In this document: positions 1 to 25,279 of the stretch, piece after piece
Position numbering within the stretch: the first letter of the stretch is position 1
Layout of the letters: every line of letters begins with the position of its first letter
Translations under genes and position numbers: made by a program
The notes under the pieces: model-generated
The model's input: only the letters and a program-made list of their open reading frames with translations
What the model was told of the DNA's origin: nothing
The model's database searches: none
IMG/VR virus record: IMGVR_UViG_3300043099_000440
Span: 1 to 25,279 of that record
Origin: a virus
Strand: one strand, 5' to 3'
Length of the DNA stretch: 25,279 nucleotides

Positions 1-8
1 TAATTTTT

Positions 9-593
9 ATGGCAAGACCTCGTGAACTTTTTAATACGCCAGCTCCTCAGGCGATGAGCATGATGGGGCAGGGAATCGCAGACGCTTACGCTAGAGCCGG
101 GGAGATCGAGGGGAAGGGCATGCTGGCGATGGGCCAGGGCATCGCGCAGGGGCTTACGAGTGCGGCGTCGTCGATTGCCGGAGCGTATGGCGACTACAAG
201 AAGATGCAGTCGCAGATTAAGACCTCAGAGGGATTTTACAACACATTAAAAGAAAGCGGTTATCTTCCGCCTGAATTGGCAAAAGGAATTGATACCACAG
301 TCAACAGTGAGGTGTACAAAAACATGGGCACTGCCGAAAAGGCTCAGTTTTGGAATCAAGCTACAAACTTTGCCGGAAACGCTATCGGGCAGTACCACAA
401 GTTGCAGCAGATTGAGGCTGAACAGACTGGCGCGATGGATAGAGCGAAGGTTAGCGTTGGCCCGCAGTATGCTAACATTGAAGAGCAGAAGCGCCAGCGG
501 CAAGCAGAGCAGGAACGGTATAACAAAACCAATACTCAACTTGAGGCATTTAGATCAAGCCTAAGTGGATTTAGGTCAATGTTTGGACAATAA
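9..593 (+). CDS. Putative internal virion protein (Ala/Gly-rich, 194 aa)
   Basis: I do not recognise the family. The protein is rich in Ala, Gly and Gln. A short motif MGQGIA occurs at residues 19-24 and again at 41-46, giving two Gly/Ala amphipathic segments of about 22 residues near the N-terminus. The middle and C-terminal part (about 130-185) is Gln/Glu/Arg-rich and predicted helical. There is no signal peptide or clear membrane span. It lies six bases before the next gene and two genes before a 1038-residue protein with a Gly-zipper region. That arrangement resembles internal or ejection protein clusters of podoviruses, so a virion role is inferred from context only. The start ATG follows a TAATTTTT tract with no Shine-Dalgarno motif. 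The real upstream neighbour is outside the window. Confidence 0.7.
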   Translation: MARPRELFNTPAPQAMSMMGQGIADAYARAGEIEGKGMLAMGQGIAQGLTSAASSIAGAYGDYKKMQSQIKTSEGFYNTLKESGYLPPELAKGIDTTVNSEVYKNMGTAEKAQFWNQATNFAGNAIGQYHKLQQIEAEQTGAMDRAKVSVGPQYANIEEQKRQRQAEQERYNKTNTQLEAFRSSLSGFRSMFGQ

Positions 594-599
594 TAACGT

Positions 600-1580
600 A
601 TGGCATCACTATCAGATTACGTTCTAGAGCTTTTTCCGACTAAACCATCCAAGCTGGAGCGTCAAGCTTCAGCGGGCGCACAGCTTATTCAGGAGACGCC
701 AGCGCAAGATGCTGCCATCCCGGGCACTGAGCGCGGAGCAGGCACTGTGCCCGTGTTAAGCATGGAGCCTACGCCAGCACCAGCGCAACAGCAGGCCGCT
801 GCCGTAGCGTTCCCGTTTGACGACTTTGCCAAGAGAGCGTCGATGGCGCAACAGGCTAGGAGAGAGCTTGCGTCTCAGATCAACTCGATTGTGATGGGCG
901 CTCCCAAAGACATGCGCGATGATTTGCGTAAGTCGCTTGAAGCGGAAATTGATTTTATTCCAAAAGATACACCAAGCATTGATTCCTTTTTAAGTAAAAA
1001 CCCATTGCTTAAGCCAATTACTGAAAAGATTCAATCTGCCAGCACTGGAAGGTTTAGATCAATTTCAGACTCAAAGTCTATAGTAGACTTAATTGATTAT
1101 AAACTTGAAAACGCGCCTAAAAACAAAGACAAGCGTGATGTTTATTTTGCCGATCTTGCAAGGCTACTTGCTTCTCAAGGTAAAATTTACAATGCCTCTT
1201 TGTCTGATAATCCAGATGCACTATCAGAAGGTGAAGCAAAGCGTGTTTTGCCAACGCTTGAGGATTCAGTGTTTGATATAACAAATTTAGCTAAAAGCGG
1301 AAAATCAGTTCTTCCAAAAATTGAGGCTGGAGTTAAAAAGTACAAAGAACAAGTTCAAACAGTTCACGATTATATGGTGAACAGATCAAGATCTCAGTTT
1401 AACTCTATTGCAAAGCAAACTAGCCCTGAAATTGCAGAGTCGCTTGGATTGGATGTTAACTCAATAAAGCCTTATAATCCATCTCTTGCTATTCCTGTTA
1501 TCAGCAGACAAAACCCAGGAGGCTTTAGCAGAGAGCAGCTTTTAATGGACGCAAAGCGGCGAGGACTTATACCCAAGTAA
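600..1580 (+). CDS. Putative internal virion protein (326 aa)
   Basis: I do not recognise the family. The N-terminal third is Pro/Ala/Gln-rich and low in complexity (about residues 30-80). The rest is a mostly helical, Lys/Ser-rich soluble region without transmembrane spans or known motifs. It begins six bases after the preceding stop and ends one base before the next start, so it is co-transcribed with its neighbours and probably co-translated. Base composition changes inside the gene: the first ~350 bases are GC-rich like the neighbours, while from about 950 to the end the DNA is clearly AT-rich, which suggests a recombinational mosaic. A structural or ejection role is inferred from its position between two other virion-like genes. 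Confidence 0.7.
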   Translation: MASLSDYVLELFPTKPSKLERQASAGAQLIQETPAQDAAIPGTERGAGTVPVLSMEPTPAPAQQQAAAVAFPFDDFAKRASMAQQARRELASQINSIVMGAPKDMRDDLRKSLEAEIDFIPKDTPSIDSFLSKNPLLKPITEKIQSASTGRFRSISDSKSIVDLIDYKLENAPKNKDKRDVYFADLARLLASQGKIYNASLSDNPDALSEGEAKRVLPTLEDSVFDITNLAKSGKSVLPKIEAGVKKYKEQVQTVHDYMVNRSRSQFNSIAKQTSPEIAESLGLDVNSIKPYNPSLAIPVISRQNPGGFSREQLLMDAKRRGLIPK

Positions 1581-1581
1581 T

Positions 1582-4500
1582 ATGGCTGACATTTCACAGT
1601 TAAGTGACGAGCAGTTAATCTCGCTTCTACAACAAACGGAGCCGGAGCGTCCTCCTGCGTCTGGCTTTGAGTCTAGGTTTACAGATGTCACTGGATACTT
1701 AAACCCAAAGCAGCTTGGCGACACGCCTAAAGAGATACTCGACACTGCTGTAGCTGAAGGGCTGATCTCACCAACGTACACGCCGGCAGATGACGCTACT
1801 GACGAGTTCTCGACAGCTTGGAGGGCGTACCAGCAGGAGATGGCACCCAGTGCGGCTGGGGCTGCATTCCGGGGCGCTACACGGGCAATTATCCCTACGC
1901 TTGGTGGCATTGCCGGTGGAGCCGCTGGGAGCGTTGTTCCAGTACCAGGGGCTGCTATAGTTGGCGGCATGGCTGGAGCTATGGCTGGCTCTGCGCTGCA
2001 AGAGAAGATGATGCCAATGTCCACGGAGGAGCAGGCTCAAGCTCAGTTTGACGTTGCATCAAGAGGCACTCGATATTCACGGATGGCCGGCGAGGTTATT
2101 CCACAGTTCTTGGTGGCACGTCCAGCGGTTTCTACCATTGGCAAAGCACTAGCAGGCGATGTGGCTGCTGCAAAAAGCTTGGCAGTTGGTGCAGGTTTTG
2201 GCGCAGGCACATCACTAGCAGGCAGCGCGGCACAGGGCCAGTTACCTGACCTTGAGCGGTTGGCGTTTGATACAATCACGGGGGCGGCTCTAGAACCGTC
2301 ACGACTTGGGCAGAAGCTGTTCGACCGTACTGCTCGACAGGAGATTGCGGCACAACAGGCAGCGACGAACGTAATGGGTAAGTTCGTAAAGAATAAGCCG
2401 CAGGCAATTGCTGACTTGGCGGCGGCTGGAGAACTAGCCGGTGAAGGGGTGCGCCCATTGAGTGGAGACGTTGTTGGGGATGAGGGATTTCTTGGCTTGC
2501 AACAGGCGTTGCGCAACCGCGAGGCTGAACTGAGGAATATCGACCAAGCCAGCGCAGAGGCTTTAGCTAAAGGCGTTGATGTGACGCTTGAGCCAACTGC
2601 ACTTTCACCACTGCGAACACAGGAAATCTTTGCTGCTCAAAACGAAGGCATGCTTGCAAGAGCGCAAGAGGCTTACGATGGCTTAATGAGGCAAGGTGAC
2701 ACGGCTTCTGCAAACATCATGCGTCAAGCACAGGGGTTGGCAGATGAGCAAATGACCTTAGTGAACGACGGCGTAAAAGCTGCCGAGCATGGAAATGCAA
2801 CTATAGCATTATTGCTGCAACGTGCTGAGTCTGAAATTGCTCAAAGAAGAGGCGATCAGACAGAGTCTGGAAAAGTTGTGTTTAATGCACTTAAGGCTGA
2901 AGAGGGGGATGCCTACCAAGGTGCAAAAGAACTGTGGACTAAGCTAAATAAGCTTGGCGTTGTAACTGATTTTGCAAATGCAAGAAATGCCGTAAAACAA
3001 ATTAAAAAGGAAGTTTCATTAAATGATCCTCCGGCAGAAGTTTTAAGCCTTTTAGAAAAATACAAAAATCCAAAAAAGAAAGTTCCAGTTGATAAGTTAA
3101 TTACGGCAATTCAAGAAGTTGGATCAGCTCAAGCTCAACAGCTCGGCCCTGGAGGAAACAAAAATACGGCAAGGTTATTGGGCAAATTTAAAGACGCTTT
3201 AGATGCTGACCTTGATGCCCTTGGCAATATATCTTCTGAGGTTAAAGAAGCAAAGGCTGCGTGGAAAGTATACGCAGACAAGTATTTAAATAAAGCTTCA
3301 GGGCAAGTGTTGGCAAGAAAGTCAAATGTAGAGCCATCTCAAACAATTGAAGCATATGCAACTTCAGTTGAAGGTCTTCAGCAGCTTAGATCTGCCGCTA
3401 GCAATCGCAAAGATGTTGTTACTGCCGTTGGCGATTGGATATACGGCCAAATGCTTGATTCCGTACGTGGAAACCCTAGCTTAGAAGCAATCCAAGGTTG
3501 GGTTAATGGGAAGACTGGAAGGATGCTGCTCGATGTATTCCCAGAAGTCTATCAATCCAAGATCGCCCCAGAGCTTGCCGCTTTGGCTTCTGCTGAAAAA
3601 CAACTAGAATCTTCAGAGGTTGCAATTGCCAAAGCTAAAGAAATAGCCGCAGAAAAAGGAGCGGTAACAACAAGGCAACTTCAACAGGCAACAGTTAAAG
3701 CAGAAACAGCTAAGGCAAGAATTCAAGAGCCTGCTCAAATAAAACTTCAAGATGCAAAGAGGGCTGTTCAGTCCAGCCAGGCTGCTGCTTACATTGGCGC
3801 TGCCCCAGAAGCTGCAATTGGCAAGGTTATCAATAGTGAAAACGCAGCCGTTTACATGACTGAGTTGGTTGCAAGAGCCGCTCAGGACGAAAGCGGACAG
3901 GCAATTGAGGGGCTGAAAAATGCGCTTAAGAATTACCTCAATGTTGCTGTGCGTAGGCCGGGCGAAGTGGCATCCACAAAAAACACGCTCAAACCATTAG
4001 TGACAGCAGATCTATCATTGTCTCCTGCTCTATTAAACGAATACTTCCGTGAGGGCAGCTCGCAAAGAGCCGCAATTGAAATTCTGCTGGGTAAAGATTC
4101 TAAAGAACTCCAAGCCCTAGATAAAGCTCGCAAGCAGGTTGAAATGTATGCCCGTCGTCGTCGAGCGGCAGGAGGACAATCCGTGACAAGTTTGAACCAG
4201 ATGCTTGCTGGCGACTTAGATGTTAGCCTTGCTGAAAACACGCTGGGCGTACTTGGCAGGCTTACGTCATCAGTGATGCCAATGGAACTCAAGCGGGTGA
4301 CCGGGGTGATGTCTGACCTCACAGATGTATTCCGCACCATGTGGCGCGGAGATGTCGCCAAGAAAGCACAGGGCATGTTGGTCAACGCGATGATCGACCC
4401 ACAGGCTGCAATCGAGCTTCTAATGCCGCTAGACAGGCAATCCCTGCCTCGCATCAAGTCCTGGCTGCGCGTGTATCCGCAGTCTGGGGCAAGCCTGCCG

Positions 4501-4698
4501 TTCAACGAGATTAACACTGACGAGCAGCAGCTCCCAAGCGGCACGGTGACAACTGATAACTTTACTGGTTACAGAATCGTTCAAACCGGGAAGAACTCAT
4601 TTAAGTTGTACAACGACAGGAAGCAACTTGAGGGAATATTTACCTCGGGCAACGACGCTAGGCGTGCAGCAGTCAGAAAAGCATTTGGATCAAAATAA
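1582..4698 (+). CDS. Large internal virion / DNA-ejection-type protein (1038 aa)
   Basis: At 1038 residues this is the longest reading frame in the window. An N-terminal ~90-residue soluble part is followed by a Gly/Ala-rich hydrophobic region (about 92-142, with motifs such as GGIAGGAAGSVV and GGMAGAMAGSA). A second Ala/Gly-rich stretch follows (about 190-220). Such glycine-zipper segments are common in phage ejection proteins that insert into or cross the cell envelope. The central 250-770 region is long, helical and Gln/Lys/Ala-rich. The C-terminal ~50 residues (containing FTGYRIVQTG and KLYNDRK) look like a small separate beta-rich domain. I see no lysozyme or transglycosylase catalytic motif. 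DNA between about 2760 and 3900 is more AT-rich than the flanks. It is coupled to the gene before it by a one-base gap. The ejection-protein call is inference from size, Gly-zippers and context. Confidence 0.65.
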   Translation: MADISQLSDEQLISLLQQTEPERPPASGFESRFTDVTGYLNPKQLGDTPKEILDTAVAEGLISPTYTPADDATDEFSTAWRAYQQEMAPSAAGAAFRGATRAIIPTLGGIAGGAAGSVVPVPGAAIVGGMAGAMAGSALQEKMMPMSTEEQAQAQFDVASRGTRYSRMAGEVIPQFLVARPAVSTIGKALAGDVAAAKSLAVGAGFGAGTSLAGSAAQGQLPDLERLAFDTITGAALEPSRLGQKLFDRTARQEIAAQQAATNVMGKFVKNKPQAIADLAAAGELAGEGVRPLSGDVVGDEGFLGLQQALRNREAELRNIDQASAEALAKGVDVTLEPTALSPLRTQEIFAAQNEGMLARAQEAYDGLMRQGDTASANIMRQAQGLADEQMTLVNDGVKAAEHGNATIALLLQRAESEIAQRRGDQTESGKVVFNALKAEEGDAYQGAKELWTKLNKLGVVTDFANARNAVKQIKKEVSLNDPPAEVLSLLEKYKNPKKKVPVDKLITAIQEVGSAQAQQLGPGGNKNTARLLGKFKDALDADLDALGNISSEVKEAKAAWKVYADKYLNKASGQVLARKSNVEPSQTIEAYATSVEGLQQLRSAASNRKDVVTAVGDWIYGQMLDSVRGNPSLEAIQGWVNGKTGRMLLDVFPEVYQSKIAPELAALASAEKQLESSEVAIAKAKEIAAEKGAVTTRQLQQATVKAETAKARIQEPAQIKLQDAKRAVQSSQAAAYIGAAPEAAIGKVINSENAAVYMTELVARAAQDESGQAIEGLKNALKNYLNVAVRRPGEVASTKNTLKPLVTADLSLSPALLNEYFREGSSQRAAIEILLGKDSKELQALDKARKQVEMYARRRRAAGGQSVTSLNQMLAGDLDVSLAENTLGVLGRLTSSVMPMELKRVTGVMSDLTDVFRTMWRGDVAKKAQGMLVNAMIDPQAAIELLMPLDRQSLPRIKSWLRVYPQSGASLPFNEINTDEQQLPSGTVTTDNFTGYRIVQTGKNSFKLYNDRKQLEGIFTSGNDARRAAVRKAFGSK

Positions 4699-4702
4699 CA
4701 CT

Positions 4703-4855
4703 ATGCCACTAAAGAAATCCGCATCCGATAAAGCTTTCACGGAAAACCTCAAGCGCGAGATCGGCGCAGGTAAGCCACAAAAGCAGGCCGTTGCAATCGC
4801 GTACAGCGTCCAGCGTGAGGCTGCGAAGAAAGCTGCTGCTGCCAAGCGCAAATAG
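4703..4855 (+). CDS. Small basic phage protein (50 aa)
   Basis: A 50-residue, strongly basic protein starting MPLKKSASDKAF, with a central GKPQKQAVAIAYSVQR motif and a Lys/Ala C-terminal tail. It resembles the short DUF6496-type proteins often found near phage structural genes (family recognised by motif, function unknown). The start at 4703 is chosen because the protein then begins with the usual MPLKK-like sequence; an upstream in-frame extension would run back into the 1038-residue gene. It lies four bases after that gene and three bases before the phosphoesterase, so it is part of the same transcript. The positive charge suggests nucleic-acid binding, which is not proven. Confidence 0.65.
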   Translation: MPLKKSASDKAFTENLKREIGAGKPQKQAVAIAYSVQREAAKKAAAAKRK

Positions 4856-4858
4856 CTC

Positions 4859-5611
4859 ATGGCAAACATAACACGGAAGTGGAAACGCTTCCTTGCAGTA
4901 TCATGCAGCCACGGCTTCATGGCCGACCAGGCTGTACTCAAGGAAGTCCTCCGCTTTCGTGATCGATGGAAGCCGGACACGGTGTTGCATCTTGGTGACG
5001 CCATCGACATGACGTGCCTGCGCAGTGGGGCTATCACTAACGACAGTCACGACGCTACCGTTGACCCAGAGGCTGATCTCAACGACGGGCTCGCGTTCAT
5101 CTCCGCACTGCGCCCCCAGCACTACCTGCTCGGCAACCATGAGGCCCGGCTGGTCACGCTGATGAGTCACCCTAAAGCGATCATCTCTGCACTAGCGACT
5201 CGCGTGTACCATCAGATCCACGACCGAGCCAAGTCGATCAAGTGCAAGGTGTACGATTACAAGCTCAAGACTGGCTTCGTTGGTCTTGGCGACGCTCTCT
5301 TTCAGCATGGCTATCTGCACAGTGAGAATGCCTTGCGTGATTCCGCAGAGCGTATGTGCCACGGACGGTACACCAAGCTTGTCATGGGGCATATCCACCG
5401 TGTACAAATCGCTGAAGGTCGGCGTATTAAAGGTGTCACTGGCTACTCTGTTGGGTGGCTCGGAGATCCAGAAATGGCTGGCTATGCGGAGAATAGGATT
5501 GCAACCACCGCTTGGAGCAGAGGCTGGGCGTGGGGCGAATATACTGACAACGAGACAATTGTATGGCTGACAAAAGAACTAAAGGACGGAAGCTTCAAGC
5601 TGCCCCTGTAG
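4859..5611 (+). CDS. Calcineurin-like metallophosphoesterase
   Basis: A 250-residue protein with the metallophosphoesterase signature: GDAID at 46-50, GNHE at 92-95, a downstream FQHG at 148-151 and GHIH at 177-180. These supply the Asp, Asn and His ligands of a two-metal centre that cleaves phosphate mono- or diesters. The first motif, normally DxH, reads SCSHG at 15-19, so the usual Asp is replaced by Cys. Phage relatives with a GCxHG-type first motif exist as far as I recall, so this need not mean inactivity. The substrate cannot be told from sequence; nucleic-acid or nucleotide processing is likely. It is the first gene after the virion block and overlaps the next gene by 49 bases. No signal peptide, so cytoplasmic. 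Confidence 0.85.
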   Translation: MANITRKWKRFLAVSCSHGFMADQAVLKEVLRFRDRWKPDTVLHLGDAIDMTCLRSGAITNDSHDATVDPEADLNDGLAFISALRPQHYLLGNHEARLVTLMSHPKAIISALATRVYHQIHDRAKSIKCKVYDYKLKTGFVGLGDALFQHGYLHSENALRDSAERMCHGRYTKLVMGHIHRVQIAEGRRIKGVTGYSVGWLGDPEMAGYAENRIATTAWSRGWAWGEYTDNETIVWLTKELKDGSFKLPL

Positions 5612-5820
5612 AAGGGGACTGGCTCTCGCAGCTTGCGGAGAACCTGGAGCTACAGCCAGCACCTCCAGGGTGGTACACGCTGACCCAAGTTGCTCAATAC
5701 CTGAAGATTGGCAGGACCGCCACCAGAAGAATCCTTCTTGAAAAGAAGGCAGCGCGGCAAAAGTTTTACCACAAAACAATTGACGGAAGAATCGTTCCCA
5801 CAATGCACTACAAGCTATGA
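5563..5820 (+). CDS. Small HTH-like DNA-binding protein (85 aa)
   Basis: 85 residues. The middle (YTLTQVAQYLKIGRTATRR, about 42-60) reads as a helix-turn-helix of the MerR/excisionase or sigma-70 region 4 style, with a basic C-terminal half. The N-terminus is basic (MADKRTKGRKLQ). It starts inside the phosphoesterase gene (49-base overlap) and ends in an ATGA overlap with the next gene, so translation is probably coupled. It could be a transcription regulator or a small packaging or replication factor. The HTH is read by eye and the family is not identified. Confidence 0.65.
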   Translation: MADKRTKGRKLQAAPVEGDWLSQLAENLELQPAPPGWYTLTQVAQYLKIGRTATRRILLEKKAARQKFYHKTIDGRIVPTMHYKL

Positions 5821-6101
5821 GTCCCGAGGAAAAGGAACGCCAAATCATCATCCAACGCGCAAAGGACATTCTCTCTGAACACTTTGAGTGCGGCGAGATC
5901 CTTGTCCAAGCACAGGATGAGAATGATAGCGACAACACGAACCGCTACGAAAGCGGCTGGGGCAATCGTTTTGCTCGGGACATGCACATTCACTTAATGA
6001 ACAAGGAGCGTGTGCTGGAACACTCATGGATCGAAGAGTGTGGGGATGAGGATGATGACGAGGACGACGAGGACGACGACAAAATAAAAGCAAAAAAGTA
6101 G
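5817..6101 (+). CDS. Hypothetical acidic-tailed protein (94 aa)
   Basis: 94 residues, family not recognised. The N-terminal ~75 residues look like a compact alpha/beta domain. From about residue 76 the chain is almost only Asp and Glu (CGDEDDDEDDEDDDK), ending in KIKAKK. Long acidic tails are typical of DNA-mimicking proteins or proteins that contact basic partners, so a DNA-binding-protein partner or inhibitor is possible (inference). The start shares an ATGA overlap with the stop of the upstream HTH gene. The gene is followed by a 71-base leader with hairpins before the SSB-like gene. Confidence 0.6.
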   Translation: MSPEEKERQIIIQRAKDILSEHFECGEILVQAQDENDSDNTNRYESGWGNRFARDMHIHLMNKERVLEHSWIEECGDEDDDEDDEDDDKIKAKK

Positions 6102-6172
6102 TTGCGCTCAGACAAGCAACGTGTAGCTTGCACGGCATTCAGCAGATGGTCTGCTGATGAAACTTAATAAAA
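6101..6172 (+). promoter_or_regulatory. Hairpin-containing leader of the SSB-like gene
   Basis: This 71-base gap holds three inverted repeats. GTTGC (6101-6105) can pair with GCAAC (6116-6120), or CAAGC (6113-6117) with GCTTG (6126-6130). These two are mutually exclusive. A third hairpin, TCAGCAG (6139-6145) with CTGCTGA (6151-6157), has a 5-base loop and ends 15 bases before the start codon. There is no T-tract, so it is not a classical terminator, and no Shine-Dalgarno motif (AACTTAATAAAA precedes ATG). It may be a translational control site, for example autogenous control by the ssDNA-binding protein (inference). Confidence 0.4.
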
Positions 6173-6814
6173 ATGAAAGTAGCAACAATTGCAGATCTAG
6201 CGAACCTTGCCGATGGCAGCGTCATTGGCGAGATGCGAGTCACAATCAAGACGGTGTACCCGCCCCGCACTGGGCAGGGCAAATTCGGTGAATGGCGCGT
6301 ACAGAATTGCGTCATTCAGGACGCAACAGGGGAGGCTAAAGCTTCATTCTGGATTCCCGATGAGATGAACGATCTCAAAGGGCAGATGATCACCCTGAAG
6401 TCGCAGCCCGGCAAGAAAGGTCTCGACGGCCTCTCGGTCAAGACCAGTACTCACTCCGGTGAGAATGAGTTGAAGGTCACCGACAAAGCTGCCATCATCG
6501 ACGATGCCGGCGCAGCGGTGGCACAGGCAGGCCCACGCAAGCCAGTGCAGGCAAGCTCGCCAGTGTCGCTTACCGTAGCAGACGCCAAGCGTGCGCTCTT
6601 CCAAGCTGCACAGCTCATGGCAGAAGCCATCAAAGCCGCTGAGTGGGTTGGCGGACAAGCCAGCGTCACGCCGGAGCAGTTGCAGGCGATTGCGACCAGC
6701 TTATTCATCTCCGCAGACCGTGCGGGCTTTGCGAAAGCATTCCCCTCAGCGCAGACTAAGCCAGCGGCAAAGAAGGAAGAAGTCGAGTTAGAGGAGGATG
6801 ACTTAAAATGGTAA
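6173..6814 (+). CDS. Single-stranded-DNA-binding-like protein with OB-fold
   Basis: 213 residues. The N-terminal ~105 residues have the strand pattern of an OB-fold (VTIKTVYPPRTGQGKFGEW followed by NCVIQDATGEAKASFWI), as in RPA/SSB-type nucleic-acid binders. The middle is Ala/Gln-rich and helical. The C-terminus is a short acidic tip ending in an aromatic residue (EEVELEEDDLKW, 202-213). An acidic, aromatic-capped tail is a hallmark of bacterial SSB and T7 gp2.5-type proteins, where it contacts replication partners. It sits among a resolvase, nuclease and helicase, which supports the call. The stop codon overlaps the next start (AAATGGTAA). It would coat ssDNA during phage replication and recombination. 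The exact family is not proven. Confidence 0.7.
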   Translation: MKVATIADLANLADGSVIGEMRVTIKTVYPPRTGQGKFGEWRVQNCVIQDATGEAKASFWIPDEMNDLKGQMITLKSQPGKKGLDGLSVKTSTHSGENELKVTDKAAIIDDAGAAVAQAGPRKPVQASSPVSLTVADAKRALFQAAQLMAEAIKAAEWVGGQASVTPEQLQAIATSLFISADRAGFAKAFPSAQTKPAAKKEEVELEEDDLKW

Positions 6815-6987
6815 AGGCTAAAGACATCTCCGCATTGTGCGGCGTCACACTCCAGACAGTCCTGAAGTGGGCGCGTGAAGGGAAAATCCCTCACCACCGT
6901 ATTAGCGCACGTTGCTTGCGGTTCTCGGTGGAAGAGGTTAACGCTTGGCTCCAGGCTAAACGCGATGCCAATAAACAGCAGGGCTAA
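6808..6987 (+). CDS. Short HTH_17/MerR-like DNA-binding protein (59 aa)
   Basis: A 59-residue gene. The start ATG lies eight bases after a strong GAGGAGG motif (6791-6797 region), one of the few good Shine-Dalgarno sites here. The sequence begins MVKAKDISALCGVTLQTVLK, followed by WAREGKIPHHR and, later, LRFSVEEVNAWLQ. This is the classic excisionase/MerR helix-turn-helix plus wing of the HTH_17 family: a helix-turn-helix, a Gly-Lys-Ile-Pro turn and a terminal 'V..WL' helix. The role is DNA binding, as a regulator or a recombination directionality factor. No integrase is present in the window, so a regulator or replication accessory is more likely. It overlaps both the SSB-like gene (7 bases) and the resolvase gene (23 bases). 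Confidence 0.75.
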   Translation: MVKAKDISALCGVTLQTVLKWAREGKIPHHRISARCLRFSVEEVNAWLQAKRDANKQQG

Positions 6988-7441
6988 AGGCTGCCGAGGC
7001 GAACGTCTCTGGCGCGACGAGTTGCGTGCGGCGGGGTTTACCGCCCGTCGTGGGCAACAGTTCGCTGGGGGCGGCGACAGTCCAGACGTAGTATGTGAGG
7101 CTCTTAAAGGCCTTCACATGGAAGTTAAGTGCGTTCAGGCTTTGAATCTCGATAAGGCTTGTGAACAAGCTGAACGAGATGCGGGGCGCAAGGCATGGAT
7201 TGTTGCTCATAAGAAAGATCGCAAACATTGGAAGGTTACAATGAGTGCCGATACGTTCTTTGAGCTTTTGCGAGAAGGCATGGATGCTTTTTCCGCAGAC
7301 TTTAAATGCATTAAAGAATACGCTCAGATTTCCAAGGAGCAAATAAACATCAATCCATTGATTAAAGAAGTTAGGCAATCTTTAGCGACACCTGCCCCGC
7401 TGGTTTCCGGCGAGCAAGGACTGGGAGATCTCGGTCGATGA
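6965..7441 (+). CDS. Holliday junction resolvase-like PD-(D/E)XK nuclease
   Basis: 158 residues from the ATG at 6965 (MPINSRAKGCRGER). Visible nuclease core: Glu13 in GERLWRDEL, GGGDSPDVV with Asp41, and HMEVK with Glu53 and Lys55, followed by a helix (NLDKACEQAERDA) and the strand AWIVAHKKDRKHW. This order matches phage and archaeal-type Holliday junction resolvases of the PD-(D/E)XK superfamily, which resolve branched DNA before packaging. The C-terminal ~45 residues are an extra Lys/Ile-rich tail. The start is chosen because family members begin 'INSRAKG.RGER'; upstream in-frame codons overlap the HTH gene. The 3' half is more AT-rich than the 5' half. It ends in an ATGA overlap with a tiny ORF. 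Confidence 0.8.
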   Translation: MPINSRAKGCRGERLWRDELRAAGFTARRGQQFAGGGDSPDVVCEALKGLHMEVKCVQALNLDKACEQAERDAGRKAWIVAHKKDRKHWKVTMSADTFFELLREGMDAFSADFKCIKEYAQISKEQININPLIKEVRQSLATPAPLVSGEQGLGDLGR

Positions 7442-7524
7442 GTGGTGAGTGTGACTGTACCGCACGAATACTAGTACAGATCGAACGCCGGTTGCCAGCT
7501 AGGCGTGACACTGGGAGAGACTAG
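7438..7524 (+). CDS. Tiny coupled ORF (28 aa)
   Basis: 28 codons starting in an ATGA overlap with the resolvase stop. The peptide contains MSGECDCTARILVQIE and ends RRDTGRD. It resembles the very short Cys- and Arg-rich cassette proteins of phage early regions, but nothing definite is recognised. Its last seven codons lie in a 21-base sequence repeated (one mismatch) at 7689-7709. The case for coding is the coupled start only; it may be non-coding. Confidence 0.35.
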   Translation: MSGECDCTARILVQIERRLPARRDTGRD

Positions 7525-7709
7525 GATAAATGCAAAATTATGACGAAACAACAAATTACAGACAACGTGCAGCGCAGAATGGCTTCATACAACAAGTTAT
7601 TGGGCCAAAAGGAAATTACAGAGTTTCAATATGTTGAGATGGCTTATCGTATGCTTGATTACTGGATGAGTGTAATTCGCGATCGGATGGCGTGACACTG
7701 AGAGAGACT
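7502..7709 (+). repeat. 21-base imperfect direct repeat pair (7502-7522 and 7689-7709)
   Basis: The two copies both begin GGCGTGACACTG and end GAGAGACT. They differ at one base (G at 7514, A at 7701) and bracket the 51-residue ORF at 7540-7695. The first copy ends the 28-residue ORF; the second covers the stop of the 51-residue ORF. The repeated sequence therefore marks the end of two successive small genes, as if one cassette was inserted or duplicated by recombination at this sequence. Confidence 0.75.
7540..7695 (+). CDS. Small hypothetical protein (51 aa)
   Basis: 51 residues beginning MTKQQITDNVQRRMASYNKL, with a helical, aromatic- and Met-rich second half (YVEMAYRMLDYWMSVIRDRM). No family is recognised. 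A helical, amphipathic small protein fits phage accessory or loader subunits, but that is speculation. AT-rich DNA like the following gene. No Shine-Dalgarno motif (GCAAAATT before ATG). It is bracketed by the two 21-base repeats and its stop overlaps a possible GTG start of the next gene. Confidence 0.5.
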   Translation: MTKQQITDNVQRRMASYNKLLGQKEITEFQYVEMAYRMLDYWMSVIRDRMA

Positions 7710-7757
7710 TCTGCACCAATGCAGGGGCGCGACTGCACAACGCGCACATATTACAAA

Positions 7758-8030
7758 ATGAAAACAGATAGAGAGCGACTGCAAGAAATAGCCTTTCAAG
7801 CAAGTGACGGCACGTATTTTATTACAGATAATTACGCGGATGAGTTGTTGAAAATATATGGAGGCTGTGGACTTGCAACAGTACTTAGAGAGTTTGTAAA
7901 GGCGGCAGACTGGCTATCCGCAAACCCAAAAAGGCGGAAAACCAAGCAGGCAATGTCACGCTTTTTAACAGTCTGGTTATTTAGATATTGGAATTTTAAA
8001 AGCGGACGCCTCTTTAAGAAAAAACAATAA
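7758..8030 (+). CDS. Replication-accessory-like protein, small paralogue (90 aa)
   Basis: 90 residues from ATG 7758; a longer form could begin at GTG 7692, which overlaps the preceding stop. The C-terminal motif DWLSANPKRRKTKQAMSRFL (51-70), followed by TVWL, matches the W-L-x-A-N-P-x-x-R-K-T-K...R-[FY]-L-x-x-W-L pattern. I associate that pattern with phage replication-initiator or helicase-loader-type proteins. The next gene carries the same motif and aligns over about 70 residues (DG..., then Leu...Tyr-Gly, then the WL motif). The two are therefore paralogues, this one lacking the N-terminal part. Location directly upstream of the helicase supports a helicase-loading or primosome role (inference). 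Confidence 0.65.
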   Translation: MKTDRERLQEIAFQASDGTYFITDNYADELLKIYGGCGLATVLREFVKAADWLSANPKRRKTKQAMSRFLTVWLFRYWNFKSGRLFKKKQ

Positions 8031-8593
8031 TGAACATCAGCATCAATATAACATACGTCAGTGGAACAAAAGTCGAACTGGTCGTCCCACTTGAAGAGCC
8101 GGCACAACTCGTCAGCCAACCAGAGTCACCTGTGACACCAGAGCCTGTGCAGCCTGCGCAGGACTTGGCTGACGCGATGGCGGGTCTGCCTGTGCTTACC
8201 GACGAAGAGCGTGAATTGCTCAAGCCATCCGGCAGACGGTACACGTCCGTGCAAGATATGGTCGATGAGCTTAAGCAAGACCCCGAGTCAGGCAAGACGA
8301 TGAGCCTGTACGACATCACGTACGTCACCCAAGACGGCAAGGAGTGGAAGGTGCCACCGGGTTTGATGAAGGACTTGATCATCATCTACGGCGAGAAGAC
8401 CGTCGAGCAAGAGCTGTGGAAGGCCCACGCCTGGCTCGAAGCTGACCCTTTACGACGCAAGACCAAGCGCGGCATGGGGCGCTACCTTAACGGGTGGCTC
8501 AGTCGTGCATCGTCAATGGTGCGTGCACCGATTAAAACCCTACTCAAGCGCGAGAGCTTACTCACCACAAATGGAACACAAGAAAGCTGGTAG
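8030..8593 (+). CDS. Replication-accessory-like protein, long paralogue (187 aa)
   Basis: 187 residues. The N-terminal ~45 residues are Pro/Gln/Glu-rich and linker-like. A middle part (about 46-110) contains LTDEERELLKPSGRRYTS and a short beta region (YDITYVTQDGKEWKVPPG). The C-terminal HAWLEADPLRRKTKRGMGR (133-151), then YLNGWL, is the same motif as in the 90-residue upstream protein. This C-terminal motif is shared by many phage replication organiser or loader proteins in my recollection. It starts in a TAATG overlap and ends 23 bases inside the helicase N-terminal gene, so the two are translationally linked. A helicase loader or initiator accessory is the most reasonable guess; not proven. 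Confidence 0.65.
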   Translation: MNISINITYVSGTKVELVVPLEEPAQLVSQPESPVTPEPVQPAQDLADAMAGLPVLTDEERELLKPSGRRYTSVQDMVDELKQDPESGKTMSLYDITYVTQDGKEWKVPPGLMKDLIIIYGEKTVEQELWKAHAWLEADPLRRKTKRGMGRYLNGWLSRASSMVRAPIKTLLKRESLLTTNGTQESW

Positions 8594-9278
8594 ACGCAGG
8601 CCGGTGGAGTTGCCACCTGACACGGTTGTGCCAACCGCGACCGAGGCTGAGCGTGGGATAGCGTCTATTGCGCTCAATCACCCCGAGGTGTTCCTGCATC
8701 ACATCTCGGAGAAGAACTTCAAGGTGGCGGACATCTTTGAGCCGCTCAGTCACCGGGTGTGCGAGATCATCTTGCAGCAGCAGAGCCGCAACGCTTCGTC
8801 AGAAATTCGTGTGGTTTTTGAGAAGGTCCGTGAGACATTGCCGACAACCCAGTTCCATGAACTTAGCGAACTCTACACACTCATGCCCATTGCCGGCGCG
8901 ATTGGCGAGCTTATCGAGATCGTCAAATCCACCGCCAAGCGGCGCACCTTGCAGCATGTGGCGCACGAGGTGCTCATGGCGATTGGCGACTCGGCTGTGC
9001 AAACGCCGGAGTTGCTCAGTGATGTCGTGATGAAGGTGGAGAGCTTGTCTCGGGAGCTTGCTCCACCAAAGGTGATGGACACGAAGGCGCTGCTTATCAA
9101 CGCACTCAATCGTTACGAAACCGGGGATGACGAGTCTATGCGGATAAAAACAGGCTACTCTGCTATCGACAACATCTGTCCTATACGATACGGAGACTTT
9201 GTTGTCATCGGCGGTGAAACCAAATCTGGCAAAACCATGCTGGCACTCAACATTATTGCAAATCTAATAAATGAATAA
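8571..9278 (+). CDS. Replicative DnaB-type helicase, N-terminal half with Walker A (split gene)
   Basis: 235 residues from ATG 8571 (MEHKKAGRRRP). The N-terminal domain is recognisable from TATEAERGIASIALNHPEVF, the usual 'S.EAE..vLG..l' start of DnaB, followed by a helical bundle and linker to about residue 170. The RecA-like domain begins with IKTGYSAIDNICPIRYGDFVVIGG, and Walker A GGETKSGKT is at 214-222. The frame stops 13 residues later (MLALNIIANLINE), where DnaB normally continues to the 'SLEMP' motif. The missing part (SLEMP, Walker B, H3, H4) is encoded at 12920-13504. The combined length (429) and the spacing from GKT to SLEMP (22 versus about 21 in E. coli DnaB) show that the two ORFs together make one helicase. 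The stop overlaps the next start (ATGAATAA). Confidence 0.85.
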   Translation: MEHKKAGRRRPVELPPDTVVPTATEAERGIASIALNHPEVFLHHISEKNFKVADIFEPLSHRVCEIILQQQSRNASSEIRVVFEKVRETLPTTQFHELSELYTLMPIAGAIGELIEIVKSTAKRRTLQHVAHEVLMAIGDSAVQTPELLSDVVMKVESLSRELAPPKVMDTKALLINALNRYETGDDESMRIKTGYSAIDNICPIRYGDFVVIGGETKSGKTMLALNIIANLINE

Positions 9279-9585
9279 ACTAGTAAACCTTACACCTCAC
9301 GACATTACCATCACTGGTTACGGCGTGATCGAGCCGAGCGGATACTCGGTTAAAGTACACTCACACCTCAGCAAAGTCGCAGACGTTGATGGTGTACCCA
9401 TAATGTGCTGTAAAGACGCTAAGGTGAGCAACCTGCCTGACCCTGTGAAGGGAATCCTTTACATCGTCCCTGGCTATGTGCGTACTGCACTACCCAACAG
9501 GACAGATTTGGCTAGTCCAACAAAACTTATCCGTGACGGAGCTGGCAAGATTGTCGGCTGCGGGGCGCTTGAAATTAACCCATAA
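9271..9585 (+). CDS. Conserved phage protein of unknown function (104 aa)
   Basis: 104 residues starting MNKLVNLTPHDITI, with the later motifs PSGYSVKV, LPDPVKGILYIVPGYV, RTDLASPT and IRDGAGKIVGC. This 'NLTPH...PSG...GLP.P..G..YIV...V..A...R.D...P....RD..G.I.GC' pattern is a widespread phage and plasmid protein whose function I do not know. The protein is beta-rich with no membrane segment. Its ATG overlaps the stop of the helicase N-terminal half in the eight-base junction ATGAATAA. It is the first gene of the 3.6-kb block that separates the two helicase halves. Confidence 0.75.
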   Translation: MNKLVNLTPHDITITGYGVIEPSGYSVKVHSHLSKVADVDGVPIMCCKDAKVSNLPDPVKGILYIVPGYVRTALPNRTDLASPTKLIRDGAGKIVGCGALEINP

Positions 9586-9586
9586 T

Positions 9587-9973
9587 ATGAAAAAAAAGAA
9601 AGAAAGACACTACAATGTACCGTCTCAAGTAGAGATGCTTCCAGCAAGGAGTGCGCCTAAGGGCATGAAGGAAGCATTGAATAAGGTTTTAGACGACAGA
9701 AAGCTTCATATTCTTACTAGGACTCGGCGAAGAAATCAATTCTACGCCATTGCAAAAGAGGAGCAGTGGTTAGAGAGAAAGCGGAGAACGGATCAGTGGG
9801 TTAAGAACGCGGACAATAGCATCATTGAGACGCCAGAGAATAAACGGCGCAACCTCATCAAAGCAGCTTGGAGAAACATAATCAGAAAAGAAAACAATGA
9901 AAAAAGAATTGCACTACAATTGGGAAATGCAGAAGTACAGGAGCACTCCGGGTCTATCGAAGCACAGCCTTGA
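9587..9973 (+). CDS. Hypothetical basic protein (128 aa)
   Basis: 128 residues, very basic (starts MKKKKERHYNVPSQVE; many Arg/Lys, for example RTRRRNQFY and KRRNLIKAAWRNIIRKE). Likely an all-helical nucleic-acid-binding protein; the family is not recognised. The start at 9587 directly follows the upstream stop (CATAATATG) with no Shine-Dalgarno motif; an in-frame upstream extension exists but would overlap the previous gene heavily. The last 77 bases overlap the nuclease gene in another frame. Confidence 0.55.
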   Translation: MKKKKERHYNVPSQVEMLPARSAPKGMKEALNKVLDDRKLHILTRTRRRNQFYAIAKEEQWLERKRRTDQWVKNADNSIIETPENKRRNLIKAAWRNIIRKENNEKRIALQLGNAEVQEHSGSIEAQP

Positions 9974-10676
9974 CTCGTTTGCAGTCTGCCCGGCGTACTA
10001 CAAGTGGAAGGAGCGTCAAGAATGGAAGCCTTCACGCGAGATGGAGCTTGGCACGCTTGTCCACAGCTTGGCTCTTGAGGGGCGCTGTGAGTACGCTATT
10101 GCTCCAGCCTGTGATCGTCGCACTAAGGAGGGCAAGCTCATCTGGGAGAACTTCTGCCAGGCTAACATCGGTAAGGTCATCCTCAACGAGGACGAAGGGG
10201 CGCGTGTAGAAGGTGCCTGCGCGGCTGTGGAGCCGTTGCTTGAGATGGTGACAGCAGCGAAGATCATCGAGGCGTCCATGTTCTGGGAACGTGATGGTGT
10301 GCAGTGCAAGGGCCGGCCGGACATGATCACGGAGATCAAAGGTCGTCCAGCAATCGTAGATCTAAAGACGACGAGCGATTGGTCTAAGTTCGACCATAAG
10401 TTCTTTGGCTTTGGCTACGACAAGCAAGCTGCTTGGTACACCTACGGTCTTGAGCAGATCACCGGCCAAGAGGACATCGACTTTTACTTCCTAGTCGTGG
10501 ACATGCAGGCACCTCACTTGAGCCAGTGGGTGAAGGCGTCAACCGAGTTGATTGATTTGGCCAACGACCAGTTGGACGTGACTTTATCGCAGTACAAGCT
10601 GTGTCTTGACCAGGATGTATGGCCCGGTCCACCCACAATGCGCGTGATGCTGCCAAGAAGATGGGAGGAAGCATGA
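9897..10676 (+). CDS. Exodeoxyribonuclease VIII/RecE-like PD-(D/E)XK nuclease
   Basis: 259 residues. Order of nuclease motifs: LSKHSLDSFAVCPAYYKW (20-37), the 'S.S.....CP..y' start of RecE/RecB-type domains; LGTLVHSLALE with His56; KGRPDMI with Asp142; IVDLKTT with Asp155 and Lys157; and YDKQAAWY (174-181), the Gln-containing helix. This matches the 'PDDEXK-like, exodeoxyribonuclease 8' family, which resects 5' strands to give 3' overhangs for phage recombination by single-strand annealing or invasion. No annealase of the RecT/Beta type is recognised next to it; the OB-fold protein at 6173 may take that place. ATGA overlap with the next gene. Located in the block between the helicase halves. 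Confidence 0.85.
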   Translation: MKKELHYNWEMQKYRSTPGLSKHSLDSFAVCPAYYKWKERQEWKPSREMELGTLVHSLALEGRCEYAIAPACDRRTKEGKLIWENFCQANIGKVILNEDEGARVEGACAAVEPLLEMVTAAKIIEASMFWERDGVQCKGRPDMITEIKGRPAIVDLKTTSDWSKFDHKFFGFGYDKQAAWYTYGLEQITGQEDIDFYFLVVDMQAPHLSQWVKASTELIDLANDQLDVTLSQYKLCLDQDVWPGPPTMRVMLPRRWEEA

Positions 10677-11008
10677 TCGTTCGACCTAAAGATTTTCTGT
10701 ATGACTTTGATGATCAGCAAAAAACTCACAAAGAGCTTATAGAGTGGGGATGGACTGAAGAGCAAGTTAACGACTATTTATCGGAACGCTCATTCATTAA
10801 AGTCAGAGGATTTTTCAATGACATACACTCACTGTGCTTTGGCTGCGGTGAAAGCTTAAAGGCTCCGCTGGTAATGTGGAACGGCACTCACGAACATCTT
10901 GTAGAGAAAGAAAAGCAAATCTGGATGCATCGTAAATGTTGTGAAAACATGATTGCAGGATTAACCAACGATGTTGAGCAGTTGAAGCGAGAGGAGGCAC
11001 AACCATGA
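10673..11008 (+). CDS. Small zinc-finger-like hypothetical protein (111 aa)
   Basis: 111 residues from ATG 10673, preceded by GGGAGGAAGC, a good ribosome-binding site. The first half has a helix (KTHKELIEWGWTEEQVNDYL). The second half contains CFGCGE and WMHRKCCE, a CxxC plus HxxC arrangement typical of a treble-clef zinc site, then a C-terminal acidic helix. Function unknown. ATGA overlaps on both sides tie it into the operon. DNA is AT-richer than the nuclease gene before it. Confidence 0.65.
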   Translation: MIVRPKDFLYDFDDQQKTHKELIEWGWTEEQVNDYLSERSFIKVRGFFNDIHSLCFGCGESLKAPLVMWNGTHEHLVEKEKQIWMHRKCCENMIAGLTNDVEQLKREEAQP

Positions 11009-11247
11009 GCGACTGGGTACTCATCCGCCGTACTAACGTGCTGCAAAACGTGGAGCTTCCGCGTCCTAAGAAGACGCAGGACGTCATCTGCATCGGCCCG
11101 AAAGACGCACTCGGCTCGAAGATGGAGCAACTTATGTTGTTGCCGGAGAATCAATCGACGGATCTTATCGAGGTGAAGTATGTGTTGGAGCCGTACACCG
11201 GGCAGCACTCGCACACTTCAGCTAGGCCTGGGAATGGAACACGCTAA
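11005..11247 (+). CDS. Hypothetical protein (80 aa)
   Basis: 80 residues, family not recognised, starting MSDWVLIRRTNVLQNVELPRP. It is a mixed beta-rich domain of about 70 residues with a polar C-terminal tail. It has a good ribosome-binding site (GAGAGGAGGC, 13 bases before ATG) and an ATGA overlap with the upstream stop. It is the last gene before a short non-coding gap that carries a promoter-like sequence and the HNH endonuclease. Confidence 0.6.
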   Translation: MSDWVLIRRTNVLQNVELPRPKKTQDVICIGPKDALGSKMEQLMLLPENQSTDLIEVKYVLEPYTGQHSHTSARPGNGTR

Positions 11248-11266
11248 TGTGGATAAAACAAAACGG

Positions 11267-11294
11267 TTGACATTTGTCAGTTGTTTTATAAATT
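11267..11294 (+). promoter_or_regulatory. Sigma-70-like promoter in front of the HNH gene
   Basis: A perfect -35 hexamer TTGACA (11267-11272), a 16-base spacer and TAAATT (11289-11294) as a -10 (4 of 6 matches); TATAAA at 11287-11292 is an alternative. With the usual 6-8 base distance the transcript would begin at about 11301, the HNH start codon itself, giving a leaderless mRNA. No ribosome-binding site precedes that ATG, which fits. Confidence 0.55.
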
Positions 11295-11300
11295 GAAGTC

Positions 11301-11723
11301 ATGAGTTGCATACCAGACATCAAGACTACAAACGAAATGTATAACTTATATCTTGAGGGATACAGCATTTCAAAGGTTGGAAGAGCATTTGGTGTATCGC
11401 GGCAAACTGTCTTTAAAAGATTCAGTCGGGCAGGGAAAAAGTTGCGATCAAAAACACTTCTTCCGTTTATGATTTTTAATGGCAAGAAATATACTTTGAG
11501 AAAAGTTGGCTATATGGGCTGCACAGATGGATGTCGATCTCTTATGCATAGGGATATTTGGATTCACCACAACGGGCCAATACCAGATGATTACGACATT
11601 CATCACATCAATGGCGATAAAACAGATAATCGGATTGAAAATTTAGAGCTTTTGACAAAGTCGGAGCATAGCCGCAGACACGGGTTTAAAGGAAATCAAT
11701 ACATTAAAAACAGAGATAAATGA
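11301..11723 (+). CDS. HNH (homing-type) endonuclease
   Basis: 140 residues. The N-terminal helix-turn-helix (MYNLYLEGYSISKVGRAFGV, then SRQTVFKRF, 13-41) is for DNA binding. The C-terminal HNH core has LMHRDIWIHHNG (81-92), YDIHHINGDKTDNRIENL (98-115) with the catalytic His-His pair at 101-102 and Asn110, and SEHSRRHG at the end. This is the common phage HNH_3-type free-standing endonuclease, which nicks or cuts specific DNA and spreads by homing. It is AT-rich compared with neighbours, has its own promoter-like sequence, and lies in the block that separates the two helicase halves. It ends in an ATGA overlap with the alternative frame at 11720. Probable mobile element, and a candidate cause of the split. 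Confidence 0.85.
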   Translation: MSCIPDIKTTNEMYNLYLEGYSISKVGRAFGVSRQTVFKRFSRAGKKLRSKTLLPFMIFNGKKYTLRKVGYMGCTDGCRSLMHRDIWIHHNGPIPDDYDIHHINGDKTDNRIENLELLTKSEHSRRHGFKGNQYIKNRDK

Positions 11724-12901
11724 AACCATGCACAATAATACTTCCATCGTCCCTTATGTCAGCCTTTGCAGTGGATACGAAGGCATCGGACTTGGACTCC
11801 ACCGCTATATCCCAAATCTTCGCTGCATTGCTTACTGCGAGAGGGAAGCATTTGCCATCGCAAACTTGGTTGCGAAAATGGAAAACGGACTACTGGACGC
11901 GGCTCCTGTTTTCACGGATGTCACAACTTTCCCTTGGGAACAATATGCTCCATACATGGCTGGAGGGATTCTTTCTTTCGGATGGCCTTGCCAACCAGTC
12001 TCTTGCGCTGGAAAACGAAAAGCCACAGAAGACGAACGATGGTTGTTTGACATCATTGCAGATGGAATTTCCATTATGCGCCCAGGACTCATCTTCGCAG
12101 AGAATGTTGAAGGACTCTTGTCAGCTAAAATGCCTAACGGATCATTGGTATTCGCCCATTGCGTCGATAGACTGGAAAGCCTACATTACAAAGTTGCGGC
12201 AGGCATATTCAGCGCGGCTGAATGCGGCGCGCCTCACCAGCGCAAGCGAGTGTTTATCTTGGCCCACCGCTGCGGCGAGGGATTACAAGGGGACATCGCC
12301 AGGATATTTATTCAGGGCGGATGGCAAGAGCAGGGTGGATCAGTTGCCGGTTGCAGTGGATCAAGCGGAAGCGGGGAACTGGCCGACTCCAACGGTACAA
12401 GAAGCGGGCAAGATTGGGAATCAAGCGAACCACGGACAACTAGCGTTAAGCAATCACCCAGCATTGAGGGGCGAGGTGACAAGAGAGAAGTTCGAGAAGG
12501 GCAAGCATGGCCCAGCCGCCCTGGACAACCCCAACACGCATGGGAGCCGCCCAGAGTCGTGGGCAACACCGAGAGCGGCAGACGCTGCTGGAGTGGACTA
12601 CCAGTACGATCAGGGAAATCATGCGAAGCCCCGGTTGATGTTGCCGGGACAGGTGAAAGCATGGGCAACGCCGACGGCGCGGGATCACAAGAGCGGTCGC
12701 GGCAACGAGGCGCGGGAGTACAGCGAGCTCACGCCGATGGTGGAACGGACGCAGAGCGGCAAGCTCAACCCGCGCTGGGTGGAGACGTTGATGGGCTTAC
12801 CAGTGGGGTGGACGATGCCCAGTTGTGTATCACCTGTGACAATCGCACCGACGAGTTGCGCCTCCTTGGCAACGGAGTCGTTCCGGCTACAGCAGCATTA
12901 G
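11720..12901 (+). CDS. Overlapping-frame WPTP-repeat protein (393 aa) within the methyltransferase gene
   Basis: Open for 393 residues in a frame different from the methyltransferase and covering almost all of it. It starts in an ATGA overlap with the HNH stop. The C-terminal half looks like genuine protein. Four related units lie at 181 (WPTAAARD), 221 (WPTPTVQE), 281 (WATPRAAD) and 315 (WATPTARD), followed by KLNPRWVETLMGLPVGWT (348-365). I know this WPTPxAxD ... LNPxWVExLMGxPxGWT pattern from phage methyltransferase-associated proteins. SQTWLRKWK (47-55) and LRQAYSARLN (159-168) also match my memory of that family. The N-terminal half is Ser/Leu-rich and may only shadow the conserved methyltransferase motifs. 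Either a true overprinted gene or a recurrent shadow; function unknown. Confidence 0.5.
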   Translation: MKPCTIILPSSLMSAFAVDTKASDLDSTAISQIFAALLTARGKHLPSQTWLRKWKTDYWTRLLFSRMSQLSLGNNMLHTWLEGFFLSDGLANQSLALENEKPQKTNDGCLTSLQMEFPLCAQDSSSQRMLKDSCQLKCLTDHWYSPIASIDWKAYITKLRQAYSARLNAARLTSASECLSWPTAAARDYKGTSPGYLFRADGKSRVDQLPVAVDQAEAGNWPTPTVQEAGKIGNQANHGQLALSNHPALRGEVTREKFEKGKHGPAALDNPNTHGSRPESWATPRAADAAGVDYQYDQGNHAKPRLMLPGQVKAWATPTARDHKSGRGNEAREYSELTPMVERTQSGKLNPRWVETLMGLPVGWTMPSCVSPVTIAPTSCASLATESFRLQQH

Positions 12902-12951
12902 CTTTTACCACACTACTAAATGAACAAAGGAATACTCGTCATCTCGCTTGA
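11728..12951 (+). CDS. DNA (cytosine-5-)-methyltransferase
   Basis: 407 residues with the C5-methyltransferase motifs in order: motif I VSLCSGYEGIGLGL (11-24), motif IV GWPCQPVSCAG with catalytic Cys88, motif VI ENV (125-127), motif VIII QRKRVFILA (171-179) and motif X LLGNGVVPATAALAF (379-393). It transfers methyl groups from S-adenosylmethionine to cytosine C5. Between motifs VIII and X (about 180-375) the chain is Gly/Ser/Arg/Glu-rich with ELADSNG, VGNTESG and MGNADGAG units. These three are exactly what the WPTP/WATP units of the overlapping frame give when shifted by one base. No restriction enzyme is seen nearby, so it is an orphan methylase, perhaps for anti-restriction. The last 32 bases run into the helicase C-terminal gene (LLNEQRNTRHLA). 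Confidence 0.85.
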   Translation: MHNNTSIVPYVSLCSGYEGIGLGLHRYIPNLRCIAYCEREAFAIANLVAKMENGLLDAAPVFTDVTTFPWEQYAPYMAGGILSFGWPCQPVSCAGKRKATEDERWLFDIIADGISIMRPGLIFAENVEGLLSAKMPNGSLVFAHCVDRLESLHYKVAAGIFSAAECGAPHQRKRVFILAHRCGEGLQGDIARIFIQGGWQEQGGSVAGCSGSSGSGELADSNGTRSGQDWESSEPRTTSVKQSPSIEGRGDKREVREGQAWPSRPGQPQHAWEPPRVVGNTESGRRCWSGLPVRSGKSCEAPVDVAGTGESMGNADGAGSQERSRQRGAGVQRAHADGGTDAERQAQPALGGDVDGLTSGVDDAQLCITCDNRTDELRLLGNGVVPATAALAFTTLLNEQRNTRHLA

Positions 12952-13504
12952 GATGCCCGCGAACCAGATCATCGACCGACTCGTCGCCCGGTTGGGCAGC
13001 GTCAGCCTGCGCACCCTCGCTGAAGGGGCCAAGAACGAGCGTGACATCCGGGGCGTCCATAGTGCCATCCAGAAGCTCAATAGCAGCCGTTTGGTGGTGC
13101 GCGACGACCTGTACGACATCGCCAACATCTGCGCCACGGCCCGAGCTCTGGCGAAGAGCCCAGACGGACTAGGCGTACTGTTCGTCGATTACATCCAGCT
13201 TGTGCGCTGCGACCTCGGGAAGGACAGTAGCCGCGAGCGTGAGGTGGCTGAGGTTAGCCGTAGTTTGCGCTTACTTGGCATCGAATTAGGTTGCTTAGTT
13301 CTCAGCATTACGCAACTAAATGAGCAGGGCAAAGCTCGCGAAAGCCGTGCAATCGGACAAGATGCTACAGCCGTGATGGTTGTGAAGCTGTCTGATGACC
13401 CAGAGTTCCGCGAGATTGGCATACCCATCCAACGTAACGGCCCGTGTGGTGTAAGCACAAACTTGCGTTTCCACGGGAAAACCGCGACATTCCACAATGA
13501 ATAA
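12920..13504 (+). CDS. Replicative DnaB-type helicase, C-terminal half with Walker B (split gene)
   Basis: 194 residues that begin just where the other half stops: MNKGILVISLEMPANQIIDR carries the DnaB 'SLEMP' motif. Walker B VLFVDYIQL is at 86-94, motif H3 SITQLNEQGKARES at 129-142, and H4 QRNGPCG (the usual 'KQRNGPTG') at 171-177. All catalytic elements after Walker A are present, so this piece cannot hydrolyse ATP alone and needs the 8571-9278 product. A TAA stop directly precedes the ATG in frame, so no N-terminal extension is possible. It starts inside the methyltransferase gene (32-base overlap) and ends in ATGAATAA, the same eight-base stop/start junction that ends the N-terminal half. 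Probably both products assemble into a hexameric helicase. Confidence 0.85.
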   Translation: MNKGILVISLEMPANQIIDRLVARLGSVSLRTLAEGAKNERDIRGVHSAIQKLNSSRLVVRDDLYDIANICATARALAKSPDGLGVLFVDYIQLVRCDLGKDSSREREVAEVSRSLRLLGIELGCLVLSITQLNEQGKARESRAIGQDATAVMVVKLSDDPEFREIGIPIQRNGPCGVSTNLRFHGKTATFHNE

Positions 13505-13718
13505 AGTAAAACACTACCAGTCATATATGAAGCTCGAACCTGACAACTCCAACAAAGCCGTACCCTACCTGTGGGGCTTTGCCACTCTGGCCGTCTTTGA
13601 CGGTCTTGCCATCGCTTACTTCGCTGAAGAGCTATGGGAAGCCATAGTATTGCTCATCTTATTTTGGGCCAGCGCACTATTCGCAGCCGCTGCACTGGAG
13701 GAATGGAAGGGCCGGTGA
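13497..13718 (+). CDS. Small membrane protein with two transmembrane segments (73 aa)
   Basis: 73 residues. Two hydrophobic segments, about 24-42 (LWGFATLAVFDGLAIAYF) and 48-66 (AIVLLILFWASALFAAAAL), are separated by a short acidic loop; the C-terminus is polar. Size and topology fit a small phage holin-like or other inner-membrane protein, but no lysin gene is next to it, so the lysis role is uncertain. The start shares the ATGAATAA overlap with the helicase C-terminal stop. Confidence 0.65.
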   Translation: MNKVKHYQSYMKLEPDNSNKAVPYLWGFATLAVFDGLAIAYFAEELWEAIVLLILFWASALFAAAALEEWKGR

Positions 13719-13888
13719 AGCCAGTCTGCAAAGACTGTGGGGCGCAGATGGTACGAGACTTCTTTGGAGACTGGTTCTGCGATGAATGTGAATCCAAGCG
13801 CATGAAGAATCCACCGAAACTACAACTACTTATTGCATTGCTGAGTATCTTGGCATTTGTAATCGGTTTTGCACTCGACCGGGAATGA
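13703..13888 (+). CDS. Zinc-ribbon plus one transmembrane segment (61 aa)
   Basis: 61 residues from ATG 13703, or 57 from GTG 13715, which overlaps the previous stop (GTGA). CKDCG (CxxC) and, 14 residues later, CDECE (CxxC) form a zinc-ribbon. A hydrophobic segment LLIALLSILAFVIGFAL follows close to the C-terminus. It is probably a tail-anchored membrane protein with a small cytoplasmic zinc domain. GGAGGA precedes the first ATG very closely, which better suits the GTG start. Function unknown. Confidence 0.6.
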   Translation: MEGPVKPVCKDCGAQMVRDFFGDWFCDECESKRMKNPPKLQLLIALLSILAFVIGFALDRE

Positions 13889-14136
13889 GCGCACAACTAA
13901 TCGACAACCTCATGGAGAAGATCCATGTACTAACAACAGAAAACAAACGACTAACAGATGAGAATCAGAAACAGGCAGAGACAATCGAACGGATGGGTGG
14001 CGCGACTGCGCAAGGTGGACCCACGGGAGTGGCGCAACAGGATCATGGAGTTACCGGTGAGGCTCCAGGTGTTTGTGGCGCAGATCGTGTGGTGGGACTA
14101 CTTCGCAGACAAGACGGTGCCGAACCGTTGGCCTGA
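13885..14136 (+). CDS. Coiled-coil small protein (83 aa; C-terminus uncertain)
   Basis: ATGA overlap with the upstream stop. The first ~40 residues (MSAQLIDNLMEKIHVLTTEN, then KRLTDENQKQAETIERM) form an obvious coiled coil. After residue 40 the frame becomes Gly/Gln/Arg low-complexity, while the DNA there also encodes the more convincing 13958-14284 protein in another frame. Either the coiled coil really has this poor tail, or a frameshift (sequencing or programmed) joins the coiled coil to the next ORF. Confidence 0.5.
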   Translation: MSAQLIDNLMEKIHVLTTENKRLTDENQKQAETIERMGGATAQGGPTGVAQQDHGVTGEAPGVCGADRVVGLLRRQDGAEPLA

Positions 14137-14284
14137 CCTCGATCTGTGGCTGTGCGCACATCCTTGCACATTCCGTAAAGAAATGTGGCCTCCGACCGAA
14201 CAAATGATTGACGCACTCATCGGCATTGGGTACGAACCGAGAACCGCTCACCGTAGGATGGGCATGAAATACACAATACAATAA
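13958..14284 (+). CDS. Hypothetical phage protein (108 aa)
   Basis: 108 residues from ATG 13958; the true start may be later, for example the GTG near 14000. The C-terminal 80 residues look like genuine protein: WRNRIMELPVRLQVFVAQIV, WWDYFAD, WPDLDLWLCAH, and IDALIGIGYEPRTAHRRMGM. The helical, Trp-rich domain is of unknown function and no family is recognised. It overlaps the coiled-coil ORF by 179 bases, the longest overlap outside the methyltransferase locus. It ends one base into the next start (AATAATGG). Confidence 0.6.
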   Translation: MRIRNRQRQSNGWVARLRKVDPREWRNRIMELPVRLQVFVAQIVWWDYFADKTVPNRWPDLDLWLCAHPCTFRKEMWPPTEQMIDALIGIGYEPRTAHRRMGMKYTIQ

Positions 14285-14529
14285 TGGAAAAACTACAACT
14301 GCAACAGTATATCGACGCTCATAACAAGCAGGTCGATACAATCGCCAAGCTCAAGACGCAGGTTACTCAGTACAAGCACTTCTGCTTGCAAGCCGCTGAG
14401 GTAATCGAGGCGCTTAAGCACCGGGTGCTGCGAACCAACGACAATGCAAATGCATTTCCGAATGACCGCACGGTCCTGCTCGACGCGGATCTTGTGCTGA
14501 GTGAGTGCTACAGGATGAACTTGAAGTAG
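14284..14529 (+). CDS. Small coiled-coil protein (81 aa)
   Basis: 81 residues starting MEKLQLQQYIDAHNKQVDTI, with heptad-like helices to about residue 50 and a polar tail (DADLVLSECYRMNLK). Family not recognised. It starts at the stop of the previous gene (TAATGG) and is followed within six bases by the next start. One of several small helical proteins in this segment; probably a structural or regulatory accessory factor. Confidence 0.55.
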   Translation: MEKLQLQQYIDAHNKQVDTIAKLKTQVTQYKHFCLQAAEVIEALKHRVLRTNDNANAFPNDRTVLLDADLVLSECYRMNLK

Positions 14530-14534
14530 GAAAG

Positions 14535-14834
14535 ATGAGCCTGACCCCACGACAACTGTGGATACGGCGCGTCGAGACTCGTAGTGGCATTGCGCCCCTC
14601 GACTTCAAGATGGCGCGCTACATCGAGCTAATGAACATCAGCAACATGCAGGACCTGCGCTGGTCGTTCGCGACACCGGGCAGCGTGCGCGGCATCGGTG
14701 CTGGCACGCTCGACAAGCTGAAGGCGCTTGCCGGCATGACGGTGCCACCCAAGCGGGTGACATGGAAGCGCGAGGCGTTACGGCTGTATGCGCTGCTTGA
14801 GCAACATGGTATAGAGTACGTTAAACAAAAATGA
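14535..14834 (+). CDS. Small helix-hairpin-helix protein (99 aa)
   Basis: 99 residues from ATG 14535, preceded by TAGGAAAG, an acceptable ribosome-binding site; a longer form from 14505 would overlap the previous gene. SVRGIGAGTLDKLKALAG (about 56-73) fits a helix-hairpin-helix, a non-specific DNA-binding motif (GIGxxT-like hairpin). The N-terminal part contains TPRQLWIRRVETRSG. A DNA-binding role is likely; nothing more specific can be said. ATGA overlap with the next gene. Confidence 0.6.
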   Translation: MSLTPRQLWIRRVETRSGIAPLDFKMARYIELMNISNMQDLRWSFATPGSVRGIGAGTLDKLKALAGMTVPPKRVTWKREALRLYALLEQHGIEYVKQK

Positions 14835-15076
14835 CACCAGAACACACGATCGCTGCCGAGATGCTCCTGCTTCAGGCTGAGCAGGAGATTTCAAGATTGA
14901 AATCCGAAATTCAAATTTTAAAAAAGGAACGTGAAATTGAGGCTGACATTCAGCTTAAGATCGCGCTCAAGGCGGACAAGTATTACATGCAACTCCAGGC
15001 CATCCGCGAGTCAGCTTTCGGGGATATCAGCGGGATAACGGCGGAGGATCTGTCGTTTATGAGCGAACGAGAATGA
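14831..15076 (+). CDS. Small coiled-coil protein (81 aa)
   Basis: 81 residues. A long coiled coil from about 5 to 50 (AAEMLLLQAEQEISRLKSEI, then QILKKEREIEADIQLKIALK), then a short domain with FGDISGITAEDLSF. ATGA overlaps on both sides. The DNA for SEIQIL contains one copy of the 12-mer AAATTCAAATTT (14907-14918) that recurs three times in the gene at 15629. Function unknown. Confidence 0.55.
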   Translation: MTPEHTIAAEMLLLQAEQEISRLKSEIQILKKEREIEADIQLKIALKADKYYMQLQAIRESAFGDISGITAEDLSFMSERE

Positions 15077-15654
15077 GCGACAACCCTAAGCGCAAGAAGA
15101 GAAACGCCGTGTACCGCTCGCCAGAGAGCAGGGCACGGCAGCTTGCTGGTCTGAGTGGCGTGAAGATCGAGAAACATGTGCCTGGGGTTGTGATGGAGAA
15201 GGTCAACGGTCAAGGGGCGCTTGCTGGTATTCCCCCAGAGATACAGAAGAAGGTGCTCGACTTGTTCATCACAGGTCAGCACTCAAGAGCGATTGCGATG
15301 CAGCTTGGCATCTCGGAGCGGAGCGTAGACGAGATCAAGGTGAGTGCGCTGGATATGGACTCGCAGTTCCGCAATGCGTACTTCAACACGAACCTGAAGG
15401 CGAAGCTGCAAAGTGTCATCGATGGCGCCGCACAGCGGGTGATGGAGCTTATGCCGGAGATGTCCGCGAAGGACGCTGTACTGGCGTTGGGCATCACGTT
15501 GGACAAGTACGCTAATCTGGAAAAGAACAAGACGCCGGATGCGCTGCATCAGCATGTGCACCTGCATACGAACCAGGACATCTCTGCCGCTTTCATGGCG
15601 GCCCTTAAGCCGCCGAAAGCACAAGATCATGTTGGAACGATTGAAAACGAGTGA
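15073..15654 (+). CDS. HTH protein, candidate terminase small subunit (193 aa)
   Basis: 193 residues. Basic N-terminus (KRKKRNAVYRSPESRARQ), then a helix-turn-helix GQHSRAIAMQLGISERSVDE (68-87). A long helical C-terminal region follows (FNTNLKAKLQSVIDGAAQRV, MSAKDAVLALGITLDKYANL) and a short polar tail. An HTH followed by a helical oligomerisation domain is the layout of phage small terminases and of homeodomain-like packaging regulators. The gene is 4.2 kb upstream of the large terminase and separated from it by the leftward block, so the assignment is tentative. ATGA overlap with the upstream gene; the next gene starts inside it. Confidence 0.5.
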   Translation: MSDNPKRKKRNAVYRSPESRARQLAGLSGVKIEKHVPGVVMEKVNGQGALAGIPPEIQKKVLDLFITGQHSRAIAMQLGISERSVDEIKVSALDMDSQFRNAYFNTNLKAKLQSVIDGAAQRVMELMPEMSAKDAVLALGITLDKYANLEKNKTPDALHQHVHLHTNQDISAAFMAALKPPKAQDHVGTIENE

Positions 15655-15916
15655 CGCTCTCGCCAGATTGGGGTGGAAAATGGCGACTCCAATTCCGAAT
15701 TTGCAGGGAGAATCTGAAATTCAAATTTCAAATTCAAATTTCAAAATCGAAAATCAAAATTCAAATTTGGTTTTACCGAGCGGGATTGATTTGGCCAACG
15801 AGGTCTTGGACCTGCGCGATCTTACCGAGCGGTATTGGCGCGTCATCCAAGCGCAGCACGTCAGGATCGCCCGCCTAGAGAGCGAACTAGCATGTGCGAA
15901 GAATGCGAAACGCTAG
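15629..15916 (+). CDS. Small protein with inserted AT-rich repeat (95 aa)
   Basis: 95 residues from ATG 15629; an internal start at 15680 (MATPIPNLQG) is also possible. The C-terminal half is a helical/coiled-coil domain (IDLANEVLDLRDLTERYWRV, then IQAQHVRIARLESELACAK). The middle (about 30-47) is an unusual Asn/Ser/Lys/Ile stretch encoded by the AAATTC-type repeats at 15717-15768, which looks like an insertion into a normal small gene. Function unknown. Overlaps the upstream gene by 26 bases and the next by 25. Confidence 0.5.
   Translation: MLERLKTSDALARLGWKMATPIPNLQGESEIQISNSNFKIENQNSNLVLPSGIDLANEVLDLRDLTERYWRVIQAQHVRIARLESELACAKNAKR
15717..15768 (+). repeat. AT-rich tandem repeat (AAATTCAAATTTC)
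   Basis: Two perfect tandem copies of AAATTCAAATTTC (15717-15729, 15730-15742), a degenerate spacer and a third 12-base copy AAATTCAAATTT (15757-15768), all inside a coding region. A fourth 12-base copy lies at 14907-14918. The stretch is far more AT-rich than its surroundings. It may be an iteron-like or replication-related site, or a microsatellite picked up from the host. Confidence 0.8.
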
Positions 15917-16074
15917 AGGAAGAGGCGGAGTTTTATGCGCAGGAGGCTGCGAAGTGGCGGGCCATGTATGCGCTGGCGCATAAGCGTGAGACGGCACTGG
16001 CGCAGAGGCTCCGGGTGCTGATCCAGAGCTTGCGCCAGGTTGCGCGTGAGGTGCGTGGAGTGGGGAGGAATTAA
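15892..16074 (+). CDS. Small coiled-coil protein (60 aa)
   Basis: 60 residues from ATG 15892 (MCEECETLEEEAEFYAQE), a Glu-rich then Arg-rich amphipathic helix (AQRLRVLIQSLRQVAREV). It starts inside the preceding gene. It is the last gene of the rightward block; its stop overlaps by four bases the stop of the first leftward gene, so the two operons converge tail to tail with no spacer and no recognisable terminator. Confidence 0.5.
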   Translation: MCEECETLEEEAEFYAQEAAKWRAMYALAHKRETALAQRLRVLIQSLRQVAREVRGVGRN

Positions 16075-16205
16075 GCGTCCTGCGCTTCGTAGTGGAACAG
16101 CGCCTCTAGGAACGCGAGACGCTCGGCCAGCGTCCCGGTGAAGGGCTCGCCGTCAGTGTGCTCGGCCCAAAGGGCTGGGTCAGTGGCGATGGTGTGGTAG
16201 GTCAT
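16071..16205 (-). CDS. Small hypothetical protein (44 aa)
   Basis: 44 residues, starting MTYHTIATDPALWAEHTDGE and ending LAERLAFLEALFHYEAQDA. An acidic, helical small protein; family not recognised. The start at 16205 is preferred because the upstream extension crosses the neighbouring gene. It is preceded by TAATTAT with no ribosome-binding site. Last gene of the leftward operon. Confidence 0.5.
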   Translation of the reverse strand: MTYHTIATDPALWAEHTDGEPFTGTLAERLAFLEALFHYEAQDA

Positions 16206-16209
16206 ATAA

Positions 16210-16581
16210 TTAGTCCACGATGGCACTCCACATTGAATTGAATTCGGCATCCGACATGCCACAGGTGCAGCCCCACATGGGGTTGTATGGTGGCTCACCG
16301 GAGCAGCGTGGACAGAGCGACACAGGTTGCACCCGGTCGATCAGCTTAGTGGGGACTGGCTTATCGGTATCGACGTACCTGAGGTGGGCCTTGTACTTGT
16401 GGCCGCGAGCCGTTTGCAGGCTGCGACCCCAACCGCAGTAAGTGACGCGCACGGGGCGACCGTCCAGGGTGCCACAGAGGCCGTCCCAGCCGGATACGGC
16501 GGAGCGCACGGCAGAGTGGACGTAGGTGACGCCATAGCGGCGGGTTTCACGGACGTAGGGGAGTAGATTTAGGATTGTCAT
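16210..16581 (-). CDS. Hypothetical protein with C-terminal zinc-ribbon-like cysteines (123 aa)
   Basis: 123 residues. The N-terminal ~90 residues are a beta-rich domain (RYGVTYVHSAVRSAVSGWDG, HKYKAHLRYVDTDK). The C-terminal part has LCPRCSGEPPYNPMWGCTCG, a CxxC...CxC pattern suggesting a metal site. Function unknown. It lies in the leftward operon, four bases upstream of the 44-residue gene and 21 bases downstream of the GP88-like gene. Confidence 0.65.
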   Translation of the reverse strand: MTILNLLPYVRETRRYGVTYVHSAVRSAVSGWDGLCGTLDGRPVRVTYCGWGRSLQTARGHKYKAHLRYVDTDKPVPTKLIDRVQPVSLCPRCSGEPPYNPMWGCTCGMSDAEFNSMWSAIVD

Positions 16582-16602
16582 ATGTGTGCTTTTGGTTTTG
16601 GT

Positions 16603-17208
16603 TTAGTGCAGGCGGTAGGTGACAGTCTGGACGTCCTTGGACCAGCATCGGCGACAATCGCCGCATTTGTTGCCTTGTGTAGGGGCTGGACAATCGCCGC
16701 TTGTGGAGGAGACTTCGCTTGTGGTGAGCCCCATATGCTGCGCGAGGCTGTTGGGGCCCGCTTTATCGACCATATATGCGCTTAAACGCACCGTAAGGTT
16801 GACCGGGAATGCGCCGAATAGCTCGAAGTACTCGGAAACGATGCCATACTCCTTTGTCGGCAACCAAAACTGTATTTCCGGCAACGCTATGGCAATGCGA
16901 ACAATGGCCTTGAGCGTTTTGAGAGACTGAAGGTCACCACTGTCGAACCAACGAAAGAAGCCGCTCTTTTCCGTAGCGCGAATCTTGGCAATCATAGCGG
17001 GTACCCATTCTGGCGAGTCCATGAGAGCAAGGCGCTGTTGGAGCGCACGTTGGACGTTGGGCATGCGATAAAAGCCGGATAAGGCGTAACAGCCATGGCA
17101 GACCGAGCCTTCAACCTGTGCTAGTTTTGATCCCGTCTTGCAGGCGAGTGCAGGGACTGACCATCCTTGGCAAGGCATCTTTGAGGGTTGTGAGAGAGTA
17201 AGTTGCAT
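16603..17208 (-). CDS. GP88-like cysteine-rich phage protein (201 aa)
   Basis: 201 residues from the ATG at 17208 (MQLTLSQPSKMPCQGWSVPA). Motifs include CHGCYALSGFYR, a central GFFRWFDSGDLQSL and FWLPTKEYG, and a C-terminal cysteine cluster DCPAPTQGNKCGDCRRCW. This combination ('C..CYA.....R', 'R....GD', 'C..C..CW') matches the 'gene product 88' family of mycobacteriophages and others, as far as I can tell by eye. That family has no established biochemical role; the clustered cysteines suggest a metal or Fe-S centre. The start is chosen because it follows an A/T-rich tract and begins the conserved part; a longer in-frame extension exists. Confidence 0.7.
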   Translation of the reverse strand: MQLTLSQPSKMPCQGWSVPALACKTGSKLAQVEGSVCHGCYALSGFYRMPNVQRALQQRLALMDSPEWVPAMIAKIRATEKSGFFRWFDSGDLQSLKTLKAIVRIAIALPEIQFWLPTKEYGIVSEYFELFGAFPVNLTVRLSAYMVDKAGPNSLAQHMGLTTSEVSSTSGDCPAPTQGNKCGDCRRCWSKDVQTVTYRLH

Positions 17209-17281
17209 ATTTTTGTAGTGTGTTTGTGCGGAGCGTCTATGCTCCCTGCTGCGCACCCCGAGAGATGCGCAGTGTGGGAAC

Positions 17282-17425
17282 CTAGTTGCGCTTGCTTTTG
17301 CGCCATTCGCAATAGACTGAGAGCCAAAGTGATGCGGTGATGATTGCGCATCCTCCCATTAAAAGGAAAAGGCAGAGGCGAATATAAGCTGCGTATTCTA
17401 AGGCGTTCATTTCGTTTGGGTTCAT
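17282..17425 (-). CDS. Small single-span membrane protein (47 aa)
   Basis: A short leftward ORF in the gap between the GP88-like and the 66-residue gene. From 17425 it reads MNPNEMNALEYAAYIRLCLF and continues with LLMGGCAIITASLWLSVY, one hydrophobic span of about 20 residues, and ends in the basic tail CEWRKSKRN. A second in-frame ATG is at 17410. Basic-tailed single-span proteins of this size occur among phage accessory proteins, for example lysis or superinfection factors. The role here is unknown. Preceded by AACCCCAACCCA. Confidence 0.5.
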   Translation of the reverse strand: MNPNEMNALEYAAYIRLCLFLLMGGCAIITASLWLSVYCEWRKSKRN

Positions 17426-17439
17426 TGGGTTGGGGTTAC

Positions 17440-17640
17440 TTACTCGTAAAAATTAATTGCCCCCTCGCTGAAGGACTCACCGTCCTCCAGCGACCAGCGA
17501 CGCCCTAGGGCGGTGATAAACTGCCGATTTGACGACAGTTCCCAATCGAGGAGGACTTCCCCCTCCTTCGTGCGGAGAACGGGGAGCCTTCGAGAAGCGG
17601 CCATATCAGGCCAGTCCAAGAGAAGATAATCGGTGGTCAT
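17440..17640 (-). CDS. Small hypothetical protein (66 aa)
   Basis: 66 residues beginning MTTDYLLLDWPDMAASRRLP and ending GRRWSLEDGESFSEGAINFY. It looks like a small beta-rich domain with a WxLEDG motif. No family is recognised. The start is preceded by AACGATTCAT and (GGGTT)-type repeats; no ribosome-binding site. Confidence 0.55.
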   Translation of the reverse strand: MTTDYLLLDWPDMAASRRLPVLRTKEGEVLLDWELSSNRQFITALGRRWSLEDGESFSEGAINFYE

Positions 17641-17650
17641 ATGAATCGTT

Positions 17651-17665
17651 GGGTTGGGTTGGGTT
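17651..17665 (-). repeat. Three tandem GGGTT units upstream of the 66-residue leftward gene
   Basis: GGGTT repeats three times (17651-17665) on the + strand, so the leftward mRNA leader reads AACCC repeats. A related AACCCCAACCCA precedes the next leftward gene (about 17426-17437). Only three G-runs are present, so a full G-quadruplex is not supported. It may be a leader motif used by the host or phage for translation start. Confidence 0.6.
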
Positions 17666-17918
17666 ATGCTGCGGGATTAGCTACGAAAAGACGGCGGAAG
17701 AACGGTAAAGCGTTGTAAGCTGCGCATTTAGCTTCGTGGTTTGCTTTAGCTTTAGCTGCGCGTGCTGCGGATGCTTCAGCTTGTTCAAAGCGAGCAACTT
17801 CCGCTTGCAGGATTGGAAGGAGCGTGCTTTTCATGGGGTTGTTGTCAGTCCACTCAAGTACTTGGTTTAGTTGAGCTTGAGCGTCTGCTTTGGTGCGGTT
17901 GCGATGTTGGTTTGTCAT
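17664..17918 (-). CDS. Small helical protein (84 aa)
   Basis: 84 residues from the ATG at 17918 (MTNQHRNRTKADAQAQLNQV). It is nearly all helix with Ala/Glu-rich coiled-coil stretches (AEVARFEQAEASAARAAKAK) and a hydrophobic C-terminus (LPFFRRLFVANPAA). Family not recognised. First gene of the leftward operon, facing the 0.88-kb non-coding region, where its promoter must lie; no convincing -35/-10 pair was found. Confidence 0.55.
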   Translation of the reverse strand: MTNQHRNRTKADAQAQLNQVLEWTDNNPMKSTLLPILQAEVARFEQAEASAARAAKAKANHEAKCAAYNALPFFRRLFVANPAA

Positions 17919-18558
17919 GCGTGAGTAAAAGTACGGCACTTCGTATAAGTACGCAACAAAAAAGTGACGATGAGCAAAGAAAAGCGTGCAGTGCAGTGCG
18001 TGCCCGGAGCGTGCGTGTGCAGCTCGGTGGATGCGCGAGTGTCGTGATCGTGGTACGGTGCGGGCGTGCGTGCGGTGCGGTGAGAGCAGCGGGTGAGAGC
18101 GCGCGTGCGGCTGAGATAGTTCGTGTACGAAGGAAATGCGTTACGGCTCCCCCGTCACATTGAACGACCGCGCGCCCGCGCCCGCGCCCCGCGGCGCCCG
18201 CCTGGCGTCCCATCGGCACGCCAAACGCGGCCTCGCCGTGCACCATTCCAGCGCTCCCGACAGCGCACGCTTGACCTACCCTTGCAAGCGGTTGCGGATG
18301 AGCATGTTGGCCATAACAGTTTACAACACACGTCATATGGAATGGGTTTTTACAGAGTAAAACCGGCGACCGGGGGGGGCGGGGGTTCGACCTGGTATTA
18401 CGACGGCGACGACGACGCATACCCCCCCTCAGACTTTTTTTCGCCAACTGGCCCCCTTCGCGCTTGCGTGCATCCGCCGCCATGCTACATTCCCCTACGT
18501 CGTCCAAGACACCTCGGCTTCCGTGTTTTCCTTCTGGGGCGCACGCTAGCCACACAAG

Positions 18559-18597
18559 GCCCGTTGCGCTTAGAGGAGCGTAGCGGGCTTTCTTCTT
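18559..18597 (+). terminator. Rightward rho-independent terminator
   Basis: The stem GCCCGTTGCGCT (18559-18570) pairs with AGCGTAGCGGGC (18577-18588) over 12 pairs, two of them G-U, with a 6-base loop TAGAGG. It is followed by TTTCTTCTT (18589-18597), a good termination tract on the + strand only. No convincing rightward gene ends before it. It may therefore end a non-coding RNA, or read-through of the early operon across the leftward genes. Confidence 0.65.
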
Positions 18598-18763
18598 GCC
18601 CTACACCTGTAGCTTGCCCTACCGTGTGCGTGGCAGCGTGTGTACACGTTGTGCCGCTGGGTGCAATAGACGTGTTTCTGTGGGGAGGCGCGTCGTGCGG
18701 GCGACCCGGTTAGCTGGCCCTTGTTGGGCGTAAGCTTGCGCTGCCTTTCCCTTTCTTGCATGC

Positions 18764-18793
18764 TACACCGTGGTGGTGTACCGTCGCTGGTAC
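18764..18793 (+). promoter_or_regulatory. Overlapping inverted repeats just before the 18795 gene
   Basis: TACACC (18764-18769) pairs with GGTGTA (18775-18780). The end of that arm belongs to a second repeat, GTACC (18778-18782) with GGTAC (18789-18793), ending one base before the start codon. The two hairpins share bases and cannot form together. Either an operator with 2-fold symmetry or a translation-control hairpin is possible. Confidence 0.4.
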
Positions 18794-18794
18794 T

Positions 18795-19205
18795 ATGACC
18801 AAGTACACACTAAGCGAAAAGACGGTTAAGCAGCACCTAGGCCCCGCGTATCGGCCTACGTCATACAAGCTCGGGGAGGACTACATCGAGCGTAAGTGCT
18901 TCAAGAGCTTTAAGCGGATCTATCGCAGTGACCTCTTGGATGGTACGTTGCCCGGTGAAGTGGCCGAGACGATAGGCATTGCATGCTCTGATATCGATAC
19001 GTCACCTGTGGAGCCGGCTGTTACGGAACCTCGCTACATACCGATACACAACGAGAGTACGCAACAGAAGATCGTGTACTTGTACCCCAACAAGCGGTGG
19101 GTAAGGACGGACGTGGAGGATATGGTGTTTGTGGGGATGAAGGGCGTCAACTTTCGGCAGGGTCAACAAATTTGGGTTAAGAACAAGACGCTATGCATAA
19201 GATGA
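18795..19205 (+). CDS. Hypothetical protein preceding the packaging genes (136 aa)
   Basis: 136 residues from ATG 18795 (MTKYTLSEKTVKQHLGPAYR). Two parts are visible: a basic N-terminal ~50 residues (ERKCFKSFKRIYRSDLL) and a C-terminal SH3-like beta segment (KIVYLYPNKRWVRTDVEDMV, VGMKGVNFRQGQQIWVKNKT). No family is recognised. It sits where many phages keep a small terminase or a regulator, upstream of terL but separated by the structured leader, so it could be a packaging accessory. Preceded by overlapping hairpins; no Shine-Dalgarno motif. ATGA coupling to the next gene. Confidence 0.6.
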   Translation: MTKYTLSEKTVKQHLGPAYRPTSYKLGEDYIERKCFKSFKRIYRSDLLDGTLPGEVAETIGIACSDIDTSPVEPAVTEPRYIPIHNESTQQKIVYLYPNKRWVRTDVEDMVFVGMKGVNFRQGQQIWVKNKTLCIR

Positions 19206-19396
19206 CGCTTAAGGACAAGTTAGCGGTATATGACAAGCTTGAGCAGCTTAAGAGCAAGCTTAAGTCGCTTATGTTTGCACTAAGCGCAGGTTATGTTCTG
19301 CATATCGCGCTTAAGTGGTGCTTAAGCCTGGTGAACGCGCAAGAGATGCAGCTTAACACGTTTGAGTTGGCGATACTGTGGATTATCTGTTCTTAA
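19202..19396 (+). CDS. Small hydrophobic protein (64 aa)
   Basis: 64 residues starting in ATGA (an upstream start at 19193 is also possible). Basic/acidic helix MTLKDKLAVYDKLEQLKSKL, then a hydrophobic segment (SLMFALSAGYVLHIALKWCL), a short polar loop and a second hydrophobic end (TFELAILWIICS). It could be a small two-span membrane protein, with a holin-like role conceivable. Its DNA carries five CTTAAG hexamers, four of them Leu-Lys codons, and a sixth overlaps the stop codon. This is far more than expected, so the sequence may have a second, DNA-level role. Confidence 0.5.
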   Translation: MTLKDKLAVYDKLEQLKSKLKSLMFALSAGYVLHIALKWCLSLVNAQEMQLNTFELAILWIICS

Positions 19397-19896
19397 GCTG
19401 AGATCAAGTTCTTACTCACTAGTGATATTCCCCTTCTCTAGTGACTTTCTCTTACTCTTGCTTCGTGTTGCCGTTCGCACTAGGCTTCGCCCAGATGCTC
19501 ACTCTCGCAGCTAACGCTGCTCACCGGAGGAGATAAACAATCCGGCAAGGAGAGTTGCGAGTGAGCATAGTACCCCCAAGACTCAGCATTACTGCCTATC
19601 TTGGGGGAGTACTATACAAAAAGGAGATCAACGATCCGTATAAGTGTCGTCGTTCGTTTCGCAATTACAGTCATGAGTGATGGCTACCCGTTCGGGAAAC
19701 TCTTGCCCTTCTCGTAGGCGTGACTGTCAGCACTCTGCAACTTTGAGACCGATGCAGATGTTTAATCCAGCCCAAGAGGGATGGCTGGAACCATTTAGTC
19801 GCTCGTGCGTCCGATGTTTCAGGTGGCGCAGAAGGTACACGGTCGTTATTTGACGACAAAGCGAATATAGAGCATCGTAGGGGAAACGTCAACACT
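19397..19896 (+). ncRNA. Candidate structured RNA or packaging-site leader upstream of terL
   Basis: 500 bases without a convincing gene but full of inverted repeats. (a) TCACTAG 19416-19422 with CTAGTGA 19438-19444, followed by CTTTCTCTT. (b) ATGCTCAC 19495-19502 with GTGAGCAT 19561-19568, plus TCGCA 19505-19509 with TGCGA 19556-19560; this stem encloses CCGGA 19524-19528 with TCCGG 19541-19545. (c) A 15-pair stem, ATAGTA 19567-19572 and CCCCCAAGA 19573-19581 with TCTTGGGGG 19599-19607 and TACTAT 19610-19615, with a 2-base bulge. (d) ACAGTCATG 19667-19675 with CGTGACTGT 19719-19727. (e) CTGCA 19735-19739 with TGCAG 19753-19757. (f) TCCAGCC 19766-19772 with GGCTGGA 19783-19789. (g) GTCGT 19842-19846 with ACGAC 19853-19857. 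Such density fits a large structured RNA or a cos/pac region next to terL. I recognise no known RNA family. Confidence 0.45.
19416..19453 (+). terminator. Weak rho-independent-like terminator after the 19202 gene
   Basis: TCACTAG (19416-19422) pairs with CTAGTGA (19438-19444), loop 15 bases, followed by pyrimidine-rich CTTTCTCTT. The stem is AT-rich and the tract imperfect, so it may be a weak terminator, or simply the first element of the structured leader. The first ten bases also form a perfect palindrome TCACTAGTGA (19416-19425). Confidence 0.35.
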
Positions 19897-21615
19897 ATGA
19901 ATGAAGAAAATCAGGAAATTATCGAGAAAGTTCTAGCCTATAAGCTGGAAGAACATCCTACGTTGCCGGCCCCTGGTAAGCGGCAGCGCCTGGAGATGAT
20001 TGAGAACATTGGCCCGGAGAAGGTGCTTGATCTGTTTCTCATGAGGGAGAACAAGATTAAGGCTGAGCAGAACGATCCGATGCGCTATGGCCACGAGTTG
20101 CCGCACTGGCCCGATGCAGATAAGCTGCTAGAGCGCTATAATGAGCTGGTCGTCCTCGGCGGGAACCGCTCTGGTAAAACCGAGTTCGCAGCCAAACGTA
20201 TGGCTGAAGCTTTTATTGGCACTGACCTTAACGGCCATACACCCGACTGGATCAAGGAGCGTCACGGGAAACGTAACATCCGCATCTGGTGCCTGCACAC
20301 TACCCACATGACCAGTGTGTCCGCCCAGCAAAACGTCTTCTACAAGTACCTGCCGCCTGAGATACGGAACATCAAACGTACTAATCATACACAGATTAGT
20401 TTTAGCCAGAAGAACGGCTTTAGCGACAATACGGCTGTGTACATGGGTAACCAGATCTGGTTCCTTAACTACGCCCAGGACATTAAGGTCGTCGAAGGTG
20501 GTGAGGTGGACTACGTCTGGTGCGATGAGCTTGTCCCGCAGAACTGGCTAGAGACACTCCGCTACCGTCTGGTCACCCGCTCGGGTAAGCTGATTGTTAC
20601 CTTTACCCCAGTGCAAGGCTACACCCAGGTCGTGAAGGAGTACATCAATAGTGCCAAGGTCACGGCTACCCGCAAATCTCCACTCTTACCCAATAACAAT
20701 GTTCTAACCGTCCCCAAGGGTGAGATGCCCTATATGGCTGAGAACCTGTATGGCCGGCACGCTTGTATCTGGTATCATACGGAACTTAACCCGTACAACA
20801 ACTGGGAGCGGATGAAGCAGGAGCTTTCGGGGCGCTCCAGCCACGACATCAAGATCCGCGCTTATGGTTGGGCAGATCAGACGGCTGGCTCCGAATTTCC
20901 CATGTTTGGTGACCATAATCTGTGGAAAGGTGACGCGGAGGACGTTATTCCTGACGGGAGCAACTATATGGCTGTCGATCCGGCTGGGGCGCGGAACTGG
21001 TTTATGCTCTGGGCTAGGGCAGACAAGCACGGTATACTGTGGGTCTACCGTGAGTGGCCCGACCAAAGCTACGGTGAATGGGCGCTGCCTAGCGACAAGC
21101 CCGACGGTCGAGCTGGACCGGCACAGAAGGCGGGTGCAGGCCGCGGGGTCAACGAGTACACTGAGCTTATCTGGAGCCTGGAGACTGCCGGGGACAAGCG
21201 CGAGATGATCGTGGACCGTTGGATTGACCCAAGGACTGCCGGCACAGAGACGATCACTAAGGACGGCGGTGTCACCGTACTTGACCTGCTTAGTCAGGCT
21301 GACAATCCACTCATCTTTACGCCCGCTGCTGGCCTGCCAATTGAGGAGCGGGTGCTATTAATCAATGATCTTTTGTCATGGGATAGAGAAAAACCAATGG
21401 TAAAAGGTGAAAACCACCCAAAACTGATGGTACATGAGTCTTGCCAGAACTTGATTTATAGTTTAAAGGAATGGACTGGACAAGATGGACAAAAAGGTGC
21501 TAGTAAAGATCCTATCGACGCTTTAGGGTATATGGTTGTGATGCAGCCGCAATACTTTGGCGGCTTGGATTGGGAAAAGCAATCTAAACGAATGTCTATG
21601 ACCGGAAGTTATTAA
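19897..21615 (+). CDS. terL: Terminase large subunit
   Basis: 572 residues. The ATPase half has Walker A VVLGGNRSGKTEF (GGNRSGKT at 88-95), Walker B VDYVWCDEL (about 203-211) and the coupling motif VTFTP (about 234-238). The nuclease half has MAVDPAGARNWF (Asp near 360), IVDRWIDPRTAG (about 438-449) and DPIDALGYMV near 537, the acidic residues of the RNase H-like fold. It packages phage DNA into the procapsid through the portal and cuts it. The start follows AACGTCAACACT with AGGGG 13 bases further up, so initiation is weakly SD-like at best. The last ~200 bases from about 21355 are AT-rich unlike the rest, pointing to a recombined C-terminal part. The portal gene follows after two bases. Confidence 0.93.
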   Translation: MNEENQEIIEKVLAYKLEEHPTLPAPGKRQRLEMIENIGPEKVLDLFLMRENKIKAEQNDPMRYGHELPHWPDADKLLERYNELVVLGGNRSGKTEFAAKRMAEAFIGTDLNGHTPDWIKERHGKRNIRIWCLHTTHMTSVSAQQNVFYKYLPPEIRNIKRTNHTQISFSQKNGFSDNTAVYMGNQIWFLNYAQDIKVVEGGEVDYVWCDELVPQNWLETLRYRLVTRSGKLIVTFTPVQGYTQVVKEYINSAKVTATRKSPLLPNNNVLTVPKGEMPYMAENLYGRHACIWYHTELNPYNNWERMKQELSGRSSHDIKIRAYGWADQTAGSEFPMFGDHNLWKGDAEDVIPDGSNYMAVDPAGARNWFMLWARADKHGILWVYREWPDQSYGEWALPSDKPDGRAGPAQKAGAGRGVNEYTELIWSLETAGDKREMIVDRWIDPRTAGTETITKDGGVTVLDLLSQADNPLIFTPAAGLPIEERVLLINDLLSWDREKPMVKGENHPKLMVHESCQNLIYSLKEWTGQDGQKGASKDPIDALGYMVVMQPQYFGGLDWEKQSKRMSMTGSY

Positions 21616-21617
21616 AT

Positions 21618-23723
21618 ATGATATCGCCAGTTGATCCTTTAGCTATTGCTTCTGATACGCCTGACATTGGCGAGCTATTGAGCGAGTACAACCGCTCGAT
21701 GATTAACTCGTCACAGGGCAACTTGGTGACTAAGTTTGATAACATCCGTTTTGCTCGCTGGGCAGGACAGACTGATGACGGCAAAAAGCACAGTACTGCG
21801 CGCCCCGAGGGTAGCCCGGCATGGCCGTTTGAAGGTGCGAGCGACGTTCGCAACCGCCTCATCGACTCGTCCTGCAACGAACTCTCCGCACTGCTCGTCA
21901 CAGCCTTTCAACGTGCAACCATTCGAGCATCCGGGGTCACACTCGATGATGCACCGATGAGCGGCATTGCGACGAACCTTTTGCACTGGATTCGTGACTC
22001 TAAGATGCCGCAGGAGCTGCGTAAAGAAGCTGAACTTGGCGCTCAGTACGCTTTGCAGTACGGTTGGTCTGCATTCTTCGTAGGCTGGCAGCAGAGTATT
22101 AGCAAGCGCACACAAGAAATTACCGCTGAAGAACTCTTCCAGATGGCCGCGCAGGCGCAGGGCTCTGTGCTTGCGGAACTGCCGCAGATGATCCTTGATG
22201 CGCCCGACCAGGCTGCTGCGATCATTCAGGCTGCGATCCCTGACCTTGATGCGGATAACGCCAAGCGCATGGTCAATGAGATGGCCACGACCGGACGTGC
22301 GACGTATGACCAAGAGTACGTCAGCCGGAACCTTCCCGAGATCGTTGCGCTTAAGCCTTGGGATGAGATCATCGTTCCACCAGAGACGGCTGACTTGCAG
22401 CGATCACGGGTCATTTACCGTAGGACATGGATGTCCGAGGTTGAGTTGCGTGAGAAGATCACTACGGAAGGTTGGGACCCAGCTTGGGTTGAGCGTGCGC
22501 TGCAACAGATCGGAAAGAGCAGCACGTTCTACAACATCAACCTGCTGCCGACAACGACCATGTTGGTTTACAACGGCGTAAACTACATGAACATGGTGGA
22601 GGTTGTTTATGCTTACACGAAGAGTCTCGACGGAAAAGCTCCCGCCATCTACTTCACCGTTTTTTGTCCGCAAGCCGCGTCCAATCGAAAAGAAGATGCA
22701 GCCTCGTGGGCTATTCATCAGCGACTTGATTACGCTCATGGCGAATACCCGTTTGTGGAATTCCGTCGTGAACAGTTGCGCCGCGCTATTACTGATACTC
22801 GTGGTATACCCGAACTGGCTGTCACTGATCAAGACGAGATCAAGGCGCAGCACGATTCCATTCGGGATCACACTGCCTTCTCGACTCTACCTCCCATCAA
22901 AGTCGTCAAACGAATTGGTGCCATCAACAAGGTGGGCCCAGGAGTACAGCTCCCTGTCGTAAGTCCAACGGACTACAGCTTCATGGAGCCGCCGGCACGC
23001 GAGCCTACGGTGGCGTTTAACTTAATCAACCGCGTCGAGGCCAACCACGCTGCTTACTTTGGCACGATTAATCCGGCAATACCTCCAGCAAAGACGCAGA
23101 TGCTCCAGCAGTTGCTCGTTAATAGCTGGTTGCTTAGCTGGCGTAGCATCTACCGGCAGATGTTTGCGCTGTGCTGCCAGTACATGAGTCCAGAGGAGAT
23201 CATGCGCGTCACCGGCGGGCAGTTGCCGCAAAGCATGTCTGAGATACACAACGAGTTCGATCTTAACGTTCGCTTTGACGTGATGGACATGGACAAGGAG
23301 TACATCGCGCAGAAGATCGACTTCCTCACGAAGGTTGCTCAGTTGGACACTGGTGGTGTGTTAAACAGAACACGGCTGACCGAGATGATGATCCAAGCTA
23401 TTGCGCCTGAGATGGCAAGCGAGCTTATCGTGAATCAACAGCAGGCCAGTGTGCAGATGTTCAAGGGTGTGCAAAGTGACATTGGCAACATGCTGCTCGG
23501 CAACGAGGCGCTGTATCAAGAGAATGACCCGGCTGCACAGACTAAGCTGCAATACGCGCAGCAGGTGATGCAGTCCAACCCGAAAGCGCAGGCGGCGCTC
23601 CAGCAAGACGAGAACTTCCGGGCGCTCTTTGAGAACTACGTTAAGAGCCTTCAGATGTCTGTTATGCAACAACAGAACGCGCAAGTTGGCCGGATTGGTG
23701 TAACTCCTGTATCTCAACAATGA
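21618..23723 (+). CDS. Portal protein
   Basis: 701 residues directly after terL and before the scaffold and capsid genes, the standard place of the portal. Visible features: an N-terminal RFARWAGQTDD...WPFEGASDVRNRLID region typical of large podovirus portals; a clip/stem-like central part with the aromatic-rich EVVYAYTKSLDGKAPAIYFT; the RTWMSEVELREKI segment; and a long helical C-terminus ending in Gln-rich sequence (about 600-700). Twelve copies should form the DNA entry ring at one capsid vertex and dock the terminase. Size is near that of P22-like portals (about 725). Assignment rests on context and general resemblance rather than on a single diagnostic motif. ATGA overlap with the next gene. 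Confidence 0.8.
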   Translation: MISPVDPLAIASDTPDIGELLSEYNRSMINSSQGNLVTKFDNIRFARWAGQTDDGKKHSTARPEGSPAWPFEGASDVRNRLIDSSCNELSALLVTAFQRATIRASGVTLDDAPMSGIATNLLHWIRDSKMPQELRKEAELGAQYALQYGWSAFFVGWQQSISKRTQEITAEELFQMAAQAQGSVLAELPQMILDAPDQAAAIIQAAIPDLDADNAKRMVNEMATTGRATYDQEYVSRNLPEIVALKPWDEIIVPPETADLQRSRVIYRRTWMSEVELREKITTEGWDPAWVERALQQIGKSSTFYNINLLPTTTMLVYNGVNYMNMVEVVYAYTKSLDGKAPAIYFTVFCPQAASNRKEDAASWAIHQRLDYAHGEYPFVEFRREQLRRAITDTRGIPELAVTDQDEIKAQHDSIRDHTAFSTLPPIKVVKRIGAINKVGPGVQLPVVSPTDYSFMEPPAREPTVAFNLINRVEANHAAYFGTINPAIPPAKTQMLQQLLVNSWLLSWRSIYRQMFALCCQYMSPEEIMRVTGGQLPQSMSEIHNEFDLNVRFDVMDMDKEYIAQKIDFLTKVAQLDTGGVLNRTRLTEMMIQAIAPEMASELIVNQQQASVQMFKGVQSDIGNMLLGNEALYQENDPAAQTKLQYAQQVMQSNPKAQAALQQDENFRALFENYVKSLQMSVMQQQNAQVGRIGVTPVSQQ

Positions 23724-23971
23724 CGGAAAATCAAAAGGACGCCTTTGGCTTTTCAGGGAAGAACTCCGTCTGGAGCGAGGTGTTAAAAGTTATTGAGCAG
23801 TTGCAAGAGCAACATTGGATGCTTGCTATAAGTAAAGACTGCAAAGGAGAAGATAGGATACATGCGGCAGGGCAGGCTGACGGAATTAATTTACTTTTGA
23901 GCACACTTATTGAATTAAGAAAACAAGCTAGAGAATTAAACGGCTTGACAACAAACGAAGATTTGGCATAA
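23720..23971 (+). CDS. Small conserved protein between portal and scaffold (83 aa)
   Basis: 83 residues with VWSEVLKVIEQLQEQHWMLA and EDRIHAAGQADGINLLLSTL. The 'IHA.G..dGin.ll..l..lR..A' pattern is frequent in small phage proteins found next to portal genes. Function unknown, perhaps an accessory of head assembly. All helical. ATGA overlap with the portal stop. A promoter-like sequence lies in its 3' end. Confidence 0.65.
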   Translation: MTENQKDAFGFSGKNSVWSEVLKVIEQLQEQHWMLAISKDCKGEDRIHAAGQADGINLLLSTLIELRKQARELNGLTTNEDLA

Positions 23972-23972
23972 C
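23945..23972 (+). promoter_or_regulatory. Sigma-70-like promoter ahead of scaffold and capsid genes
   Basis: Perfect -35 TTGACA (23945-23950), 16-base spacer and CATAAC (23967-23972; 4 of 6 of TATAAT). It lies inside the end of the preceding gene, 62 bases before the scaffold start. An extra promoter here would give the high capsid expression typical of head genes. Confidence 0.45.
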
Positions 23973-23986
23973 GCTAAAAGCGGGCT

Positions 23987-24003
23987 AACCAGCGTTACTG
24001 GTT
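23987..24003 (+). promoter_or_regulatory. Hairpin in the scaffold leader
   Basis: AACCAG (23987-23992) pairs with CTGGTT (23998-24003) around CGTTA, followed by TGATTAAATAAGGA. There is no U-tract, so not a clear terminator. It may stabilise the 5' end of the transcript from the promoter at 23945. AAGGA (24013-24017) is 16 bases from the chosen start, too far for a normal ribosome-binding site. Confidence 0.3.
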
Positions 24004-24033
24004 TGATTAAATAAGGACTTGCTACCTATTAGC

Positions 24034-25032
24034 ATGAACGAAACACAATCACAGCCTGACGCCGGGAGTCAGGAGGCAGGCAGTACACCCGTTGCATCAA
24101 AACTCGGTTTGCTGGACCAGCAAAGTCTTAGTGACCTGCTCAAGTCTGGTTTCCTTGACGAGAAGGAGGCGACTCCCGCCAAACAGGAGCAGGCAGAACC
24201 TGAAGTAGAGACTGAGGAGCCAATTGTGGACTCGGAAGTTGAAGCGCAGGTGGAAGCCGATCAGCCCATTGAAGAAGAAGCTGAAGCTGAAGAAAGTTCG
24301 TTAAGCAAGGGTGTCCAGAAGCGCATCAACAAGTTAGTTGCTGCGAAGAAGGCCGCTCAAGCTGAACTGGAAGCGCAAAAGTCGCGTTTGTCTGAACTGC
24401 AAAGGGAACTGGAGACTGCAAAGTCCTCGGTGCCGGCAAGACAGGTGGACGTATCTGATGTTGTCGAGCGTTTGTCTACACTTGAACAAGTGAAGGAAGA
24501 GCGCCAGAGAGCGTTGGATGTCATTTTGTGGTGCGAAGAGAACCCGGATGGTGGAGTCATCACCCTGCCCGATGGCACGGATAGAGATCTCACCGACCAG
24601 GAAGTTCGCAGCATGAAGAGACTGGCGATTCGGCGCAAGGAAATCGAGCTGCCAGCCCGCGAAGAGTACCTGCAACAGCAGTCCTACGTCGAGGGTGAAG
24701 TGGTGAAAGACTTTCCTTGGTGGAGCAAGCCAGAGACTGAGGAGTATCAAACTGCTCAACAGATTCTGCGTGAGTTTCCAGAGCTGAAGAAGCGCCGGGC
24801 AGATTGGAAACATGTAGCTGGATTATTAGTTATGGGAATCAAAGCCTACGGCGAAAAGAAAGCACAGAAGAAACCAACTGCACCGATCAAACGCGCCCCT
24901 GCTCAACCGTCGATTAAGGCGGCACCTGCAAGGACGACCCAGACGGACCTTCAGAAGGCCAAGCAATCGTTCATTCGGAACAATTCAAGAGATGGGATGA
25001 CTGACGTAATCAAAGCAATGGGACTTGTGTAA
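24034..25032 (+). CDS. Capsid scaffold / assembly protein
   Basis: 332 residues from ATG 24034 (MNETQSQPDAGSQEAG); a TTG at 24019 would add five residues. The N-terminal third is strongly acidic (EPEVETEEPIVDSEVEAQVE). A coiled-coil segment follows (about 90-140: INKLVAAKKAAQAELEAQKS), then a helical middle region (about 170-260), and a basic Ala/Pro-rich C-terminus. Acidic, coiled-coil and basic-tailed proteins right before the capsid gene are scaffold proteins that guide capsid assembly and leave the head before packaging. The call rests on position and composition. Confidence 0.8.
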   Translation: MNETQSQPDAGSQEAGSTPVASKLGLLDQQSLSDLLKSGFLDEKEATPAKQEQAEPEVETEEPIVDSEVEAQVEADQPIEEEAEAEESSLSKGVQKRINKLVAAKKAAQAELEAQKSRLSELQRELETAKSSVPARQVDVSDVVERLSTLEQVKEERQRALDVILWCEENPDGGVITLPDGTDRDLTDQEVRSMKRLAIRRKEIELPAREEYLQQQSYVEGEVVKDFPWWSKPETEEYQTAQQILREFPELKKRRADWKHVAGLLVMGIKAYGEKKAQKKPTAPIKRAPAQPSIKAAPARTTQTDLQKAKQSFIRNNSRDGMTDVIKAMGLV

Positions 25033-25066
25033 GTCCTTAACAATCAAACGCAGTTTACTCTTACTT

Positions 25067-25279
25067 ATGGCTATTCTTACTGAACCCCAACTTAGCGGTC
25101 GCGGTCTACGCGAAGACTTGATGGACATGATTGCGCTCGTTGACGCAAAGGACACTCCTTTTACGTCGATGGCTCGCAAAGGCAGCAAGCCCGGGAATAT
25201 GTACTTCCGCTGGCAGTCTGACTCGCTTCCTACCCCTCAGGTAGGTGGTGTGGTTGACGGCACGGACGTTTCCACCTAC
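25067..25279 (+). CDS. Major capsid protein, N-terminal part (window ends inside)
   Basis: 71 codons before the window edge, starting MAILTEPQLSGRGLREDLMD and continuing with the DTPFTSMARKG segment, FRWQSDSLPTPQVGGVVDG and GTDVSTY. The 'R.DL.D.I...D..DTPF.S......W..DSL......' pattern matches the SU10-type major capsid proteins of podoviruses, as I recall them. The HK97-fold core lies beyond the window. It is preceded by TTTACTCTTACTT without Shine-Dalgarno motif, 34 bases after the scaffold stop. Cut at the right end. Confidence 0.8.
   Translation, partial: MAILTEPQLSGRGLREDLMDMIALVDAKDTPFTSMARKGSKPGNMYFRWQSDSLPTPQVGGVVDGTDVSTY

What the first reader, a model, noticed from the sequence alone, without database searches (positions are those of the whole stretch)
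8571..13504. Replicative helicase split into two ORFs 3.6 kb apart, Walker A in one and Walker B in the other
The 8571-9278 product has the DnaB N-terminal domain and Walker A (GGETKSGKT) and stops 13 residues later. The 12920-13504 product starts at the 'SLEMP' motif and carries Walker B, H3 and H4. Together they make a complete ~429-residue helicase with the right spacing from GKT to SLEMP. Each half has its own start and stop, and an in-frame TAA sits right before the second ATG, so this is not a read-through. There is no intein sequence at the break, and the 3.6 kb holds phage genes plus an HNH endonuclease and a methyltransferase. Free-standing homing endonucleases are known to split phage genes into two assembling polypeptides (mobE in nrdA of Aeromonas phage Aeh1, established). 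A DnaB-type ATPase site shared between two subunits would be unusual.
Basis: partly seen in the sequence, partly recalled or inferred. Interest (0 to 1): 0.8.

Follow-up and report, generated by a model that had tools for sequence, protein, structure and literature searches.

The report
Phage helicase made as two proteins
A lineage of uncultivated phages makes its DNA-unwinding ring motor from two separate genes, cut through the middle of the part that burns ATP, and the relatives examined keep both halves under selection, so the two proteins probably have to find each other to build each engine.

Summary
The split is real and conserved. A (8571-9278) holds the DnaB N-terminal domain, linker and Walker A. 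B (12920-13504) holds the rest of the RecA-type motor. Their profiles lie end to end on Geobacillus DnaB (11-227, 233-439), with the cut in the turn after the P-loop helix.

It is not a one-off. In the first scan 73 of 80 fetched loci held both halves, and 73 of 73 are split at this point. Over all scans 77 distinct A-to-B segments are split; A falls to 48% and B to 65% identity. Median dN/dS is 0.053 (A) and 0.040 (B). In 14 of 14 records of 39-44 kb the two halves are the only DnaB_C matches.

The HNH gene is not the cause: 0 of 77 split relatives have it in the gap. Split copies form one group beside a phage with an intact 432-aa helicase (99/96), where several genes of the A-B gap lie upstream of the helicase. 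A rearrangement is likelier than homing.

Best reading: A and B assemble, unspliced, into a DnaB-type hexamer. Assembly is inferred, not shown. Interest 0.65.

The parts
8571..9278 (+). Half A: DnaB N-terminal domain, linker, first core strand, Walker A and P-loop helix (235 aa)
12920..13504 (+). Half B: rest of the RecA-type core with SLEMP (catalytic Glu motif), Walker B, H3 and H4 (194 aa)
8030..8593 (+). Gene upstream of A, probable replication initiator; homologous gene lies directly upstream of the intact helicase in the sister phage
   Evidence: function inferred from position, no informative family hit
9271..9585 (+). Conserved 104-aa gene overlapping the end of A; follows A in 77 of 77 split relatives
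   Evidence: PHROGs 30542 and 21731, unknown function
9593..9973 (+). Small ORF of the gap, found in few relatives
   Evidence: 4 of 77; no family hit
9897..10676 (+). PD-(D/E)XK exonuclease (DUF3799, exonuclease VIII PHROG), in the gap of 77 of 77 split relatives
10676..11008 (+). Small cysteine-rich protein; a homologue lies upstream of the helicase in the intact sister
   Evidence: (5 of 77)
11005..11247 (+). 80-aa gene that usually abuts or lies just before B
   Evidence: 73 of 77 by tblastn
11301..11723 (+). HNH endonuclease found in this window only; late arrival, not the cause of the split
11720..12951 (+). C5 cytosine methyltransferase, two overlapping reading frames (11720-12901 and 11728-12951); the second overlaps the start of B
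   Evidence: in 18 of 77 split relatives

Best explanation
A and B are the two halves of one DnaB-type replicative helicase. A folds as the N-terminal collar domain and linker and contributes the first core strand, P-loop (Walker A) and P-loop helix. B contributes the remaining core: the strand with the catalytic Glu motif, Walker B, the sensor Gln and the arginine finger. The two chains are made from one operon, are not spliced, and pair non-covalently in the turn between P-loop helix and next strand to give one protomer; six protomers make the ring. Each ATP site would then be built from three chains: Walker A from one A, Walker B and Glu from its partner B, and the arginine finger from the B of the neighbouring protomer. 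The split arose once, from an intact helicase like that of the sister phage G001, most likely when gene order around the initiator and helicase was rearranged. Shown: end-to-end homology, conserved motifs, selection, single grouping, intact sister, no other DnaB_C match. Inferred: expression, assembly, hexamer, activity, direction of the change and the rearrangement.
For: A and B profiles match Geobacillus DnaB 2r6a at 11-227 and 233-439 and PHROG 19 end to end. Foldseek finds DnaB for the models of both halves (B 1.5e-11; A 7.9e-5). 73 of 73 loci with both halves in the first scan are split at the same turn; 77 of 77 distinct segments over all scans (gap 1,323-3,785 nt). dN/dS over 47 sequences: A 0.053, B 0.040, like the neighbouring genes (0.047-0.105). 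The P-loop GGxxKxGKT is intact in 83 of 83 distinct A sequences (82, the last, L247). SLEMP, VDY(I/L)QL, ITQLN and QRNG are present in 66 of 66 B. 18 of 28 invariant columns of the A alignment lie in its last 54 residues, the piece that makes sense only with B. No other DnaB_C (14 of 14), no AAA_25 over cut-off and no Helicase_C. One group with the intact sister outside it.
Against: No experiment, no expression data and no complex model: the tools here fold single chains only. In the single-chain models the segments that must complete each other are the least confident (A 164-235; B 133-194), which is expected if they need each other but is also what a poor model looks like; rmsd values are 9.5-13.4 A. 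All 66 split B sequences have I, Y or F where most intact DnaBs have the H4 lysine, so the ATP site may not work in the ordinary way. A-B distance correlation is only slightly above that of other gene pairs, and the terminase comparison had 5 and 2 loci and says nothing. The records may be incomplete, so a helicase of another kind is not excluded.
Confidence: 0.8

Rival explanations
1. A and B do not form a helicase of their own but act on the host's DnaB, by mixing into its ring or binding its loader, each as a separate modulator.
For: Both keep DnaB surfaces, and the H4 lysine is replaced in 66 of 66 split B sequences, so an altered ATP site is possible.
Against: Walker A, the catalytic Glu motif, Walker B, H3 and the H4 arginine are kept in both halves, which a pure binder would not need; the intact sister sits in the same place after the initiator.
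Confidence: 0.09
2. The halves are joined after transcription or translation by an unrecognised route (trans-splicing of RNA or protein, or ribosome bypassing).
For: The two ends fit with at most a few residues missing compared with the intact sister.
Against: A ends within 2 to about 28 residues after ALNIIAN in 82 distinct sequences with variable tails, as free C-termini do, and B begins with ATG; a gene overlaps or abuts the end of A in 77 of 77; no Rfam family, group I or II introns included, reaches its cut-off in the window; gap length and content vary.
Confidence: 0.04
3. The HNH endonuclease (with the methyltransferase) inserted into an intact helicase gene and split it, as with mobE in nrdA of phage Aeh1.
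For: An HNH gene lies in the window's gap, and homing endonucleases have split phage genes (PMC2988022, passages seen).
Against: 0 of 77 split relatives have it in the gap; HNH_3 occurs in 2 of 14 long records, outside the gap in both; the gap always holds other genes, and HNH and methyltransferase sit at its far end beside B. An older, now lost, homing gene is not excluded; other homing families were checked only through ten gap ORFs.
Confidence: 0.05
4. The split is a decaying gene or an assembly error.
For: Short ORFs in a metagenome contig can arise so.
Against: Low dN/dS in both halves, motifs intact, 77 distinct DNA segments falling into 71 groups at 95% in a crude ungapped comparison.
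Confidence: 0.01

Closest known systems
DnaB-family replicative helicase (PF03796, PHROG 19; solved DnaB of Geobacillus, Vibrio, E. coli)
   Same: Whole length covered end to end by A and B, ATPase motifs in order
   Different: Encoded by two genes cut between Walker A and the catalytic Glu strand; H4 lysine replaced by I, Y or F
Intact helicase of IMG/VR phage 3300034012_001325 (G001, 432 aa)
   Same: Nearest relative found; same upstream initiator gene; A part 31%, B part 42% identical
   Different: One uninterrupted gene; H4 lysine kept; cassette genes lie upstream
[quoted passage not shown]
   Same: Phage replication enzymes made from two genes that reassemble
   Different: Those are tied to homing endonucleases or an untranslated insert; here the gap is a multi-gene block without a homing gene in the relatives, and the cut goes through a P-loop ATPase site of a ring motor
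Split-intein fractured genes (recalled; only a search listing seen)
   Same: Host gene broken by other genes
   Different: No intein sequence at either end here

Membership tests
DnaB-type replicative helicase (as a two-chain enzyme) | Homology over N-terminal domain, linker and RecA-type core | tested here: met
DnaB-type replicative helicase (as a two-chain enzyme) | Walker A, catalytic Glu motif, Walker B, sensor Gln, arginine finger | tested here: met
   Motifs present by sequence in split relatives; roles of the residues recalled
DnaB-type replicative helicase (as a two-chain enzyme) | H4 lysine two residues before the arginine finger | tested here: not met
   I, Y or F in 66 of 66 split B; not known here to be needed by every member
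DnaB-type replicative helicase (as a two-chain enzyme) | Single polypeptide | tested here: not met
DnaB-type replicative helicase (as a two-chain enzyme) | Hexamer, ATPase and unwinding | not testable with these tools
   needs purified proteins
Gene split by homing endonuclease (Aeh1 nrdA type) | Homing endonuclease at the break, missing where the gene is intact | tested here: not met
   0 of 77 split relatives have the HNH gene in the gap; 0 of 14 with HNH_3 in the gap
Gene split by homing endonuclease (Aeh1 nrdA type) | Two products assemble into an active enzyme | not testable with these tools
   needs co-expression
Split-intein protein | Intein halves at the inner ends | tested here: met
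   The test was met in the negative sense only: A ends 2 to about 28 residues after ALNIIAN and B starts at the core strand, so there is no room for an intein half. The feature itself is absent.

The most novel reading that the evidence does not exclude
A hexameric ring ATPase in which every ATP site is assembled from three chains (A, its partner B, and the neighbouring B), with A-B pairing as an extra, possibly regulated step of helicase assembly and with an H4 motif altered throughout the lineage; it arose once by gene rearrangement and has been kept through diversification to 48% (A) and 65% (B) identity.
Probability: 0.5. Interest if true: 0.78.

Novelty: new variant of a known kind. Interest (0 to 1): 0.65.

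Why it matters
Split enzymes are known in phages, but I found none in print where a replicative ring helicase is divided between Walker A and Walker B (searches in an open-access library only). If it works, it shows that the core of a RecA-type ring motor tolerates a chain break inside its nucleotide site, offers a natural two-part helicase for mixing mutant and wild-type halves in one ring, and gives a dated fused-versus-split pair to study how a gene for an essential machine can be broken without loss.

Tried and rejected
Homing by the HNH gene: rejected as the cause. Misassembly and decay: rejected. Second helicase: DnaB_C, AAA_25 and Helicase_C searched in 14 long split records; AAA_25 gave 11 of 14 weak matches, none over cut-off, all at the P-loop of A. 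Introns: no Rfam hit in the window at gathering score. A tighter pattern gave 4 stretches, all of the sister type; it demands GKTMxALN and would miss other spellings. A-B co-divergence: r 0.976 over 66 loci against 0.955-0.962 for other pairs, and in the close clade A-B equals A-o9271 (0.803), so not decisive; terminase control had only 5 and 2 loci. Of 17 single-ORF helicases extracted, 12 entered the tree; L319, L320, L325, L332, L333 were left out because the motif was not found by the script or the ORF was oddly long. The H4 pattern looks only for K or R, so it favours K in intact helicases: K in 13 of 17, no match in 3 (L325, L328, L331), an unrelated match in 1 (L319). In INPHARED, 493 records match B, all below 60% identity; only 40 were listed and I looked at 6 regions in all, 3 of them from the B list and 3 from the A list, each with one full-length helicase gene. 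DNA-level search of the region against those phages gave one match, the methyltransferase.

Full report
Observation. The two ORFs are as described. A is 235 aa and ends 13 residues after GGETKSGKT; B is 194 aa, begins MNKGILVISLEMP, with an in-frame stop directly before its ATG; 3,641 nt lie between. Pfam and PHROG 19 matches run end to end across the two.

What the halves are. A profile of A matches Geobacillus DnaB 2r6a at residues 11-227 (5.8e-11) and a profile of B matches it at 233-439 (7.7e-29). The break falls in about five residues: helix 220-234 closes the A model and strand 4-9 opens the B model. Foldseek ranks DnaB first for both single-chain models; the models are of middling confidence (mean pLDDT 74.5 and 73.9), lowest where the halves should complete each other.

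Conservation. A scan of IMG/VR with B gave 80 loci (106 relatives before the cap); 73 hold both halves and 73 of 73 are split, the other 7 being cut before A. With the further scans 77 distinct A-to-B segments are split; the only two one-frame cases in that count, L324 and L326, are ordinary distant DnaBs, and five more rows set aside there as partial, L312-L315 and L323, are also intact helicases. Identity to the window falls to 48% for A and 65% for B. The gap is 1,323-3,785 nt, median 2,076, and holds the 104-aa gene next to A (77 of 77), the PD-(D/E)XK exonuclease (77 of 77) and, by tblastn, the 80-aa gene (73 of 77).

Selection. Over the window and 46 close relatives median pairwise dN/dS is 0.053 for A and 0.040 for B, against 0.047-0.105 for three gap genes. 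The P-loop is intact in 83 of 83 distinct A, and the B motifs in 66 of 66. The tail of A after the P-loop helix varies from LL to some thirty residues, as a free end would. One lineage-wide oddity: the lysine of H4 (K-x-R in most intact DnaBs seen here) is I, Y or F in 66 of 66 split B sequences, while the intact sister keeps K.

Other helicases. In 14 of 14 split records of 38.9-43.9 kb the DnaB_C family rings only at A and B; AAA_25 never exceeds its cut-off and Helicase_C is absent. These records may be incomplete.

Origin. The nearest intact relative is a 432-aa helicase in a 36-kb IMG/VR record (G001), 31% identical over A and 42% over B, with a homologue of the window's 8030-8593 gene directly upstream. 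In a tree of 23 split and 12 intact sequences of the B region, split and intact fall on two sides of one branch (99/96) and the sister joins the split group (100/99); long branches among the ordinary DnaBs are flagged and the root is drawn at the midpoint, so the direction intact-to-split rests on parsimony. In G001 the order is: a 120-aa gene (resolvase-like by my reading) - cysteine-rich protein, two small MTDEQIN-type proteins, dNMP kinase - initiator - helicase - terminase. In split phages the 120-aa gene lies upstream of A (149 loci, 66-81% identical), while relatives of the kinase lie between A and B in 54 loci and after B in 35, and those of the MTDEQIN type between in 45 and after B in about 100 (loci, overlapping fetches included; kinase family). 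I infer that an initiator-plus-A piece and the cassette changed places, leaving B behind; gene-by-gene movement of cassette genes is the alternative. The HNH gene is in none of the 77 other gaps, so it came later, with the methyltransferase, into a slot next to B that in L012 holds a Mom-type gene instead.

Expression. A, the gap genes and B lie on one strand with overlapping or abutting ends. B begins with ATG in the 54 distinct upstream contexts listed. Coupled translation in one operon is inferred.

Host and literature. One split copy lies in a contig binned as Pedosphaera (Verrucomicrobiota; L317), a hint only. No relative with this region is in INPHARED at DNA level apart from the methyltransferase. 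The nearest precedents are the split NrdA, gp43 and topoisomerase genes of T4-like phages (PMC2988022, passages). Eight paper searches listed no split DnaB; of the papers listed I read passages of one.

Verdict. A conserved two-gene DnaB cut between Walker A and Walker B, most likely reassembling without splicing. Assembly and activity are untested.

Noticed in passing
window 11301-12951; L012:7270-8004: The slot between the 80-aa gene and B takes different DNA-modification genes: C5 methyltransferase in 18 of 77 gaps, with an HNH gene only in the window, and a Mom-family gene in L012. The modification gene runs into the start of B.
   Followed up: partly
window 12920-13504, H4 motif: H4 lysine replaced by I, Y or F in 66 of 66 split relatives.
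   Followed up: partly
window 7692-8030: A 112-aa ORF resembles the C-terminal part of the 8030-8593 product by eye; similar weak repeats of that domain appear in several relatives.
   Followed up: no
window 9897-10676: In the close clade the exonuclease distances correlate poorly with A and B (r about 0.3), which suggests separate exchange of that gene.
   Followed up: no
L317:2827-3636: A flavin-type thymidylate synthase (Thy1) lies in the A-B gap of the Pedosphaera-binned contig.
   Followed up: no
window 4859-5611: Calcineurin-like metallophosphoesterase.
   Followed up: no
window 9271-9585: 104-aa protein of unknown function always next to A; its fixed place suggests a role with the helicase.
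   Followed up: no

Follow-up and report, generated by a model that had tools for sequence, protein, structure and literature searches.

The window analysed here, a viral contig taken over its whole length of 25.3 kb, carries a methyltransferase locus upstream of terminase- and portal-like genes, and at this locus two long open reading frames on the same strand occupy almost the same DNA. The first-pass annotation had placed these ORFs at 11720-12901 (393 aa, starting in an ATGA overlap) and 11728-12951 (407 aa), and both lie exactly at those positions. The second, which we call frame A (alpha), and the first, frame B (beta), share 1174 nt, with B shifted by one base (+1) relative to A; the ATG of B overlaps the end of the upstream ORF (ATGA), and the start of B precedes that of A by 8 nt. 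The features discussed below are as follows.

11728-12951, plus strand: frame A (alpha), predicted C5-cytosine methyltransferase, 407 aa; motifs I-VIII and X, without motif IX; PF00145, phrog_363
11720-12901, plus strand: frame B (beta), 393 aa, with helices in its N-terminal part, four W-units and a segment resembling motif IX; phrog_1008; under purifying selection
11720-11730, plus strand: dual start ATGAAACCATG, B start at 11720 and A start at 11728
11764-11799, plus strand: A motif I (LCSGYEGIGLGL in translation)
11980-12003, plus strand: A motif IV GWPCQPVS, which contains the catalytic PCQ; no variation at P87 and C88 among 75 sequences
12100-12108, plus strand: A motif VI (ENV); E125, N126 and V127 invariant (75 sequences)
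12238-12255, plus strand: A motif VIII (QRKRVF); R172, K173, R174 and F176 invariant, Q171 and V175 nearly so
12508-12567, plus strand: A conserved island WPSRPGQPQHAWEPPRVVGN in the TRD-like half; columns W261-V277 nearly invariant
12862-12885, plus strand: A motif X (LLGNGVVP); GNGVVP invariant, substitutions at A third positions
11720-11980, plus strand: B N-terminal helical region, residues 1-87; AF2 helices 10-17, 27-39, 47-55, 58-70 and 74-87 (low pLDDT), with reduced A-synonymous change
12155-12250, plus strand: B long helix, residues 146-177 (AF2, pLDDT ~88-90 over 151-170)
12260-12673, plus strand: B W-units WPTA (12260), WPTP (12380), WATP (12560) and WATP (12662); proposed TRD-like region
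12764-12814, plus strand: B segment LNPRWVETLMGLPVGWT, similar to motif IX; under constraint in frame B alone

Anatomy of the two frames

Frame A is, judged from its match to PF00145 and the presence of motifs I, IV, VI, VIII and X, a C5-cytosine methyltransferase. The match (E 4e-26) covers profile positions 4-166 of 324 only, the frame also matches phrog_363 in PHROGs, and M.HhaI is the top match both by profile and by fold. It had been annotated as carrying all C5-methyltransferase motifs, which holds for motifs I-VIII and X; motif IX and the TRD were not found in chain A, which has no segment of the LNP..GLP type and in which the PF00145 match stops at position 166. In the AF2 model, residues ~1-190 and ~380-405 are ordered, and residues ~200-375 are of low confidence. 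The product of this frame had also been described as becoming low-complexity between ~12230 and 12830, and this is not so throughout, since after ~12270 it still contains the conserved island at 12508-12567 and motif X.

Frame B matches phrog_1008, a family named "DNA methyltransferase", with an E value of 1e-21, as do all 76 of the 76 members, and it has no match in Pfam or NCBIfam and no hit in a profile search of the PDB. Its AF2 model, computed for B alone, is poor (pLDDT 54). Four WPTP/WATP units had been reported in its second half; four W-units are indeed present, one of them reading WPTA rather than WPTP. The A units LADSNG, VGNTESG and MGNADGAG are, as had been noticed, the same DNA as three of the B W-units read one base shifted. 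Across loci, the number of W-units correlates with the length of B (r = 0.79).

Downstream of the W-units lies the segment LNPRWVETLMGLPVGWT, which looks like the motif IX missing from A, judging from its position and a short pattern. An HMM of this LNPRWV segment of B finds the nested beta proteins of Paenibacillus phages (2e-10) and, weakly, the single-chain methyltransferase gp4 of Gordonia phage Baddon (0.02), in which the IX-like segment lies in one chain and motif X follows shortly after; the same HMM fails to retrieve the canonical motif IX of the alpha protein of Streptococcus phage MM1. The first-pass annotation overlooked what is likely to be the logic of the pair, namely that B would supply the motif IX that A lacks.

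The start codons of both frames are packed together in most relatives. In 74 of the 83 non-redundant loci the start of B is 2, 5 or 8 nt upstream of that of A, in forms such as ATGTGGAT, ATGACATGGAT, ATGAAACCATGC and similar ones, and in 33 loci neither frame has an alternative in-frame start upstream. Thus, if both proteins are full length, both probably begin within these few bases. There is no clear Shine-Dalgarno sequence before either start in the window, and an SD-like motif was found in just 20 of the 74 loci; it is possible that translation in the window is coupled to the upstream ORF through the ATGA.

The ORF directly upstream (11301-11723), whose stop forms this ATGA with the start of B, encodes an HNH endonuclease that has an HTH at its N-terminus. 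Of the loci fetched, only L007/L087, L085, L012/L086 and L076 have this gene, and so it looks like a mobile neighbour and not a part of the enzyme. The window also contains a DnaB-like replicative helicase in two pieces 3.6 kb apart, at 8505-9278 and 12920-13504. The first piece ends just after Walker A (DnaB_C profile 2-44, with GKTMLALNIIANLINE preceding the stop), the second begins with MNKGILVISLEMP (DnaB_C profile 49-255), and no intein is visible at the split in the window. In relatives down to ~51% identity the first piece stops at this point or close to it, and in those down to ~65% identity the second piece forms an ORF of its own at this point; in L116/L028 the gene is unsplit.

Two open frames and selection across relatives

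Two scans of viral contigs yielded 148 loci, which after removal of duplicates correspond to 104 distinct A genes, the window and phage C75C1 included; a scan of genome contigs gave only 3 relatives. The overlap between A and B ranges from 787 to 1489 nt (median 1129 in the 83 non-redundant loci), and identity between pairs over motifs I-VIII of frame A (region 1) falls as low as 46%. More divergent dual-frame versions were found in named records, that is, in cultured cyanophages, an Acidovorax phage and a Sphingomonas plasmid.

In the public phage and plasmid records examined, mostly one of the two frames is annotated. For instance, gp46 of Acidovorax phage Alfacinha3 ("cytosine-specific methyltransferase") is frame B, and its 395-codon A frame is unannotated; in Synechococcus phage Sc-Yong805-2 and the Sphingomonas paeninsulae plasmid, B is annotated as hypothetical and A is unannotated, and in phage C75C1 only A is annotated. 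The Synechococcus phages Ssp-JY39 and Yong-M2-251 (L157 and L168) carry the same dual-frame gene, annotated in B only in the former and in A in the latter. PHROGs lists phrog_363 (A) and phrog_1008 (B) as separate "DNA methyltransferase" families, with no indication that they share DNA.

Several loci depart from the common layout. In L074, L130 and L137 the sequence between motifs IX and X differs in such a way that motif X lies in frame B, and A ends in a Cys-rich tail (CCDDVICWKCGGHYADCPC); it seems, then, that either subunit can contribute motif X. An indel common to L142 and L144, located after motif VIII, has brought the C-terminus of A, with motif X, into frame B and the W-unit and motif IX part of B into the third frame. 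L131 and L132 have an insert of ~200 aa in A before motif X and an altered end of B, LNPRWVCVLMNL(S/P)VFWVKP, with a changed motif IX-like segment. Frame A is interrupted by one in-frame stop each in L016 and L081.

The openness of both frames goes well beyond chance. In nearly all of the 104 distinct genes, frame +1 stays open until the A stop is about 10-100 nt away, whereas frame +2 contains 6-36 stops. When the A protein was held fixed and synonymous codons were redrawn over A codons 2-166, which make up the catalytic half, 5.5 stops per gene were expected in B with the codon use of the window and 2.6 with that of the family, and none was observed in 102 of 102 genes. In the same region, an A-frame ATG followed by A, which would read as TGA in B, was found in 0 of 342 cases. 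The reciprocal null, with the B protein fixed over the W-unit half, predicted 9.2 stops in A, and again none was present in 96 of 96 genes. We therefore rejected chance or codon bias as the source of the openness on the strength of these synonymous-codon nulls.

To describe selection, substitutions in 44 disjoint pairs were counted by their effect in both frames (SN, for example, is silent in A and alters B), and for 19 pairs the control consisted of 56 flanking genes with a single coding frame, to which a sham +1 frame was assigned. Over motifs I-VIII, SN/SS was 0.31 as against 0.86 in the controls, and NN/NS was 0.69 as against 1.06. The A-synonymous rate over the same motifs had a median of 0.42 times that of the controls and was lower in 18 of 19 pairs; these control genes come from mosaic phages, and the within-gene contrast given below is independent of them. 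The 4-fold sites of A at which no change can create a B stop also diverged less, at 0.56 times the controls (lower in 13 of 14 pairs; Wilcoxon P = 0.0012). Since the suppression persists at such sites, selection merely for the avoidance of stops was rejected.

Within the gene, 4-fold sites of A differ at 0.114 in codons 2-60 and 133-156 and at 0.384 in codons 85-108 and 367-391, in the same direction in 42 of 44 pairs; these blocks were picked after the profile had been seen, and they match broadly the predicted helices of B (0.114) and its predicted disorder (0.384). This contrast rejects a difference in divergence time between the methyltransferase cassette and its flanks. Constraint on the B reading is weak where the DNA encodes motif IV of A (4-fold difference 0.38), and in the motif X block it is mainly A that is constrained. 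The block of the motif IX-like segment shows the reverse, with 4-fold A sites differing in just 1.5% (0.015) over codons 349-366 and substitution values of.05 for NN,.05 for SN and.44 for NS. Frame A is constrained in its second half as well, where the island WPSRPGQPQHAWEPPR is conserved and codons 265-276 give.07 for NN,.08 for NS and.29 for SN.

Thus, the B protein is under selection in the first, catalytic half of the locus and in the motif IX-like segment, and the A protein in motifs I-VIII, in the island at 12508-12567 and in motif X. With both frames free of stops and under purifying selection at the protein level, the pair has the signature of functional overlapping (overprinted) genes. 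Selection confined to a single frame over the whole length, which the first-pass annotation had named as an outcome that would count against its proposal, was looked for, and both frames turned out to be selected; the overprinting that it had suggested is well supported by this protein-level selection on A and B and by more than 100 homologues in which both frames are open.

A probable two-subunit methyltransferase and its alternatives

We consider that the locus most probably, with a probability of somewhat more than three in four, holds the genes for the two subunits of a C5-cytosine DNA methyltransferase, a heterodimer of the M.EcoHK31I type, and that these genes are overprinted along nearly their whole length. 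Frame A would give alpha, with SAM binding, the catalytic motifs I-VIII, the conserved island and motif X, and frame B would give beta, with a helical N-terminal part as a proposed docking surface, the W-unit region for proposed target recognition, and motif IX. Ribosomes would initiate on one mRNA at the two starts, which lie 8 nt apart, and would translate a single 1.17-kb stretch in both frames, so that two interdependent subunits could arise from one segment. The enzyme would presumably methylate the DNA of the phage itself and protect it from host restriction. This reading draws support from the loci with motif X in frame B, from the single-chain, tandem and nested forms of related enzymes, and from the existence of natural C5 enzymes made of two polypeptides. 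We infer that both proteins are made and form a heterodimer, that the W-unit region serves as a TRD, and that the product methylates cytosine and has this biological role.

The alternative that survives best, which we nonetheless find unlikely, is that both frames are translated and selected and that B does not complete the methyltransferase but is a separate protein, such as a regulator, an anti-restriction protein or a DNA-binding partner. No catalytic fold is recognised in B, and its conserved helical N-terminal part exceeds what a TRD and motif IX would need, both of which would suit such a protein; however, the motif IX-like segment is the most conserved part of B, is what A lacks and lies in the right place in the DNA. 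Motif X, moreover, is found in either frame, and tandem and single-chain relatives carry a similar segment within the enzyme, which also argues against a separate function.

It is much less probable that a single polypeptide is made by programmed frameshifting, passing from A (motifs I-VIII) to B (TRD and motif IX) and back to A (motif X). The order of motifs in the DNA (I-VIII, TRD, IX, X), with a change of frame on either side of the TRD and motif IX, is what such a product would require, but each molecule would need two programmed events, both openness and constraint in B begin at its own start codon, well ahead of the first switch, and the paired start codons would be left without a purpose. 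Frameshift sites at the frame junctions, which the earlier reading had advised looking for, did not emerge either: 75 of 77 loci have no canonical -1 slippery heptamer in the B phase after motif IX, and no +1-prone site occurs consistently after motif VIII.

Least credible of all is that B is open only as a by-product of the amino acids and codon use of A, or through ancestral compensating frameshifts, with one product mattering, for although the +1 frame of C5 methyltransferase genes can stay open over moderately long stretches (in Baddon gp4, for example, 250 codons), this is contradicted by the synonymous-codon nulls and the lack of any ATG-A, by a reduced 4-fold divergence that tracks the predicted B helices, and by persistence in 100+ genes. 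Two compensating frameshifts, which the first-pass annotation had offered beside overprinting, do not explain a B frame that is open and constrained upstream of 12230, an A frame that is open through the TRD-like half, or paired starts 2-8 nt apart throughout the family.

Known split enzymes and implications

Natural C5 methyltransferases made of two polypeptides are already known, and it is the near-complete, start-to-end dual coding that differs here. In M.AquI, motifs I-VIII are on one polypeptide, the larger subunit, and IX-X on the other, smaller one, whereas in M.EcoHK31I, which recognises YGGCCR, the large polypeptide contains motifs I-VIII and X together with the predicted TRD, and the small one contains motif IX only (PMC3404938). 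The proposed heterodimer of the window resembles M.EcoHK31I in having two polypeptides of which the large one has motifs I-VIII and X without motif IX, as frame A does; in contrast, the predicted TRD of M.EcoHK31I is in alpha, and the W-unit region of the window is in B. The beta subunit of M.EcoHK31I is short (176 aa) and internal, being encoded out of frame inside the alpha gene. B of the window, on the other hand, is similar in length to A, has its start 8 nt earlier and shares almost all of its DNA with A.

Other arrangements exist in phages. Nested pairs in Paenibacillus larvae phages (Tadhana_54/55, both annotated as DNA-cytosine methyltransferase, and ydiP in HB10c2) have an alpha without motif IX, as in the window, and an out-of-frame beta that, like B, has W-units and GQLNPDWVECLMGFPIGWT. 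Unlike B, this beta has 234 aa and starts ~200 nt inside alpha; the first catalytic motifs are not overlapped, and there is no dual start. In M.AquI and in gp75/gp74 of mycobacteriophage Wile the enzyme is divided behind motif VIII and beta carries IX (and X), and L074, L130 and L137 likewise have X in B; gp75/gp74 are, however, tandem consecutive genes with an annotated overlap of 11 nt, whereas the genes of the window family are overprinted end to end. The "alpha/beta" genes of Streptococcus phage MM1 (L002, DQ113772) were considered as a parallel and rejected, as its alpha, orf13, already has a motif IX-like segment (LTPRECWRLQGFPD) and motif X; given these segments, orf14, annotated as "C5 methyltransferase beta subunit", looks spurious.

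With somewhat less assurance than for the window itself, we think it probable that these genes constitute a widespread phage and prophage family in which methyltransferase subunits are overprinted from start to end, with a compact dual start (ATGTGG, ATGACATGG or ATGAAACCATG), W-unit DNA that encodes recognition modules in one frame and a linker with conserved elements in the other, and a motif X that can switch frame. If so, few conserved genes of dsDNA phages would be read in two frames of the same strand over a greater length. We found no description of overlapping methyltransferase genes with such a start-to-end arrangement in phages in the open-licence literature searched. To our knowledge, overprinting on the same strand that is both long and conserved across large divergence is seldom met outside small viruses; here the dual-frame layout is kept in more than 100 distinct virus genes. 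Annotation of one gene per locus hides the overprinting, as the opposite choices made for Ssp-JY39 (B) and Yong-M2-251 (A) illustrate. The locus offers a testable system in which one mRNA would give two interdependent subunits from start codons 2-8 nt apart. Furthermore, as related enzymes occur as a single chain (Baddon gp4), in tandem (Wile gp75/gp74), with a nested beta (the Paenibacillus phages) and with full overlap (the window family), they form a comparative series on the origin of overlapping genes.
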